64,000 bases of DNA from Enterobacter cancerogenus (GTDB taxonomy: Bacteria > Pseudomonadota > Gammaproteobacteria > Enterobacterales > Enterobacteriaceae), in contig NZ_CP077290.1 in the NCBI RefSeq assembly GCF_019047785.1, positions 4,402,001-4,466,000 of the forward strand, given 5' to 3'. The translations under genes were made by a program, and so were the position numbers. Below are positions 1-64,000 of this stretch, piece by piece. Position 1 is the first letter of the stretch. Each line of letters opens with the position of its first letter. Under the pieces are notes generated by a model. The model had not been told where the DNA came from. It made no database searches and was given only the letters and a program-made list of their open reading frames with translations.

Positions 1-408
1 CTTCAGCGCCGCTTCAACGGCGTCAGCACCGGACGGGCCGGTAAACTGCAGGCAGTATTCTTTGCCCTGACCTGGCAGCAGGGAGAGCAGGTATTCTGAA
101 AACGCGTCTTTCAACGGCGTAGTCAGATCCAGGGTATGTAACGGCAAGCCGCTGGTAATGACATTTTGGATGCTTTTCAGCACATCAGGATGATTGTGAC
201 CAAGCGCAAGGGTGCCCGCGCCAGCTAAACAATCAAGGTATTCTTTATTATCTGCATCGGTGATCCACACGCCTTCTGCTTTAGTGATCGCTAAAGGCAG
301 CTTGCGCGGATAACTGCGGACGTTAGATTCGAACTCGGCCTGACGGGCCAGATAGGTTTCGTTGCTTTTAGGGGCATCTGCGGTGTCAATACGGACTTTA
401 TCCGTCAT
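1..408 (-). CDS. dat: Diaminobutyrate-2-oxoglutarate aminotransferase, N-terminal part (runs off the window)
   Basis: Only the first 136 codons are inside the window. The protein begins [13 protein letters not shown] and continues into a class III (PLP-dependent) aminotransferase N-terminus with [20 protein letters not shown] and ALGHNHPDV, as in diaminobutyrate-2-oxoglutarate transaminases that make L-2,4-diaminobutyrate for 1,3-diaminopropane synthesis. That family normally sits beside a diaminobutyrate decarboxylase gene, which would lie outside the window. Two ATGs lie in tandem at 411 and 408. The second is preferred because AGGAG (416-420) is then seven bases away. The PLP lysine is outside the window, so substrate assignment rests on the N-terminal sequence only. 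Confidence 0.75.
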
Positions 409-496
409 CATATCTCTCCTACAACCGCGGCTTCGTTATGCGCCACGATTGAATAAATAGTTTTAAAAAATAGATGGGGCCTGAAAAAACGCCGCC

Positions 497-525
497 AATA
501 TAGAGCCTTTTGACACGTGGCTCAA
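497..525 (-). promoter_or_regulatory. Predicted sigma-70 promoter of dat
   Basis: On the minus strand, TTGAGC (520-525) and TATATT (497-502) are separated by exactly 17 bases. That is a good -35/-10 pair about 90 bases upstream of the dat start. No operator was recognised. Confidence 0.55.
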
Positions 526-724
526 TCGATAATTTGCTTACCGTTTTGTTACATGGCGAACAGGGCGGGTTTTATCGCAAATTTAACCCACGAAGCGGTG
601 GTTTTTATTCAGGCAGAACAAGGGGTTTCACGTGTTCGATGAGGACTGCAAATGTACGTCAAAGAGTGTTACAAATCGTGCCTTTTTTTAAGGGATAAGG
701 AGGCTTTACGCCTCCTTTAACCGG
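526..724. other. Intergenic stretch without a supported gene
   Basis: Together with the dat promoter this makes a 316-base gap between dat and the next gene. A 62-codon open frame at 510-698 on the plus strand has no good ribosome binding site, overlaps the dat promoter and has no recognisable protein features, so it is not called. A hairpin at 697-717 ends the gap. Confidence 0.5.
697..717 (-). terminator. Hairpin after the small-gene cluster, possible terminator
   Basis: AAGGAGGC (697-704) and GCCTCCTT (710-717) form a perfect 8-bp stem with a 5-base loop, eight bases past the stop of the minus-strand gene at 725. No clear U-run follows on the minus strand, so it may stabilise the mRNA end rather than terminate transcription. 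Confidence 0.4.
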
Positions 725-1162
725 TTATTGTTGCATCACCTGTAAAACACCGTGCTCGCGACCGGTCGTTTTATTCCAGGACGCATCCGTTATACCGTTG
801 TCATCAAGCACAATCGATATAACGTACCCCGCGCCGTGGATTTCATAGAAATGGGCATTCAGCCGCTTAACGGTCGCCTTTTTGCCATTGACCGTCGCGC
901 TAAAAAAACCGTTTGAAATGGTGGCATTAAGCCCGTTTGCCGAGAAAGAAGCTTCCCGCATCGGGTCGTGAATTTGTGCTGCCTTATCGGGCTGCGCCGC
1001 GTTTTCCGCTTTGCTTTTGTTAATATCGCACGAGCCATCGCTGGCGCTTATTTCAGTACATCCCGAGTGTTCTAACTGAGCGCGATAGTGCGCGTTGATG
1101 GCGTAAGCTGGCGCGGTGGCGACGGAGAACAGCAATGCGATAAGGGCTAATTTCGTTTTCAT
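725..1162 (-). CDS. Small exported protein of unknown function
   Basis: A 145-residue protein with a typical Sec signal peptide: MKTK, a hydrophobic stretch LALIALLF, then cleavage probably after APAYA. The mature part of about 124 residues has two cysteines near its N-terminus (HSGC and DGSC) that could form a disulfide, a Lys/Ala-rich linker, and a C-terminal beta-like region. An ATG at 1168 is in frame, but AAGG (1170-1173) is seven bases from the ATG at 1162 and only one base from 1168, so the shorter start is chosen. It lies nine bases after the lipoprotein gene upstream and is probably cotranscribed. I do not recognise the family. Confidence 0.6.
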   Translation of the reverse strand: MKTKLALIALLFSVATAPAYAINAHYRAQLEHSGCTEISASDGSCDINKSKAENAAQPDKAAQIHDPMREASFSANGLNATISNGFFSATVNGKKATVKRLNAHFYEIHGAGYVISIVLDDNGITDASWNKTTGREHGVLQVMQQ

Positions 1163-1171
1163 ATTCATGCC

Positions 1172-1396
1172 TTAAGGATGTTTCGTATGTTCAGGATGCG
1201 TCTCTGTCGCCCGGGCCGCGTTTGCATAAGCCGCGGAGAGGGACGCATTGGTAATGCTTTGCTGCCTTTGTTGCTCAGAGAGATAACAAGTATCGTAGCT
1301 CACCCCTTTCGCGGTGCAATTCGCGATCCGCTGTTCAGGCGAGACACATCCCGCAAGCATGGCCGTGCTTATGACTATCATCATCAACTTCTTCAT
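1172..1396 (-). CDS. Small predicted lipoprotein of unknown function
   Basis: A 74-residue protein starting MKKLMMIVISTAMLAGC, a textbook lipoprotein signal peptide with lipobox LAGC; the acylated cysteine would be residue 17. Position +2 is Val, so Lol sorting to the outer membrane is expected. The mature part has two further cysteines in CTAKGVSYDTC and a low-complexity Ala/His-rich tail. AAGG lies seven bases before the ATG. It sits between a possible small membrane protein gene (1406) and an exported protein gene (725), giving three envelope-targeted products in a row. Family unknown to me. Confidence 0.65.
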   Translation of the reverse strand: MKKLMMIVISTAMLAGCVSPEQRIANCTAKGVSYDTCYLSEQQRQQSITNASLSAAYANAARATETHPEHTKHP

Positions 1397-1405
1397 GTTA
1401 TTGCC

Positions 1406-1510
1406 TTATAACCTACACAGATAATAAGAAACGTACATCACGCCAATCCAGATCCCGAGAGTAATAAGCATCATGTAGAGGGCGGCAGAGAGAAATATAT
1501 ATTTAGACAT
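1406..1510 (-). CDS. Possible 34-residue single-span membrane protein
   Basis: The frame starting MSKYIFLSAALYMMLITLG encodes 34 residues that are almost entirely one hydrophobic span, ending YLCRL. A longer reading to an ATG at 1594 is open but adds a basic, non-conserved-looking extension. Neither start has a clear Shine-Dalgarno sequence, which lowers confidence. Support comes from the hydrophobic, membrane-like composition and from its position nine bases before the lipoprotein gene in the same direction. Confidence 0.35.
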   Translation of the reverse strand: MSKYIFLSAALYMMLITLGIWIGVMYVSYYLCRL

Positions 1511-1594
1511 GTTGGTGACTGTTTTCGTTATTATTGCTAACGAACTAAAGGTTAATATAATCGTGTATATACGAACCCGCGCATGGGGTTTCAT

Positions 1595-1895
1595 AAAAGT
1601 GAAAAAGATAACTGGGGTGAACTATCCAGTAAGGTGACGTTTAAAACTTTGATTAAGATCACGTTAAGCACGAATTGCAACAGTGAGAGTGAGTATAAAA
1701 TATTAATGTAAACATTAACTTATGTGTTTTTTATAGCGTTCTGAAGATAAGTCGTTGATTGCACATGCGTTAACTGGAGTAATGTTTTCAAGGTTATTAT
1801 GAAGTGGTGCAATCGCACAGTTTCAGGTTATTATTTCGAATGAAACTCACTGTGTATTAAGTGAAAATGCCTCTCTTAAAAGTCAAAAAAACAGA
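1595..1895. other. AT-rich intergenic region between the small-gene cluster and thiM
   Basis: About 300 bases of AT-rich DNA that must hold the minus-strand promoter for the small envelope genes. Several TATA-like hexamers are present, but none has a convincing partner at the right spacing. Two near-repeated blocks (ATTGCACATGCGTTAACTG near 1757 and GTGCAATCGCACAGTT near 1806) might bind a regulator. No coding region or known RNA was recognised. Confidence 0.4.
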
Positions 1896-1924
1896 TTAAA
1901 CAAAGGGCGCTAATTCGTTATACT
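1896..1924 (+). promoter_or_regulatory. Predicted promoter of thiM-thiD
   Basis: TTAAAC (1896-1901) and TATACT (1919-1924) are spaced by 17 bases. Transcription would start near 1931, just before the riboswitch aptamer. Confidence 0.6.
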
Positions 1925-1935
1925 GGTGTCTCTTT

Positions 1936-2062
1936 GACTCGGGGTGCCCTTCTTAAATGAAGGCTGAGAAATACCCGTATTACCTGATCTGGATAATGCC
2001 AGCGTAGGGAAGTCAGATGCCTTCCCGGTCATCGCTTCTTCACGCAAGGCAGGAGCGAAACC
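1936..2062 (+). promoter_or_regulatory. TPP (THI-box) riboswitch controlling thiM-thiD
   Basis: The aptamer spans about 1936-2015 and carries the conserved blocks GACTCGGGGTGCCCTTCT, CTGAGAAATACCCGTAT and ACCTGATCTGGATAATGCCA, followed by GCGTAGGGAAGTCA. It matches the E. coli thiM element almost base for base in these blocks. The following segment to 2062 is the expression platform and holds the thiM ribosome binding site (AGGAG, 2051-2055 region). In E. coli this element represses translation when thiamine pyrophosphate is bound, by hiding the Shine-Dalgarno sequence. The same mechanism is inferred here. Confidence 0.95.
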
Positions 2063-2833
2063 ATGCAGCCTGACCTGCTCGATTTACACGTTTTACATCA
2101 ATTCCGCACCCGTTCCCCGCTCACGCACTGTATGACCAACGACGTCGTGCAGACCTTTACAGCCAACGTGCTACTGGCGCTGGGCGCATCGCCCGCCATG
2201 GTGATTGAAGCGGAAGAGGCTGAACAGTTTGCTGCGCTTGCTGATGCACTGCTGATTAACGTCGGCACGCTCACTTCACCGCGCGCGCAGTCGATGCGCC
2301 GCGCCATTGAGCGCGCCGTGGCGGCAGGAAAGCCCTGGACGCTTGACCCGGTTGCCGTAGGCGCGCTGGCGTTCCGCAGCCGTTTTTGCCATCAAATCCT
2401 CACCCTTAGCCCCGCCGCCATTCGTGGCAATGCCTCGGAAATCCTCGCGCTGGCCGGGATGAGCGCGGGCGGACGCGGGGTGGACACCACCGATACCGCC
2501 GCCAGCGCGGTACCTGCTGCACAGGCACTGGCACGGCAAACCAATGCGATAGTGGTGGTGACGGGTGAGGTGGATTACATCACCGACGGACAGCGTACCC
2601 GCACGGTGGCCGGGGGCGATCCGCTGCTGACCCGGGTAGTGGGCACCGGCTGCGCGCTCTCGGCAGTGGTTGCGGCCAGCTGTTCGCTTCCCGGCGACAG
2701 GCTGGATAACGTCACGGCCGCCTGCGGATTTATGAAGCGTGCCGGCACGCTTGCCGCGTCGCAAAGCCGTGGTCCGGGCAGTTTTGCCAGCGCCTTCCTC
2801 GACGCGCTGTACACGCTGGAGGTGCAGGCATGA
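2063..2833 (+). CDS. thiM: Hydroxyethylthiazole kinase
   Basis: A 256-residue ThiM. It phosphorylates 4-methyl-5-(2-hydroxyethyl)thiazole in the thiamine salvage pathway of the cytosol. Visible family features are the N-terminal [10 protein letters not shown] block (about 21-30), RGNASE (121-126), VVVTGEVDY (164-172) and the catalytic GTGC loop (194-197). The ATG at 2063 follows AGGAG by the usual distance and directly follows the TPP riboswitch, which should repress it when thiamine is plentiful. Length is close to E. coli ThiM (about 262). It overlaps thiD by four bases (ATGA), so the two are translationally coupled. Confidence 0.95.
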
Positions 2834-3630
2834 AACGCATCAACGCACTGACTATCGCAGGCACAGATCCGAGCGGCGGCGCGGGGATCCAGGCCGATTT
2901 GAAAACCTTCTCGGCGCTTGGGGCGTACGGCTGCTCCGTCATTACCGCGCTGGTGGCGCAAAACACGCGCGGCGTGCAGTCGGTCTATCGCATTGAGCCG
3001 GATTTTGTCGCGGCGCAGCTCGATTCCGTTTTCAGCGACGTGCGCATTGATACCACCAAAATCGGCATGCTGGCCGAGACCGATATCGTTGAAGCGGTGG
3101 CGGAACGGCTTAAGCGCTACCAGGTGCAAAACGTGGTGCTTGATACCGTGATGCTGGCCAAAAGCGGCGATCCGCTGCTTTCCGCGTCGGCCGTTGAGAC
3201 GCTGCGTAAAAAGCTCCTGCCGCAGGTGGCGCTGATCACGCCGAATCTGCCGGAAGCCGCCGCGCTGCTGAACGCATGTCACGCGCAAAATGAGCGGGAG
3301 ATGAAAGAGCAGGGGGCCGCGCTGCTGGCGATGGGCTGCGGTGCGGTGCTGATGAAAGGCGGACATCTGGATGATGCACAAAGCCCGGACTGGCTGTTCA
3401 CGCGGGACGGCGCGCAACGTTTTACCGCTCCGCGCGTGCAGACCAAAAACACCCACGGGACGGGCTGCACGCTCTCTGCCGCGCTGGCGGCGCTGCGTCC
3501 GCGCCATACGAACTGGGCCGATACGGTGCAGGAGGCCAAAGTCTGGCTCTCACACGCGCTGGCAAAAGCCGATTCTCTGGAAGTGGGTCACGGTATTGGC
3601 CCTGTTCACCATTTTCATGCATGGTGGTAA
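2830..3630 (+). CDS. thiD: Hydroxymethylpyrimidine/phosphomethylpyrimidine kinase
   Basis: A 266-residue ThiD of the ribokinase superfamily. It phosphorylates HMP and then HMP-phosphate to the pyrophosphate used by ThiE. The N-terminal [19 protein letters not shown] (8-26) binds the pyrimidine, and the C-terminal HGTGC motif (209-213) holds the anion hole and catalytic cysteine region. Its ATG lies inside the thiM stop region, so thiMD is one riboswitch-controlled unit. The last codons carry the -35 of the predicted yegW promoter. Confidence 0.95.
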
Positions 3631-3650
3631 GCCGTATACTGACAGAATAC
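3612..3650 (+). promoter_or_regulatory. Predicted yegW promoter with an overlapping inverted repeat
   Basis: TTTTCA (3612-3617, inside the 3' end of thiD) and TATACT (3635-3640) are spaced by 17 bases. An inverted repeat GTAT-N9-ATAC (3634-3650) covers the -10 and the probable start site. GntR/HutC-type regulators often bind such GT...AC palindromes, so this could be an autoregulatory operator for YegW. The operator role is inference. Confidence 0.4.
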
Positions 3651-3672
3651 ACCTCGCCTGAGAAAAACAGAG

Positions 3673-4419
3673 ATGGAACAAGCGCATACCCGGTTGATCG
3701 CCCAACTCAATGAACGGATCGCCGCGCCCGATAATACGCCGCTGTACCTGAAATTTGCCGAAACGGTTAAAAACGCAGTACGCAGCGGCGTGCTGGCACA
3801 CGGGAATATCCTGCCGGGCGAACGTGACCTGAGCCAGCTGACCGGGGTGTCACGCATCACCGTGCGTAAAGCGATGCAGGCGCTGGAGGAGGAGGGCGTG
3901 GTCACGCGCGCCCGCGGCTACGGCACACAAATCAACAATATCTTCGAATATTCGCTCAAGGAAGCGCGCGGGTTTTCTCAGCAGGTGGTGCTACGCGGCC
4001 AAAAGCCTAACACCCTGTGGGTCAACAAGCGGGTGGTGACCTGCCCGGAAGAGGTGGCTAACCATCTTTCCCTTCCGCCGGACAGCCAGGTTTTTTTGCT
4101 CAAACGCATCCGCTATGTGGATGACGATGCGGTGTCGATTGAGGAATCCTGGGTGCCGGTCGGGCTGATCCCCGATCCCGATGCCATCGGTGTTTCGCTG
4201 TACGACTATTTCCGCAGCCAGAATATCTACCCCCAGCGCACCCGCTCCCGCGTCAGCGCGCGGATGCCGGACGCTGAATTCCAGACCCACATTAAGATGG
4301 ACGAAAAAATACCGGTGCTGGTGATCAAGCAAGTTGCGCTTGACCAACAGCACCGGCCGATTGAGTACAGTATTAGCTACTGTCGCAGCGATTTATACGT
4401 CTTTGTGTGCGAGGAGTAG
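3673..4419 (+). CDS. yegW: GntR/HutC-family transcriptional regulator YegW
   Basis: A 248-residue regulator. Residues about 15-85 are a winged-helix GntR domain, including LPGERDLSQLTGVSRITVRK and ALEEEGVVTRARGYGT. Residues about 100-240 are a UTRA ligand-binding domain with VWVNKR-like and LFRxxRIRYVDDD-like segments and the final SISYCRSDLY. It faces the yegTUV operon, with which its 3' end overlaps, and by context probably controls that operon. The ligand is unknown, though the neighbouring kinase and transporter suggest a sugar or nucleoside. The Shine-Dalgarno sequence before the ATG is weak. Confidence 0.85.
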   Translation: MEQAHTRLIAQLNERIAAPDNTPLYLKFAETVKNAVRSGVLAHGNILPGERDLSQLTGVSRITVRKAMQALEEEGVVTRARGYGTQINNIFEYSLKEARGFSQQVVLRGQKPNTLWVNKRVVTCPEEVANHLSLPPDSQVFLLKRIRYVDDDAVSIEESWVPVGLIPDPDAIGVSLYDYFRSQNIYPQRTRSRVSARMPDAEFQTHIKMDEKIPVLVIKQVALDQQHRPIEYSISYCRSDLYVFVCEE

Positions 4420-5346
4420 CGCCTCGCGCGTGGGGGCACAGTCACCGCCGCGGTGGCTGACCACCCACGCGGCGACCGCATTTCCCAGCCGTACCGCATC
4501 CGCCAGACTCCAGCCCGCCGCCAGGCCGGCAAGCGTGCCGCCCGCGTGGCTGTCGCCCGCGCCAATGGTGTCCACCACCGTTGCTGAAAACGCTGGCACG
4601 TAGCCCGAGGCGTCGCCGTCGTACCAGGCCGCACCGTCTTTATCGTGCCGTACGATCAATGGCGCGGCGAAACGCTGCTGCCACTGCGCGCCGAGGGTGT
4701 CGACATGCATACCCGTTCGTTCAGCGGCAATATCCGCCTCCTGGCGATTAAGCGACACAATCGGTTTGCAGGCCATGATCCGCGCCATCAGCGCGTCGGG
4801 GATATCGGCAATGCGCGGGCCGAAGTCGATAAACGCGGTGACGTCCCGCAGCCCTTCCAGCCAGCGCGTCAGCCGTTCACCGCTCGGCGACGCCAGCTGA
4901 TACCCGGACAACGAGACCAGGCTCCCTGGCGGCACGTTCAGCGCATCCAGCCAGCTCTGCTGCCACTGGTTTTCCACGCCGCTAAATGACATGAACGTGC
5001 GTTCGCCGTCGGGCTCGACCAGCGCCAGGCACCAGCCGTTATCGCCGGATTCGGCCTCGATGGCGCTGTGCAGATCCTGCTTCGCCATGGCGTTACGAAT
5101 GATATCCGCCCACACGCCGTGCCCGACGGGCAGGGCATTTTGCGTCTCGATCCCAAGGCGTTTCAGGGCAATGGCGATGTTCAGCGCACAGCCGCCAATG
5201 TTTACCCCCTGCTGCTTTAGCTCGATATCACACCCGCGCCACGGCAGGGCGTAGGCATCGGCGATGACATCAATGACCGCCGCGCCCAGCACCGTTACCG
5301 GACGCGTGGCCCTAAGCGTGGCAAGGCTGTGGGCAAATGAACTCAT
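4393..5346 (-). CDS. yegV: PfkB-family sugar/nucleoside kinase YegV
   Basis: A 317-residue ribokinase-family kinase. The first PfkB signature region is around GVNIGGCALNIAIALKRLG (48-66), and the second, DTIGAGDSHAGG (259-270), contains the catalytic base Asp265. The substrate is not established for the E. coli homologue. Being the last gene of yegTUV, it would phosphorylate whatever YegT imports and YegU releases, possibly a nucleoside or ribosyl compound; that is inference. Its ATG overlaps the yegU stop by four bases, and its 3' end overlaps yegW by 27 bp on the opposite strand. Confidence 0.85.
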   Translation of the reverse strand: MSSFAHSLATLRATRPVTVLGAAVIDVIADAYALPWRGCDIELKQQGVNIGGCALNIAIALKRLGIETQNALPVGHGVWADIIRNAMAKQDLHSAIEAESGDNGWCLALVEPDGERTFMSFSGVENQWQQSWLDALNVPPGSLVSLSGYQLASPSGERLTRWLEGLRDVTAFIDFGPRIADIPDALMARIMACKPIVSLNRQEADIAAERTGMHVDTLGAQWQQRFAAPLIVRHDKDGAAWYDGDASGYVPAFSATVVDTIGAGDSHAGGTLAGLAAGWSLADAVRLGNAVAAWVVSHRGGDCAPTREALLLAHKDV

Positions 5347-6347
5347 ACGCCCTCCCTTTGCTCCCGGTAGTGCAGCAGTTTTTCGCAGTAGTAGCCGAAA
5401 TCAAGCTGGTTAATGGCGTCTAGCTCGACCTTAAGCGCCGGGTCAATCGCCTGCACCCCGTGAAGCGCGCCGCAGATTGCCGTTGCCATCGCACCGATGG
5501 TGTCCGTGTCACCGCCCAGATTGGCGCACAGGATCGCGCAGCGGTTCGGGTCGGTTCCGGCCAGTTCAACCATTGCGATAGCCGCAGGTACGGACTCAAT
5601 GGTGCTGGTTCCCGCCCCGATAAGCTGATAAATCTGCTCGCTGGCGGACTCTGTCCCGTTTGCGTTGCGCACGGTTTTAAGCGCCAGCTCAATGCGGGCC
5701 GCAAGCGAAGCGCTAAAAGTGGTGGATTTCGCCTCCTGCGCCGCGCGGGCGATCCCCGGCAGGGCATCGACGATGTTCTGCCAGGACTCACCGTCGATGG
5801 CGCGCGTAATCGCCCAGGCAATCACGACCGCGCCGGCAACGGCCAGATCGGATTTATGCGTTGGGCTGGAGGCCAGCGCCACCTGCTCAACAAAATGCGC
5901 CAGACGCGTGGCGGGAAGCAGGCAGCCCAGCGGGGAAGCGCGCATCGCCGCACCGTTGGTGACGCCGTTGTTCTCCAGCTCGCTGACCGGCTTGCCGTCG
6001 CGGATGGCGTTAAGGGCAATTTTGGAGGTTGGCCCTAACACGTTCTTATTAAACGCGTCGAAGTCCAGCGCCCAGCGCAGAATATGCTTGCCGATAACGT
6101 CGGCGTTGATCTCCCCCTCGCACTCGATAATGGCGTCGGCCAGGCACAGCGCCATTGACGTATCGTCGGTGAATTCGGCGCGGTTGAAATAGCAGGCCGC
6201 ATTATTTTCTGCCGGGCCGGGTAAGAAGTGGTCAATCCAGCCGAAGTGCGCTTTGACGCGCTTTCGTGGCCACAGCTCCGACGGCATGCCCATCGCATCC
6301 CCTAACGCCTGCCCGTAAAGAGCACCGAGAATACGTTCTCGTTTCAT
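5343..6347 (-). CDS. yegU: ADP-ribosylglycohydrolase-family protein YegU
   Basis: A 334-residue member of the DraG/ADP-ribosylglycohydrolase family, cytosolic by composition. The N-terminal GALYGQALGDAMGMPSE (8-24), the metal-binding TDDTSMALCLADAI segment (about 60-73) and the C-terminal GGDTDTIGAMA segment carry the Asp/Thr residues that bind the two Mg2+ ions, so the active site looks complete. It may remove ADP-ribose or hydrolyse a related N-glycosidic bond; the true substrate is unknown. It overlaps both neighbours by four bases, so yegT, yegU and yegV form one tightly coupled operon. Confidence 0.85.
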   Translation of the reverse strand: MKRERILGALYGQALGDAMGMPSELWPRKRVKAHFGWIDHFLPGPAENNAACYFNRAEFTDDTSMALCLADAIIECEGEINADVIGKHILRWALDFDAFNKNVLGPTSKIALNAIRDGKPVSELENNGVTNGAAMRASPLGCLLPATRLAHFVEQVALASSPTHKSDLAVAGAVVIAWAITRAIDGESWQNIVDALPGIARAAQEAKSTTFSASLAARIELALKTVRNANGTESASEQIYQLIGAGTSTIESVPAAIAMVELAGTDPNRCAILCANLGGDTDTIGAMATAICGALHGVQAIDPALKVELDAINQLDFGYYCEKLLHYREQREGV

Positions 6348-7621
6348 TTAACTTCCCCTCGTGTCAGCGCGGTATCGCCATCAACCACCTCAATTGCGGT
6401 GATCTCTTTATCCGATTCGCGGAAAAACAGCATAAACAGCACGGCGATCACGGCAATCATGATCCCGCCAAACGTCCACATTCCGGCCCAGTTGAAGGTC
6501 AAGCCATTCACCGGCTCTTTATATGCGAACATTTTTTCCATCATTACGCCGCCCAGGCGGTAACCCAGCAGGCTACCAAAGCCCTGACAGCACAGCGTAA
6601 TCAGGCCCTGCGCCGCGGTGCGCATGTGCGCGGGCGCTTTTTTGTCCACGTAGATGTACGCGGTCACGTAATAGAAGTCGTAGCTCACCCCGTGCAGCAG
6701 AATGCCGAGGAACAGCAGGGCATAGGTGAAGTACTGTTCCGCGCCGCCGTAAACAAAGAAGCCATAACGGATGGCGGCGGTGATCAGGCCCAGTAACAAG
6801 ACCTTCTTAATACCAAAGCGTTTGGTGAAGAACGGCAGGGCCAGCATAAAGAAGATTTCGGAGAACTGGCCGAGCGTCATCCAGCCGGTGGCGTTTTTCA
6901 TACCCACTTCGGTGAGATAGCCGTTGGCGAAGATGTAGTAGAAGGCCAGCGGCATGGCGAACAGGAACGAACAGATAAAGAACACCAGGAAGTTTTTATC
7001 GCGCAGCAGGATCAGCGCGTCCAGCCCCAGCATCACTTTGACATCCAGCTTGCCGGTACTTTTCGGCGGGGTGTTTGGCAGGAATAGCGCGAACACGCCG
7101 AGCAGCGCGGAGCTGGCTGCGGTCATCAGCAGCGGAATATTGGTATCTGAAATATCGTTATAGCCCAGCATCTGCGGCAGGAAACCGCACGCCAGCCCGG
7201 AGGCGATCCAGCCGATGGTGCCCATCACGCGGATGCGCGGGAAATCGGCTTCGACATCATCCACGTTGGCAAAGGCGATGCTGTTGGTCAGCGCAATGGT
7301 CGGCATGTAGGTTAATGAGTAGGCCAGCAGCAGTGGGAAGAAGGTGCTGAACTGGGTTTGCTGTGCAGCGAAGTACATCAGCACCGCCCCGGCGAACATC
7401 AGCACTGCCAGCACTTTCTGGGCGGCAAAGAAACGGTCGGTCAGCGAGCCGACGAGGATCGGCGAGACGATCGCGGCGATGGCGGTACAGGCGTAAGACC
7501 AGCCAATTTCCCCCGCGGTAAAACCGCTTTTGCTGAGCCATAGCCACAGTGGCACAAACCATGCGCCCCAGATAAACCATTCAACAAACATCATGAATGA
7601 CAGTTGGACTTTCGTTTTCAT
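6344..7621 (-). CDS. yegT: Major facilitator transporter YegT (nucleoside:H+ symporter family)
   Basis: A 425-residue inner-membrane protein with about 12 hydrophobic spans. It begins MKTKVQLSFMMFVEWFIWGAW, the N-terminal signature of the NupG/XapB nucleoside-proton symporter group. A central loop (FLPNTPPKSTGKLDVK) divides the two six-helix halves. It is the first gene of yegTUV, with a 4-base overlap to yegU, and is divergent from fbaB. The transported compound is unproven; a nucleoside is the family-based guess. Confidence 0.85.
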   Translation of the reverse strand: MKTKVQLSFMMFVEWFIWGAWFVPLWLWLSKSGFTAGEIGWSYACTAIAAIVSPILVGSLTDRFFAAQKVLAVLMFAGAVLMYFAAQQTQFSTFFPLLLAYSLTYMPTIALTNSIAFANVDDVEADFPRIRVMGTIGWIASGLACGFLPQMLGYNDISDTNIPLLMTAASSALLGVFALFLPNTPPKSTGKLDVKVMLGLDALILLRDKNFLVFFICSFLFAMPLAFYYIFANGYLTEVGMKNATGWMTLGQFSEIFFMLALPFFTKRFGIKKVLLLGLITAAIRYGFFVYGGAEQYFTYALLFLGILLHGVSYDFYYVTAYIYVDKKAPAHMRTAAQGLITLCCQGFGSLLGYRLGGVMMEKMFAYKEPVNGLTFNWAGMWTFGGIMIAVIAVLFMLFFRESDKEITAIEVVDGDTALTRGEVK

Positions 7622-7659
7622 TGTTTAATCCTGCATGTCAGAGAGGGTACGCCTTTAAC

Positions 7660-7688
7660 ATACCATCTAATAATACCTTTTAAATACC
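7660..7688 (-). promoter_or_regulatory. Triple ATACC repeat upstream of yegT, possible operator
   Basis: ATACC occurs at 7660-7664, 7673-7677 and 7684-7688, about one helical turn apart. The last two lie in the longer repeat ATACCTTTTAA/ATACCTTTAAG. The cluster lies 39-67 bases upstream of the yegT start, where a promoter and operator are expected. Which protein binds it is unknown; YegW is the obvious candidate. Confidence 0.3.
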
Positions 7689-7872
7689 TTTAAGGCGATT
7701 GTTTGATCGGTGTAACAAAATTGTTGTAACCGAAACGAGCCAGCAGATTGTGCTTAAAAAAGTTGCAGATGGTGGAAAATCTGTTAAGTCGGTACCAGGC
7801 TTAGTCTGCCCACAACACGGTGGGACTGGATAACACACGCCGACATCACGTCGGACTTACGGGAGCATCACT

Positions 7873-8925
7873 ATGACTGATATTGCGCAGTTGCTTGGCA
7901 AAGACGCCGACAGCCTTTTACAGCATCGTTGTATGACCATTCCAGCCGACCAGCTTTACCTGCCTGGTCACGACTACGTAGATCGCGTAATGGTGGACAA
8001 CAACCGTCCACCGGCGGTACTGCGAAATATGCAGACGCTCTACAACACCGGACGACTGGCCGGCACGGGTTACCTCTCTATTTTACCTGTAGATCAGGGC
8101 GTTGAGCACTCCGCAGGGGCATCCTTTGCGGCTAACCCGCTGTACTTTGACCCAAAAAACATTGTTGAGCTGGCGATTGAAGCCGGCTGTAACTGCGTGG
8201 CCTCCACCTATGGCGTGCTGGCCTCGGTGTCGCGCCGCTATGCGCACCGCATTCCGTTCCTCGTTAAACTCAACCATAACGAAACCCTGAGCTACCCGAC
8301 GGAATACGACCAGACGCTCTACGCGAGCGTTGAGCAGGCGTTCAACATGGGCGCAGTCGCGGTTGGCGCGACCATCTACTTCGGCTCCGAACAGTCGCGT
8401 CGCCAGATTGAAGAGATTTCTGCGGCGTTTGAACGCGCGCATGAGCTGGGTATGGTGACAGTGCTGTGGGCCTATCTGCGTAACAACGCGTTCAAAAAAG
8501 ACGGGGTGGATTACCATGTTTCCGCCGACCTCACCGGCCAGGCGAACCATCTGGCGGCCACCATCGGCGCGGATATCGTCAAGCAGAAGATGGCCGAGAA
8601 TAACGGCGGCTACAAAGCGGTGAACTATGGTTACACCGACGACCGCGTGTACAGCAAGCTGACCAGCGAAAACCCGATCGATCTGGTGCGCTACCAGCTG
8701 GCGAACTGCTACATGGGGCGCGCCGGGCTGATTAACTCCGGCGGTGCGGCGGGCGGTGATACCGACCTCACTGACGCGGTGCGTACGGCGGTGATCAACA
8801 AACGCGCGGGCGGCATGGGGCTGATCCTTGGTCGTAAGGCCTTCAAGAAAACCATGGCCGACGGCGTGAAGCTGATCAATGCGGTGCAGGATGTCTATCT
8901 GGATAGCAAAGTGACGATCGCGTAA
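7873..8925 (+). CDS. fbaB: Fructose-bisphosphate aldolase class I (DhnA type)
   Basis: A 350-residue FbaB, the same length as the E. coli enzyme. It splits fructose 1,6-bisphosphate into glyceraldehyde 3-phosphate and dihydroxyacetone phosphate through a Schiff base, and in E. coli serves mainly in gluconeogenic growth. The Schiff-base lysine is Lys237 in [25 protein letters not shown] (69-82) and [12 protein letters not shown] (131-142) are further conserved active-site segments. GGGAG precedes the ATG, and a small hairpin CCGAC-N5-GTCGG (about 7840-7854) lies in the leader. Unlike in E. coli, no gat operon separates it from yegS. Confidence 0.95.
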
Positions 8926-8932
8926 CGTTTTG

Positions 8933-9091
8933 CCCCTCACCCTGACCCTCTCCCGGTGGGAGAGGGAATCGGGCGGAGTCGCCTTGTAGCCTCGTCCTTC
9001 ATGGGGGAGGGCGTCGCACGGGACAGTTTTTCCCCCTCCCACATGGAGAGGGAGAATTGTAGGCCGGGTAAGGCGTAGCCGCCACCCGGCA
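8933..9091. repeat. Palindromic repeat cluster after fbaB (CCCTCACCC-type element plus REP)
   Basis: The segment 8933-8966 reads CCCCTCACCCTGACCCTCTC then a hairpin arm GGGAGAGGG. An inverted partner lies at about 9030-9055 (CCCTCCCACATGGAGAGGG). A REP-type palindrome follows at 9059-9091 (GCCGGGTAAGGCG...GCCACCCGGC). Both fbaB and yegS end here, so this is a shared 3' intergenic region. The same CCCTCACCC element recurs four more times in the window. Confidence 0.8.
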
Positions 9092-9097
9092 AAAACA

Positions 9098-9997
9098 TCA
9101 GCGCAGAAGCGGGCAGTCCGGCGGCAACCGGCACTGCAGCGCGCCCGGCACAACTTCGATGCGGAACCGATCGCCGCTCAACGGCTCGCCATCAAGGTTA
9201 AAGGTCATGCCGTTTGGGGCGACCACCTCAAACCACGCGGATTTTCCGTCGATAATATTCGGGCTTTCTGCTGGCTGGGTCAGGGTGGTAAACAGCGCGG
9301 GTAGCAGCCCGTCGCCGGTGAAGATCCGCAGCTGTAGCTGCCCATCGTTAATCAACGCCTCCGGGCAGAGTTGCTGTCCGCCGCCCGCCTGGCGACCGTT
9401 GCCGATGCCGATCACCAGCGCATCGCCCTGCCAGTGGAAATTCTCACCGCTGATTTCACAGCTGTCCGGCTTAAGGGTGTCCATACGCATCAGGCCGTGA
9501 ATCAAATAGGAGACGCCGCCGAGTGCGGCCTTCAGCTTTTCCGGCGTTTCGCTGGTGATGCGCGTGCCGAATCCGCCGGTAGCCATATTGATAAAGCAGG
9601 TCTGATCGTTCACCTGTGCAATGTCGACGGCGGTGGCTTTACCGAGGATCGCCAGCTGTAGCGCTTTCATAAAATCCTCGGGGATGCCGGCGCTGGTGGC
9701 AAAATCGTTGGCGGTGCCAAGGGGCAGAATGCCCATCACCGGGCGGTCCGCCGGGTTGAGGTCGATCAGCGCCCCGGCGATTTCGTTGATGGTACCGTCG
9801 CCGCCGCCGGAAATAATCGTATCAACGCCGAGGCGTCTCCCTTCGTCGATATAGCGCGCCGCGTCGCCTTTTTCCCACGTCACCCGGACGTGAATAGATG
9901 CGCCGTCTTCACGCAGTTCGTCGATCGCCTGACGCAGCAAATCATTGCCTGCACTTTTACCATTAAGAATCAATAAACTGTCTGGATAGGTTGCCAT
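9098..9997 (-). CDS. yegS: Lipid kinase YegS
   Basis: A 299-residue lipid kinase of the diacylglycerol-kinase-like fold. The E. coli homologue phosphorylates phosphatidylglycerol in vitro. The nucleotide-binding motif [10 protein letters not shown] (about 58-67) and [10 protein letters not shown] (about 91-100) are intact, as are TGGFGTRIT and [17 protein letters not shown] in the C-terminal beta-sandwich. The open frame extends ten codons further upstream to 10027, but the ATG at 9997 gives the family length and has GGGAGC about nine bases before it. Downstream is a repeat shared with fbaB; upstream is the toxin island. Confidence 0.93.
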
Positions 9998-10114
9998 CCA
10001 CGTTGCTCCCTTTTCTTGGTCTACCAAGAGTGTATCTCAGGGAGGGGAAAAGCGGGTAAGAACAGGACGAAAGGCAAAAAATAAGGCTAACACTAAAGCT
10101 ACCCAGGTTACGCA

Positions 10115-10320
10115 GAGGCGTTAAACCACGTTGGCCCATGCGTGTACTTTGGGCGGAAGGGTTATGGCAGCAGGAGGCGATATCAGTCATCCACAATTTA
10201 AGGTATCAAGCCCGGCCAAAATTCCGAAATTCCCGGATAATATCTCACAGGCACAGACCCAGTAAACGTAACGCAGCCGGGGCTAAAACGTGTTTGAAGG
10301 GCAGGAGGCGTTAAACAACG
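10115..10320 (+). repeat. Pair of 16-bp direct repeats flanking the remnant
   Basis: GAGGCGTTAAACCACG (10115-10130) and GAGGCGTTAAACAACG (10305-10320) differ at one base. Each contains an in-frame TAA for an open frame running into it (ending ...TQRR and ...GRRR), so they may be copies of a gene-end/gene-start junction duplicated during insertion of cargo. Confidence 0.4.
10125..10265 (+). pseudogene. Possible remnant of an upstream cargo gene
   Basis: An open frame without a stop runs from 10125 to the TAA at 10263. It contains an ATG at 10164 that would give a 33-residue peptide starting MAAGGDISHPQFKVSSPAKI. The five codons or so before that ATG (CTLGGRV) read smoothly into it, suggesting the 3' part of a larger broken gene, perhaps a delivery or adaptor protein of the toxin module. 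No Shine-Dalgarno sequence is clear. I do not recognise the family. Confidence 0.25.
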
Positions 10321-10420
10321 AGCAATACGCGCGAGGCGTAAGCTGATGAATCATTATTGACCTTACATCTGATGGATAATAACCTCGGGTTTAACTGCTT
10401 AATGATAAAAGGGAGTTTAT

Positions 10421-11236
10421 ATGCAAACCCAGGATGGGCTTACCGTTACGATATCTCCGGTACAGATGGCCGCTATATTACGTGGTAAAACTGTCAGCGA
10501 AGGAGAAACAATGAGTAACCGTTTATGGGGCGGTCTGGGCGTTGTAAGCGGCGTTGTAGAAATGTTCGGTGCAGGCGTTTTGTGTGTGGTTCCTGAACCC
10601 ACAATGTTATCTAAAGCAGGATGTGTTGTTGTAGGCTCTCATAGTCTCGATACCCTAACGGCGTCATTTAAGCAGGTGATTACGGGCAGACAAACATCAA
10701 CTGCCACTGCACAACTGGCTGAGATCGCTGCCGGTGAGCTCGGTGCAAGCGCGGAAACCGCTTATAAAGTCGGTGTGACATTTGATATTGCGGTTCCTTT
10801 TGCATTTGCGGGGGCTGCCGGAGCCGCCAGGATTGGATCCATATATTCAGGGCGCATTCGATTGTTGGATCATGAAGGTGGAAAATTAGGGCATACTATT
10901 GCTCGCCATGTTGGAAGGACGCCTGAGCAGTTGAAAGCGAGATTTTTAGAGGCTCGTGTACCCACTGCATCCAGTTCATTTTTTAATATCAGACAAGCGG
11001 AACTGGTCATTTCTGAGGTTTTTTCTGTGAAAAAAAGTCAGATAGAGGCTGCGCTAAAGTATTCTAATGCGCGCACTACCTTATCCTATTCACACAAATT
11101 CAGGGTGCCAGTAGGGTATTATATTGAGAAGGGTTCTGATAAGGTTAAAAAAGTCTATGGCGTGCGGTTAGTTATCAGACCATCGACATATAATGGAAAA
11201 CTTTTCTATATTGTGACGGCATTTCCAATACCTTAA
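10421..11236 (+). CDS. Orphan polymorphic toxin with RNase A-like (CdiA-CT type) C-terminal domain
   Basis: A 271-residue protein. Residues 1-145 are Ala/Gly-rich with two hydrophobic stretches (about 36-75 and 117-138) and look like a delivery or membrane-entry region. Residues about 150-271 match the bacterial RNase A-like toxin domain known from the CdiA-CT of Yersinia kristensenii: GHTIARHVG (157-165), a conserved Arg174 eleven residues after His163, an ASSSFF strand, and the final YIVTAFP (263-269). His163, Arg174 and Thr266 fit the reported catalytic residues; the expected Tyr two residues after Thr is Phe268 here. GGGAG lies six bases before the ATG. No CdiB, VgrG, Rhs or PAAR gene is nearby, so how it is delivered is unclear. 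Confidence 0.75.
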   Translation: MQTQDGLTVTISPVQMAAILRGKTVSEGETMSNRLWGGLGVVSGVVEMFGAGVLCVVPEPTMLSKAGCVVVGSHSLDTLTASFKQVITGRQTSTATAQLAEIAAGELGASAETAYKVGVTFDIAVPFAFAGAAGAARIGSIYSGRIRLLDHEGGKLGHTIARHVGRTPEQLKARFLEARVPTASSSFFNIRQAELVISEVFSVKKSQIEAALKYSNARTTLSYSHKFRVPVGYYIEKGSDKVKKVYGVRLVIRPSTYNGKLFYIVTAFPIP

Positions 11237-11245
11237 GGGGGCGCT

Positions 11246-11584
11246 ATGGATGCGGATATCTATAAACCATGTGAGCTTGATAATTTGGTCGTAATATATT
11301 TCGGGCAGGATTGCGATATTTTTGATGCCGACTGTGATTTTGACAATTTGTTGAATGAATATTTGACCACTTCGCCAGTATTCAGCCTTAGAATGTGCCT
11401 GGCAAATTTAACTGAAATAGAGTCTGATCCTGATGGGGTTAAGATTTTTTCAGAACGTTATCGTCACGAATTTGACCCTGAGGGTTGGAATATGACAGCG
11501 CAGGAATGGCTCGGTACTGTTAAAGCCCGACTGATAAGCTACATGACAGCCAAAGGTTACTCGACAGAGTTGTCGCATTTCTAG
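11246..11584 (+). CDS. Likely cognate immunity protein (CdiI type)
   Basis: A 112-residue acidic protein, nine bases after the toxin stop and with a GGGGGCG ribosome binding site. The N-terminal LDNLVVIYFGQDCDIFD segment resembles immunity proteins that accompany RNase A-like CdiA-CT toxins, and the acidic charge fits binding to a basic RNase domain. The gene is AT-rich compared with its core neighbours, as expected for transferred DNA. The pairing is inferred from position and family resemblance. If the toxin is active, this gene should be essential in its presence. Confidence 0.7.
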   Translation: MDADIYKPCELDNLVVIYFGQDCDIFDADCDFDNLLNEYLTTSPVFSLRMCLANLTEIESDPDGVKIFSERYRHEFDPEGWNMTAQEWLGTVKARLISYMTAKGYSTELSHF

Positions 11585-11639
11585 TATACAGCGGGCCAGC
11601 ACTACGCACTCTGATTCAGACCGAGCGGTCGTGAAACCG

Positions 11640-11668
11640 GCGTCAAACAATGTCCAGTGGTTTGACGC
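11640..11668. repeat. Perfect 9-bp inverted repeat next to the attachment core
   Basis: GCGTCAAAC (11640-11648) and GTTTGACGC (11660-11668) form a 9-bp stem with an 11-base loop. It abuts the A-run that begins the P2-like core and the end of cyaR. It has no U-run on the plus strand, so it is a weak terminator candidate for the immunity gene. It could be an integrase or excisionase arm site left from a prophage, or simply an mRNA end structure. Confidence 0.45.
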
Positions 11669-11755
11669 AAAAAAATAAGCCCGCGTAAGGGAGATTACGC
11701 AGGCTAAGGAGGTGGTTCCTGGTACAGCTAGCATTTATGGGTTATGTTTTTCAGC
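11669..11755 (-). ncRNA. cyaR: CyaR small regulatory RNA
   Basis: The minus strand reads GCTGAAAAACATAACCCATA, then a hairpin region containing CCAGGAACCACCTCC, and ends with the stem CCCTTACGCGGG-type terminator and a run of seven U. This is the Hfq-binding sRNA CyaR (RyeE), about 87 nt, nearly identical to the E. coli RNA. In E. coli it represses ompX, nadE, luxS and yqaE by base pairing through its CCUCC-containing seed. The location beside yegQ is the same as in E. coli. Confidence 0.95.
11670..11696. other. P2-type phage attachment core (attB) in the cyaR terminator
   Basis: This 27-base segment begins AAAAAATAAGCCCGCG and ends GGGAGATT. As I recall the P2 attP core, it differs from it at one base (GCG for GTG). 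In E. coli K-12 the same spot is occupied by a P2 remnant (ogrK). It coincides with the cyaR terminator, so integration would regenerate the sRNA 3' end. Confidence 0.65.
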
Positions 11756-11761
11756 GGGGGG

Positions 11762-11808
11762 ATAATACCCGTAACGAGCGAAGCGGTATGTGATCCGTTT
11801 CTAAGAAT
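11762..11808 (-). promoter_or_regulatory. cyaR promoter with a CRP site
   Basis: On the minus strand, TATTAT (11762-11767) is a -10 six bases before the CyaR 5' end. The 22-base segment 11787-11808 contains a perfect CRP half-site TCACA (TGTGA on the plus strand) and a degenerate partner (TTAGA). Its centre is about 42 bases upstream of the start, the class II position, in agreement with the known CRP dependence of cyaR. Confidence 0.7.
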
Positions 11809-11839
11809 TATCCCAGCGTGAAAAAATTTCCCTAATCAA

Positions 11840-13201
11840 CTATTTTGCGTGCGGATTGCGGGTGTTTTCACCGTCAAAGTTGCGCATCAGCAGCGCAAAC
11901 TCCAGCTCCACCTCTTCCGGAACCGGCAGCCATACGGTATGACCATCGCCCGGTGCGACCTCAATTGCCTCGCCTTTGCCGTTTTCCAGATGCTCCAGCG
12001 TGAAGTTCATGTTGCCCTGAGGGGTCATCAGCTCCAGGCTGTCGCCTTTGGTGAATTTGTTTTTCACCGCGACGGCTGCCAGCGGGCCTTTACGCTCGCC
12101 GGTGAAATCGCCGACAAACTGCTGGCGTTCAGAAATGGAGTAGCCGTGCTCGTAGTTCTGATAGTCGTCATGGGTGTGACGGCGCAGGAAACCTTCGGTG
12201 TACCCGCGATGCGCCAGCCCTTCCAGCGTTTCTAGCAGGGTGGTGTCGAATGGTTTACCGGCTGCTGCATCGTCGATCGCCTTGCGATAAACCTGTGCGG
12301 TGCGTGCGCAGTAGTAATAAGATTTGGTGCGACCCTCGATTTTCAGCGAATGCACGCCCATCTGGGTTAAACGCTCGACGTGCGCGATGGCGCGCAGATC
12401 TTTGGAGTTCATGATGTAGGTGCCGTGCTCGTCTTCAAAGGCAGTCATGTACTCGCCCGGACGTTTAGCCTCTTCAATCATAAACACGCTGTCGGTCGGC
12501 GCGCCGATGCCGAGCGTCGGCTCCACGTTAGTCACCGGGATCGGTTCGTGCTTGTGCACGATGTTACCGATGTCGTCCTCTTTGCCTTCCTGAACGTTGT
12601 ACTCCCAGCGGCAGGCGTTGGTGCAGGTGCCCTGGTTAGGATCGCGTTTGTTGATATACCCCGAGAGCAGGCAGCGGCCGGAGTAGGCCATGCACAGCGC
12701 GCCGTGGACGAAGATCTCAATCTCCATGTCCGGCACCTGAGTGCGGATCTCTTCAATCTCTTCGAGGGACAGTTCACGAGACAGAATGACGCGGGTCAGC
12801 CCCATCTGTTTCCAGAATTTCACCGTCGCCCAGTTAACGGCGTTAGCCTGAACGGAGAGGTGAATGTCCATTTCCGGGAAGTTCTCCCGAACCAGCATGA
12901 TTAAACCCGGGTCCGACATGATCAGCGCGTCCGGCCCCATTTCCACCACCGGCTTCAGGTCACGGATGAACGTTTTCAGCTTGGCGTTGTGCGGCGCGAT
13001 ATTGACCACCACGTAGAATTTTTTGCCCAGGGCATGCGCTTCGTTGATGCCGAGCTGCAGGTTCTCGTGGTTGAATTCGTTGTTGCGCACGCGCAGCGAG
13101 TAGCGCGGCTGGCCCGCGTAAACGGCATCGGCACCATAGGCAAAGGCGTAACGCATATTTTGCAGCGTTCCCGCCGGGGAAAGGAGTTCCGGTTTAAACA
13201 T
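11840..13201 (-). CDS. trhP: tRNA 5-hydroxyuridine modification protein TrhP (YegQ, U32 family)
   Basis: A 453-residue U32-family protein. In E. coli, TrhP (YegQ) takes part in prephenate-dependent hydroxylation of wobble uridine-34 in tRNAs. The N-terminal MFKPELLSPAGTLQNMRYA and the cysteine cluster Cys170, Cys177, Cys193 and Cys197 (in CMAYSGRC and GTCTNAC), likely ligands of an iron-sulfur cluster, are intact. An in-frame ATG four codons upstream (13213) exists; the ATG at 13201 matches the E. coli start. It lies just before cyaR in its own direction. Confidence 0.93.
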   Translation of the reverse strand: MFKPELLSPAGTLQNMRYAFAYGADAVYAGQPRYSLRVRNNEFNHENLQLGINEAHALGKKFYVVVNIAPHNAKLKTFIRDLKPVVEMGPDALIMSDPGLIMLVRENFPEMDIHLSVQANAVNWATVKFWKQMGLTRVILSRELSLEEIEEIRTQVPDMEIEIFVHGALCMAYSGRCLLSGYINKRDPNQGTCTNACRWEYNVQEGKEDDIGNIVHKHEPIPVTNVEPTLGIGAPTDSVFMIEEAKRPGEYMTAFEDEHGTYIMNSKDLRAIAHVERLTQMGVHSLKIEGRTKSYYYCARTAQVYRKAIDDAAAGKPFDTTLLETLEGLAHRGYTEGFLRRHTHDDYQNYEHGYSISERQQFVGDFTGERKGPLAAVAVKNKFTKGDSLELMTPQGNMNFTLEHLENGKGEAIEVAPGDGHTVWLPVPEEVELEFALLMRNFDGENTRNPHAK

Positions 13202-13320
13202 GTTTGTTCTCATTCTGATGACAGGTCAGATCCGCGAGCACCAGGTGACGCGGTAGGGGGAGTTCCCATACTTTAAGGGCGGGCATTGTAGCGCTGCGGG
13301 GCGGGGAGGTAAAGCCTTTG

Positions 13321-13396
13321 CCCCACCCGAACGGGCGAGGGTGAAAGAGGGCTCTGTACAGTCCCCTCTCCCAGGGGAGAGGGTCAGGGTGAGGGG
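13321..13396. repeat. Palindromic CCCTCACCC-type repeat between baeR and trhP
   Basis: CCCCTCTCCCAGGGGAGAGG at 13363, followed by GTCAGGGTGAGGGG, is the repeat in inverse orientation. A weaker partner with GGGCGAGGGTGAAAGAGGG lies at 13333-13351. It occupies the gap after the baeR stop. Confidence 0.75.
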
Positions 13397-13403
13397 AGTA
13401 ACC

Positions 13404-14126
13404 TCACATTATCCTGCACGCATCCGCTTCCCAGCGATACCCGACACCGTACACCGCGCGGATAAACGACTGGTCAGCGTCGAGCGCTTCCAGCTTGCGG
13501 CGCAGGTTTTTGATATGGCTGTCGATGGTGCGGTCGGTCACCACGCGGTAATCATCGTAAAGGTGGTTCAACAGCTGTTCGCGGGAGAAAACCTTCCCCG
13601 GCTCGTGAGAGAGGGTTTTCAGCAGGCGAAACTCGGCAGGGGTAAGGTCCAGAAGCTTGCTGCGCCAGCTGGCCTGGAAACGGCTTTCGTCGACAATCAG
13701 CGGGCTTTCGGCGTCCAGCACCTGCAGCTCGCGCTGCGGCCTGCAGCGGCGCAGGATAGTTTTCACGCGGGCAACCACTTCGCGTGGGCTGTAGGGTTTG
13801 CAGATGTAATCGTCAGCGCCAATTTCGAGCCCCAGCAGGCGGTCGATCTCTTCGATTTTGGCGGTCACCATAACGATGGGCACGTCTGAAAAGCGGCGGA
13901 TTTCCCGGCACAGGGTCAGGCCGTCGGTGCCCGGCAACATCAGGTCCAGCAGGATCAGGTCCGGCGGAGTCTGGCGCACATAGGGGAGCACCTGGTCGCC
14001 ATGATTAATCAGCGTGGGGGCATAGCCTGCGGCGCGTAAATAATCGATAAGCAGTTGCCCAAGCTTAGGCTCGTCTTCCACGATAAGAATGCGCGGTGTG
14101 TTTTCGTCAATCGGTAATTCGGTCAT
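13404..14126 (-). CDS. baeR: Envelope-stress response regulator BaeR
   Basis: A 240-residue OmpR-family regulator. The receiver domain (about 12-125) has the acidic pocket VEDEP, the phospho-acceptor Asp61 in [11 protein letters not shown] and Lys110 in CKPYSPREV. The C-terminal winged helix (about 140-235) ends [11 protein letters not shown]. It acts with BaeS to induce mdtABCD and other envelope-stress genes (indole, flavonoids, some metals in E. coli). It overlaps baeS by four bases and ends the mdtABCD-baeSR operon, so it amplifies its own expression. Confidence 0.95.
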
Positions 14127-15526
14127 GCTTCTCTCGATAAATCCCGTTCCAGAGGTAACTCTACTGTAATGCTAACCCCACCAAATGGCGAATGGGCGGC
14201 GCGGATCGTGCCGTTGTGGGCTTCGACGATGTTAACGCAGATCGCCAGCCCCAGCCCGGAGCCGCCGCTGGCGCGGTTGCGCGAGCCTTCGGTGCGGTAA
14301 AAGCGCTCGAATAATTTTTCCAGCTGCGCGTCCTGCACGCCGGGGGCGGAATCGGCAAAGGTCAGGGCGAAGCGTCCGTTCTCTTGTTTGCCGGAGATAA
14401 GTAGTCCGCCACCGCTGTCGGTATAGCGCAGGCTGTTTTCCAGCAGGTTATTGAACAACTGCATCAGGCGGTCGGGGTCGCCAAACACCACGGCGCTGTC
14501 CGGTAGCGAGAGGTCAATTTTCAGGTTGCGGCTGGCAAAGCGTTCCCGGAATGCGCCGCTGACCACTTCAAGAATGTTAATCACGTCCACTGGCGCTTTT
14601 TGGTAGGCTAGCGCGCCCTCGTCGGACATTGAGAGTTGGTGCAGGTCGTCCACCAGCTTGGTGAGCGTCCCGACCTCGGCCTGTAATGACGCCACCGATT
14701 CAGGCGTAAACTGGCGCACGCCGTCCTGAATCGCCTCCAGCTCGCCGCGCAGCACCGCCAGCGGGGTGCGCAGTTCGTGGGAAATGTCGGCCATAAAATC
14801 GCGGCGCATCTGCTGGTTTTTCTCCAGCGTGCTGGCGAGCTGGTTGAAGTCCTGGGCCAGCTTGCCCAGCTCATCCTGGCTGCGGGTATCCACGCGGGTG
14901 GAGAAATCCCCGGCGGCCAGCTTGTGGGTGCCTTCTACCAGACGTTTTACCGGCGCAAGCAGGCCGCGCGCCAGCGGGAAGGTGGCAAGTGCGGCCAGCA
15001 GGGTGGAGAGGGCGACAATCAGCCAGCTGGTCTGGCGCTGCTGGCGGTCAAAGTTGATATCCGTGTTGCGCGTCAGACGCTCGACCGGGGAGGCGATGAC
15101 CCAGCCGACGGTCTCATTGTTAACCCTGATGGCGCGCTTTGAGCCGTCGGGCGGGACCGGCGCGCGCGGGCCAACCAGCACGCGCATCTCCTGGTCAATC
15201 ACCCAGAACTGGGTGCGCCAGCCGTGCGGCGGCATGCCGGGGCCGGGGCGGTCGTCATCGTTATCGTGCTCCAGCGAACGCAGGATCTGAAACACGAAGC
15301 GGTCGTTATTGAGCAGAAAACGCCAGTTCCCGTGCAGGGCGTACTGCTCGCCAAGCGCATCGCCTAAGCCCTGCAGGCGTTGCTCGTTGCCGTGCTTGAT
15401 GTAGTCGATAAAGCCTCGCTCAAAGCTGACCCGCACCGCCCAGTGCATGGTGATCAGCAGAACGATACAGGTGGCAAAAATCGCTACAAACAGCTTGCCG
15501 GTGATGCCCGGACGCCAGAATTTCAT
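14123..15526 (-). CDS. baeS: Envelope-stress sensor histidine kinase BaeS
   Basis: A 467-residue inner-membrane histidine kinase. Two membrane spans (about 11-30 and 167-188) flank a periplasmic sensor domain of about 135 residues that includes an acidic/proline stretch [15 protein letters not shown] (88-102). A HAMP linker follows (about 189-240), then the dimerisation helix with His250 in [10 protein letters not shown], and the ATPase domain with N-box [12 protein letters not shown] and [16 protein letters not shown]. It overlaps mdtD and baeR by four bases each. Confidence 0.95.
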
Positions 15527-16938
15527 GGTGCACTCCTTTTGCCGCGTCGGATCACGACATTCTTACGGGTATCGTTCGGGACTCTGGCGAAGATAAAAGC
15601 GGGCAGGGCGATAATCACCGCCATGCTGAGATAGGTATATAAAAACACCTGATGCGCGCCCGGGGTGTCGACGCTGAGATGCTGCTGGCCGTACATGCCG
15701 AGCAGGATGCCCGCCATGGTCACGCCCACGCTCATCGAAAGCTGCATAATCATCGACAGCAGGCTGTTACCGCTGCTTGCCAGCTCGTCCGGCAGGTCTT
15801 TCAGCGTCAGGGTATTCATCGACGAGAAGCGCATGGAGTTAATGATGCCCTGGCAGAACAGCACCAGCGGCAGCGCGTAATACCAGCCCATCAGCGCCAC
15901 GGCCATAAACAGCAGGCTTACCAGCGCCAGCCCAAGCGTGGCGGCGACCAACACCCGGCGGTAGCCGAAGCGGTTGACCACCTGCACCACGATGCGCTTC
16001 ATGCCCATGCTGCCGAGCACCATCGGGATCATCATCAGGCCCGCGTGGAACGGCGAAAAGCCCAGGCCAATCTGTAAAAAGACCGGCGTCATAAACGGCA
16101 GCATGCCGCTGCCGATGCGCCCGGCGAAGCTGCCGAACAGGCCAAGGCGGTAGGTGGGGTTTTTAAACAGATGAAGGCTAAACAGCGCTTTGTCGTTCCC
16201 TCTGGCATGCCACAGATACCACAGAATGGCGGTGATGCCGAGGGCGACCAGTATCCCCAGGGTCAGAGAGGAGATCCCCAGCCCTTTCTGCCCGTCGAGC
16301 GCCAGCGTCAGCGTGGCCATCCCGGCGGCCAGCAGGATAAAGCCAAAGACGTCGAAGCGCCGGGTCTGCATGGTGTAGTTCGGCATCAGCATCAGGGTGG
16401 CGATCGCCCCCACGATGCCGACCGGCAGGTTGATCAAGAAGATCCAGTGCCACGAGGCGTACTCCACCAGAATCCCGCCCAGCGCCGGGCCGAGCAGCGG
16501 CCCCACCTGGCCGGGGAGCGTCACGAAGGTCATCGCCGCCATATACTGCTCGCGCGGGACTATTTTCATTACCGTTAGCCGCCCCACGGGCACCATCATC
16601 GCGCCGCCCACGCCCTGTAAGACGCGGGCCATAATTAGCTGATCGAGCGTGTTCGCCTGGGCGCAAAACAGCGATCCCACGGTAAACAGCACGATGGCGG
16701 TGAAAAAGATATTTCTCACCCCGACTTTATCCGCCAGCCAGCCGCTGGCGGGGAGCATTACTGCCACCGTCAGCACATAGGAGACGATCACCATATGCAT
16801 GTGCAGCGGGCTTTCCCCCAGGCTTTTCGCCATGGAGGGGAGGGCGGTATTCACGATGGTGGTGTCCAGCGACTGCATGAAGAAGCCGAACGCCACTATC
16901 CATAGCTGCCAGCGAACCTGACGGGGAAGATCGGTCAT
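15523..16938 (-). CDS. mdtD: Major facilitator transporter MdtD
   Basis: A 471-residue DHA2-type transporter with about 14 hydrophobic spans. The family signature near [19 protein letters not shown] (19-37) and [13 protein letters not shown] (motif A) are present. It is cotranscribed with mdtABC but is not needed for their drug efflux in E. coli; homologues have been linked to iron-citrate export (IceT). The ATG directly follows the mdtC stop and its 3' end overlaps baeS, so it is part of the BaeR-controlled operon. Confidence 0.93.
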
Positions 16939-19900
16939 TTACTCGGTCACCGTTGTTCTGTTTTTACGTGAAAAACGCAGCCGCAGACGATCGAAAAACA
17001 GATAGACCACCGGCGTGGTGTAGAGCGTCAACAGCTGGCTCATCACCAGCCCGCCAACAATGGTGATCCCCAGCGGCTGGCGCAGTTCGGACCCGTCGCC
17101 ACCGGAAATGACCAGCGGCAGCGCGCCAAACAGCGCCGCCAGCGTGGTCATCATGATCGGGCGAAAACGCAGCAGGCAGGCCTGGAATATAGCCTCTTCC
17201 GGCGTCAGGTTGCCGTTGCGCTGGGCGTCCAGCGCGAAGTCGACCATCATGATCGCGTTTTTCTTCACAATGCCTATTAATAGCATGATACCAATCAGCG
17301 CGATGAGGCTGAACGGCGCGCCGAACAATTCCAGCGCCAGCAGCGCCCCCACGCCCGCCGACGGTAACGTCGAGAGGATGGTCAGCGGATGGACGTAGCT
17401 CTCATACAACACGCCGAGCACGATATAGACCGTCGCAATCGCCGCGAGGATCAGGATCACCTGCGAGTTCATCGTGTCCTGGAATACCTGCGCGGTACCG
17501 GCAAAGCTGCCGCGCACCGTAGAGGGCACGCCAAGCTGGATCATGGTGCGGTTAATGGCATCGCTCGCTTCAGACAGCGACGAGCCGGTCGGCAGGTTGA
17601 AGGAGACCGTCGATGCCGCCGACAGCCCCTGATGGTTCACCGACAGCGGCGCGTTCGCGGGCTGCCAGCTGGCAAAGTAGGAGAGCGGGATCGCCTTGCC
17701 GTCGCTGTTAATCACAAACATTTTGTCCAGCGCGCTGATGTCCTGGGTGTAGCGCGGATCGACCTCCATCACCACCTTGTACTGGTTCATCGGCTGGTAG
17801 ATGGTGGAGATTTCACGCTGACCAAAGGCGTTGTTCAGCAGGCTGTTGGCCGCCGCCACGTCAATCCCCAGCCGCGACATGGTTTCGCGATCGTAGGTCA
17901 GGTTCATCTCCGCGCCGTTGTTTTGGCTGTCGGAGTTCACGTCGGCCAGCTGCGGCAGAGCGGCCAGGGCCTTGCGGATCTTCGGCTCCCACTCGCGCAG
18001 CGCGGCTAAGTCATCCGAGAGCAGGGTATACTGATAGCTGGCGTTGGCCTGACGTCCGCCGACGCGGATATCCTGAACGGCCATCAAAAACAGGTTTGCA
18101 CCCGGCTCTTTGGCGAGCTTGACCCGCAGACGGTCGATCACCTGCTGCGCGGTTTCGTTACGCTCATCCCGCGATTTCAGGGTGATAAACATCATCCCGC
18201 TGTTCACGCGCGACCCGCCGGTAAAACCGGTGACGTTATCCACGGCTTTGTCTTCACGAATAATCTTCATAAAGTCCTGCAGCTTGCCGCGCATCGCCTG
18301 GAAGGAGATGCTCTGGTCGGCCTGAATACCGCCCATCAGCACCCCGGTATCCTGTTCCGGGAAAAAGGTTTTCGGGATGGAGATATACATCCAGACGTTC
18401 AGCGCGATGGTGCCCACCAGCACCAGCCCGACGATGCGGGTGTGATTCAGCACCCATTTCAGCGATTTGCCGTAGCCTTCCTGCATCGCCATCAGTACGC
18501 GGCCAAAACCCTTACGGCGCGGCTGGGTGTGCGGTTTGCTGCGCTTGAGCATCCAGCCGCACATCATCGGCGTGAGGGTGAGTGAGATCACCAGCGAGAT
18601 ACCAATCGCGACGGAAAGCGTGACGGCAAATTCGCGCAGCAGGCGGCCAGGAAGCCCGCCCATCAGCAGCAGCGGCAGGAATACCGCCACCAGCGACAGG
18701 CTCATGGAGAGCACCGTAAAGCCGACCTCGCGCGTGCCCTGCAGCGCAGCCTGCAGCGGCTTCATGCCCGCTTCGAGGTGGCGTGAGATGTTTTCCAGCA
18801 CCACTATCGCATCATCCACCACGAAGCCGGTGGCGATGGTCAACGCCATCAGCGACAGGTTGTTGAGACTGAAGCCACACAGGTACATGGCAGCAAAGGT
18901 GCCGATTAGCGACACGGGTACGGCAACGGCCGGGATCAGCGTCGCGCGGCCCGAGCGCAGGAACAGGAAGACCACCAGGATCACCAGCGCGACGGAGATG
19001 ATCAGCGTCTGCTCAACCTCTTCAAGCGAGGCGCGGATCGTCGGGGAACGATCCTGGGCAATCTGCAGGTCTATCGCCGCCGGAATGGTCTCCTGCAGCT
19101 CCGGCAGTCGCGCGCGAATGCTGTTCACCGTCTGGATAATATTGGCTTCCGGCAGCTTGCGGATCATCAGCAGAATCGCCGGTTTGGCATTGGTCATCCC
19201 GGCGTTGCGCACGTCCTGCACCGAATCGGTCACGCTGGCGACATCGCTCAGACGCACCGCCGCGCCGTTGTTGTAGTGAATAATCAGCGGCTGGTATTCC
19301 GCGGCGGTTTTGAGCTCATCGTTTGTCTGGATCTGCCAGCGGTGGCTGCTGTCTTCAATCGCCCCCTGCGGTTTGCGCACGTTTGCGTTGCTGATGGCGG
19401 AACGCACGTCGTCCAGCGACACTCCCTGGTTGAACAGCGCCTGCGGGTTGAGCCCCACGCGCACGGCGGGCAGGGAGCTACCGCCCACGTCGACGTCGCC
19501 CACGCCGTCGATCTGGGCGATGGTCTGCGCCAGTTGGGTAGAGGCAAAGTCATACAGCTCGCCCTGGGAATAGGTGTCCGAGGTGAGCGTTAAGATCATG
19601 ATGGGCGCGTCGGACGGGTTGGCTTTGCGATAGGTCGGCCTGCTCGGCATACCGCTCGGCAGCAGGCTCTGCGCGGCGTTGATCGCTGCCTGCACGTCGC
19701 GCGCTGCGCCGTTGATATCCCGGTCGAAGTTGAACTCAAGGATAATACGCGTGCTGCCCAGTGAACTGCTGGAGGTCATTTCGTTGACCCCCGCAATGCG
19801 CCCGAGTGACCGCTCCAGCGGCGTGGCGACCGACGAGGCCATGGTTTCCGGCGACGCGCCGGGCAGCGAGGCGCTGACCATGATCACCGGGAAGTCCACC

Positions 19901-20016
19901 TGCGGCAGCGGGGCTACCGGCAACAGCCGGAAGCCGAGTACGCCGCACAGGGTGATGGCGAGCGAAATCAATATCGTCGCCACCGGGCGGTAAATGAAGA
20001 GCGCGAAAAACTTCAC
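16939..20016 (-). CDS. mdtC: RND efflux pump subunit MdtC
   Basis: A 1025-residue RND transporter. The N-terminal span begins [20 protein letters not shown]. Two large periplasmic loops follow transmembrane helices 1 and 7, and the proton-relay aspartates lie in the [18 protein letters not shown] segment. MdtC forms a heterotrimer with MdtB (two B, one C in E. coli) and works with MdtA and TolC to pump bile salts, novobiocin and other compounds. It abuts mdtB and mdtD without gaps. Confidence 0.95.
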
Positions 20017-23000
20017 TTACGCCTCCTCTTCACGTTTCGGGAAGCGGCTTTTGGTCCACAGGGCCAGACGGTCAAACAGCAGGTAGATCACCGGCGTGGT
20101 AAACAGCGTCAGCACCTGGCTGACCAGCAGACCGCCGACCATACCGATCCCTAAAGGACGCCGCAGCTCGGCCCCAACGCCGGTACTCAGCATCAGCGGC
20201 AGCGCGCCTAACAGGGCGGCGAGGGTGGTCATCAGGATCGGACGAAAACGCAGCAGACAGGCCTGGAAGATCGCATCGCGCGGCGACATTCCCTGCTCGC
20301 GCTCGGCGGCAAGGGCGAAGTCGATCATCATGATGGCGTTTTTCTTGACGATACCGATGAGCAGAATGATGCCGATAATCGCAATCACGTCCAGCTCGCT
20401 GCCCGCCAGCATCAGCGCTAACAGCGCCCCGACGCCCGCCGTCGGCAGGGTGGAGAGGATGGTGATCGGGTGAATAAAGCTTTCATACAGTACGCCCAGC
20501 ACGATGTACATTGCCACCACGGCGGCCACGATCAGCCAGATGGTGCTGCCCAGCGCCGCCTGGAACGCCAGCGTGCTCCCCTGGAACTGGGTCTGTATAT
20601 CCGTCGGGAAGCCGAGGTTTTTTTCGGCGTTCTGGATCGCTTCCACCGCCTCGCCCAGCGAGTATCCGTCCGGGACGTTAAACGAAATGGTGGTCGACGG
20701 GAACTGATCCAGATGGTTGATGGTCAGCGGGGTGTGGCGCTCTTCCACGCTGGCAATGGCGCTGAGCGGCACGATGCCGCCGTCCTTACTGGTCAGACGT
20801 ACGGTGTCCAGCGCGGCAAGCCCGGGCGTGTTCCCGGTGTTGTGCTCCAGCACTACGCGGTACTGGTTCGCCTGCGTGTAAATAGTGGAGATCAGGCGCT
20901 GGCCAAAGGCGTTGTACAGTGCGTTATCCACGTCCGCCATGGAAATACCCAGACGGCTGGCGGTGTCACGGTTGACGTTAACGTAGGCCGCCAGCCCTTT
21001 ATCCTGCCAGTCGCTGCTGACGTCGGAGAGCTGCGGGAGGCCGCGCAGAGTATCAACCAGCTGCGGCACCCAGGTACTGAGCGCCTCCAGGCTGGTGGTC
21101 TGCAGAGTAAACTGGTACTGAGTGCGGCTCACCTGGGTATCAATGGTTAAATCCTGAATCGGCTGCAGGTAGAGTTCGATGCCCGGCACCTTCGCCACCG
21201 CGTTTTGCAGGCGCTGGATCACCGTGTTGACGCGATCGTCACGGTCATCAAGCGGTTTGAGGTTGATCTGCAGGCGCGCGCTGTTCAGCGACGGGTTAGT
21301 GCCGTCGACGCCCACGTAGGCGGTGAGGCTTTCCACCGCCGGATCTTTCATGATGATCTCCGACACCTGCTGCTGGCGCTGTGCCATGTTGGCGAACGAT
21401 ACGGTCTGCGGGGCCTGTAACGTGCCCTGAATAATGCCGTTGTCCTGAATCGGGAAGAAGCCTTTCGGGATGAAAATCCACAGCATCACGCTGAGCGCCA
21501 GCGTACCCAGGGCAACCCCAAGCGTCGCCCACGGGTGGTTCAGCACCTTCGCCAGCACGTGGCCGTAGGCGGCGATGATGCGTTCGAACATCCGCTCTGA
21601 GGCGCGCGAGAAACGGTTTTGCTTGCGCAGGGACTCCACGCTCAGCATGCGGGCACACATCATCGGGGTCAGCGTCAGCGACACCACGGCGGAGATCAGG
21701 ATCGCCACCGCCAGGGTGACGGCAAACTCCCGGAACAGTCGCCCGACGATATCGCCCATAAACAGCAGCGGGATCAGCACCGCAATCAGCGAGAAAGTGA
21801 GGGAGATAATGGTAAAGCCGATCTCGCCCGCCCCCTTCAGCGCGGCGGCGAGGGGCTTCTCGCCTTTCTCGATGTAGCGCGAAATGTTCTCGATCACCAC
21901 AATGGCGTCATCCACCACGAAACCGGTGGCGATGGTCAGGGCCATCAGCGTCAGGTTGTTGATCGAGAAATCAAGGAACACCATCACCGCAAAGGTTCCG
22001 ACCAGCGAGAGCGGTACGGCGACGGCGGGAATAATGGTGGCCGGCACGTTGCGCAGGAACAGGTAGATAATCATGACCACCAGCGCAATCGCCAGCATCA
22101 GCTCGAACTGGGTGTCGGTAACGGAGGCGCGAATGTTGGTGGTGCGGTCGGAAAGCACCTTCACGCTGACCGATTTCGGCAGGCTTTCAATCAGCTGCGG
22201 CAGCATGGCACGAATACTGTCGGCGGTCTCGATGATGTTCGCACCCGGCTGGCGCTGAACGTTCATGACAATCGCCTGCTGCTTGTTGGCCCACGCGCCA
22301 AGCCAGCTGTTTTCCGCGCCTTGTTCTACGGTTGCCACGTCGCCGAGGCGAATTGGCGCGCCGTTCTGGTAGGCGACAATCAGCTGGCGATACTCATCGG
22401 CTGACTGCATCTGATCGTTGGCCGAAAGCGTGACCGCGCGGGTTGGCCCGTCCAGCGAGCCTTTGGCCGAGTTGACGTTGGCGCTGGTGATGGCGGTACG
22501 AATGGTTTCGCTGGTTAACCCCAGCGCGGCAATCGCCTGCGCGTTAAGCTTCACGCGCACGGCAGGACGTTGTCCGCCCGCCAGGGTCACCAGACCGACG
22601 CCCGTTACCTGTGAAATCTTCTGTGCCACGCGGGTTTCAACCATATCTTCCACCTGCGTCATCGGCATGGCGGAGGAGGTGACGGCCAGCGTCATGATTG
22701 GCGGATCGGCCGGGTTGACCTTGCTGTAGACCGGCGGATTAGGCAGGTCAGACGGCAGCAGGTTGGTGGCGGCGTTGATCGCGGCCTGCACCTCCTGCTC
22801 GGCGACGTCCAGCGAGAGCGTCAGCTGGAACTGCAGCGTAACTACTGACGCCCCACCAGAGCTTTGCGAGGACATCTGCTTCAGGCCAGACATCTGCCCA
22901 AACTGGCGCTCCAGCGGCGCGGTAATGGCCGACGTCACCACGTCCGGGCTGGCGCCAGGGTAGAGCGTGACCACCTGAATCGTAGGGTAATCCACTTCCG

Positions 23001-23139
23001 GCAGCGCCGACACGGGCAGAAAGCGATAGCCAATTATCCCGGCCAGCAAAATGGCCACCATCAACAGCGTGGTGGCGACGGGGCGCATAATAAACAGGCG
23101 TGATGGCCCACCTGTCGCGCTTGGTGGCAAGACCTGCAT
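20017..23139 (-). CDS. mdtB: RND efflux pump subunit MdtB
   Basis: A 1040-residue RND transporter, paralogous to MdtC throughout. It starts [20 protein letters not shown], longer at the N-terminus than MdtC as in E. coli. The proton-relay segment [18 protein letters not shown] and the motif [17 protein letters not shown] in the C-terminal half are conserved. Its start codon shares one base with the mdtA stop, and it runs directly into mdtC. Together these three make the tripartite pump with outer-membrane TolC (not in the window). Confidence 0.95.
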
Positions 23140-24383
23140 CAGGCGCTGGCTCCCTGTTTAGCGTGCTCGCGTTTCGCCGGCTGTTCGCTGGTGGTCGTGC
23201 CATGCGCCTCGACCACTTCGACGCGCGCCCCTTCCGTGAGACGGTCGATGCCGTCGGTTACCACCCGATCGCCTGCGGATAGCCCGGCGCTAATCACCAC
23301 CGTCTGGCTATCCTGAATCCCGGTTTTCACCAGATGCTTGCTGACCTGGTTGTCATCGTTCAGCACCCAGACGAAGTTGCCTTCGTTACCCATCTGCAGC
23401 GCTGCCGTTGGGATCACCACCGCGTTTTCTTCGGTAGAGACCAGCATGCGCGCGTTAACGAACTGATTCGGGAAAAGCGCATCATCCTGATTGCTAAAGC
23501 GTGCTTTCAGCTTGATGGTACCGGTGGTGGTATCAATCTGGTTATCGAGGCTCAGCAGCGATCCTTCGCTGAGTTTCTGTTTGTTGGTGCGGTCCCAGGC
23601 TTCAACCACCAGCCCTTTACCGGCTTTTTGCGCCTGCACCACGGTGGCGATGTCGCTCTCCGGCAGGGTAAAGACTAAATCGATGGGGTGAGTCTGGGTA
23701 ATGACCACGATGCCCGTGGTATCGCCGCTGGAGATCTGGTTACCGATATCAACCTGCTTTAGGCCGACGCGTCCGTCAATCGGCGCGGTAATGCGGCTCC
23801 AGTCGAGCTGCAGCTGGGCGCTGGCGACCGCTGCTTCGTCTGCTTTGATCGTGCCTCGGGTTTCGCTGACCAGCGACTGCTGAGTGTCCAGTTCCTGACG
23901 CGACACCAGGTTGGTTTTCACCAACTGCTGATAGCGGGCGAGATCGCGCTGGGCGTTGGCTAAGGTGGCTTTGTCTTTGGCAAGCTGCCCCTGCGCCTGA
24001 GCGAGCGAGACTTTGAACTGGCTTGGGTCGATCTCTGCCAGTAAATCACCGGCCTTAACCTGCTGGCCTTCCTGGAAGTGAAGCGCCATCAGCTGCCCCT
24101 CTACCCGGCTGCGCACGGTGACGGTATTGGCCGCAGTAATGGTGCCAAGCCCGGTGAGATAACGCGGAACGGCTTTGTTGACGGCGGTCGCTGCCTGCAC
24201 GGGGGCCAGCGCCGCGCCGCGCATACCGTGGCGGCCACCGCCCGCCGCGCGCGGAGATGCGCTGCTCGCCCCCGAAGATGCAGGGGACTTCGCGGATTGA
24301 CTGTGCCAGTACCAGGCGGCGGCAAGGACCACCACAATGATGCCAGCGGCGATAGCCCAGCGGGATTTGTTACTGCCTTTCAT
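23139..24383 (-). CDS. mdtA: RND pump membrane-fusion protein MdtA
   Basis: A 414-residue periplasmic adaptor. It has an N-terminal membrane anchor/signal ([21 protein letters not shown], about 6-26), an Ala/Ser/Gly-rich linker (30-55), a lipoyl/barrel-sandwich half ([20 protein letters not shown]), an alpha-hairpin (about 120-185), the second lipoyl half ([15 protein letters not shown]), and a beta-barrel and membrane-proximal domain. It links MdtBC to TolC. First gene of the operon, with a BaeR-like box upstream. Confidence 0.94.
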
Positions 24384-24419
24384 CGTTTTACGTTCTCATC
24401 CTGAAACACTTCGGGGAAT

Positions 24420-24463
24420 GATACTAGTTTAGTCAGGCTACCCGGCAGAAAAATGGAGGAAAT
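24420..24463 (-). promoter_or_regulatory. Predicted mdtA promoter with a BaeR-like box
   Basis: On the minus strand, ATTTCCTCCATTTTTCTGCC (24444-24463) resembles the E. coli BaeR consensus (TTTTTCTCCATDATTGGC) over most positions. It lies just upstream of where a -35 would fall for the -10-like TATCAT near 24420-24425. This fits activation of mdtABCD-baeSR by BaeR. The consensus is from memory. Confidence 0.5.
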
Positions 24464-24517
24464 GTGGAACACTGTCTGGAATTGTCTGAATGGCGGGAGA
24501 GGGAGTCGATCCTTTTT

Positions 24518-24554
24518 CTCCCTCTCCCACTGGGAGAGGGCCGGGATGAGGGCA
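24518..24554. repeat. CCCTCACCC-type palindromic repeat between yegD and mdtA
   Basis: CTCCCTCTCCCACTGGGAGA continuing GGGCCGGGATGAGGGCA is one arm-plus-hairpin unit of the dispersed repeat. It lies 3' of yegD's neighbour region and upstream of the mdtA promoter. Confidence 0.7.
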
Positions 24555-24570
24555 CCAGGCCACACCCGTG

Positions 24571-25923
24571 TTAGCTAAACATCACCTGCGCCCAGCGCGC
24601 CAGCCCTGCGGTTACGGAGCCAAAATCATCGCCACCGGCAATCGGTATGCCCGGCAGTTGTGCCGCCAGCGCTTTCTTAATCAGCGGCGAACGGGCGCTA
24701 CCCCCGGTTAAATAGATCACGTCCGGCTGCTCTTTTCCGTTATCCAGCGCCAGCTGCACCTGTTCGAGAATACGCTGCAGCGGCTGTGACAGGGCCGTTT
24801 CAAGCCCTTCCTGCGAGATAATCGTTGCCAGTTCGTCGCTGATAAACGGCAGGGTGACCGCATGTTCCGGGCGATCTGAGAGCGCAATTTTGCTCTCTTC
24901 GGCGGTGCGCACCACGCGGTAGCTCAGGCGCTGACGCCAGACCTTGTGGAGCAGCGCGACTTTGTCGGCATCCTGCGCATCGCGTATCAGATCGTTGAGA
25001 AAACGACCGTTTGCGGTGCTGTAAAAATCACTCTGCGCAGGCACATCGTTGATCGCAATGGCGTTCCACCACGGCAGAACCGGCAGGGCGATCCCTTTTT
25101 CGGTTTGTCCGCCCATGCCCAGCAGCGGCATCAGGCTCTTAAAGGCGAGGGCAATATCCAGATCGTTACCGCCAACGCGGCAGCCGCTGTGCCCCAGCAG
25201 GCTGTTTTCACGATCGCGACGCTGATGCCATTGCGGCCCCATCAGCAGCAGCGAGCAGTCCGTCGTTCCGCCGCCGATATCCACCACCAGCACACGTTTT
25301 TCTGCCGTCAACGTGGCTTCAAAATCCAGTCCCGCCGCTACCGGCTCGTACTGGAACACCACGTCGCGAAAACCTGCACGGTGCGCCGCGCGCGCCAGAA
25401 TACCCTGCGCCTGCTGGTTGGCGTCATCGCCCCCCAGGCCCTGGAAGTTTATCGGACGGCCAATCACCGCCTGGTCGATGGTTTCCGTGACCTGCGTTTG
25501 TGCCTGATTGCGGATGTGCAGCATCATGGCGCAGACCAGATCCTCAAACAACGCGACCTGCTGCGGCTTCAGGCCGCTGGCCCCGAGGAATGACTTCGGT
25601 GATTTAACGAAGTAAACCTCCTCCGGATCCTCAATGTACTGCCCGAGCGACGACAGGCCGAACTGTACGCTGGCAGGCGTAACGTCGATGTCCTCTTCGC
25701 GGTTATAGCTCACGGCGCGGCGCAGCAGAGCCTGCGTTTCCGCCGCGGTGGCCGGAACCTGGTGATGGCGGAAAAGCCATTCGCTTACCGCCTCACGGGT
25801 TGGCGCGCAGAGCATTGACGGCAGCAGCGTGCTCTCTTTTTCCATTTTCAGGAGCTGTGGTTGCCCGTTGTGCATCACCGCAACCGAGCAGTTGGCCGTA
25901 CCGTAATCGAATCCAATAAACAC
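24571..25923 (-). CDS. yegD: Hsp70-like protein YegD
   Basis: A 450-residue protein with only the Hsp70/actin-like ATPase domain; it lacks the substrate-binding half of DnaK. Phosphate-binding motifs are visible: GFDYGTANCSVAVM (4-17), VVDIGGGTTDCSLLLMG and YLTGGSARSPLIKKAL near the C-terminus. Length equals the E. coli protein. Its role is not established; it may be a chaperone-like regulator. It is divergent from alkA with 131 bases between starts. Confidence 0.9.
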   Translation of the reverse strand: MFIGFDYGTANCSVAVMHNGQPQLLKMEKESTLLPSMLCAPTREAVSEWLFRHHQVPATAAETQALLRRAVSYNREEDIDVTPASVQFGLSSLGQYIEDPEEVYFVKSPKSFLGASGLKPQQVALFEDLVCAMMLHIRNQAQTQVTETIDQAVIGRPINFQGLGGDDANQQAQGILARAAHRAGFRDVVFQYEPVAAGLDFEATLTAEKRVLVVDIGGGTTDCSLLLMGPQWHQRRDRENSLLGHSGCRVGGNDLDIALAFKSLMPLLGMGGQTEKGIALPVLPWWNAIAINDVPAQSDFYSTANGRFLNDLIRDAQDADKVALLHKVWRQRLSYRVVRTAEESKIALSDRPEHAVTLPFISDELATIISQEGLETALSQPLQRILEQVQLALDNGKEQPDVIYLTGGSARSPLIKKALAAQLPGIPIAGGDDFGSVTAGLARWAQVMFS

Positions 25924-25995
25924 GTAGAAATCCCCATGCCGGTGAGAAGGGGCGAGACTTTAACGAAATGTCTCTTCCGCGACAACTGGAATATG

Positions 25996-26030
25996 AAAGC
26001 AAGGCGAAACAAGGCCTTTCGGTTTATGCT
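25996..26030 (+). promoter_or_regulatory. Predicted alkA promoter with an Ada-like box
   Basis: AAAGCAAG (25996-26003) resembles the Ada recognition sequence of E. coli alkA (AAAGCAAA, from memory). A -10-like TATGCT lies at 26025-26030 with a poor -35, typical of an activator-dependent promoter. Methylated Ada would be the expected activator. Confidence 0.4.
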
Positions 26031-26054
26031 GAGGAGAACATGACAGGAGCAACG

Positions 26055-26927
26055 ATGTTTACCTTGAACTGGCAACCCCCCTACGACTGGCAGTGGATGT
26101 TTGGCTTTCTGAGCGCGCGTGCCGTGACGGGCGTGGAAACCGTGACCGAGGACGACTACGAGCGCAGTTTTGCCTGTGACGGGCACCGGGGCATTTTTCG
26201 CGTCACACCAGACCTTGCCTCCCACACCCTCAACGTCACGCTCAGCCCGGGCCTGATGCCGGTGGCGGCAGGCTGTCTGGACCGCATCGCACGGCTGTTC
26301 GATCTTGACTGCGATCCGCAGCAGATTGCCCGGACGCTCGGCGAGTTGGGTGCTGCGCGGCCCGGGCTGCGTTTACCTGGCGCAATGGATGCTTACGAGC
26401 AGGGCGTGCGGGCGATCCTCGGGCAACTGGTGAGCGTGGCGATGGCAGCGAAACTTACCGGACGGGTGGTGGCGCTGTACGGTGAGGCGGTTGAAGATGC
26501 GCCGGATTATCTCTGTTTCCCCACCCCGCAGGCGCTGGCCGCCGCCGATCCGCTGGCATTGAAAGCGCTCGGGATGCCGGTAAAAAGGGCGGAATCGTTG
26601 ATTCATCTCGCCCGGTCGGTGGTGGACGGTGACTTTCCTCTCGTTCCGCCGGTGGACATCGACGCGGGCATGAAAGCGTTGCAGCAGCGGCCCGGCATTG
26701 GCCGCTGGACGGCAAACTATTTAGCCCTGCGGGGATGGCAGGCCAAAGATGTGTTTTTGCCGGATGATTATCTGATTAAACAGCGCTTCGCTGGCATGAC
26801 GCCCGCGCAAATCCGCCGTTACGCCGAACGCTGGCAGCCGTGGCGCTCCTATGCGCTGTTGCACATCTGGTATACCGACGGCTGGACGCCCTCAGTTGAT
26901 GGCGAAATAGCTGGTGTTGAGCAGTAG
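26055..26927 (+). CDS. alkA: DNA-3-methyladenine glycosylase II
   Basis: A 290-residue AlkA, which excises 3-methyladenine and other alkylated bases in base-excision repair. The N-terminal fold starts MFTLNWQPPYDWQWMFGF. The helix-hairpin-helix motif is QRPGIGRWTANYLALRGWQ (211-229), with substrate Trp218 and catalytic Asp238 in FLPDD, the same numbers as in E. coli. The open frame extends 29 codons upstream, but only the ATG at 26055 fits the family and has AGGAGC at the right distance. Its last 36 bases overlap the 3' end of dgcE on the other strand. Confidence 0.93.
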   Translation: MFTLNWQPPYDWQWMFGFLSARAVTGVETVTEDDYERSFACDGHRGIFRVTPDLASHTLNVTLSPGLMPVAAGCLDRIARLFDLDCDPQQIARTLGELGAARPGLRLPGAMDAYEQGVRAILGQLVSVAMAAKLTGRVVALYGEAVEDAPDYLCFPTPQALAAADPLALKALGMPVKRAESLIHLARSVVDGDFPLVPPVDIDAGMKALQQRPGIGRWTANYLALRGWQAKDVFLPDDYLIKQRFAGMTPAQIRRYAERWQPWRSYALLHIWYTDGWTPSVDGEIAGVEQ

Positions 26928-29900
26928 TTCCAGCGGCTGCGGTTCGCCGATGGTGTCGCCATAGATAAAGTCGATGCCGATGCCCGAGAGGGTATCCATC
27001 ATGATTGGTTGGTTGCAGGGGCCTGCCAGGGTTTTCATTCCCAGCCGCTGGGCGTGGCCCTGAATGATGGTCACCATCATTTCATCCATCAGGTTTCCGT
27101 GAACGTTTGACACCACGTCCGGGTCGAGCATCAGATAGTCGGCCATGTTAGCGCTGAGATGGCTAAAGAGGCTCATGTCGCGCCCCACCTGGCTTAACAC
27201 CACCCGGCAACCTGCGTGTCGCAGTTTTTGCAGACCCTGCTGCAGGTTCTCATCCGTATTGCGCAGCACCTCTGCGGAGATAATCAGGTGCAGCAGGCGG
27301 CCCGGGAATGGGCCTTTCTCCAGCAGTTCAATCAGCTCGTCTACCAGGGTGACGCTGGATAACCCGGCTTGCGAAAGCGGTAGCGCAACCCCCATCCCTT
27401 TGGCCGCTACCTGGGCAGCGTACGCGCGGAAGAACTCGCTGAAGATACGCCGGTCGAGGGCGTGAAGCAGCTCAGGCTCGGCGAGACCAGAGCGGAACGC
27501 CTGCTCCTCCTGTACTTCACCCTGGCTGGTCCACAGGCGCAGCGAGATGAGCCAGAAGTTGCTGCTCTCCGGTATGCGCGGGGAGGCAACGCTGCGGGCA
27601 ATCATCAGCAGGTGATTGTCCTTGATCATATGCCACTGCTCATCGAGCGACATCATGCTGCGCGCGCTGTGGATCCGCTCCTGCTGCGGTTCGTAAACCG
27701 TCACCACGCCACGCCCGCTGTTTTTAGAGGCATAGCAGGCGATATCGGCCTGGGACATCACCTCTGCCGCCTGATGGTTGGTCTCATCAATCAGGGTAAT
27801 GCCCGCGCTGGCGCCGATACGGTGCAGGCGGCCTTCCCACATAAAGTGATAGTTATTGATGGCGTGGATCAGCCGCCCGGTAATGTAGCGTGCGCTTTCG
27901 ATATTACAGTCCTGTAGCAGCAGACCAAACTCATCGCCCCCCAGACGGGCAAGAACGTCGCTGGAGCGAAGCATGGTCAGCATCAATGATGACAGCTCAC
28001 GAAGCAGGGCGTCGCCCGCGGCATGGCCTGCGGTATCGTTGACGGCTTTGAAGCGGTCAAGATCGATGAAAATCAGGGCATGGCGCTGGCGCGTCTCCTG
28101 CACGGTCTGGATCAGGCGCTTAAGATGGGTTTCGAAACTGACGCGGTTAGCCAGATGCGTGAGCGCGTCATGGGAGGCGCTGTAGCTCAGCTGGCGCAGC
28201 ATTTTGCGTGATTCGGTCACATCCTGAATAACCAGCACCGAGCCAATGGCCTGCCCGTCCAGCGTGCTGAGGGGCGTGATGCTGTAGTGGATGTCGAAGC
28301 TGCCGCCGTTGCGGCAGTTGAGTACCACGTCCTGCTCGATATCGGAACGGGACATATCGCCGCTGTGGATGTTTTCCATCAGCGGGCCTTTCTCACCGAA
28401 GGTGATGTGCAGCACGTTCAGAATCGGCTGCCCGATGGCCTCGGACTGGGGCCAGCCGCTCATCTTCTCGGCCACCGGGTTCATAAAGGTCACGTTCATG
28501 TCGACGTCGGTGCAGAGCACGGCCTCGCCGATGGAGTCGAGCGTAATGTGCAGACGCTCTTTTTCCTGGAACAGCGCCTCGTTAAGCTGCTTGACCTCGG
28601 TCATGTCCATGTTAACGCCGAGCAGACGCTCCACTTCACCCTGCTTGTTCAGTACCCGGTTGGCCAGGGAGCGAATATGGCGCACCCCCTCTTTGACACG
28701 AATACGGAATTCGAGCTTAAACGGCATGCGCGCCTTCAGGGAGTCGCGGATCACCTGTTCCGCATGGGCGCGGTCCTCAGGCACAATCGACGCATTCCAC
28801 AGTTGCCAGGTGGGCTTGATGTGGGGCGGGATCTCATACAGTTCGAACATCCGCTTATCCCAGCTGATGACGTCCGGCTGCAAATCCCATTCCCAGATCC
28901 CAATTCCGCCCGCTTCATTCGCCAGGGTAATACGCTCCATCAGGCGCTTATTGACCCATTCGGTATGCTTGAGATCGTTAATGTCTTCAATCTGGGCGAT
29001 AAAGTAGAGCGGGGTGCCGTCGGCGTGGCGTACGACAGAGACGGCAAGTAGCGCCCAGACCACTTCCCCGTCGCGGGTGTAGTAACGCTTCTCGAGGCTG
29101 TAGTTGTTGATATCCCCGTTGACCAGCTGATCGAGCTGTTCGATATCAGAGTGTAAATCCTCCGGCCAGGTGAGCTGCTGGAACGTCATCGACTGAAGCT
29201 CCGTCTGGCTGTAGCCGAGAAAGTTGCACAGCGCCTTGTTGGCCTGCAGCCACTGGCCGTCGATGCCCACCAGCGCCATGCCGATGGCGGAGTACTCCAT
29301 TGCATTGCGAAAACGTTCTTCACTCTCGGTAATGTGCTTGCGCTCGGCGCGGAAGGCATACATCACCATTGTCATCACGTTGGCAGGCAGTAACATCATC
29401 AGAAACGGCAGCCACGGCGCGTTGAGCATGGCGCTGGCGTTCGGCGTTGCTACCGGGGTGGGGTTTTGCGCCATCATCAGGGAGACCATCATGACGGTGA
29501 CCAGGAATACCAGAAACGCTTCCACGCGCGGAAGGCGGACCGCGCTCCACATCAGCAGGACAATCACACAGGTAAAGGGCCACGGCAGCCAGTTCATGGC
29601 AGCCCAGCTCAGAACCAGCGTTACCGCCATGGTGACCAGAGTTTCCAGCAGCAGCTGCGGGTCGCGGTGGCGCAGGAGATAGTGCGGTTTGAACAGCAGC
29701 CCTAATGGCACCAGCGCCAGCGCGCCGATTGATTCGGAAACCACCCACACCAGAAAATTACGCAGCGGCTCAGGTCCGGGCGCCAGAAAATGGATTAACA
29801 CGCCCCCTGTCAGCGGCGGGATCAGGGCGCTGCCTATCGCCAGACGCACCCAGTCATTCAAGTTTTGTAGCGGGTTATACCATGGCAGCAGCTTACGCAG

Positions 29901-30221
29901 CAGCAGTGCGCCGATGCAGGCCTCAATAATATTGACGGAGGTATAAATGAAGCTAACGGATCCCCACGAAAAGAGCATCCATGAGGCCAGGACATTCCCG
30001 AATGAACAGGCGAGGGCAATACCCGGCCACATCTTCCCGGCATGACGATAAAACGCCACCGTCATAATAGAGGTAGGGAACCATAACGGCGCGAGCAGGG
30101 TGCCGAAACGGGTGAGTTCCAGGGAAAATAGGGTAAAAATAAACGTGACCAGACCCAGACAGACAAGTCGCAGTAAAGGATGTTGGGTGGTAATCAAAAC
30201 CCGCTGGTATTGTTTATTCAT
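26892..30221 (-). CDS. dgcE: Diguanylate cyclase DgcE (YegE)
   Basis: A 1109-residue membrane-bound signalling protein. An N-terminal MASE1-type membrane domain (about 15-300, eight or more spans) is followed by three PAS regions (about 300-670), a GGDEF domain with intact GGDEF at 761-765, and a C-terminal EAL-like domain (about 860-1100) without the EAL motif and other metal ligands, so probably inactive as a phosphodiesterase. It makes c-di-GMP. In E. coli it feeds the csgD/curli and cellulose decision. The gene is divergent from udk. Confidence 0.92.
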   Translation of the reverse strand: MNKQYQRVLITTQHPLLRLVCLGLVTFIFTLFSLELTRFGTLLAPLWFPTSIMTVAFYRHAGKMWPGIALACSFGNVLASWMLFSWGSVSFIYTSVNIIEACIGALLLRKLLPWYNPLQNLNDWVRLAIGSALIPPLTGGVLIHFLAPGPEPLRNFLVWVVSESIGALALVPLGLLFKPHYLLRHRDPQLLLETLVTMAVTLVLSWAAMNWLPWPFTCVIVLLMWSAVRLPRVEAFLVFLVTVMMVSLMMAQNPTPVATPNASAMLNAPWLPFLMMLLPANVMTMVMYAFRAERKHITESEERFRNAMEYSAIGMALVGIDGQWLQANKALCNFLGYSQTELQSMTFQQLTWPEDLHSDIEQLDQLVNGDINNYSLEKRYYTRDGEVVWALLAVSVVRHADGTPLYFIAQIEDINDLKHTEWVNKRLMERITLANEAGGIGIWEWDLQPDVISWDKRMFELYEIPPHIKPTWQLWNASIVPEDRAHAEQVIRDSLKARMPFKLEFRIRVKEGVRHIRSLANRVLNKQGEVERLLGVNMDMTEVKQLNEALFQEKERLHITLDSIGEAVLCTDVDMNVTFMNPVAEKMSGWPQSEAIGQPILNVLHITFGEKGPLMENIHSGDMSRSDIEQDVVLNCRNGGSFDIHYSITPLSTLDGQAIGSVLVIQDVTESRKMLRQLSYSASHDALTHLANRVSFETHLKRLIQTVQETRQRHALIFIDLDRFKAVNDTAGHAAGDALLRELSSLMLTMLRSSDVLARLGGDEFGLLLQDCNIESARYITGRLIHAINNYHFMWEGRLHRIGASAGITLIDETNHQAAEVMSQADIACYASKNSGRGVVTVYEPQQERIHSARSMMSLDEQWHMIKDNHLLMIARSVASPRIPESSNFWLISLRLWTSQGEVQEEQAFRSGLAEPELLHALDRRIFSEFFRAYAAQVAAKGMGVALPLSQAGLSSVTLVDELIELLEKGPFPGRLLHLIISAEVLRNTDENLQQGLQKLRHAGCRVVLSQVGRDMSLFSHLSANMADYLMLDPDVVSNVHGNLMDEMMVTIIQGHAQRLGMKTLAGPCNQPIMMDTLSGIGIDFIYGDTIGEPQPLELLLNTSYFAIN

Positions 30222-30563
30222 TACCGCTTTATCCCGAGACGCCAGGTCGCCAGGAGCGATGTCCGGACGCGAGAAATTAAGAATTTGGTTTATGCTAGTA
30301 CAAACAATTTACAATTCATATGCTGACTGCTCAGATTTTGACATCATAGACTTATTAAATAGTTACTCGCCAAAAAATTCCCGTTAAACGACCAAAAAGT
30401 GGTCATTTAAATTTCACTCAGGGAGAAAAAGCGACTTTGGAGGCTCTCTCGCATTACCTGCGGTTTCGACTGGTATCACGCCTGCGAAATCCCTATAATT
30501 GCCGCGTTTGACGCTCCGGCGTCGTCCTTCCTTAACATCCAGGTTAATCAGGTCGCTAAATTT
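30222..30563. promoter_or_regulatory. Divergent promoter region between dgcE and udk
   Basis: This 342-base gap holds promoters for both genes. For udk, TATAAT (30494-30499) is a perfect -10, with CTGGTA-like sequence about 18 bases upstream as a weak -35 and a GC-rich discriminator (GCCGCG) just after. On the other side the sequence is AT-rich (30285-30420), suiting a stress-type promoter for dgcE, but no clear pair was found. No coding region was recognised. Confidence 0.5.
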
Positions 30564-31205
30564 ATGACTGATAAGTCTCATCAGTGCGTCATTATAGGCA
30601 TCGCCGGCGCATCGGCTTCAGGTAAAAGTCTTATTGCCAGTACGCTGTATCGCGAACTGCGTGAACAGGTTGGTGATGAGCATATCGGCGTCATTCCCGA
30701 AGATTGCTATTACAAAGATCAATCCCATCTGTCGATGGAAGAGCGCGTAAAGACTAATTACGACCACCCTAATGCCATGGATCACAGCCTGCTGTTCCAG
30801 CACTTAGAAGCGCTGAAAAGCGGCAAGGCTATTGAATTGCCTGTTTACAGCTACGTAGAACATACCCGCTTAAAAGAGACCGTTCGCATTGAGCCGAAGA
30901 AGGTCATCATCCTTGAAGGGATCCTGCTGTTAACGGACGCGCGGCTGCGCGAGTCGATGAACTTCTCTATTTTTGTCGATACCCCGCTGGACATCTGCCT
31001 GATGCGCCGTATTAAGCGTGACGTCAACGAGCGCGGGCGTTCTATGGACTCCGTGATGGCACAGTATCAGAAAACCGTGCGTCCAATGTTCCTGCAGTTT
31101 ATCGACCCATCCAAGCAATACGCCGATATTATCGTGCCTCGTGGCGGTAAAAACCGTATTGCCATTGATATCTTAAAAGCGAAAATCAGTCAGTTTTTTG
31201 AATAA
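30564..31205 (+). CDS. udk: Uridine/cytidine kinase
   Basis: A 213-residue P-loop kinase that phosphorylates uridine and cytidine with GTP or ATP in pyrimidine salvage. The Walker A GASASGKS (15-22) and the conserved [17 protein letters not shown] and YVEHTR segments are all present. Length equals E. coli Udk. It is followed by dcd and asmA in the same direction. Confidence 0.96.
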
Positions 31206-31295
31206 GCCGCGCGAATTGTGTACCGTTCAGAGATAACCTGGTTTGCCCTGAGCCGATAGCGCCTCAGGGTACGATGCACGAAAGGAGAAAGTGCC

Positions 31296-31877
31296 ATGCG
31301 TCTTTGTGACCGCGATATAGAAGCCTGGCTGGATGAAGGCCGCCTGTCTATCACCCCGCGTCCGCCAGTTGAGCGCATTAACGGCGTGACGGTCGATGTG
31401 CGTCTGGGGAATAAGTTTCGCACCTTTAGCGGCCATACGGCGCCGTTTATCGACCTGAGCGGGCCGAAAGACGAGGTGAGCGCGGCGCTGGACCGCGTGA
31501 TGAGCGACGAAATTGTCCTCGACGAGGGTGAGGCGTTTTATCTGCATCCGGGTGAACTGGCGCTGGCCGTGACGTTTGAATCAGTCACGCTGCCTGCCGA
31601 TCTGGTGGGCTGGCTCGATGGCCGCTCCTCGCTGGCGCGTCTGGGTTTGATGGTGCACGTAACGGCGCACCGCATCGATCCGGGCTGGTCAGGCCGTATT
31701 GTGCTGGAGTTCTTCAATGCGGGTAAACTCCCGCTCGCGCTGCGTCCGGGCATGATGATCGGTGCGCTGAGCTTTGAACCGCTGACAGGCCCGGCGGATC
31801 GTCCTTATAATCGCCGTCAGGATGCAAAATATCGCGACCAGCAGGGTGCGGTTGCCAGTCGTATTGATAAAGACTGA
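31296..31877 (+). CDS. dcd: dCTP deaminase
   Basis: A 193-residue Dcd, which deaminates dCTP to dUTP to supply dTTP synthesis. The catalytic core is [13 protein letters not shown] (109-121) followed by [14 protein letters not shown] with Glu138 as the general base, the same position as in E. coli. AGGAG precedes the ATG at the usual distance. It follows udk by 90 bases and precedes asmA by 22, so the three may form an operon. Confidence 0.96.
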
Positions 31878-31899
31878 TTGTTAGACCATTGAGGATGCC

Positions 31900-33750
31900 A
31901 TGAGAAGAGTTCTGACAACGCTGATGATTTTGCTGGTGGTTCTGGTTGCTGGCCTTTCGGCGTTGGTACTGCTGGTTAACCCGAATGACTTCCGTGCCTA
32001 TATGGTGCGTCAGGTCGAAGCGCGCAGTGGTTACGAACTTAAGCTGGACGGGCCGCTGCGCTGGCACGTCTGGCCGCAGCTGAGCATTCTCTCCGGGCGC
32101 ATGTCGCTGACTGCGCCAGGGGCATCACAGCCGTTGGTGGCGGCCGACAACATGCGACTTGATGTCGCGCTGATCCCGCTTTTCTCCCATCAGCTTCAGG
32201 TTGATCGGGTGATGCTGAAAGGGGCGGTGATCCAGCTTACGCCGCAAAGCGAAGCGGTCCGTCAGCCTGACGCGCCGGTTGCCCCGCACGAAAATACCTT
32301 GCCCGACGTGCCGTCCGATGCCGGCTGGTCGTTTGACATCGCCAACCTGAAAATTGCCGACAGCGTGCTGGTTTTCCAGCATGAAGATGATGAGCAGGTT
32401 ACCGTGCGCAATATCAGCCTGACGATGGAGCAGGACGCGAACCACATTGCGACCATGGCGTTTTCCGGGCGTATCAACCGCGACCAGCGCGATCTGACGT
32501 TGTCGATGGATGCCAACGTAAATGCGTCGGACTATCCGCACCAGTTGACTGCCGATATCCGCCAGCTGAACTGGCAACTCACCGGCGCCGACCTGCCGAC
32601 CAAAGGCATTGCCGGCCAGGGGACCTTGCAGGCCATCTGGCAGGAAGAACACAAACAGCTGCAGCTCAATAACCTTAACCTGCAGGCCAATGACAGCAGC
32701 ATGAAAGGGCAGGCGAGCGTGACCCTGGCTGAGGAGCCGAAGTGGGTTCTGGATTTGCAGTTTGACACGCTGAATCTTGAAAACCTGCTTCCAACACAGC
32801 CCGCCAGCACGGCTGATGACGGTGCGGCGCAAAACGCTCAGAGCCAGGCGATGAAGCCGCGGCCAGTGATTTCATCTAATCTCGATCAGCCTGACTATAA
32901 CGGCCTGCGCGGTTTTACCGCCGATATTCTGCTAAAAGCTAACCGGCTTCGCTGGCGCGGCATTGAGTTTACCGACGTCAGTAGCCAGATGTTCAATCAC
33001 AATGGATTGCTGGTCATCTCCGAGCTGGGCGGCAATATGGGGGCAGGACATGTGTCGCTGCCGGGTACGCTGGATGTGCGTAAAGACACGGCCAGCGCCG
33101 CGTTCCAGCCGCGCCTGGATAATGTCGAAATCGGCACCATTCTGAACGCCTTTAACTACCCGATTTCGCTGACCGGACAGATGTCGCTGGCGGGGGATTT
33201 CGCCGGCACGAAAATTGACGCCGACGCGTTCCGCCATAACTGGCAGGGCCAGGCGCACGTTGAGCTGAAAGACACCCGCATGGAAGGCCTCAACTTCCAG
33301 CAACTGGTCCAGCAGGCGGTTGAGCGCAGCAGTAACGTTAAGGCGAATGAAAACTACGACAGCGCGACACGTCTTGATAACTTCACAAGCGATCTGACCC
33401 TGGATAACGGGCAGCTGTCGCTGAATGAGATGCAGGGCACCTCGTCGATGCTGGCGCTCACCGGTGAGGGCAAGATGGATCTGGTGAAAGAGACGGCTGA
33501 CACCCGGTTTAACGTCCGCGTGCTCTCCGGCTGGGAAGGCGAGGGTGAACTGATTGATTTCCTCAAAGCGACGCCAGTCCCACTGCACGTCTACGGAAAA
33601 TGGCAGGCGCTAAATTACAGCCTGCAGGTTGATCAAATTCTGCGTAAGCACCTTCAGGATGAAGCCAAACGTCGGCTGAACGACTGGGCGGATCGCAACA
33701 AGGATTCGCAAAACGGTAAGGACGTGAAAAAGCTGTTAGATAAGCTTTGA
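31900..33750 (+). CDS. asmA: AsmA-family outer-membrane assembly protein
   Basis: A 616-residue protein with one N-terminal membrane anchor (about 7-27) and a large periplasmic beta-rich body of the AsmA type, ending in a charged tail (NDWADRNKDSQNGKDVKKL). In E. coli AsmA influences outer-membrane protein assembly and lipopolysaccharide levels; the family is now viewed as bridge-like lipid transport proteins. The gene ends before a REP/terminator pair shared with yegH. Confidence 0.94.
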   Translation: MRRVLTTLMILLVVLVAGLSALVLLVNPNDFRAYMVRQVEARSGYELKLDGPLRWHVWPQLSILSGRMSLTAPGASQPLVAADNMRLDVALIPLFSHQLQVDRVMLKGAVIQLTPQSEAVRQPDAPVAPHENTLPDVPSDAGWSFDIANLKIADSVLVFQHEDDEQVTVRNISLTMEQDANHIATMAFSGRINRDQRDLTLSMDANVNASDYPHQLTADIRQLNWQLTGADLPTKGIAGQGTLQAIWQEEHKQLQLNNLNLQANDSSMKGQASVTLAEEPKWVLDLQFDTLNLENLLPTQPASTADDGAAQNAQSQAMKPRPVISSNLDQPDYNGLRGFTADILLKANRLRWRGIEFTDVSSQMFNHNGLLVISELGGNMGAGHVSLPGTLDVRKDTASAAFQPRLDNVEIGTILNAFNYPISLTGQMSLAGDFAGTKIDADAFRHNWQGQAHVELKDTRMEGLNFQQLVQQAVERSSNVKANENYDSATRLDNFTSDLTLDNGQLSLNEMQGTSSMLALTGEGKMDLVKETADTRFNVRVLSGWEGEGELIDFLKATPVPLHVYGKWQALNYSLQVDQILRKHLQDEAKRRLNDWADRNKDSQNGKDVKKLLDKL

Positions 33751-33760
33751 GAGTGTTAGT

Positions 33761-33842
33761 GCCGGGTGGCGGCTACGCCTTACCCGGCCTGTAAAATCCG
33801 TAAATCGCAGGCCGGGTAAGCGAAACGCTATCCGGCTTTTTT
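33761..33842 (+). terminator. REP palindrome and rho-independent terminator after asmA
   Basis: GCCGGGTGGCGGCTACGCC...ACCCGGCC (33761-33789) is a REP unit. The second unit, GCCGGGTAAGCG with loop AAA and CGCTATCCGGC (33811-33836), is followed by six T on the plus strand, so it can serve as the asmA terminator. It abuts the yegH stop on the other strand. Confidence 0.8.
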
Positions 33843-35424
33843 ATACCTCAAAATCCAGCTCATCCTCGCTACGTAGCGGTATCAGCTGCACCTTCTGCAC
33901 GCGATGGCTTTCAACCTGAAGCGTTTTGATCAAGTAATCTCCTACCTGCACCTCTTCGCCTGGCGTCGGAATGCGCTGGAGATACTCCATCAACAATCCT
34001 GCAATGGTGTGGTATTCACGCTTCTCATCCAGCGGCAGCGGAACAAACTGCACCAGGTCCTCAAGCGGCATATGGCCGTTTGCCGTCCAGGTGCCGTCGG
34101 CATTCTTCTGGATATCGTGACGCGCATCGATTTCATCCACTTCGTTAGGCAGATTGCCGGCGATCGTTTCCATCACGTCGCTCAGCGTCACTAAACCTTC
34201 AACGGACCCAAACTCATCCACCACAAAGGCAAAGTGAGTGCGCGCGTTGCGGAACTGCTCAAGGGCGGACAGTAACGGCAGCGCCTCCGGGAACACCAGC
34301 GGCTGGCGGACCAGCACACGCAGGTTGAGCGGCTCGCCGTGCAGTTGCTGTTGCAGCAGGTCGATGATGTGTACCACGCCGAGCAGCTCTTCTTCCTCGT
34401 CGCCCCCGGTCACCACCACGCGGGTGTGCTGGTTTTTATCCAGCAGGGCGCGGATCTGCTCTTCCGGGGCCGTCAGGTCGACATGTTCGATGTCATGACG
34501 GGAGGTCATGATGCTGCTGACCGAGCGCTGGTTAAGGTTCAGCACGCGCTCAATCATGCGCCGTTCCTGCGGGTTAAAGATCTGCCCGTCGCTGTGGTCG
34601 GCAAGCAGCGCGGCGGACTCGGCGTCCAGTTCTGCATCCTCTTTTCGTCCGCTGAGCAGGCGCATCACCGTATCGGCGGTGCGCTGACGCAGGGTCTGAT
34701 TAGCGGAGAGAAAGCGGCGACGGTTGAAAATCGCCAGCTGGTTAAGGGATTCGATCATCACCGAGAACCCAATTGCGGCGTACAGATACCCCTTCGGAAT
34801 ATGGAAGCCAAAGCCGTCGGCCACCAGGCTAAAGCCGATCATCAGCAGGAAGCTCAGGCAGAGAATAACGATGGTCGGGTGGCTGTTCACAAAGCGGGTC
34901 AGCGCCTTGCTTGCCATGATCATCAGCGTAATAGCAATGATTACGGCGGCCATCATCACCGCGAGGTGGTCTACCATGCCGACGGCGGTAATGACCGAGT
35001 CCAGCGAGAAGACGGCATCCAGCACCACGATTTGCGCCACCACCGGCCAGAATTTTGCCCCGCGACGCTGGGTCGGGTTGTCATGGTCTTTCCCTTCAAG
35101 CCGCTCGTTAAGCTCGACGGTGGCTTTGAACAGCAGGAACAGCCCGCCGAATAGCATGATCAGATCGCGGGCGCTGAAGCTCAGGCCGTAAACCGTAAAC
35201 AGCGGCGTGGTGAGAGTGACCAGCCAGGAGATGGAGGCCAGCAGCAGCAAACGCATCACCATCGCCAGCACCAGCCCCGTGACGCGCGCACGGTCGCGCT
35301 GCGAAGGCGGTAATTTTTCGGCAAGGATGGCGATAAAGACCAGATTATCAATACCGAGCACTAATTCGATGACGACCAGCGTAACCAGCCCGGCCCAGAT
35401 TGACGGATCGGCAATCCATTCCAT
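33841..35424 (-). CDS. yegH: TerC-family membrane protein with CBS domains, YegH
   Basis: A 527-residue protein. Residues about 1-240 form a TerC-like membrane domain with seven or so spans ([38 protein letters not shown] with the paired acidic residues). Residues about 290-430 are a CBS pair ([34 protein letters not shown]). Residues about 440-527 are a CorC/HlyC transporter-associated domain. Metal-ion transport or homeostasis is likely by family; the specific role is unknown. It is divergent from wza. Confidence 0.9.
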
Positions 35425-35901
35425 AGTAATAGCAATACCTTCTGTTATATGACTAATGTCACATTGCGATCATGGATAAAGCTGACCAAAAATGCAATGG
35501 CAGGCTGAGATTTCTCTTAATCGATAACCAAAAAAATGAACAACATGCGGGAGGGTGTAAATAAGTGTAGTGCGGGGTTTTGATTATCGGAGACGTTATT
35601 TAGGATATATCGCACTGAGTGGTTTTATTCGATATTTTGTCAATATAAAGAAATTCCTAAAACCTTAAAAATTTGCTCTTAATATTAATCTTAAAAACTG
35701 TTATTCAGACGGTTGTCTCCTTGCCTGCTATTAGGTTAGCTGCAACAATTCTCCCAGCATCAAATGTTAAAACTTCTTGCTGCTATTTTTGTTTCGGTAT
35801 TCAGGGAATGGAAATGTTTATCCGTCATAGGTTTTTCATGACCGATATATTTTCCCTGAAGCCATGTCCAAGAGGGTGTCTATCCATAACATATTGTTTA
35901 G
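35425..35901 (+). promoter_or_regulatory. Upstream part of the colanic acid operon leader with promoter area
   Basis: Long AT-rich intergenic region upstream of wza. It contains an RcsAB-like box (35646-35659) and, downstream of it, AT-rich -10-like sequence TAATAT (35680-35685), so transcription probably starts near 35692. A short open frame at 35673-35936 overlaps this regulatory DNA and is not called. The 35425-35640 part, next to the yegH start, must hold the yegH promoter. Confidence 0.5.
35646..35659 (+). promoter_or_regulatory. RcsAB box of the colanic acid operon
   Basis: TAAAGAAATTCCTA matches the published RcsAB consensus (TAAGAATATTCCTA, from memory) at 11 of 14 positions. It lies about 45 bases before the probable start site of the wza transcript, as expected for Rcs-phosphorelay activation of colanic acid genes. 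Confidence 0.7.
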
Positions 35902-35940
35902 TCAGTGGATTGGTAACTGAAAGCCAAGGGCGGTAGCGTG
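35902..35940 (+). promoter_or_regulatory. JUMPStart/ops element before wza
   Basis: The 39-base JUMPStart region ends in a perfect ops core GGCGGTAGCGTG (35929-35940). RfaH is recruited to RNA polymerase paused at ops and suppresses early termination in long polysaccharide operons. The element lies about 180 bases upstream of wza, inside the transcribed leader. Confidence 0.9.
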
Positions 35941-36118
35941 CCTGAAGGCGTGTAAAACAGCCTCAATTATTCTGTCAATAGCCAATGGATGAATACGGTT
36001 TTTTTAGGACAGATGCCAGTTATATTTCAAATTGATTAACTGCATGCTGAATGCCAAAACGACCCGCGCTTATTTAATTTGCACAGGATAATTACTCTGC
36101 CAAAGTGATAAATAATCA

Positions 36119-37258
36119 ATGATGAAATCCAAAATGAAATTGATGCCATTATTGGTGTCTGTGACCTTGATGAGTGGTTGCACGGTCTTTCCCGGCAGCA
36201 ATATGTCCACATCGGGCAAGGATGTGATTAAACAACAGGATGCCGATTTCGATCTCGACAAAATGGTCAATGTTTATCCCCTGACCCCGCGTCTGGTCGA
36301 ACAATTACGTCCGCGTCCGAATGTTGCCCAGCCGAATATGTCTCTGGACCAGGAAATCGCCAATTATGAGTATCGCGTGGGGCCGGGTGACGTGATTAGC
36401 GTTACCGTCTGGGATCACCCTGAACTCACCACCCCGGCGGGCCAGTACCGCAGCTCAAGCGATACCGGGAACTGGGTCCAGTCCGATGGCACCATGTTCT
36501 ATCCGTACATTGGCAAAGTGCATGTTGTCGGCAAAACGCTTGCCGAGATCCGTAGTGATATTACCAGCCGCTTAGCGCAGTACATTGCTGACCCGCAGGT
36601 GGACGTTAATATCGCCGCATTCCGCTCGCAGAAAGCCTACATCTCCGGCCAGGTGAACAAATCCGGCCAGCAGGCCATCACCAACGTGCCGCTCACCGTT
36701 CTGGATGCCATCAATGCTGCGGGCGGCTTAACCGATGGTGCCGACTGGCGCAACGTCGTGCTGACCCACGAAGGCAAAGAGCAGCGCATTTCGCTGCAGG
36801 CGCTGATGCAAAACGGCGACCTGACCCAGAACCGCCTGCTTTATCCGGGCGATATTCTGTACGTGCCGCGTAACGACGATCTGAAAGTCTTCGTCATGGG
36901 TGAAGTGAAGAAACAGAGCACCCTCAAAATGGACTTCAGCGGCATGACCCTGACCGAAGCGCTGGGCAATGCGGAAGGCATCGATCTGACCTCCTCCAAC
37001 GCCAGCGGCATCTTCGTGATCCGTCCGCTGAAAGGCGAGGGCAGCGCGAAAGGCAAGATTGCCAATATCTACCAGCTGGATATGTCCGATGCGACATCGC
37101 TGGTCATGGCCACCGAGTTCCGCCTCCAGCCATACGATGTGGTCTATGTCACCACCGCGCCGGTTGCCCGCTGGAACCGTCTGATCAACCAGTTGCTGCC
37201 AACCATCAGTGGCGTTCGCTACATGACGGATACGGCGCGCGACATTCACACCTGGTAA
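36119..37258 (+). CDS. wza: Outer-membrane polysaccharide export lipoprotein Wza
   Basis: A 379-residue lipoprotein with lipobox LMSGC (acylated Cys21). The polysaccharide-export domain (about 85-170, [20 protein letters not shown]) and two SLBB domains follow, and a C-terminal amphipathic helix ([19 protein letters not shown]) forms the octameric outer-membrane pore. Wza is the exit channel for colanic acid and pairs with Wzc. It is the first gene of the operon, six bases before wzb. Confidence 0.96.
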
Positions 37259-37264
37259 TCCGCG

Positions 37265-37708
37265 ATGTTTAACAAAATTTTAGTGGTGTGTGTGGGGAAC
37301 ATTTGCCGTTCCCCCACGGCTGAACGCCTGCTGAAACAGTATCAGCCTGATCTCACGGTGGAGTCCGCAGGGCTGGGTGCGCTGGTCGGTAAAGGGGCCG
37401 ACGAACGTGCCACCCACGTTGCCCTGGATCATAACCTCTCCCTCGACGGGCATATCGCCCGTCAGGTCACGGGCCGGATGTGCCGCGAGTATGACCTGAT
37501 CCTCGCGATGGAAAAACGCCATATTCATGCGCTGTGCGACATCGCCCCGGAGATGCGCGGCAAGGTGATGCTGTTTGGTCACTGGGACAATGAACGCGAG
37601 ATCCCCGATCCGTATCGCAAGAGCCGTGAGGCATTTGAGGCGGTGTACACCTTACTTGACCAGTCTGCCCGTCAGTGGGCGCAGGCACTGAAAGCTCAGC
37701 AGGGATAA
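37265..37708 (+). CDS. wzb: Low-molecular-weight protein tyrosine phosphatase Wzb
   Basis: A 147-residue cytosolic phosphatase that dephosphorylates the tyrosine-rich tail of Wzc, a cycle required for polymer export. The P-loop CVGNICRS (9-16) gives the C-X5-R motif with nucleophile Cys9 and Arg15. The general acid lies in the DPYRKS segment near residue 117. It is two bases from wzc. Confidence 0.95.
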   Translation: MFNKILVVCVGNICRSPTAERLLKQYQPDLTVESAGLGALVGKGADERATHVALDHNLSLDGHIARQVTGRMCREYDLILAMEKRHIHALCDIAPEMRGKVMLFGHWDNEREIPDPYRKSREAFEAVYTLLDQSARQWAQALKAQQG

Positions 37709-37710
37709 CA

Positions 37711-39873
37711 ATGACAGAAAAAACAAAAACATCTGCCGCCCCGATCTCGGGTAGTGATGAAATTGATATTGGTCGTCTTGTCGGCACCGTGGTTGAAGCG
37801 AAGTGGTGGGTGCTCGGCATCACCGCCGTGTTCGCCGTTGGGGCGTTTATCTATACGCTGTTTGCGACGCCAATCTACAGCGCCGACGCGCTGGTTCAGA
37901 TTGAACAGAATACCGGCAACTCGCTGGTACAGGACATCGGCTCCGCGCTGGCAAATAAGCCACCGGCGTCGGATGCGGAAATTCAGCTGATCCAGTCGCG
38001 TCTTGTACTCGGCAAAACGGTGCACGATTTGGGGCTGGATATTTCGGTCACTAAAAACACCTTCCCGGTGTTTGGCGCAGGCTGGGATCGCCTGATGGGC
38101 CGCAGCAATGATACGGTAAAAGTCACCGACTTCGTGCTGCCGAAAGGGGCCGGAGATCAAACCTTCACCCTGGAGGTTCTCGGGCCAAACCAGTATCAGC
38201 TTACCAGTGACGCCGGTTTTAGCGCGCGCGGTGAAGTCGGGAAGATGCTCTCCAAAGACGGCGTCAGCATGATGGTCAGCGCCATTCACGCGCAGGAAGG
38301 CGGTGAGTTCACGGTCACCAAATTCTCCACGCTCGGGATGATTAATAACCTGCAAAACAACCTGACCGTGACCGAAAACGGCAAGGACACCGGCGTTCTG
38401 AGCATGACCTTTACCGGTGAAGATAAAGATCAGATCCGCGACATCCTCAACAGCATCACCCGCAACTACCTTGAGCAGAACGTTGAGCGCAAGTCGGCGG
38501 AAGCAGCAAAAAGTCTGGCTTTCCTCGCTAAACAGCTGCCGGAAGTGCGTTCGCGCCTGGATGACGCCGAGAACAAGCTGAACGCTTATCGTCAGGATAA
38601 AGACTCCGTCGACCTGCCGCTGGAAGCGAAATCGGTGCTGGATTCGATGGTTAACATCGACGCGCAGCTCAACGAGCTGACCTTCAAAGAGGCGGAAATC
38701 TCCAAGCTTTATACCAAACGCCACCCGGCCTACCGCACGCTGCTGGAAAAACGCCGCACCCTGGAAGACGAGAAGGCGAAGCTGAATAACCGCGTCACCG
38801 CAATGCCAAAAACCCAGCAGGAGATTGTGCGTCTGACCCGCGACGTGGAATCTGGCCAGCAGGTGTACATGCAACTGCTGAATAAACAGCAGGAGCTGAA
38901 GATCACCGAAGCCAGTACCGTTGGCGACGTGCGCATCGTTGACCCGGCCATCACGCAGCCTGGCGTGCTGAAGCCGAAGAAGGCGCTGATTATTCTCGGC
39001 AGCATTATTCTCGGCCTGATGCTCTCTATCGTGGGCGTGCTGCTGCGCTCCTTGTTCAACCGCGGTATCGAAAGCCCGCAGGTGCTGGAAGAAAATGGCA
39101 TCAGCGTTTACGCCAGCATCCCGCTCTCTGAGTGGCAGAAATCGCGCGACAGCGTGAAAACCGTCAAGGGCGTGAAGCGTTACAAGCAGAGCCAGCTGCT
39201 GGCCGTGGGTAACCCGACCGACCTCGCGATTGAAGCCGTGCGCAGCCTGCGTACCAGCCTTCACTTCGCCATGATGCAGGCTAAAAACAACGTCCTGATG
39301 ATGACCGGGGTCAGCCCGTCGATTGGTAAAACGTTCGTCTGTGCCAACCTCGCGGCGGTGGTGAGCCAGACCAATAAACGCGTGCTGCTGATCGACTGCG
39401 ATATGCGTAAGGGCTACACCCACGAGCTGCTGGGGACCAACAACGTCAACGGTCTGTCTGAAATCCTGCTCGGCAAAGGGGAGATCGCCGATAGTGCGAA
39501 ACCGACCTCGATTCCGAAGTTTGACCTGATCCCACGCGGCCAGGTACCGCCTAACCCGTCTGAACTGCTGATGAGCGAGCGCTTTACCCAGCTTATCGAG
39601 TGGGCGAGCAAGCACTACGACCTGGTACTGATCGATACCCCGCCAATCCTCGCCGTGACCGATGCCGCAGTGGTGGGTCGCCATGCGGGGACCACGCTGA
39701 TGGTGGCGCGCTACGCGGTGAACACGCTCAAGGAAGTGGAAACCAGCCTGAGCCGCTTCGAGCAGAACGGCATTGAGGTGAAAGGGGTGATCCTCAACTC
39801 CATCTTCCGCCGCGCGACCGGGTATCAGGATTACGGCTATTACGAGTACGAATATAAGTCTGACAGTAAATAA
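37711..39873 (+). CDS. wzc: Polysaccharide co-polymerase tyrosine autokinase Wzc
   Basis: A 720-residue inner-membrane kinase. A Wzz-type domain has spans at about 32-52 and 425-445 with a large periplasmic coiled part between. The cytosolic BY-kinase domain has Walker A GVSPSIGKT with Lys540, as in E. coli, Walker A' LLIDCDMRKGYTH and Walker B LVLIDTPPILAVTDA. The C-terminal tail is a tyrosine cluster (YQDYGYYEYEYKSDSK). The open frame extends upstream to 37675, but the ATG at 37711 matches the family start. Confidence 0.96.
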   Translation: MTEKTKTSAAPISGSDEIDIGRLVGTVVEAKWWVLGITAVFAVGAFIYTLFATPIYSADALVQIEQNTGNSLVQDIGSALANKPPASDAEIQLIQSRLVLGKTVHDLGLDISVTKNTFPVFGAGWDRLMGRSNDTVKVTDFVLPKGAGDQTFTLEVLGPNQYQLTSDAGFSARGEVGKMLSKDGVSMMVSAIHAQEGGEFTVTKFSTLGMINNLQNNLTVTENGKDTGVLSMTFTGEDKDQIRDILNSITRNYLEQNVERKSAEAAKSLAFLAKQLPEVRSRLDDAENKLNAYRQDKDSVDLPLEAKSVLDSMVNIDAQLNELTFKEAEISKLYTKRHPAYRTLLEKRRTLEDEKAKLNNRVTAMPKTQQEIVRLTRDVESGQQVYMQLLNKQQELKITEASTVGDVRIVDPAITQPGVLKPKKALIILGSIILGLMLSIVGVLLRSLFNRGIESPQVLEENGISVYASIPLSEWQKSRDSVKTVKGVKRYKQSQLLAVGNPTDLAIEAVRSLRTSLHFAMMQAKNNVLMMTGVSPSIGKTFVCANLAAVVSQTNKRVLLIDCDMRKGYTHELLGTNNVNGLSEILLGKGEIADSAKPTSIPKFDLIPRGQVPPNPSELLMSERFTQLIEWASKHYDLVLIDTPPILAVTDAAVVGRHAGTTLMVARYAVNTLKEVETSLSRFEQNGIEVKGVILNSIFRRATGYQDYGYYEYEYKSDSK

Positions 39874-39880
39874 CCAGTTT

Positions 39881-39955
39881 CCCTCACCCTGACCCTCTCC
39901 CTGAGGGAGAGGGAATGTTATCCCCCTCTTCTTTGGGAGAGGGCGGGGGTGAGGG
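39881..39955. repeat. CCCTCACCC-type palindromic repeat between wzc and wcaA
   Basis: CCCTCACCCTGACCCTCTCC followed by CTGAGGGAGAGGG and an inverted partner ending GGGCGGGGGTGAGGG. This two-armed form is the most complete copy together with the one at 51797. It fills the gap inside the colanic acid operon and may modulate mRNA stability between the export and biosynthesis sections. Confidence 0.8.
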
Positions 39956-39979
39956 CATCGAATTTATCCGGGGAAGACC

Positions 39980-40822
39980 ATGACCACACAACGCCCTTTG
40001 ATTTCTATCTATATGCCGACATGGAATCGTCAGCAGCTGGCGATCCGCGCGATTAAATCGGTCCTGCGTCAGGATTACGATAACTGGGAACTGATCATCG
40101 TCGATGACTGTTCCTCCTCGTTTGAGCAACTGCAAAAATTTGTTGAAGACCTGAACGACCCGCGCGTGATGTACACGCATAACCCCATCAATTCCGGGGC
40201 GTGTGCGGTGCGTAATCAGGCGATTATGCAGGCGAAAGGGCAGTATCTGACCGGGATCGACGATGATGACGAATGGACGCCAAACCGACTGTCGATCTTC
40301 CTGTCACACAAAGCGCAACTGGTGACGCACGCGTTCCTGTATGCCAACGACTATGTTTGCCAGGGCGAAGTTTATTCGCAGCCGGCGAGCCTGCCGCTGT
40401 ACCCGAAATCACCGTACTCCCGTCGCCTGTTTTACAAGCGCAACATTATCGGTAATCAGGTGTTTACCTGGGCACAACGCTTTAAAGCCTGTCTGTTTGA
40501 TACCGAACTGAAGGCCGCGCAGGACTACGACATTTTCCTGCGGATGGTGGTGGAGTACGGCGAGCCGTGGAAGGTGGAAGAGGCCACGCAGATCCTGCAC
40601 ATCAATCATGGCGAGATGCAAATCACCTCGTCGCCAAAGAAATTCTCGGGCTATTTCCACTTTTACCGCAAGCACAAAGAAAAATTCGACCGTGCCAGCC
40701 GTAAGTATCAGCTTTTTACCCTCTACCAGATCCGCAACAAGCGCATGAACTGGCGCACGCTGCTCACGCTGCTTTCCGTACGTAACGGCAAGCGTCTGGC
40801 CGATGGACTTCGGGGGAAATAA
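39980..40822 (+). CDS. wcaA: Colanic acid glycosyltransferase WcaA (GT2)
   Basis: A 280-residue GT-A fold glycosyltransferase. The nucleotide-sugar site is visible in ISIYMPTWNRQQLAIRAI and the DXD-like DDDDEWTPNRL (about 93-103). In E. coli it is assigned as the glucuronosyl transferase of the colanic acid repeat. Stop and the wcaB start overlap by one base (TAATG). Confidence 0.93.
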   Translation: MTTQRPLISIYMPTWNRQQLAIRAIKSVLRQDYDNWELIIVDDCSSSFEQLQKFVEDLNDPRVMYTHNPINSGACAVRNQAIMQAKGQYLTGIDDDDEWTPNRLSIFLSHKAQLVTHAFLYANDYVCQGEVYSQPASLPLYPKSPYSRRLFYKRNIIGNQVFTWAQRFKACLFDTELKAAQDYDIFLRMVVEYGEPWKVEEATQILHINHGEMQITSSPKKFSGYFHFYRKHKEKFDRASRKYQLFTLYQIRNKRMNWRTLLTLLSVRNGKRLADGLRGK

Positions 40823-41313
40823 TGTTTCTGGAAGATTGCCGCGCAAACGGCTGGAGCCTGCGCCCGTGCTGCATGGTGCTTGCCTACCGCATCGCGCATT
40901 TTTGCTCGGTGTGGCGCAAAAAAAATGTGCTCAACAATCTTTGGGCGGCACCGGTGCTGGTGCTGTACCGCATCATCACTGAATGTTTCTTCGGCTATGA
41001 AATTCAGGCTGCGGCCACCATTGGCCGTCGCTTTACCATTCATCATGGCTATGCGGTGGTGATCAATAAGTTCGTGGTGGCAGGGGATGATTTCACCATC
41101 CGTCACGCGGTCACTATTGGCAATCGCGGGCCGGAAAGCCTGGCCTGCCCGGTCATCGGCAATAACGTCGAGCTGGGCGCTAACGTGGTGATGATTGGTG
41201 ATATTACCGTGGGCAATAACGTCACCATTGGTGCCGGTAGCGTGGTGCTGGACAGCATCCCGGACAACGCGCTGGTGGTCGGTGAGAAAGCCCGCGTGAA
41301 GGTGATCAAATGA
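40822..41313 (+). CDS. wcaB: Colanic acid acetyltransferase WcaB
   Basis: A 163-residue left-handed beta-helix acetyltransferase of the serine acetyltransferase type. Hexapeptide repeats such as VIGNNVELGANVVMIGDITV and GNNVTIGAGSVV form the C-terminal half, with a catalytic His in FTIHHGYAVV. It probably O-acetylates a colanic acid sugar using acetyl-CoA. It overlaps wcaC by four bases. Confidence 0.92.
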   Translation: MFLEDCRANGWSLRPCCMVLAYRIAHFCSVWRKKNVLNNLWAAPVLVLYRIITECFFGYEIQAAATIGRRFTIHHGYAVVINKFVVAGDDFTIRHAVTIGNRGPESLACPVIGNNVELGANVVMIGDITVGNNVTIGAGSVVLDSIPDNALVVGEKARVKVIK

Positions 41314-42527
41314 ATATTTTGCAATTTAACGTGCGCCTGGCGGAAGGCGGCGCGGCAGGCGTGGCGCTGGATCTGCACCAGCGCGCGCTGGAAAAAGGGC
41401 TACAGTCCCGTTTCGTCTACGGTTACGGCAAGGGCGGCAAGAAAAGCGTCAGCCACGATAACTATCCGCACGTTCTGAAGCAGACGCCGCGCCTGACGTC
41501 GGTGGCGAACATTGCGCTGTTCCGCCTGTTTAACCGCGATCTGTTTGGCAATCTGAATAATCTCTATCGCACCGTGACCCGTACCTCCGGGCCGGTTGTT
41601 CTGCATTTTCACGTCCTGCACAGTTACTGGCTGAACCTGGAAGAGGTGGTAGCGTTTTGCGAAAACGTGCAGGCCCACAAGCCGGACACGCGATTCGTCT
41701 GGACGCTGCACGATCACTGGAGCGTGACCGGGCGCTGCGCGTTTACCGACGGCTGCGAAGGCTGGAAAACCGACTGCCAGAAATGCCCGACCCTGAGTAA
41801 CTATCCGCCGGTTAAAGTGGATCGCGCGCACCAGTTAGTTGAGGGCAAGCGCCAGCTGTTCCGCGCCATGCTTTCGCTCGGCTGCATCTTTATCTCGCCA
41901 AGCCAGCACGTCGCGGATGCGTTCAACAGCCTGTACGGGGCAGGGCAGTGCAAGATCGTCAACAACGGGATCGACGTGGCAACGGAAGAGATCCTGGCCG
42001 AACTAACGCCGGTTGCCGTAACGGCAGGTCAGCCGAAAATTGCCGTGGTGGCGCACGATCTGCGTTACGACGGCAAAACCAACCAGCAGCTGGTGCGTGA
42101 CATTATGGCGCTGGGGAACAAGATTGAGCTGCACACCTTCGGCAAGTTCTCCCCGTTTGAGGGGCCGAATGTGATTAACCACGGATTTGAAACCGACAAA
42201 CGCAAACTGATGAGTGCGCTCAACGGTATGGACGCCCTGGTGTTTAGTTCCCGCGTGGACAACTACCCGCTGATCCTGTGCGAAGCGCTCTCTATCGGCG
42301 TGCCGGTGATTGCCACCCACAGCGACGCCGCGCGCGAAGTGCTGGATAAATCGGGCGGAAAGACCTTTGCAGAGAGTGAGGTTCTGCCTCTGGTGCAGTT
42401 GCCGAAGGCGGAGATTGCACAGGCCGTTTTTGGCACTGACCTGGAATCGTTCCGCAACCGCAGCCGCAAGGCCTACAGTGGACAACAGATGCTGGAGGAG
42501 TATGTCTCGTTCTATCAGAATCTGTAG
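41310..42527 (+). CDS. wcaC: Colanic acid glycosyltransferase WcaC (GT4)
   Basis: A 405-residue GT-B fold glycosyltransferase. The C-terminal donor domain contains the EX7E-type segment around ALVFSSRVDNYPLILCEALS (about 310-330). In E. coli it is assigned as a galactosyltransferase of the colanic acid repeat. Its stop lies 26 bases inside wcaD. Confidence 0.92.
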   Translation: MNILQFNVRLAEGGAAGVALDLHQRALEKGLQSRFVYGYGKGGKKSVSHDNYPHVLKQTPRLTSVANIALFRLFNRDLFGNLNNLYRTVTRTSGPVVLHFHVLHSYWLNLEEVVAFCENVQAHKPDTRFVWTLHDHWSVTGRCAFTDGCEGWKTDCQKCPTLSNYPPVKVDRAHQLVEGKRQLFRAMLSLGCIFISPSQHVADAFNSLYGAGQCKIVNNGIDVATEEILAELTPVAVTAGQPKIAVVAHDLRYDGKTNQQLVRDIMALGNKIELHTFGKFSPFEGPNVINHGFETDKRKLMSALNGMDALVFSSRVDNYPLILCEALSIGVPVIATHSDAAREVLDKSGGKTFAESEVLPLVQLPKAEIAQAVFGTDLESFRNRSRKAYSGQQMLEEYVSFYQNL

Positions 42528-43722
42528 TTATCTGCTGCTGCCGCTGATCTACCTGCTGGTCAACGTTAAGATTGCCCAGCTGGGAGAGAGCTTCCCGATC
42601 ACTATCGTCACCTTCTTGCCGGTCCTGCTTTTGCTCTACGTTGAGAAAATCAGCCTCAAGAAACTGATGATTGCGCTGGGGCTGGGGTTTGGCTTAACGG
42701 CCTTTAACTACCTGTTTGGTCAGTCACTGGATGCCAGCAAATACGTCACCTCTACGATGCTGTTTGTGTATATCGTCATTATTATTGGCATGGTGTGGAG
42801 TATTCGCTTTAAAACTATTTCTCCGCACAATTATAGGAAAATCCTCAGGTTCTTTTATATTGTCGTCGGGCTGGTTGTTATGCTTGCGGCCATGGAGATG
42901 GCGCAAATTATTTTGACCGGCGGCAGTAGCCTGATGGAAATAATTTCGAAATATCTCATTTACAGTAACAGCTATGTACTGAACTTTATTAAGTTTGGTG
43001 GTAAACGTACCACTGCCCTCTATTTTGAACCCGCGTTTTTTGCTCTGGCATTAATCTCAATTTGGCTCAGCATCAAACAGTTCGGTATCAAAACCCCTAA
43101 GACCGATGCTATGATTCTTGCAGGAATCGTTCTGTCCGGATCGTTCTCAGGGGTAATGACATTTATCCTGTTTTACCTGCTGGAGTGGGCGTTTCAGTAT
43201 CTGAACAAAGAAGCGATTAAGAAAAAGCTGCCGCTGGCGATAATCTCCCTGACGGTATTTCTGGTGGGCGTAATATTTGCGTTTCCGTACATCTCCGAAC
43301 GTCTTGGTGATTTGGGAACCGAAGGCTCGTCGTCCTATTATCGCATCATTGGTCCGCTGGTGATGGTGGGGTATTCATTAACCCACATTGATGGCGTAGT
43401 AAGATTCGGCTCACTTTACGAATATGTTGCATCATTCGGAATCTTTAACGGTGCGGACGTCGGAAAAACAATAGACAATGGCCTGTATCTGTTAATTATT
43501 TATTTTTCCTGGTTCGCCGTACTGTTGACGCTGTGGTATCTGTTTAAAGTTTTCAAAATGATGATCAACGCGTTTGGTGATAACCAGAACTTTCGCGTAC
43601 AGCTTTATCTTTTTACGCCAGTGTCGCTGTTTTTTACGGGGTCAATATTTAGCCCGGAATATGCATTCTTGATTGTCTGTCCGTTTATTTTGCGCAAGGC
43701 GCTTAATATTACGCGCGTATGA
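42502..43722 (+). CDS. wcaD: Colanic acid polymerase WcaD
   Basis: A 406-residue multi-span inner-membrane protein of the Wzy type (about 10 to 12 hydrophobic spans, with a long periplasmic loop around YISERLGDLGTEGSSSYYR). It is the candidate polymerase joining colanic acid repeats. The frame is open back to 42310, but the part upstream of 42502 lies in wcaC and is basic and non-hydrophobic. The ATG at 42502 (MSRSIRICSYLLLPLIYLLV) matches the E. coli start and has GGAGGAG just before it inside wcaC. Confidence 0.92.
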   Translation: MSRSIRICSYLLLPLIYLLVNVKIAQLGESFPITIVTFLPVLLLLYVEKISLKKLMIALGLGFGLTAFNYLFGQSLDASKYVTSTMLFVYIVIIIGMVWSIRFKTISPHNYRKILRFFYIVVGLVVMLAAMEMAQIILTGGSSLMEIISKYLIYSNSYVLNFIKFGGKRTTALYFEPAFFALALISIWLSIKQFGIKTPKTDAMILAGIVLSGSFSGVMTFILFYLLEWAFQYLNKEAIKKKLPLAIISLTVFLVGVIFAFPYISERLGDLGTEGSSSYYRIIGPLVMVGYSLTHIDGVVRFGSLYEYVASFGIFNGADVGKTIDNGLYLLIIYFSWFAVLLTLWYLFKVFKMMINAFGDNQNFRVQLYLFTPVSLFFTGSIFSPEYAFLIVCPFILRKALNITRV

Positions 43723-43738
43723 CGAAATGAGGTGATTT

Positions 43739-44485
43739 ATGTTTCTTAGTGTGGTTACCGTCGCCTTTCGCAACTACGAAGGCGTGGTAAAAACCTGGCG
43801 CTCGCTGCGCAACCTGGCGCGCGATCCGAGTATCACCTTTGAGTGGATCGTGGTCGACGGCGGCTCGAATGACGGCACGGCGGAGTTTCTGGAAAAACTC
43901 AACGGTGAGTTCAACTTACGTTACATCAGCGAGAAAGATAAAGGCATCTACGACGCCATGAACAAGGGGATCGTCATGGCGCAAGGGCGCTATGCCATCT
44001 TCCTCAATTCCGGCGATACCTTCCACGATGATGTGGCGCTGTTTGCCCGTCAGCTGGCGCGTCAGAAAGAGGACGCGATGTTTATCGGCGATGCGCTGCT
44101 CGATTTCGGTGATGGTAACAGGGTACTGCGTAGCGCAAAACCGGGCTGGTATATCTATCACAGCCTGCCCGCCAGCCATCAGGCCATTTTCTACCCGGTC
44201 AGCGGGCTGAAAAAACAGCCTTATGATTTGCAGTATAAAGTGTCATCAGATTATGCCCTGACGGCCAGTTTGTATAAAGCCGGTTATCCGTTCCGTCGAA
44301 TTAAAGGGCTGGTGTCTGAATTTTCGATGGGGGGCGTGTCAACCTCTAATAATCTGGAACTATGCCAGGACGCGAAAAACGTTCAGCGTAAAATATTACG
44401 CGTGCCGGGCTTCTGGGCAGAATTGTCTTATTTCTTCCGTCTTAAAACGACGGGTAAAGCGAAAGCCTTATATAACAAAGCCTGA
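43739..44485 (+). CDS. wcaE: Colanic acid glycosyltransferase WcaE (GT2)
   Basis: A 248-residue GT-A glycosyltransferase. [19 protein letters not shown] (35-53) and NSGDTFHDD (DXD equivalent) are visible. In E. coli it is assigned as the second fucosyltransferase of the repeat. GGTGATTT precedes the ATG. Confidence 0.92.
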
Positions 44486-44501
44486 AATATAAGGAAATGT
44501 A

Positions 44502-45056
44502 ATGCAGGAACTTAACGGATTCTCCGTGCCGAAAGGTTTTCGGGGCGGGAACGGTATTAAGGTGCAGTTGTGGTGGGCGGTTCAGGCAACGTTATTTGCC
44601 TGGTCTCCGCAAATACTGTACCGCTGGCGAGCATTTTTATTGCGCCTGTTTGGTGCAAAAATCGGAAAAAACGTAGTCATTCGTCCATCGGTAAAAATTA
44701 CGTACCCCTGGAAATTAACGCTTGGGGATTATGCCTGGGTCGGGGATGACGCGGTGCTATATACCCTTGGCGATATTACGATTGGTGCCAACTCGGTGAT
44801 TTCACAGAAATGTTATTTGTGCACCGGCAGCCATGATTTTATGAGCCCGCATTTTGATATTACCGCCACGCCTGTTGTGATTGGCGAAAAATGCTGGCTG
44901 GCAACGGACGTTTTTGTTGCACCCGGTGTTTCTGTTGGCGACGGCACGGTTATTGGTGCCCGCAGCAGCGTTTTTAATTCGCTACCGGCAAATAAAATTT
45001 GCCGTGGCAATCCCGCAGTGGTGATACGCGAACGCGTTGAAACTGAAAAACTTTGA
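44502..45056 (+). CDS. wcaF: Colanic acid acetyltransferase WcaF
   Basis: A 184-residue left-handed beta-helix acetyltransferase with hexapeptide repeats in IGANSVISQKCYLCTGSHD and VIGEKCWLATDVFVAPGVSV. The catalytic His is in the CTGSHDF segment. It probably adds an O-acetyl group to colanic acid. It lies 16 bases after wcaE. Confidence 0.92.
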   Translation: MQELNGFSVPKGFRGGNGIKVQLWWAVQATLFAWSPQILYRWRAFLLRLFGAKIGKNVVIRPSVKITYPWKLTLGDYAWVGDDAVLYTLGDITIGANSVISQKCYLCTGSHDFMSPHFDITATPVVIGEKCWLATDVFVAPGVSVGDGTVIGARSSVFNSLPANKICRGNPAVVIRERVETEKL

Positions 45057-45077
45057 TAAGTACAGAGGAATATAAAC

Positions 45078-46199
45078 ATGTCTAAAGTCGCTCTCATCAC
45101 CGGCGTTACCGGACAGGATGGTTCTTACCTGGCAGAATTGCTGCTGGAAAAAGGTTATGAAGTTCACGGTATTAAACGTCGTGCATCGTCTTTCAACACC
45201 GAGCGTGTGGACCATATCTATCAGGATCCCCATGCCGCGAACCCGAAATTCCACCTGCACTACGGCGACCTGACCGATACCTCCAACCTGACCCGCATCC
45301 TGCAGGAAGTGCAGCCGGATGAAGTGTATAACCTGGGCGCGATGAGCCACGTCGCCGTTTCTTTCGAATCCCCGGAATACACCGCTGACGTTGATGCCAT
45401 GGGGACCCTGCGTCTGCTGGAAGCGATTCGCTTCCTCGGCCTTGAGAAGAAAACCCGCTTCTATCAGGCGTCCACCTCTGAGCTGTACGGCCTGGTGCAG
45501 GAGATCCCGCAGAAAGAGACCACGCCGTTCTACCCTCGCTCACCGTATGCGGTGGCAAAACTGTACGCCTACTGGATCACCGTGAACTACCGTGAATCCT
45601 ACGGCATGTACGCCTGTAACGGCATTCTGTTCAACCACGAATCTCCGCGCCGCGGCGAGACCTTCGTAACCCGCAAAATCACCCGCGCGATCGCCAACAT
45701 CGCTCAGGGCCTGGAGTCTTGCCTGCACCTCGGCAACATGGATTCCCTGCGTGACTGGGGCCATGCGAAGGACTACGTGAAAATGCAGTGGATGATGCTG
45801 CAGCAGGACAAGCCAGAAGACTTCGTGATTGCGACCGGCGTGCAGTACTCCGTACGTCAGTTCGTGGAAATGGCCGCGGCACAGCTGGGCATCAAACTGC
45901 GCTTTGAAGGCACCGGCGTGGAAGAGAAGGGCATTGTGGTCTCCGTGACCGGCCATGACGCACCGGGCGTGAAGCCGGGCGACGTGATTGTCCAGGTTGA
46001 CCCGCGTTACTTCCGTCCTGCGGAAGTGGAAACCCTGCTCGGCGACCCAACCAAAGCGCACGAAACCCTGGGCTGGAAACCAGAAACCACGCTGCAGGAG
46101 ATGGTCTCTGAGATGGTGGCTAAAGATCTTGAAGCGGCGAAAAAACACTCTCTGCTGAAGTCCCATGGCTACGAGGTTGCCATCGCGCTGGAGTCCTGA
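45078..46199 (+). CDS. gmd: GDP-mannose 4,6-dehydratase
   Basis: A 373-residue extended-SDR enzyme that converts GDP-D-mannose to GDP-4-keto-6-deoxymannose, the first committed step to GDP-L-fucose. The NADP-binding [12 protein letters not shown] (8-19) and the catalytic [10 protein letters not shown] segment are present, with the [17 protein letters not shown] block that is diagnostic for Gmd. It is followed after two bases by fcl. Confidence 0.97.
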
Positions 46200-46201
46200 G
46201 A

Positions 46202-47167
46202 ATGACCAAACAACGTATTTTTGTCGCCGGTCATCGCGGAATGGTGGGTTCCGCGATTGTCCGACAGCTTGAACAGCGCGGCGACGTCGAGGTGATTGTC
46301 CGCACGCGCGACGAGCTGAACCTGCTCGACAGCCGCGCAGTGCAGACGTTCTTTGAGAACGAACGCATTGACCAGGTGTATCTGGCGGCGGCAAAGGTGG
46401 GCGGTATCGTCGCCAACAACACCTACCCGGCGGATTTCATTTACGAAAACATGATGATTGAGAGCAACATCATTCACGCGGCGCACCTGCACAACGTGAA
46501 CAAGCTGTTGTTCCTCGGTTCATCCTGTATTTACCCGAAAATGGCGAAGCAGCCGATCGCCGAGAGCGAACTGCTGCAGGGGACGCTGGAAGCGACCAAC
46601 GAGCCGTACGCGATTGCCAAAATTGCCGGGATTAAGCTGTGTGAGTCCTACAACCGTCAGTACAACCGCGACTATCGCTCGGTGATGCCGACCAACCTGT
46701 ACGGGCCGCACGATAACTTCCACCCGAGCAACTCGCACGTGATCCCGGCGCTGCTGCGCCGCTTCCACGAGGCGACCGCCGAGAATGCACCGGATGTGGT
46801 GGTGTGGGGGAGCGGCACGCCGATGCGTGAGTTCCTGCACGTGGACGACATGGCTGCGGCCAGCATTCACGTTATGGAGTTGGATCGCGAGGTCTGGCAG
46901 GAAAACACCGAGCCAATGCTGTCGCACATCAACGTTGGCACCGGCGTGGACTGCACGATCCGCGAGCTGGCGCAGACCATCGCGCAGGTGGTGGGCTACA
47001 GAGGCCGCGTGGTGTTTGACGCCACGAAACCGGACGGTACGCCGCGCAAGCTGCTCGACGTGACCCGCCTGCATCAGCTGGGCTGGTATCACGAGGTGTC
47101 ACTGGAGCAGGGGCTGGCAAGCACCTACCAGTGGTTCCTTGAAAATCAGCACCGCTTCCGGGGGTAA
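46202..47167 (+). CDS. fcl: GDP-L-fucose synthase
   Basis: A 321-residue SDR epimerase/reductase (also called WcaG) that converts GDP-4-keto-6-deoxymannose to GDP-L-fucose with NADPH. The Rossmann motif [10 protein letters not shown] (10-19), GSSCIYPK and the catalytic YAIAKIAG segment are conserved. It is two bases from gmm. Confidence 0.96.
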
Positions 47168-47169
47168 CC

Positions 47170-47649
47170 ATGTTTTTGAGTCAGGAAGATTTTGCCACGA
47201 TCGTTCGTTCCACACCGCTCATCTCAATGGATTTGATTGTGGAGAACGAACGCGGCGAGTTCTTGCTGGGGAAACGAACCAATCGTCCTGCACAGGGCTT
47301 CTGGTTCGTGCCCGGCGGGCGCGTGCAGAAGGATGAGCGGCTTACCGATGCGTTTGAACGTCTCACTCTGGCGGAACTGGGCCTGCAACTGCCGATGGCA
47401 TCAGGCCAGTTTTACGGGGTCTGGCAGCACTTCTATGACGATAACTTTTCAGGTAGCGACTTCACCACGCACTACATCGTGCTGGGGTTCCGCCTGAAAG
47501 TGAGTGAGGCAGACCTGCGTCTGCCTGATTCTCAACATGACGACTACCGCTGGCAAACGCCAGAGGCGCTGCTTGCCAGTGACAATGTGCACGACAACAG
47601 TCGTGCCTATTTTCTGGCAGATCGTCAGGCCGGAGTGCCGGGCTTATGA
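47170..47649 (+). CDS. gmm: GDP-mannose mannosyl hydrolase (Nudix)
   Basis: A 159-residue Nudix-fold enzyme (NudD/WcaH) that hydrolyses GDP-mannose or GDP-glucose to the sugar and GDP, probably trimming the GDP-mannose pool. The Nudix-like segment is [20 protein letters not shown] (about 50-69). As in this family, it departs from the canonical GX5EX7REUXEEXGU box. It overlaps wcaI by four bases. Confidence 0.93.
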
Positions 47650-48869
47650 GAATCCTTGTTTACGGAATCAACTACTCGCCGGAGCTGACCGGCATCGGGA
47701 AATATACCGGTGAAATGGTGGAGTGGATGGCGAGCCAGGGCCACGAGGTGCGGGTCATTACTGCACCACCGTACTACCCGGAGTGGAAGGTAGGCGAGCG
47801 TTACTCGGGCTGGCGCTATCGCCGCGAACAGGGGGCCGCCACCGTCTGGCGCTGCCCGCTGTACGTGCCGAAGCAGCCGTCAACCCTGAAACGCTTGCTC
47901 CATCTCGGCAGCTTTGCCCTGAGCAGTTTCTTCCCGCTGATGGCGCAGCGTCGCTGGAAGCCGGATCGCATTATCGGCGTGGTGCCGACGCTGTTTTGCA
48001 CGCCGGGCATGCGCCTGCTGGGGAAACTCTCCGGCGCACGCACCCTGCTGCACATTCAGGATTATGAAGTCGATGCGATGCTCGGTCTGGGCATGGCCGG
48101 TAAAGGCAAGGGTGGCCGTGTTGCCAGACTCGCCAGCGCCTTTGAGCGCAGCGGCCTGCACAACGTGGATTACGTGTCGACCATCTCGCGCTCAATGATG
48201 AACAAAGCGCAGGAAAAGGGCGTCGCGCAGGAGAAAGTGATCTTTTTCCCGAACTGGTCCGAAGTGGCGCGCTTTCGTGACGTAACGGAAAGTGATGCCC
48301 GGGCGTTACGCACTCAGCTCGGTTTGCCTGATGACCAAAAAATCATTCTTTATTCAGGCAACATCGGTGAAAAGCAGGGGCTGGAAAGCGTTATCGAGGC
48401 GGCGCATCAGTTAAGCAAACATTCATGGATGTTTGTGATTGTTGGGCAGGGTGGCGGTAAAGCGCGTCTGGAAAAGATGGCGAGCGAACGCGGCCTGACC
48501 AATGTGAAATTTTTCCCGCTTCAGTCTTACGAGGCCTTGCCTGCGTTGCTGAAGATGGGCGACTGCCATCTGGTGGTGCAAAAGCGCGGCGCGGCAGATG
48601 CGGTATTGCCGTCGAAGCTCACCAACATTCTGGCGGTCGGCGGCAACGCGGTCATCACCGCCGAGCCGGAGACCGAGTTAGGCCAGCTGTGCGAGAACTA
48701 TCCAGGGATCGCCGTTTGCGTCGAGCCGGAGTCGGTGTCCGCACTGGTCGCTGGCATTGAGCACGCGCTTGCCATGCCAAAAGTCAACACGGTGGCACGT
48801 GAATATGCCGAACGCACGCTCGAAAAAGAGAACGTGCTGAGCCAATTTATTGCAGATATACGGGGATAA
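47646..48869 (+). CDS. wcaI: Colanic acid glycosyltransferase WcaI (GT4)
   Basis: A 407-residue GT-B glycosyltransferase. The N-terminal [19 protein letters not shown] and C-terminal donor-binding segments are typical. In E. coli it is assigned as the first fucosyltransferase, acting on the undecaprenyl-diphospho-glucose made by WcaJ. A basic/hydrophobic patch ([15 protein letters not shown]) may contact the membrane. Confidence 0.92.
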
Positions 48870-48872
48870 ATC

Positions 48873-50309
48873 ATGAGTCAAAGCAAACTGTTTCCGGTCG
48901 TGATGGCTGGTGGCTCTGGTAGCCGGTTGTGGCCGCTGTCCCGCGTGCTCTATCCAAAACAGTTCCTCTGCCTGAAAGGGGAGCTCACCATGCTGCAAAC
49001 GACGGTCAACCGTCTGCAAGGCGTGGAGTGTGAAAGCCCGGTGGTGATCTGCAACGAGCAGCACCGCTTTATCGTTGCCGAGCAGCTGCGCCAGCTGAAC
49101 AAACTCACAGAAAATATCATTCTGGAGCCTGCCGGACGTAATACCGCACCCGCTATCGCCCTGGCGGCGCTGGCGGCGAAACGCAGCAGCCCGGAATGTG
49201 ACCCGCTGATGCTGGTCCTGGCCGCTGATCACGTCATTCAGCAGGAAGAGACGTTCCGCGACGCGGTACGGGCCGCCATTCCTTACGCCGAGAGTGGCAA
49301 GCTGGTGACCTTTGGCATCGTTCCGGATCTGCCGGAAACCGGTTATGGCTATATCCGCCGCGGCACGGTCACGGCTGGCGAAGGTGACAGCGTGGCGTTC
49401 GATGTGGCGCAGTTCGTTGAAAAACCCAATCTTGAAACCGCGCAGGCCTACGTGGCCAGCGGGGAATATTACTGGAACAGCGGCATGTTCCTGTTCCGCG
49501 CCGGGCGTTATCTGGAAGAGCTGGAAAAGTATCGCCCGGATATCTTACGCGCCTGCGAAAAAGCCATGGCCGTGGTTGACCCGGATCTTGATTTCATCCG
49601 TGTCGATGAAGCCTCTTTCCTCGCCTGTCCGGAAGAATCCATCGACTACGCGGTGATGGAACGCACGGCGGATGCCGTAGTCGTGCCAATGGATGCCGGC
49701 TGGAGCGACGTCGGCTCCTGGTCCTCTCTGTGGGAGATCAGCGCCCATACGCCGGAGGGAAACGTTCATCACGGTGACGTGATCAGTCACAAAACCGAAA
49801 ACAGCTACGTTTACGCCGAGTCCGGCCTGGTCACCACGGTGGGGGTAAAGGATCTGGTGGTCGTTCAGACCAAAGACGCGGTGCTGATCGCTGACCGTAA
49901 CGCGGTGCAGGACGTGAAGAAAGTCGTCGAGCAGATTAAGGCCGACGGTCGTCATGAGCATCATATCCACCGTGAAGTGTACCGTCCGTGGGGTAAATAT
50001 GACTCCATCGACGCGGGCGATCGCTATCAGGTGAAGCGTATTACCGTAAAGCCGGGCGAAGGGCTGTCGGTACAGATGCACCACCACCGCGCCGAGCACT
50101 GGGTGGTGGTGGCGGGGACCGCCAAAGTCACCATCGACGGTGAAATCAAGCTGCTGGGTGAGAACGAGTCTATTTACATCCCCCTGGGGGCGACCCACTG
50201 CCTGGAAAACCCGGGGAAAATTCCGCTCGACTTAATTGAAGTGCGCTCCGGTTCCTATCTGGAAGAGGACGACATCGTGCGCTTCCAGGACCGTTACGGA
50301 CGGGTATAG
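48873..50309 (+). CDS. manC: Mannose-1-phosphate guanylyltransferase (colanic acid operon copy)
   Basis: A 478-residue bifunctional-type enzyme (CpsB/ManC). The N-terminal nucleotidyltransferase has [18 protein letters not shown] (7-24) and VEKPN. The C-terminal cupin-like part contains [10 protein letters not shown] and the isomerase-type [13 protein letters not shown]. It makes GDP-mannose for gmd. A second, divergent copy lies at 60026. Confidence 0.95.
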
Positions 50310-50323
50310 CGCCTTAGCACCTC

Positions 50324-50349
50324 GCCCGGTGGCACTACGCTAACCGGGC
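50324..50349. repeat. REP-like palindrome between manC and manB
   Basis: GCCCGGTGGCACTACGCTAA followed by CCGGGC forms a stem of the REP type in the 110-base gap between the two colanic acid operon genes. It may act as an mRNA processing or stability element. Confidence 0.65.
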
Positions 50350-50419
50350 CTACGAATGAAAAAAATAAATTTGGCCATTACGTGGTCAGGGCCAACTGTT
50401 GCCTGAAAAAGGGGTCATC

Positions 50420-51790
50420 ATGGAAAAATTAACCTGTTTTAAAGCCTACGATATTCGCGGCAAGCTGGGCGAAGAGCTGAATGAAGACATTGCGTGGCGC
50501 ATTGGCCGTGCATATGGCGAATATTTAAAGCCCCAAACAATCGTGCTGGGCGGCGACGTGCGCCTGACCAGCGAATCCCTCAAGCTGGCGCTGGCGAAAG
50601 GGCTGCAGGACGCGGGCGTAGACGTGCTGGATATCGGCCTTTCCGGCACCGAAGAGATCTATTTCGCCACTTTCCACCTGGGCGTGGACGGCGGTATCGA
50701 AGTGACCGCCAGCCATAACCCGATGGACTACAACGGGATGAAGCTGGTGCGCAAGGGTGCGCGTCCGATCAGCGGTGATACCGGCCTGCGCGACGTGCAG
50801 CGCCTGGCGGAAGCGAACGACTTCCCGCCGGTGGATGAAGCGAAACGCGGCAGCTATCAGCAGATCACCCTGCAAAAAGAGTACATCGACCACCTGCTGG
50901 GCTACATCAACGTGGCGAACCTCAAGCCGCTGAAGCTGGTGATCAACTCCGGTAACGGCGCGGCGGGCCCGGTTATTGATGCGCTGGAAGCGCGCTTTAA
51001 GGCGCTGAACGTGCCGGTGACCTTCATCAAGGTGCATAACACCCCGGACGGTACCTTCCCGAACGGTATTCCGAACCCGCTGCTGCCCGAGTGCCGGGAC
51101 GACACCCGCAACGCGGTGATTGAGCACGGCGCGGATATGGGCATTGCCTTTGACGGCGATTTTGACCGCTGCTTCCTGTTCGATGAAAAGGGCCAGTTTA
51201 TCGAAGGCTATTACATTGTCGGCCTGCTGGCGGAAGCCTTCCTTGAGAAGAACCCGGGGGCCAGGATCATTCACGATCCGCGTCTCTCCTGGAACACCGT
51301 CGACGTGGTAAGCGCGGCGGGCGGCGAGCCGGTGATGTCTAAAACCGGTCATGCGTTCATTAAGGAGCGCATGCGCGAAGAGGACGCCATCTACGGCGGC
51401 GAAATGAGCGCACATCACTATTTCCGCGATTTTGCCTACTGCGACAGCGGGATGATCCCGTGGCTGCTGGTAACCGAGCTGCTGTGCCTGAAAGGGCAAA
51501 CGCTGGGCGAACTGGTGCGTGACCGCATGGCCGCCTTCCCGGCAAGCGGGGAAATCAACAGCACGCTGGCGCAGCCTGCCGAGGCCATTGCCCGCGTGGA
51601 GCATCACTTCGCGATCCATGCCCTTGAAATCGACCGCACCGACGGGATCAGCATGTCGTTCCCGCAGTGGCGTTTCAACCTGCGCTCCTCCAACACCGAA
51701 CCGGTGGTGCGCCTGAACGTGGAATCACGGGCCGATACGGCGCTGATGGAAGCGCGAACGAAGGACATTCTGGCGCTGTTGAATCAGTAA
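50420..51790 (+). CDS. manB: Phosphomannomutase (colanic acid operon copy)
   Basis: A 456-residue alpha-D-phosphohexomutase (CpsG/ManB) that interconverts mannose 6-phosphate and mannose 1-phosphate. The phosphoserine loop [10 protein letters not shown] places Ser98. The Mg2+ loop is DGDFDRC, the sugar loop [10 protein letters not shown] and the phosphate loop [11 protein letters not shown]. The open frame extends to 50399, but the ATG at 50420 gives the family length and start. A divergent copy lies at 61420. Confidence 0.95.
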
Positions 51791-51796
51791 TCATTG

Positions 51797-51875
51797 CCCC
51801 TCACCCCAGCCCTCTCCCTAAGGGAGAGGGTGTTCAAATTCCCTCTCCCTTAGGGAGAGGGTTAGGGTGAGGGGG
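51797..51875. repeat. CCCTCACCC-type palindromic repeat between manB and wcaJ
   Basis: CCCCTCACCCCAGCCCTCTC followed by CCTAAGGGAGAGGG, then an inverted partner CCCTCTCCCTTAGGGAGAGG ending TTAGGGTGAGGGGG. Two complete arms, like the copy at 39881. It sits inside the colanic acid operon. Confidence 0.8.
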
Positions 51876-51900
51876 AAGGTTGTGAACTAAAGGAACAACG

Positions 51901-53295
51901 ATGACGAATCTAAAAAAGCGCGACCGAGCGAGAACGAATGCATCGTTAATCTCTATGGTGCAGCGATTTTCTGATATCACCATCATGGTCGGCGGATTGT
52001 GGGTGGTGTGTCAGATCAGCGGGCAGTCGTTCTTATATATGCATCTGCTGATGGCCCTGATCGCGCTGGTGGTGTTCCAGATGATCGGCGGAATGACCGA
52101 TTTTTATCGTTCGTGGCGCGGCGTGAAAATAACCACCGAGCTGATGCTTCTTCTGCAAAACTGGACCCTGAGCCTGATCTTCAGCGCCGGGCTGGTGGCT
52201 TTCAGCCAGGATTTCGATAACCGTCTGGTAACCTATCTGGCCTGGTATCTGCTGACCAGCGTAGGCATGGTGGTGTGCCGATCCTTGATCCGCTTTGGCG
52301 CAGGCTGGCTGCGTAACCGGGGCTATAACACCCGCTATGTGGCCGTTGCCGGTGATTTGCCGGTAGGTCAGGTGCTGCTTAACTCCTTCCGCAAAGAGCC
52401 GTGGTTAGGCTTCGACGTGGTCGGGATCTATCACGATGCCAAGCCGGGCGGTGTGTCGTCTGACTGGGCGGGAAACTACGAACAGCTGGTCGAGGACGCA
52501 AAAGCCGGCAAGATCCACAACGTCTACATCGCCATGCAGATGAAAGATGAATCCTGCATCAAAACGCTGGTGCGTGACCTGGCGGACACCACCTGTTCGG
52601 TAATCCTCATTCCGGACGTCTTTACCTTTAACATTCTCCACTCCCGTATTGAAGAAGTGAACGGCGTTCCGGTGGTTCCGCTGTACGACACGCCGCTGTC
52701 CGGTATTAACCGCGTGCTGAAACGCCTCGAAGATATCGTGCTCTCGTCGCTGATTTTGCTGCTGATTTCCCCGGTGCTGTGCTGTATTGCGCTGGCCGTA
52801 AAGATCAGCTCGCCCGGCCCGGTTATCTTCCGCCAGACCCGCTACGGCATGGACGGTAAGCCGATTATGGTGTGGAAATTCCGCTCCATGAAGGTGATGG
52901 AAAACGACAGCGTGGTAACGCAGGCGACGCAAAACGATCCGCGCGTGACCCGCGTTGGCAACTTCCTGCGCCGGACCTCGCTGGACGAACTGCCGCAGTT
53001 TATCAACGTCTTTACCGGCGGCATGTCGATTGTGGGGCCTCGTCCGCACGCCGTCGCCCATAACGAGCAGTACCGTACCCTGATCGAAGGCTACATGCTG
53101 CGCCACAAAGTGAAGCCAGGCATTACCGGCTGGGCGCAAATCAACGGCTGGCGCGGCGAGACCGACACGCTGGAAAAAATGGAAAAACGCATTGAGTTCG
53201 ATCTGGAGTACATCCGCGAGTGGAGCGTCTGGTTCGATATCAAGATTGTCTTTCTGACTATCTTCAAAGGTTTCGTGAACAAAGCGGCGTACTAA
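51901..53295 (+). CDS. wcaJ: Undecaprenyl-phosphate glucose-1-phosphate transferase WcaJ
   Basis: A 464-residue membrane enzyme that starts colanic acid synthesis by moving glucose-1-phosphate from UDP-glucose to undecaprenyl phosphate. It has four N-terminal spans (about 20-125), a Rossmann-like domain (about 140-260), a re-entrant membrane helix (about 280-303) and a C-terminal sugar-transferase domain with VWKFRSMK, RRTSLDELPQFINVFTGGMS and GPRPHA. It is one base from wzxC. Confidence 0.95.
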   Translation: MTNLKKRDRARTNASLISMVQRFSDITIMVGGLWVVCQISGQSFLYMHLLMALIALVVFQMIGGMTDFYRSWRGVKITTELMLLLQNWTLSLIFSAGLVAFSQDFDNRLVTYLAWYLLTSVGMVVCRSLIRFGAGWLRNRGYNTRYVAVAGDLPVGQVLLNSFRKEPWLGFDVVGIYHDAKPGGVSSDWAGNYEQLVEDAKAGKIHNVYIAMQMKDESCIKTLVRDLADTTCSVILIPDVFTFNILHSRIEEVNGVPVVPLYDTPLSGINRVLKRLEDIVLSSLILLLISPVLCCIALAVKISSPGPVIFRQTRYGMDGKPIMVWKFRSMKVMENDSVVTQATQNDPRVTRVGNFLRRTSLDELPQFINVFTGGMSIVGPRPHAVAHNEQYRTLIEGYMLRHKVKPGITGWAQINGWRGETDTLEKMEKRIEFDLEYIREWSVWFDIKIVFLTIFKGFVNKAAY

Positions 53296-53296
53296 G

Positions 53297-54775
53297 ATGA
53301 GCTTACGAGAAAAAACCATCAGTGGCGCCAAGTGGTCAGCAATGGCGACCATCGTCATCATTGGCCTTGGGCTGGTGCAGATGACGGTGCTGGCGCGTAT
53401 TATCGATAATCACCAGTTCGGTCTTCTGACCGTGTCGCTGGTGATTATCGCCCTCGCCGATACGCTGTCTGACTTTGGTATTGCCAACTCGATTATCCAG
53501 CGCAAGGAGATTAGCCATCTGGAGCTGACCACGCTCTACTGGCTGAACGTTGGGCTTGGGATCGTCGTGTTTGTGCTGGTATTCCTGCTGAGCGACACCA
53601 TCGCCCGCGTGCTGCATAACCCGGACCTGGCACCGCTGATGCGCACGCTCTCCTTTGCGTTTGTGCTGATCCCCCACGGGCAGCAGTTTCGCGCGCTGAT
53701 GCAAAAGGAGCTGGAGTTCAACAAAATCGGCATGATCGAAACCAGCGCCGTGCTGGCGGGCTTCACCTTTACCGTGGTCAGCGCCCATTTCTGGCCGCTG
53801 GCGATGACCGCTATTCTGGGCTATCTGGTCAATTCTGCCGTGCGTACGCTGCTGTTTGGCTACTTTGGCCGCAAAATTTATCGCCCGGGGCTGCACTTCT
53901 CGCTGGCGTCGGTCTCCTCTAACCTGCGCTTTGGTGCATGGCTGACCGCCGACAGTATCATTAACTACGTCAATACCAATCTCTCCACGCTGGTGCTGGC
54001 GCGTATTCTCGGTGCGAGCGTCGCAGGGGGATACAACCTGGCGTACAACGTCGCGGTTGTTCCGCCGATGAAGCTGAACCCGATTATCACCCGCGTGCTG
54101 TTCCCGGCGTTCGCCAAAATCCAGGACGACACGGAGAAGCTGCGCGTCAACTTCTACAAGCTGCTCTCCGTGGTCGGCATTATCAACTTCCCGGTGCTGC
54201 TGGGTCTGATGGTGGTCTCCAGCAACTTCGTCCCGCTGGTGTTTGGCGAGAAGTGGGTCAGCATTGTGCCGATCCTGCAGCTGCTTTGCGTGGTCGGGCT
54301 GTTGCGCTCGGTGGGGAACCCGATTGGTTCGCTGCTGATGGCGAAAGCCCGCGTTGATATCAGCTTCAAATTCAACGTCTTCAAAACCTTTCTGTTTATT
54401 CCGGCGATCGTTGTCGGCGGCCACATGGCCGGCGCCCTCGGCGTGACGCTCGGCTTCCTGCTGGTGCAAATCATCAATACCGTGCTGAGCTACTTCGTGA
54501 TGATTAAGCCGGTGCTCGGCTCCAGTTACCGTCAGTACATCCTGAGCCTGTGGCTGCCGTTTTACCTCTCATTGCCGACCCTTGTCGTGAGCTACGGGCT
54601 GGGCGTGGTGCTCAACGGGCAGCTGCCGCTCGCCGCGCTGCTGGCCGTGCAGGTGGCGGCGGGCGCGCTGGCGTTCGGGGTGATGATTGTGCTGTCGCGT
54701 AATGCGCTGGTGGTTGAGATGAAACGTCAGTTTTGCCGTAACGAAAAAATGAAAACGCTGCTTCGCGCAGGCTAA
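53297..54775 (+). CDS. wzxC: Colanic acid flippase WzxC
   Basis: A 492-residue polysaccharide-type flippase with 12 to 14 hydrophobic spans of the MOP superfamily. It starts MSLREKTISGAKWSAMATIV, as expected for WzxC. It moves the lipid-linked repeat from the cytosolic to the periplasmic face for WcaD polymerisation. It follows wcaJ directly. Confidence 0.95.
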   Translation: MSLREKTISGAKWSAMATIVIIGLGLVQMTVLARIIDNHQFGLLTVSLVIIALADTLSDFGIANSIIQRKEISHLELTTLYWLNVGLGIVVFVLVFLLSDTIARVLHNPDLAPLMRTLSFAFVLIPHGQQFRALMQKELEFNKIGMIETSAVLAGFTFTVVSAHFWPLAMTAILGYLVNSAVRTLLFGYFGRKIYRPGLHFSLASVSSNLRFGAWLTADSIINYVNTNLSTLVLARILGASVAGGYNLAYNVAVVPPMKLNPIITRVLFPAFAKIQDDTEKLRVNFYKLLSVVGIINFPVLLGLMVVSSNFVPLVFGEKWVSIVPILQLLCVVGLLRSVGNPIGSLLMAKARVDISFKFNVFKTFLFIPAIVVGGHMAGALGVTLGFLLVQIINTVLSYFVMIKPVLGSSYRQYILSLWLPFYLSLPTLVVSYGLGVVLNGQLPLAALLAVQVAAGALAFGVMIVLSRNALVVEMKRQFCRNEKMKTLLRAG

Positions 54776-54790
54776 TTTTAAGAGGCCATT

Positions 54791-56071
54791 ATGAAATTAC
54801 TTATTCTTGGCAACCATACCTGCGGCAACCGTGGCGACAGCGCCATTCTGCGCGGTTTACTGGATGCGATTAACACCCTTGAGCCTGAGACGGAAGTCGA
54901 CGTGATGAGCCGTTACCCGGTCAGCTCCTCCTGGCTTTTAAACCGCCCGGTGATGGGCGATCCGCTGTACAGCCAGATGAAACAACATAATAACGCCGCG
55001 GGCGTGATGGGCCGCGTGAAGAAAGTGCTGCGCCGTCGCTATCAGCATCAGGTGTTGCTCTCCCGCGTGACCGATACCGGCAAGCTGCGCAATATTGCCA
55101 TCGCGCAGGGCTTTACCGATTTTGTCCGTCTGCTGTCGGGCTATGACGCCATTATCCAGGTGGGCGGATCGTTCTTTGTCGACTTGTACGGTGTGCCGCA
55201 GTTCGAACACGCGCTCTGCACCTTTATGGCGAAAAAGCCGCTGTTCATGATCGGCCACAGCGTGGGGCCCTTCCAGGATCCGCAGTTCAACCAGCTGGCG
55301 AACTACGTGTTTGGCCACTGCGACGCGCTGATCCTGCGTGAATCGGTGAGCCTCGATATGATGAAGCGCAGCGAAATTGATACCACAAAAGTCGAACACG
55401 GCGTGGATACCGCCTGGCTGGTGGACCATCAGGACGCCACTTTCCAGGCAAGCTATGCCGTGCAGCACTGGCTGGATGTGACCGCGAAACAGAAAACCGT
55501 TGCCATTACCCTGCGCGAGCTGGCGCCGTTTGATAAACGTCTTGGCACCACCCAGGCGGCGTATGAGAAAGCCTTCGCCGAGGTGGTTAACCGGGTGCTC
55601 GACAGCGGGTATCAGGTGCTGGCGCTCTCAACCTGTACCGGTATCGACAGCTATAACAAAGACGACCGCATGGTGGCCCTGAACCTGCGTGGGCTGGTCA
55701 ATGACCCTTCGCGTTACCATGTGGTGATGGATGAACTGAACGACCTGGAGATGGGCAAGATCCTCTCCGCCTGTGACCTGACCGTGGGCACCCGTCTGCA
55801 CTCGGCGATTATCTCCATGAACTTCGGTACGCCCGCTATCGCGATTAACTACGAGCACAAATCTGCCGGCATTATGCAGCAGCTCGGCATGCCCGAAATG
55901 GCGGTCGATATTCGTCATCTGCTGGACGGCTCCCTCGGGGCCATGGTCGGCGACACGCTGGGACAGTTGCCTGCTATCAATGAACGGCTGGCTGCGGCGG
56001 TGAAAGCCGAGCGCGAGAAAGGGATTGGGATGGTGAAATCGGTTCTCGATCGCGTCGGGGAGGGGAAATGA
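54791..56071 (+). CDS. wcaK: Colanic acid pyruvyltransferase WcaK
   Basis: A 426-residue polysaccharide pyruvyl transferase-family protein. The N-terminal LILGNHTCGNRGDSAILRGL (4-23) and the C-terminal TVGTRLHSAIISMNFGTPAIAI-type block are diagnostic. It is thought to add the pyruvate ketal to the terminal galactose. It overlaps wcaL by four bases. Confidence 0.93.
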   Translation: MKLLILGNHTCGNRGDSAILRGLLDAINTLEPETEVDVMSRYPVSSSWLLNRPVMGDPLYSQMKQHNNAAGVMGRVKKVLRRRYQHQVLLSRVTDTGKLRNIAIAQGFTDFVRLLSGYDAIIQVGGSFFVDLYGVPQFEHALCTFMAKKPLFMIGHSVGPFQDPQFNQLANYVFGHCDALILRESVSLDMMKRSEIDTTKVEHGVDTAWLVDHQDATFQASYAVQHWLDVTAKQKTVAITLRELAPFDKRLGTTQAAYEKAFAEVVNRVLDSGYQVLALSTCTGIDSYNKDDRMVALNLRGLVNDPSRYHVVMDELNDLEMGKILSACDLTVGTRLHSAIISMNFGTPAIAINYEHKSAGIMQQLGMPEMAVDIRHLLDGSLGAMVGDTLGQLPAINERLAAAVKAEREKGIGMVKSVLDRVGEGK

Positions 56072-57288
56072 AGGTTGGTTTCTTCTTACTGAAATTTCCT
56101 TTGTCGTCTGAAACCTTTGTGCTGAACCAGATCACCGCGTTTATCGATATGGGATATGACGTGGAGATTGTCGCCCTGCAAAAGGGCGACACGCAAAACA
56201 CCCATGCGGCGTATACCCAGTATGGGCTGGAGGCGAAAACCCGCTGGCTGCAGGATGAACCGAGCGGGCGAATGAATAAGCTGCGCTACCGTGCAGGCCA
56301 GACGCTGCGGGGGCTCCACCGCGCGTCAACGTGGCGGGCGCTGAACGTGTCACGCTACGGGGCCGAATCCCGCAATTTGATCCTCTCGGCTATTTGCGGG
56401 CAAACGGCGCAGCCGTATCGTGCCGATGTGTTTATCGCCCACTTCGGCCCGGCGGGCGTGACCGCCGCGAAGCTGCGTGAGCTTGGCGTGATTGAGGGAA
56501 AGATCGCCACCATCTTCCACGGAATCGACATCTCGAGTCGCGAGGTGCTCAATCACTACACGCCTGAATATCAGCAGCTTTTCCGCCGGGGCGACATGAT
56601 GCTGCCCATCAGCGAGCTGTGGGCCGGACGGCTCAAAACCATGGGCTGCCCGAGCGAAAAAATCACCGTATCACGGATGGGTGTGGACATGGCGCGATTC
56701 ACCCAGCGTCCGGTAAAAGCGCCGGGTACACCCTTGCAGATTATCTCCGTGGCCCGTCTGACCGAGAAGAAGGGGCTACATGTGGCTATCGAAGCCTGTC
56801 GTCAGCTTAAAGCGCGCGGCGTGGACTTCCATTACCGCATCCTGGGGATTGGGCCGTGGGAGCGCCGTTTACGCACCCTAATCGAACAGTATCAGCTGGA
56901 AGGTTATGTGGAGATGCCGGGCTTTAAGCCGAGCCACGAGGTGAAGGCCATGCTCGATGAGGCAGACGTGTTCCTGCTGCCTTCGGTGACAGGAGCGGAC
57001 GGCGACATGGAAGGGATCCCGGTGGCGCTGATGGAGGCGATGGCGGTGGGCATTCCCGTCGTGTCTACGTTGCACAGCGGTATTCCCGAGTTGATTACGT
57101 CGGAGCATTCCGGCTGGCTGGTGCCTGAAAACAATGCCTTAGCGCTGGCCGATCGTCTCGCCGCCTTTTGCGATATTGACCCGCAGGATCTGGTGTCGAT
57201 ATTGCGCAATGCGCGCGGAAAAGTGGAAGCCGAATTTAACCAGCAGGCGATCAATCGCCAGTTAGCAAGCCTGCTGCAAACGTTGTAA
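56068..57288 (+). CDS. wcaL: Colanic acid glycosyltransferase WcaL (GT4)
   Basis: A 406-residue GT-B glycosyltransferase. The C-terminal donor domain contains EGIPVALMEAMAVGIPVVST (about 317-336) and VARLTEKKGLHVAIEA. In E. coli it is assigned as a galactosyltransferase of the colanic acid repeat. It is 12 bases from wcaM. Confidence 0.93.
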   Translation: MKVGFFLLKFPLSSETFVLNQITAFIDMGYDVEIVALQKGDTQNTHAAYTQYGLEAKTRWLQDEPSGRMNKLRYRAGQTLRGLHRASTWRALNVSRYGAESRNLILSAICGQTAQPYRADVFIAHFGPAGVTAAKLRELGVIEGKIATIFHGIDISSREVLNHYTPEYQQLFRRGDMMLPISELWAGRLKTMGCPSEKITVSRMGVDMARFTQRPVKAPGTPLQIISVARLTEKKGLHVAIEACRQLKARGVDFHYRILGIGPWERRLRTLIEQYQLEGYVEMPGFKPSHEVKAMLDEADVFLLPSVTGADGDMEGIPVALMEAMAVGIPVVSTLHSGIPELITSEHSGWLVPENNALALADRLAAFCDIDPQDLVSILRNARGKVEAEFNQQAINRQLASLLQTL

Positions 57289-57300
57289 CGCCGAGGTTGT

Positions 57301-58692
57301 ATGCTGAAAAAGATTACCCGACGCCGCTTTGTTTCATCTTTATCGCTTCTGGCCGCTGCGCCGCTGCTCTCGTCCCGACCGGCGCGGGCAGCTGGCGGGT
57401 CGACGGTCAGTATCGATCGCTACAATCATAACGACTGGATTGCGGCCTTTAAGCAGGCATTTAGCGAAGCCGACACCGTTGTGGTGCCCGCCGGACTCAC
57501 CTGCGAGAACATCAATACCGGCATTTTTATTCCGGACGGTAAAACGCTGCTCGTTCGCGGCGCGCTGAAAGGTAACGGACGCGGGCGGTTTGTCCTCCAG
57601 GAAGGCTGTAAAGTTATCGGTGAGGGAAAAGGGCGCACCCACAACATCACCCTGGACGTTCGCGGGTCCGACTGCGTGATTAAGGGCCTGGCGATGAGCG
57701 GCTTCGGGCCGGTCACGCAGATTTATATTGGCGGAAAGAAACCGCGCGTGATGCGCAATCTGCTGATTGATGGCCTCAGCGTGAGCCAGGCCAATTACGC
57801 CATTCTGCGCCAGGGGTTTCATAATCAGGTCGACGGCGCGCGGATCATCAATTGTCAATTCAGCCATTTGCAGGGTGATGCAATCGAGTGGAACGTGGCG
57901 ATTAACGACCGCAATATCCTGATTTCCGACCACGTGATTGACACGATCAACTGCACCAACGGCAAGACGAACTGGGGTATCGGCATTGGCCTTGCCGGGA
58001 GCACCTATGACAATGACTACCCTGAAAAGCAAACGGTGAAGAACTTCGTTGTCGCCAATATTACGGGCAGCAACTGTCGGCAATTAGTCCACGTCGAAAA
58101 CGGCAAACACTTCATTATCCGTAATGTAAAAGCCACCAATATCACACCGGATTTCAGTAAAAAGGCGGGGATTGATAATGCCACGGTAGCTATTTATGGC
58201 TGTGATAATTTCATCATTGATAATATCGATATGGTCAATAGTGCCGGAATGTTAATCGGGTACGGGGTGATCAAGGGGGATTATTTGTCGATCCCGCAGA
58301 ACTTCAGGCTTAACGATATTCGCCTGGATAATCGCCAGCTTGCGTATAAACTGCGCGGAATACAGATTTCATCGGGCAATGCGACCTCCTTTGTCGCCAT
58401 CACAAACCTCGACCTCAAGCGTGCTACACTTGAACTGCACAACAAGCCTCAGCATCTCTTCCTGCGCAATATCAACGTCATGCAGGAGGCGGCCACAGGC
58501 CCGGCGCTGAAGATGAATTTTGACCTGCGCAAAGATGTGCGCGGGAAATTCATGGCCAAAAATGAGACCTTGCTCTCGCTGGCAAACATCAAGGCCGTGA
58601 ATGAAAAAGGGCAGAGCTCGGTGGATATTGATCGGGTCGACCAACAAACGGTGAATACAGAACGGCTGAATTTTGCGCTGCCTCACAGATAA
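57301..58692 (+). CDS. wcaM: Colanic acid biosynthesis protein WcaM
   Basis: A 463-residue protein with a twin-arginine-type signal peptide ([20 protein letters not shown], cleaved near ARAAG). The mature part is rich in short Asn/Ile/Asp-rich strands ([18 protein letters not shown] and similar) typical of a right-handed beta-helix, so a polysaccharide-binding or lyase-like periplasmic role is plausible. No function is established. Last gene of the colanic acid operon. Confidence 0.9.
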
Positions 58693-58708
58693 GCACATTT
58701 GGCATTTT

Positions 58709-58722
58709 TACGACTATTCCTG
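58709..58722 (+). promoter_or_regulatory. Possible RcsAB box upstream of galF
   Basis: TACGACTATTCCTG matches the RcsAB consensus (TAAGAATATTCCTA, from memory) at 11 of 14 positions. It lies about 110 bases upstream of the predicted galF -35. If real, it would place galF under the Rcs phosphorelay, or represent a distant activator site. Confidence 0.4.
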
Positions 58723-58810
58723 GTAGATAAGCGTTTACTATTCAGATTACAACTACTGTAATTTGTGGTGCGGTGGCGTAACATTCTATGAGATTTACGG
58801 CAAATCATAC

Positions 58811-58838
58811 TGGCGAAAACAGGTTTAAAAGCTATAAT
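58811..58838 (+). promoter_or_regulatory. Predicted galF promoter
   Basis: A perfect -10 TATAAT (58833-58838) lies 30 bases before the galF ATG. The -35 region (TGGCGA at 58811) is weak, so an activator may help. Confidence 0.55.
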
Positions 58839-58867
58839 TCGTCAACCATTTTAAGGTGGAAGGTATA

Positions 58868-59767
58868 ATGATTAATTTGAAAGCAGTCATTCCGGTAGCG
58901 GGTCTGGGCATGCATATGCTGCCAGCCACAAAGGCAATTCCAAAAGAGATGCTGCCGATTGTCGACAAGCCGATGATTCAGTACATCGTCGACGAGATTG
59001 TGGCTGCAGGGATCAAAGAAATCGTCCTGGTCACGCATTCCTCCAAGAATGCCGTTGAAAACCACTTCGACACCTCCTACGAACTCGAGGCGTTGCTTGA
59101 GCAGCGCGTCAAACGCCAGCTGCTGGCCGAAGTGCAGTCTATCTGTCCTCCTGGCGTAACCATCATGAACGTGCGTCAGGCACAGCCGCTGGGTCTGGGC
59201 CACTCAATTCTGTGCGCACGCCCGGTGGTGGGTGATAATCCATTTATCGTTGTGCTGCCCGATATCATCATTGACAATGCCTCTGCCGATCCGCTGCGTT
59301 ACAATCTGGCGGCGATGGTCGCGCGCTTCAATGAAACGGGTCGCAGCCAGGTTCTGGCGAAACGCATGAAAGGCGATCTGTCCGAGTACTCTGTTATCCA
59401 GACAAAAGAAGCGCTGGAGACGGAAGGGCAGGTGAGCCGCATCGTCGAGTTCATTGAGAAGCCGGATCAGCCGCAGACGCTGGATTCCGACCTGATGGCA
59501 GTAGGCCGCTATGTGCTGAATGCAGATATCTGGTCCGAGCTGGAAAAAACCGAGCCGGGTGCCTGGGACCGTATCCAGCTGACCGATGCGATTGCTGAGC
59601 TGGCGAAGAAGCAGTCAGTTGATGCCATGCTGATGACGGGCGACAGCTATGACTGCGGTAAGAAAATGGGGTATATGCAGGCGTTTGTGGAGTATGGCCT
59701 GCGTAACCTGAAGGAAGGTCAGAAGTTACGTGAGCGCATAATAAATCTACTAAATGCACATGACTAA
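58868..59767 (+). CDS. galF: UTP-glucose-1-phosphate uridylyltransferase-like protein GalF
   Basis: A 299-residue GalU-family protein. [20 protein letters not shown] (8-27) replaces the usual GxGTR loop of active GalU enzymes, as is typical for GalF, which is a weak enzyme or a GalU modulator. The open frame reaches 58856, but the ATG at 58868 matches the E. coli start and has AAGG-AAGG upstream. It is the conserved left boundary of O-antigen clusters. Confidence 0.94.
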
Positions 59768-59798
59768 CAGACAGTCTTGATGCTTTAATAAAACAGGA

Positions 59799-59829
59799 GA
59801 CTACCCTGAAATTTCAGCGTGGTCTTTTG
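59799..59829 (+). terminator. Rho-independent terminator after galF
   Basis: A 26-base imperfect palindrome, GACTACC then CTGAAATTTCAG then CGTGGTC (59799-59824), is followed by CTTTTGT. The stem has one C-C mismatch and one G-T pair. It separates galF from the surface-polysaccharide operon. Confidence 0.6.
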
Positions 59830-59946
59830 TCATATATAAAGCTTGCAAATATTCATCACATTCCTTACATAAGTGCAGTAAAAATCTATTTCTTCTCGAA
59901 AGCAGCGTATAAACGAGTGCAAGGCGAGAATTTCATTATCGAATGT

Positions 59947-59981
59947 CGCTTCTGGTAGCGTAGGCCAGGGGCGGTAGCATG
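59947..59981 (+). promoter_or_regulatory. Second JUMPStart/ops element, at the head of the strain-specific cluster
   Basis: CGCTTCTGGTAGCGTAGGCC followed by AGGGGCGGTAGCATG. The ops core GGCGGTAGCATG (59970-59981) differs from the wza copy at one base (A for G). The position 45 bases before the second manC shows an RfaH-dependent polysaccharide operon starts here. The promoter must lie between about 59830 and 59940; no clear -35/-10 pair was fixed. Confidence 0.85.
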
Positions 59982-60025
59982 CTTATTTTACACACATCAG
60001 TATTGAGCAAAGCAGGAGAAGCAGG

Positions 60026-61423
60026 ATGTTACTTCCAGTGGTTATCGCAGGAGGAACAGGAAGCCGATTATGGCCGATGTCGCGAGAATTGCAGCCTAAG
60101 CAATTTCTTTCTTTTCATCAGAATGGATCGATGCTTCAAAATACCATCGCGCGCCTGGATGGATTGGAAGTGGCTAATCCAATTGTAATTTGCAACGAAG
60201 ATCATCGTTTTCTGGTGGCTGAGCAGTTACGGCAAATGCATAAACTAGCCGGAAATATCATTCTTGAACCTGTTGGGCGAAATACTGCACCAGCAATCAC
60301 GCTGGCTGCGCTACATGCGCAGAAAACAGGCGAAGACCCTGTCTTGCTCATACTTGCAGCCGATCATTTGATTGCTGATACAACTACATTCCACACGACG
60401 ATAGCTAATGCCATTCCTTTCGCAAAGATGGGTAAACTCGTCACGTTCGGTATTGTCCCTACGCAGCCTGAAACAGGTTACGGCTATATTCAGCGCGGTG
60501 AAGAGCAGCACGTTGGCCACTCCGCAGCCTGGAAAATCAAACGATTTGTTGAAAAGCCTAATCAAGGTACCGCCATCTCCTACCTGGAGAGCAATGAATA
60601 TCTGTGGAACAGCGGTATGTTCATGTTTAGGGCGTCATCATATCTCAATGAAGTGGCTAAATTTTGCCCTTTAATACTTGATGCATGCAAAAAAGCCATG
60701 CAACAACCGCTGAACGATCTCGACTTTATTAAGCTTGATAAAGAAATTTTCTCATCTTGCCCATCCGATTCAATCGACTACGCTGTGATGGAACATACGG
60801 ATCTGGGAATTGTTTCGGCACTGGATGCGGGCTGGAATGACGTTGGTTCCTGGTCTGCGTTGTGGGAAACATCTCCACATGATGCACAAGGCAATGCGCT
60901 AATTGGGGATGTGTTTGCCCATCAAACACGTGATTGTTATATCCGCAGTGAAAGTAAATTAACGGCAGCATTAGGCTTAGATAACCTGATAATTGTGAAT
61001 ACTCAGGATGCATTATTAGTATCTCACAAAGATAATGTTCAGGATGTTAAAATTGTAGTCGAGCACCTTAAAAAGAATTCTCGAAACGAATTCCGCGAAC
61101 ATACGATACGTTATATGCCGTGGGGGCACGTTGAAACTCTTGTTCGTGACGCGCGTTACAAAGTTAATCGAGTGACTATTATTCCTGATGGCGAACTCTC
61201 TTTCCAGCTACATCATCATCGTATTGAACATTGGGTGGTTCTCACGGGAACGGCGCAAATTAGAATTGAAGAACAACAAATTTATCTCACTGAAAATGAA
61301 TCAACTACCATTCCTGTTGGAAAAAAACACCAACTTTCAAATCCAGGGAAAATAAATCTTGAAATTCTGGAAATACAGTTTGGTTCTTATTTAGGTGATG
61401 ATGACGTTAAAAGGATTTCATGA
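60026..61423 (+). CDS. manC: Mannose-1-phosphate guanylyltransferase, second (divergent) copy
   Basis: A 465-residue ManC paralogue: [18 protein letters not shown] (3-20), VEKPN, and the C-terminal MPWGHVETL and [14 protein letters not shown] segments are all present, so both activities look intact. It is clearly diverged from the copy at 48873 and much more AT-rich, so it is not a recent duplicate but part of a transferred polysaccharide cluster. AGGAG lies at about 60012. It overlaps manB by four bases. Confidence 0.93.
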
Positions 61424-62805
61424 TGAAAAATAATAATAAATTGAATTGCTTTAAAGCTTACGATATTCGCGGTAAATTGGGTGAAGAGCTCAATGAGGAA
61501 ATCGCATGGCGTATTGGTCGTGCATATGCGCAATGTCTTAAACCGAAGCAGGTTGTTGTAGGCGGTGATGTCCGACTGACAAGCGAATCACTGAAACTAG
61601 CTTTGGCTGATGGACTCATGGACGGCGGCTGTGATGTTATTGATATTGGACTTTCTGGGACAGAGGAGATCTATTTCTCCACTTTTCATTTGAATGTTGA
61701 TGGCGGAATTGAGGTGACTGCAAGCCATAACCCAATAGACTACAATGGAATGAAACTTGTTCGCCAGGGTGCTCAACCTATCAGCGGAGATACGGGATTA
61801 AAAGAGATTCAACATCTTGTTGAAATAAATGATTTTTCTCCATGTCAGAAGAAGGGAAGCTATAATAAAATTAATATTCTCAAAGAATATGTTGACCATC
61901 TTATGGGCTATATCAATCTCGATCATTTCCGTATCAAACCTATGAAGTTAGTAATCAATTCAGGGAATGGTGCTGCTGGGCATGTGATTGATGAGATTGA
62001 GCTGCGTTTCAAAAAGGCTGGTATTCCGGTAGAATTTATTAAAGTCCATAACGACCCTGATGGTTCCTTCCCACACGGCATTCCTAATCCACTCTTACCG
62101 GAAGCCCGTAAGGATACTGCGAATGCAGTACTTTCCACTCAAGCGGATATGGGTATTGCTTTTGATGGAGATTTCGATCGCTGCTTTTTATTTGATGAGC
62201 AAGCTAATTTTATCGAAGGCTATTATATTGTTGGATTGTTAGCAGAAGCTTTCCTCAAAAAAGAGCCTGGGGCAAAAATTATCCATGATCCGCGGCTGAA
62301 ATGGAATACTATTGATATCGTTGACACTGCAGGTGGAATCTCGGTGATGTCAAAAACGGGTCATGCATTTATCAAAGAACGTATGCGCAAAGAGAATGCA
62401 GTATACGGCGGAGAAATGAGCGCACACCACTATTTCCGTGATTTCGCATATTGTGATAGCGGCATGATTCCATGGTTACTGGTAGCTGAACTCGTATTGA
62501 CCTCTGGGAGATCTCTTCGTTCATTGGTCGAAGATCGTATCGCTCTATATCCTGTTTCAGGCGAGATTAACCGTAAGGTCTGTAATGCTATAACATTAAT
62601 TTCCGATATCGAGAATCGCTATGCAAAAGAAGCAATCGATATTGACTACACGGATGGACTGAGCATGTCTTTCCCTGATTGGCGATTTAATATCCGCACC
62701 TCTAATACAGAGCCTCTTTTACGACTAAATGTGGAAGCAAATTCTGATCGTGAATTGATGGAGAAAAAAACAGGTGAATTATTAGAGTTAATACAGGGTA
62801 ATTAA
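61420..62805 (+). CDS. manB: Phosphomannomutase, second (divergent) copy
   Basis: A 461-residue ManB paralogue starting [20 protein letters not shown]. Phosphoserine Ser102 in [23 protein letters not shown] and [11 protein letters not shown] are all conserved. By eye it is closer to its colanic acid partner than the ManC pair is. With the second ManC it supplies GDP-mannose for the cluster's own polysaccharide, which probably contains mannose or a GDP-mannose-derived sugar. Confidence 0.93.
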
Positions 62806-62835
62806 AGAATTGCTTAATCTCGCGGGAATAAAGTA

Positions 62836-64000
62836 ATGTTTGAAATTTTCATAGCAGTAATAGTTCTGATTTTCTATTTTGGTATGCTCTCGCTGCACTT
62901 ACGCACCAGACTCTTATTAGTGCTAGTGTGTAGTATTCCACAGCTATATTTGATACAAATAGGCGGGGCCGATGTACCTCTGGCGTTTCTTATCCCCGCT
63001 TTACTCCTTCCTGAATTTCTCATTAACTTAAGTCGTTTTTTAGCGAAACCGACGATTCTAATTCTTGTCGGGCTTATAGTCATTAGTTCATTTAGCCTTA
63101 CGTGGTCGGTTGAAAAATCAATAGGTATACGAGATATTGCCTATTTGTGTGAATTTATCGTGATTTCCAATGCTGTTTATATGTTGGCATTGAAAGACCG
63201 GGTAGCACTTTATAGAACGATTAATGTTATGCTTTTTATCATTTGTCTTCAGGCTATCACGGTCATGATCTTCAGGTTTAATGAGTCTCTAGAATTAGCT
63301 ATTATTCTTTCCCCAATGAGTAAATATACAATGGGAATGAATACGCTACAGGGGTTATTAGATGGTGCAAGAAATAACTTCTATGATCCGGTGAAAGCGG
63401 GTGGTATATTATTTGTTAATGCCAATGCAGCGGCCTGTTATGCTGGTATTTCTTCTTTCATGGCCTGGGGGATATATAAAACGCAGAAATCAAAAAAAAC
63501 CCTTTTAATGGCTGTGATATTGTGGGCTACAGTATTCTTTACAGGCTCCAAAGCCGGGGTGCTCTTCGCGGTACTCATACCAGTATTCTTTATCTATCTA
63601 AAATTGCAAAGTTCCACTAAAATTATACTAGGATCGGTTGGTGCTTCTTTTGTTGTTATTCTAATCGCAATTAGCGTTATTTTCAGCATGAGTGAACACA
63701 CTGGTTTTTTAAAGGAATCAACAGATACCGCTGAAACCCGTTATCAAATCTGGAATTATGCATTTAATGCATTTTTGAATAATCCGTTGATGGGGCAAGG
63801 ATTTGGTGGGTGGGAAATTGATTATAGTAAGCATACCGACTACTTTCTCCCGCCTCATAACACCCTTATATATCTCTGGTCTAAATCCGGCATTATTGCT
63901 TCATTCATGGGCTTCGGTTTTATGATGTGTAGTATTACTGTTGCGTGGCGAGCGATTCGGGGTATCTATGAAGAACAGAGAAGCATAGGGATTTCGTTCA
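62836..64000 (+). CDS. wzy: O-antigen polymerase/ligase-like membrane protein (runs off the window)
   Basis: At least 388 residues without a stop, starting MFEIFIAVIVLIFYFGMLSL. The protein has about ten hydrophobic spans and a periplasmic loop with RYQIWNYAFNAFLNNPLMGQ, GFGGWEIDY and PPHNTLIYLWSKSGIIASF, the pattern of the O-antigen ligase/polymerase (Wzy/WaaL) superfamily. In a galF-proximal cluster a Wzy repeat-unit polymerase is the likely identity, but the gene is incomplete here and the symbol is tentative. It is AT-rich and follows manB by 30 bases, in the same direction. Confidence 0.6.
   Translation, partial: MFEIFIAVIVLIFYFGMLSLHLRTRLLLVLVCSIPQLYLIQIGGADVPLAFLIPALLLPEFLINLSRFLAKPTILILVGLIVISSFSLTWSVEKSIGIRDIAYLCEFIVISNAVYMLALKDRVALYRTINVMLFIICLQAITVMIFRFNESLELAIILSPMSKYTMGMNTLQGLLDGARNNFYDPVKAGGILFVNANAAACYAGISSFMAWGIYKTQKSKKTLLMAVILWATVFFTGSKAGVLFAVLIPVFFIYLKLQSSTKIILGSVGASFVVILIAISVIFSMSEHTGFLKESTDTAETRYQIWNYAFNAFLNNPLMGQGFGGWEIDYSKHTDYFLPPHNTLIYLWSKSGIIASFMGFGFMMCSITVAWRAIRGIYEEQRSIGISF

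What the first reader, a model, noticed from the sequence alone, without database searches (positions are those of the whole stretch)
10421..11584. Orphan RNase A-like toxin and immunity pair without a delivery gene
Seen: a two-gene unit, 271 and 112 residues, nine bases apart and AT-rich, with a C-terminal domain carrying the GHTIARHVG, Arg174 and YIVTAF signature of the CdiA-CT RNase A-like toxins. Known: such domains normally occur at the end of very large CdiA or Rhs/VgrG-type proteins. Inference: here the toxin is free-standing, with a 145-residue Ala/Gly-rich hydrophobic N-terminal half of unclear function. It could be delivered by a type VI system encoded elsewhere, be a captured orphan module, or act as a stand-alone toxin-antitoxin pair.
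Basis: partly seen in the sequence, partly recalled or inferred. Interest (0 to 1): 0.75.

Follow-up and report, generated by a model that had tools for sequence, protein, structure and literature searches.

The report
Stand-alone antibacterial RNase toxin-immunity cassette
A small two-gene module, an RNase A-like toxin with its own conserved front domain plus an immunity gene, sits at a phage attachment site and belongs to a family carried by prophages, plasmids and conjugative elements; comparison suggests, without proof, that the host's type VI secretion system fires it into rival bacteria.

Summary
The pair is real: 271 aa (10421-11236, +) and 112 aa (11246-11584, +), nine bases apart, 45% GC against 56%. 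Residues 157-269 match Pfam RNAse_A_bac (E 3.5e-27), the second protein CdiI_2 (E 1.2e-16). Being free-standing is normal for this family: its N-terminal ~150 residues are a conserved domain without a Pfam match; in 40 of 41 regions compared it came with an RNase A-like C-terminus, and no listed match lay in a giant CdiA or Rhs-size frame. The family lies on P2-like and lambdoid prophage contigs, plasmids, an integrative conjugative element and scattered chromosomal sites. Here it fills an insert bounded by a 10-bp repeat at the 3' end of CyaR, where two same-genus genomes carry a phage-type integrase. In two Rhizobium tumorigenes strains a full-length homologue lies between hcp and vgrG. All 27 carriers among 392 family genomes have a type VI gene, but this is only weakly significant after correction for genome size. 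Best reading: a mobile effector-immunity cassette used by the host's type VI system, left by a decayed prophage. Toxicity and delivery are inferred. No structure could be predicted.

The parts
10076..10085 (.). left copy of the 10-bp direct repeat AAAAAATAAG that bounds the insert
   Evidence: blastn of the empty site of relative L132 against the window
10086..11669 (.). insert absent from the 252-bp empty site of relatives; about 46% GC
10165..10266 (+). 33-codon frame upstream of the pair, possibly the 3' end of a lost gene; its frame is recognisable in Buttiauxella L002
   Evidence: by eye
10179..10420 (+). upstream region 83% identical to that of the Buttiauxella copy (L002); probably holds the promoter
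   Evidence: 82.7% over 243 columns; the promoter scan found nothing above chance on this strand
10421..11236 (+). toxin (candidate effector), 271 aa
10421..10870 (+). conserved N-terminal domain, residues 1-150, hydrophobic, no Pfam match
10889..11227 (+). RNase A-like toxin domain, residues 157-269 (H163, R174, T266 kept; F268 for Tyr)
11246..11584 (+). CdiI_2-type immunity protein, 112 aa
11670..11679 (.). right copy of the direct repeat, overlapping the 3' end of CyaR
11673..11757 (-). CyaR/RyeE small RNA, whose 3' end is the integration target
   Evidence: Rfam RF00112, 104.4 bits

Best explanation
The locus is a mobile effector-immunity cassette. The 271-aa protein is an antibacterial effector whose C-terminal domain is a metal-independent RNase of the bacterial RNase A type. 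The 112-aa protein binds and blocks it in the producer and its kin. The conserved, hydrophobic N-terminal domain loads the effector on the type VI apparatus (Hcp or VgrG), or carries the RNase across the target's inner membrane, or both. The cassette travels on temperate phages, plasmids and conjugative elements and is fired by whatever type VI machine the new host already has; here that machine lies about 0.9 Mb away. It arrived by integration at the 3' end of CyaR, probably on a P2-like prophage whose other genes are gone. Shown: gene anatomy, domain matches, family structure, insertion boundaries, association with mobile elements, presence of type VI genes. Inferred: RNase activity, neutralisation, type VI delivery, the role of the N-domain, the identity of the lost carrier.
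For: Domain matches with H163, R174 and T266 kept in 31, 30 and 30 of 31 relatives. Conserved N-domain in short frames, with an RNase A-like match in 40 of 41 regions compared. In R. tumorigenes 1078 and 932 the homologue and its CdiI_2 partner lie between hcp and vgrG of a type VI cluster. TssK in 27 of 27 carriers against 230 of 392 genomes and in 3 of 3 carriers against 29 of 100 in another family (chance 0.023). ShlB/CdiB is missing from 4 of the 27 carriers. Own genome: type VI genes present. Insert bounded by a direct repeat at CyaR, integrase homologue at the same site in 2 of the 10 long intervals read, 26 viral contigs, 13 plasmid records and an ICE with the family. Purifying selection: dN/dS 0.11 (N-domain) and 0.12 (immunity) against Buttiauxella. 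Toxin end exchanged within a shared upstream and N-domain frame. Extra immunity genes in tandem in some loci.
Against: The pair is not near the type VI cluster here, and no type VI gene recurred within 6 kb in the enterobacterial loci compared. Direct type VI linkage was seen in one species only. After correction for genome size the 27 of 27 has a chance of about 0.014, or 0.06 counting 18 genera, with an uncertain number of large negatives. The own genome and 22 of the other 26 carriers also have a ShlB/CdiB gene. No known type VI marker domain was found in the toxin. The catalytic Tyr is Phe. No fold could be obtained. No phage gene was recognised in the insert itself.
Confidence: 0.58

Rival explanations
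1. Phage-coupled bacteriocin: the toxin is made or released with prophage lysis, or rides on the phage tail, and does not use a type VI system.
For: 26 viral contigs carry it; 10 of 26 have lysis genes, Q or a DNA methylase within about 5 kb; on two contigs it lies near ogr, in one after gpU and gpD.
Against: In all 10 contigs the pair lies on the strand opposite to those phage genes; plasmid, ICE and Rhizobium copies have no phage context in the stretches read.
Confidence: 0.12
2. Stand-alone intracellular toxin-antitoxin or abortive-infection pair that is never exported.
For: Two small adjacent genes on mobile elements, many copies per genome in some species.
Against: Toxin gene comes first; a conserved 150-residue N-domain that an intracellular RNase would not need; position inside a type VI cluster in Rhizobium; no PADLOC match; extra immunity genes in tandem.
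Confidence: 0.13
3. Silent reservoir: a toxin-immunity cassette kept as spare tip for CdiA or Rhs proteins by recombination.
For: Allele exchange inside the gene is seen; the own genome has a ShlB/CdiB gene.
Against: The own genome has a single RNAse_A_bac match, this one; the N-domain has no CdiA or Rhs pre-toxin match in Pfam; own start codon and ribosome site; conserved N-domain in all members compared.
Confidence: 0.08
4. Dead remnant of a prophage with no present function.
For: 4 of the 7 same-genus genomes with a match hold only fragments; no other gene of the carrier is recognisable here.
Against: Both frames and ribosome sites are intact; catalytic H, R, T kept; dN/dS about 0.1 against Buttiauxella in N-domain and immunity gene.
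Confidence: 0.06

Closest known systems
CdiA-CT/CdiI of Yersinia kristensenii (PDB 5E3E), the first bacterial RNase A-type toxin
   Same: Homologous toxin domain with three of four catalytic residues; CdiI-type immunity gene directly downstream
   Different: There the toxin is the tip of a giant two-partner-secreted protein; here it ends a 271-aa protein with another N-terminal domain; Phe in place of the catalytic Tyr
Effector-immunity pairs in hcp operons and vgrG loci of agrobacterial type VI clusters (PMC8546570, passages read)
   Same: The Rhizobium homologue lies between hcp and vgrG with its immunity gene
   Different: The window pair is far from its type VI cluster; RNase does not occur in the text of that paper
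Short, unstalked type VI toxins described in the polymorphic toxin survey PMC3482391 (passages read)
   Same: Short toxin with C-terminal toxin domain and immunity gene
   Different: The conserved N-domain here is not an Hcp domain and has no Pfam match
RNAse_A_bac among domains of type VI effectors listed for Klebsiella (PMC12469244, passages read)
   Same: Same toxin domain named among type VI effectors
   Different: Table entry only; whether that protein has the N-domain was not checked

Membership tests
Bacterial RNase A-like toxins (PF18431) | Sequence match above the curated cut-off | tested here: met
   95.9 bits against 27
Bacterial RNase A-like toxins (PF18431) | Catalytic His, Arg, Thr, Tyr of the Y. 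kristensenii toxin | tested here: inconclusive
   H163, R174, T266 kept; Tyr is F268; F in 16 and Y in 13 of 31 relatives
Bacterial RNase A-like toxins (PF18431) | RNase activity | not testable with these tools
   needs an assay
CdiI_2 immunity proteins (PF18593) | Sequence match above the curated cut-off, directly downstream of the toxin | tested here: met
   61.7 bits against 26.7
Contact-dependent inhibition (CdiA/CdiB) | Toxin is the tip of a very large two-partner-secreted protein beside cdiB | tested here: not met
   271-aa frame without such domains; the only ShlB gene of the genome is about 0.85 Mb away; ShlB missing in 4 of 27 carriers
Type VI secretion effectors | Encoded in a type VI cluster | tested here: inconclusive
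   Not met for the window pair; met for the homologue in two R. tumorigenes strains
Type VI secretion effectors | Carriers have a type VI system | tested here: met
   27 of 27 and 3 of 3 carriers, plus 12 of 12 listed (three repeated, four with fragments only); weakly significant after size correction
Type VI secretion effectors | Fusion to Hcp, VgrG, PAAR or Rhs | tested here: not met
   no such Pfam match in the toxin; cargo effectors need none
Type VI secretion effectors | Type VI-dependent secretion | not testable with these tools
   needs tss deletions
Type II toxin-antitoxin systems | Antitoxin gene first, small bare toxin | tested here: not met
   toxin first and with a 150-residue N-domain; the defining feature is from memory and has exceptions
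P2-like prophage insertion at CyaR | Insert flanked by a direct repeat at the CyaR 3' end, with integrase-bearing relatives at the same site | tested here: met
P2-like prophage insertion at CyaR | Recognisable phage genes in the insert | tested here: not met
   none found in the window insert; present at the same site in L002, L161, L167

The most novel reading that the evidence does not exclude
The ~150-residue N-terminal domain is an undescribed loading or inner-membrane-translocation domain for type VI effectors, and temperate phages, plasmids and conjugative elements spread this effector-immunity pair as cargo that plugs into the type VI machine of any new host.
Probability: 0.42. Interest if true: 0.7.

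Novelty: new variant of a known kind. Interest (0 to 1): 0.5.

Why it matters
Bacterial RNase A-type toxins are known mainly as tips of giant CdiA proteins. Here the same toxin comes as a short, self-contained protein with a front domain that no Pfam family covers, and it moves as prophage, plasmid and conjugative-element cargo. If the type VI inference holds, lysogeny hands the host a new weapon for a machine it already owns, and the N-domain becomes a marker for orphan type VI effectors that lie far from any vgrG.

Tried and rejected
Truncated CdiA or Rhs gene: rejected; the longest stop-to-stop frame of any listed N-domain match is 369 aa (G1157) and 318 aa in the main family. N-domain joined to other toxins: not seen; of 42 regions compared (L002, L003, L043-L082; not every place listed) 41 had an N-domain match and 40 of these an RNase A-like match; the exception, L080, is cut off after 67 residues. 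On the 26 viral contigs 25 had both; the other ends at the contig edge. Recurrent neighbour other than the immunity gene: the next largest cluster was in 8 loci. Anti-phage system: no PADLOC match. GenBank phages: no tblastn match, although 26 IMG/VR contigs match. PDB sequence relatives of the N-domain: none. Promoter scan: no more than chance (4 found, 3.3 expected). E. coli: only the flanking yegQ matched, and the upstream 335 bases matched nothing there.

Structure: 21 requests to predict the toxin from alignment A4 (24 sequences) all met a full queue, so no fold search was made.

Full report
Observation. The toxin domain and the immunity protein both pass Pfam's curated cut-offs and the toxin domain matches the solved Yersinia kristensenii CdiA toxin. 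That toxin's active site is H175, R186, T276 and Y278 (PMC9086364, passages read). Here the equivalents are H163, R174, T266 and F268; across 31 relatives H163 is kept in 31, R174 in 30 and T266 in 30, and position 268 is F in 16, Y in 13 and M in 2. The genome (G000) is one 4.82-Mb contig and the window is its bases 4,402,001-4,466,000; it has one RNAse_A_bac match, this one.

A family of its own. Residues 1-150 alone find 27 of 392 genomes of the bacterial family, in 18 of 154 genera; one genome (G146) has 8 matches, some of them fragments, and one carrier (G404) has a fragment only. In the genus 7 of 61 genomes match, of which 3 (the own one, G013, G021) are full length and 4 hold fragments. 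Wider draws give 3 of 398 in the phylum, 2 of 274 in the class (the own genome counted in each) and 3 of 100 in the family of G809. The listed frames are short, at most 369 aa from stop to stop. In the 42 regions compared, 41 had the N-domain, 40 of these an RNase A-like match and 24 of the 41 an immunity match by direct tblastn with the window's protein; a chained cluster of small frames that holds the immunity genes was found in 34 loci. The N-domain averages 57% identity between the 31 members aligned and the toxin domain 39%; N exceeds C in 456 of 465 pairs. It has two hydrophobic stretches (19-residue peaks of 2.1 and 1.5 in the window's protein) and no match over that part in Pfam, NCBIfam or PHROGs at E 0.1, nor in PDB sequences (one Pfam hit at E 0.13 lies there). 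Cysteines 55 and 68 are invariant in the 31 members of A1 but not in the Rhizobium protein.

Mobile element. 30 of the 59 same-genus genomes with yegS were given as loci, the own one included. In 8 of the other 29 the yegS-yegQ interval is 252 bp, in 11 it is 807-1,269 bp, and in 10 yegQ lies beyond the 1.5-kb flank. Against the empty site the window has an insert at about 10086-11669, bounded by AAAAAATAAG on both sides, the right copy overlapping the 3' end of CyaR. Of the 10 long intervals, 2 (G028, G019) have a homologue of the Buttiauxella integrase fragment next to yegS and no yegQ within the 20 kb read, and G019 also a homologue of the portal-like fragment; the other 8 have yegQ within 20 kb. 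The pair was not found in the 19 shorter intervals or in the 10 stretches of 20 kb. A Buttiauxella assembly (L002) has the pair at the same site with an integrase fragment on one side (PF00589) and on the other a fragment that looks like a P2 portal to me, for which Pfam gave no match; by eye a similar repeat bounds that insert too. The name P2 for these remnants therefore rests partly on recall. On viral contig L108 the copy, which has a shifted frame and runs into the contig end, follows gpU, gpD and ogr, and on L110 an ogr gene lies close by. In the Erwinia oleae locus L003 the pair lies beside genes that match four integrating-conjugative-element or conjugal-transfer families. 13 plasmid records match, 11 Pantoea and 2 Rhizobium. 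26 viral contigs match; 10 of 26 have lysozyme, holin, Q or methylase homologues within about 5 kb, in all 10 on the strand opposite to the toxin, and 7 of 26 have integrase homologues within about 8 kb (Pfam names).

Allele exchange. Between the window and the Buttiauxella copy the 242 bases upstream are 83% identical. Third codon positions agree at 0.84-0.88 in codons 1-75, 0.56 in 76-100 and 0.36 after that, 0.45 in the last block. The fall points to recombination within the N-domain that brought in another toxin end. dN/dS is 0.11 for the N-domain and 0.12 for the immunity gene; synonymous change in the toxin domain is saturated, so none is given there.

Delivery. By eye the protein has no signal peptide, and no two-partner-secretion domain was matched. 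In R. tumorigenes 1078 and 932 the full-length homologue (35% identity) and its CdiI_2 partner lie between hcp and vgrG. A genomics paper mentions that type VI cluster (PMC10064268, passages read); the passages do not speak of an RNase effector. TssK is present in 230 of 392 family genomes and in all 27 carriers. Many genomes without it are small: in a random 80 of the 141 unlisted negatives that I could name (142 were unlisted), 18 are 2.5 Mb or larger, as are 5 of the 20 listed ones. Taking about 37 large negatives, the chance that all 27 carriers have TssK is 0.014, and 0.06 if 18 genera are counted; for 23 or 50 large negatives it is 0.066 or 0.004, and 0.17 or 0.026 by genera. In the family of G809 it is 0.023. 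One search adds 12 of 12 carriers or records, three of them the G809-family carriers again and four with fragments only. ShlB/CdiB is found in 23 of 27 carriers and not in G061, G128, G136 and G256; no baseline for ShlB was drawn. The own genome has type VI genes (tssA, B, C, H, hcp and vgrG by tblastn, some with weak E-values; TssK by profile) about 0.9 Mb from the pair, and one ShlB gene. No type VI gene was seen in the enterobacterial regions of up to 10 kb on each side; in G809 a vgrG lies about 10 kb away with unrelated genes between.

Literature. Searches with the terms RNase A-like + T6SS + effector + N-terminal domain, RNase_A_bac, PF18431, RNase A superfamily + type VI secretion, prophage + T6SS effector + moron, RNase A-like domain-containing, and CdiA-CT RNAse A domain listed no paper that I could recognise as on this stand-alone family; for only 20 of 397 papers were listed. 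The library holds open-licence papers only and lacks the founding paper of the toxin. A Klebsiella study lists RNAse_A_bac among domains of type VI effectors (PMC12469244, passages read); a survey of polymorphic toxins describes short unstalked type VI toxins (PMC3482391, passages read); agrobacterial hcp operons and vgrG loci hold effector-immunity pairs (PMC8546570, passages read). One search for CyaR as an attachment site listed nothing relevant.

Verdict. The kind (polymorphic toxin with immunity) is known; the stand-alone architecture with its own N-domain and its carriage by prophages and other elements is the new part.

Noticed in passing
window 10165-10266 (+): A 33-codon frame upstream of the toxin whose reading frame is recognisable in Buttiauxella L002; it may be the end of a lost gene of the carrier element.
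   Followed up: partly
L002:10040-11320 (+): A 426-aa frame of unknown function between the phage remnants and yegQ in the Buttiauxella insert; no Pfam match and no NCBIfam match above a cut-off.
   Followed up: partly
L084:9259-9852 (+): A 197-aa protein without Pfam, NCBIfam or PHROGs match between hcp and the toxin in R. tumorigenes; a possible adaptor for this effector. The same arrangement is in strain 932 (L171).
   Followed up: partly
L084:10856-11518 (+): The Rhizobium immunity protein is 220 aa, about twice the usual length, with CdiI_2 only in its first half.
   Followed up: no
L053, L060, L075: Tandem toxin-immunity pairs or extra immunity genes in other genomes of the family.
   Followed up: no
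yegS-CyaR-yegQ interval, L132-L160: The interval is a hotspot in the genus: 8 of 29 empty, 11 with roughly 0.55-1.0 kb more, 10 with larger ones, 2 of these with a phage-type integrase.
   Followed up: partly
viral contigs L106, L107, L112, L113, L118, L122, L125-L128: In lambdoid-type contigs the pair lies near or between Q or a DNA methylase and the lysis genes, on the opposite strand.
   Followed up: partly
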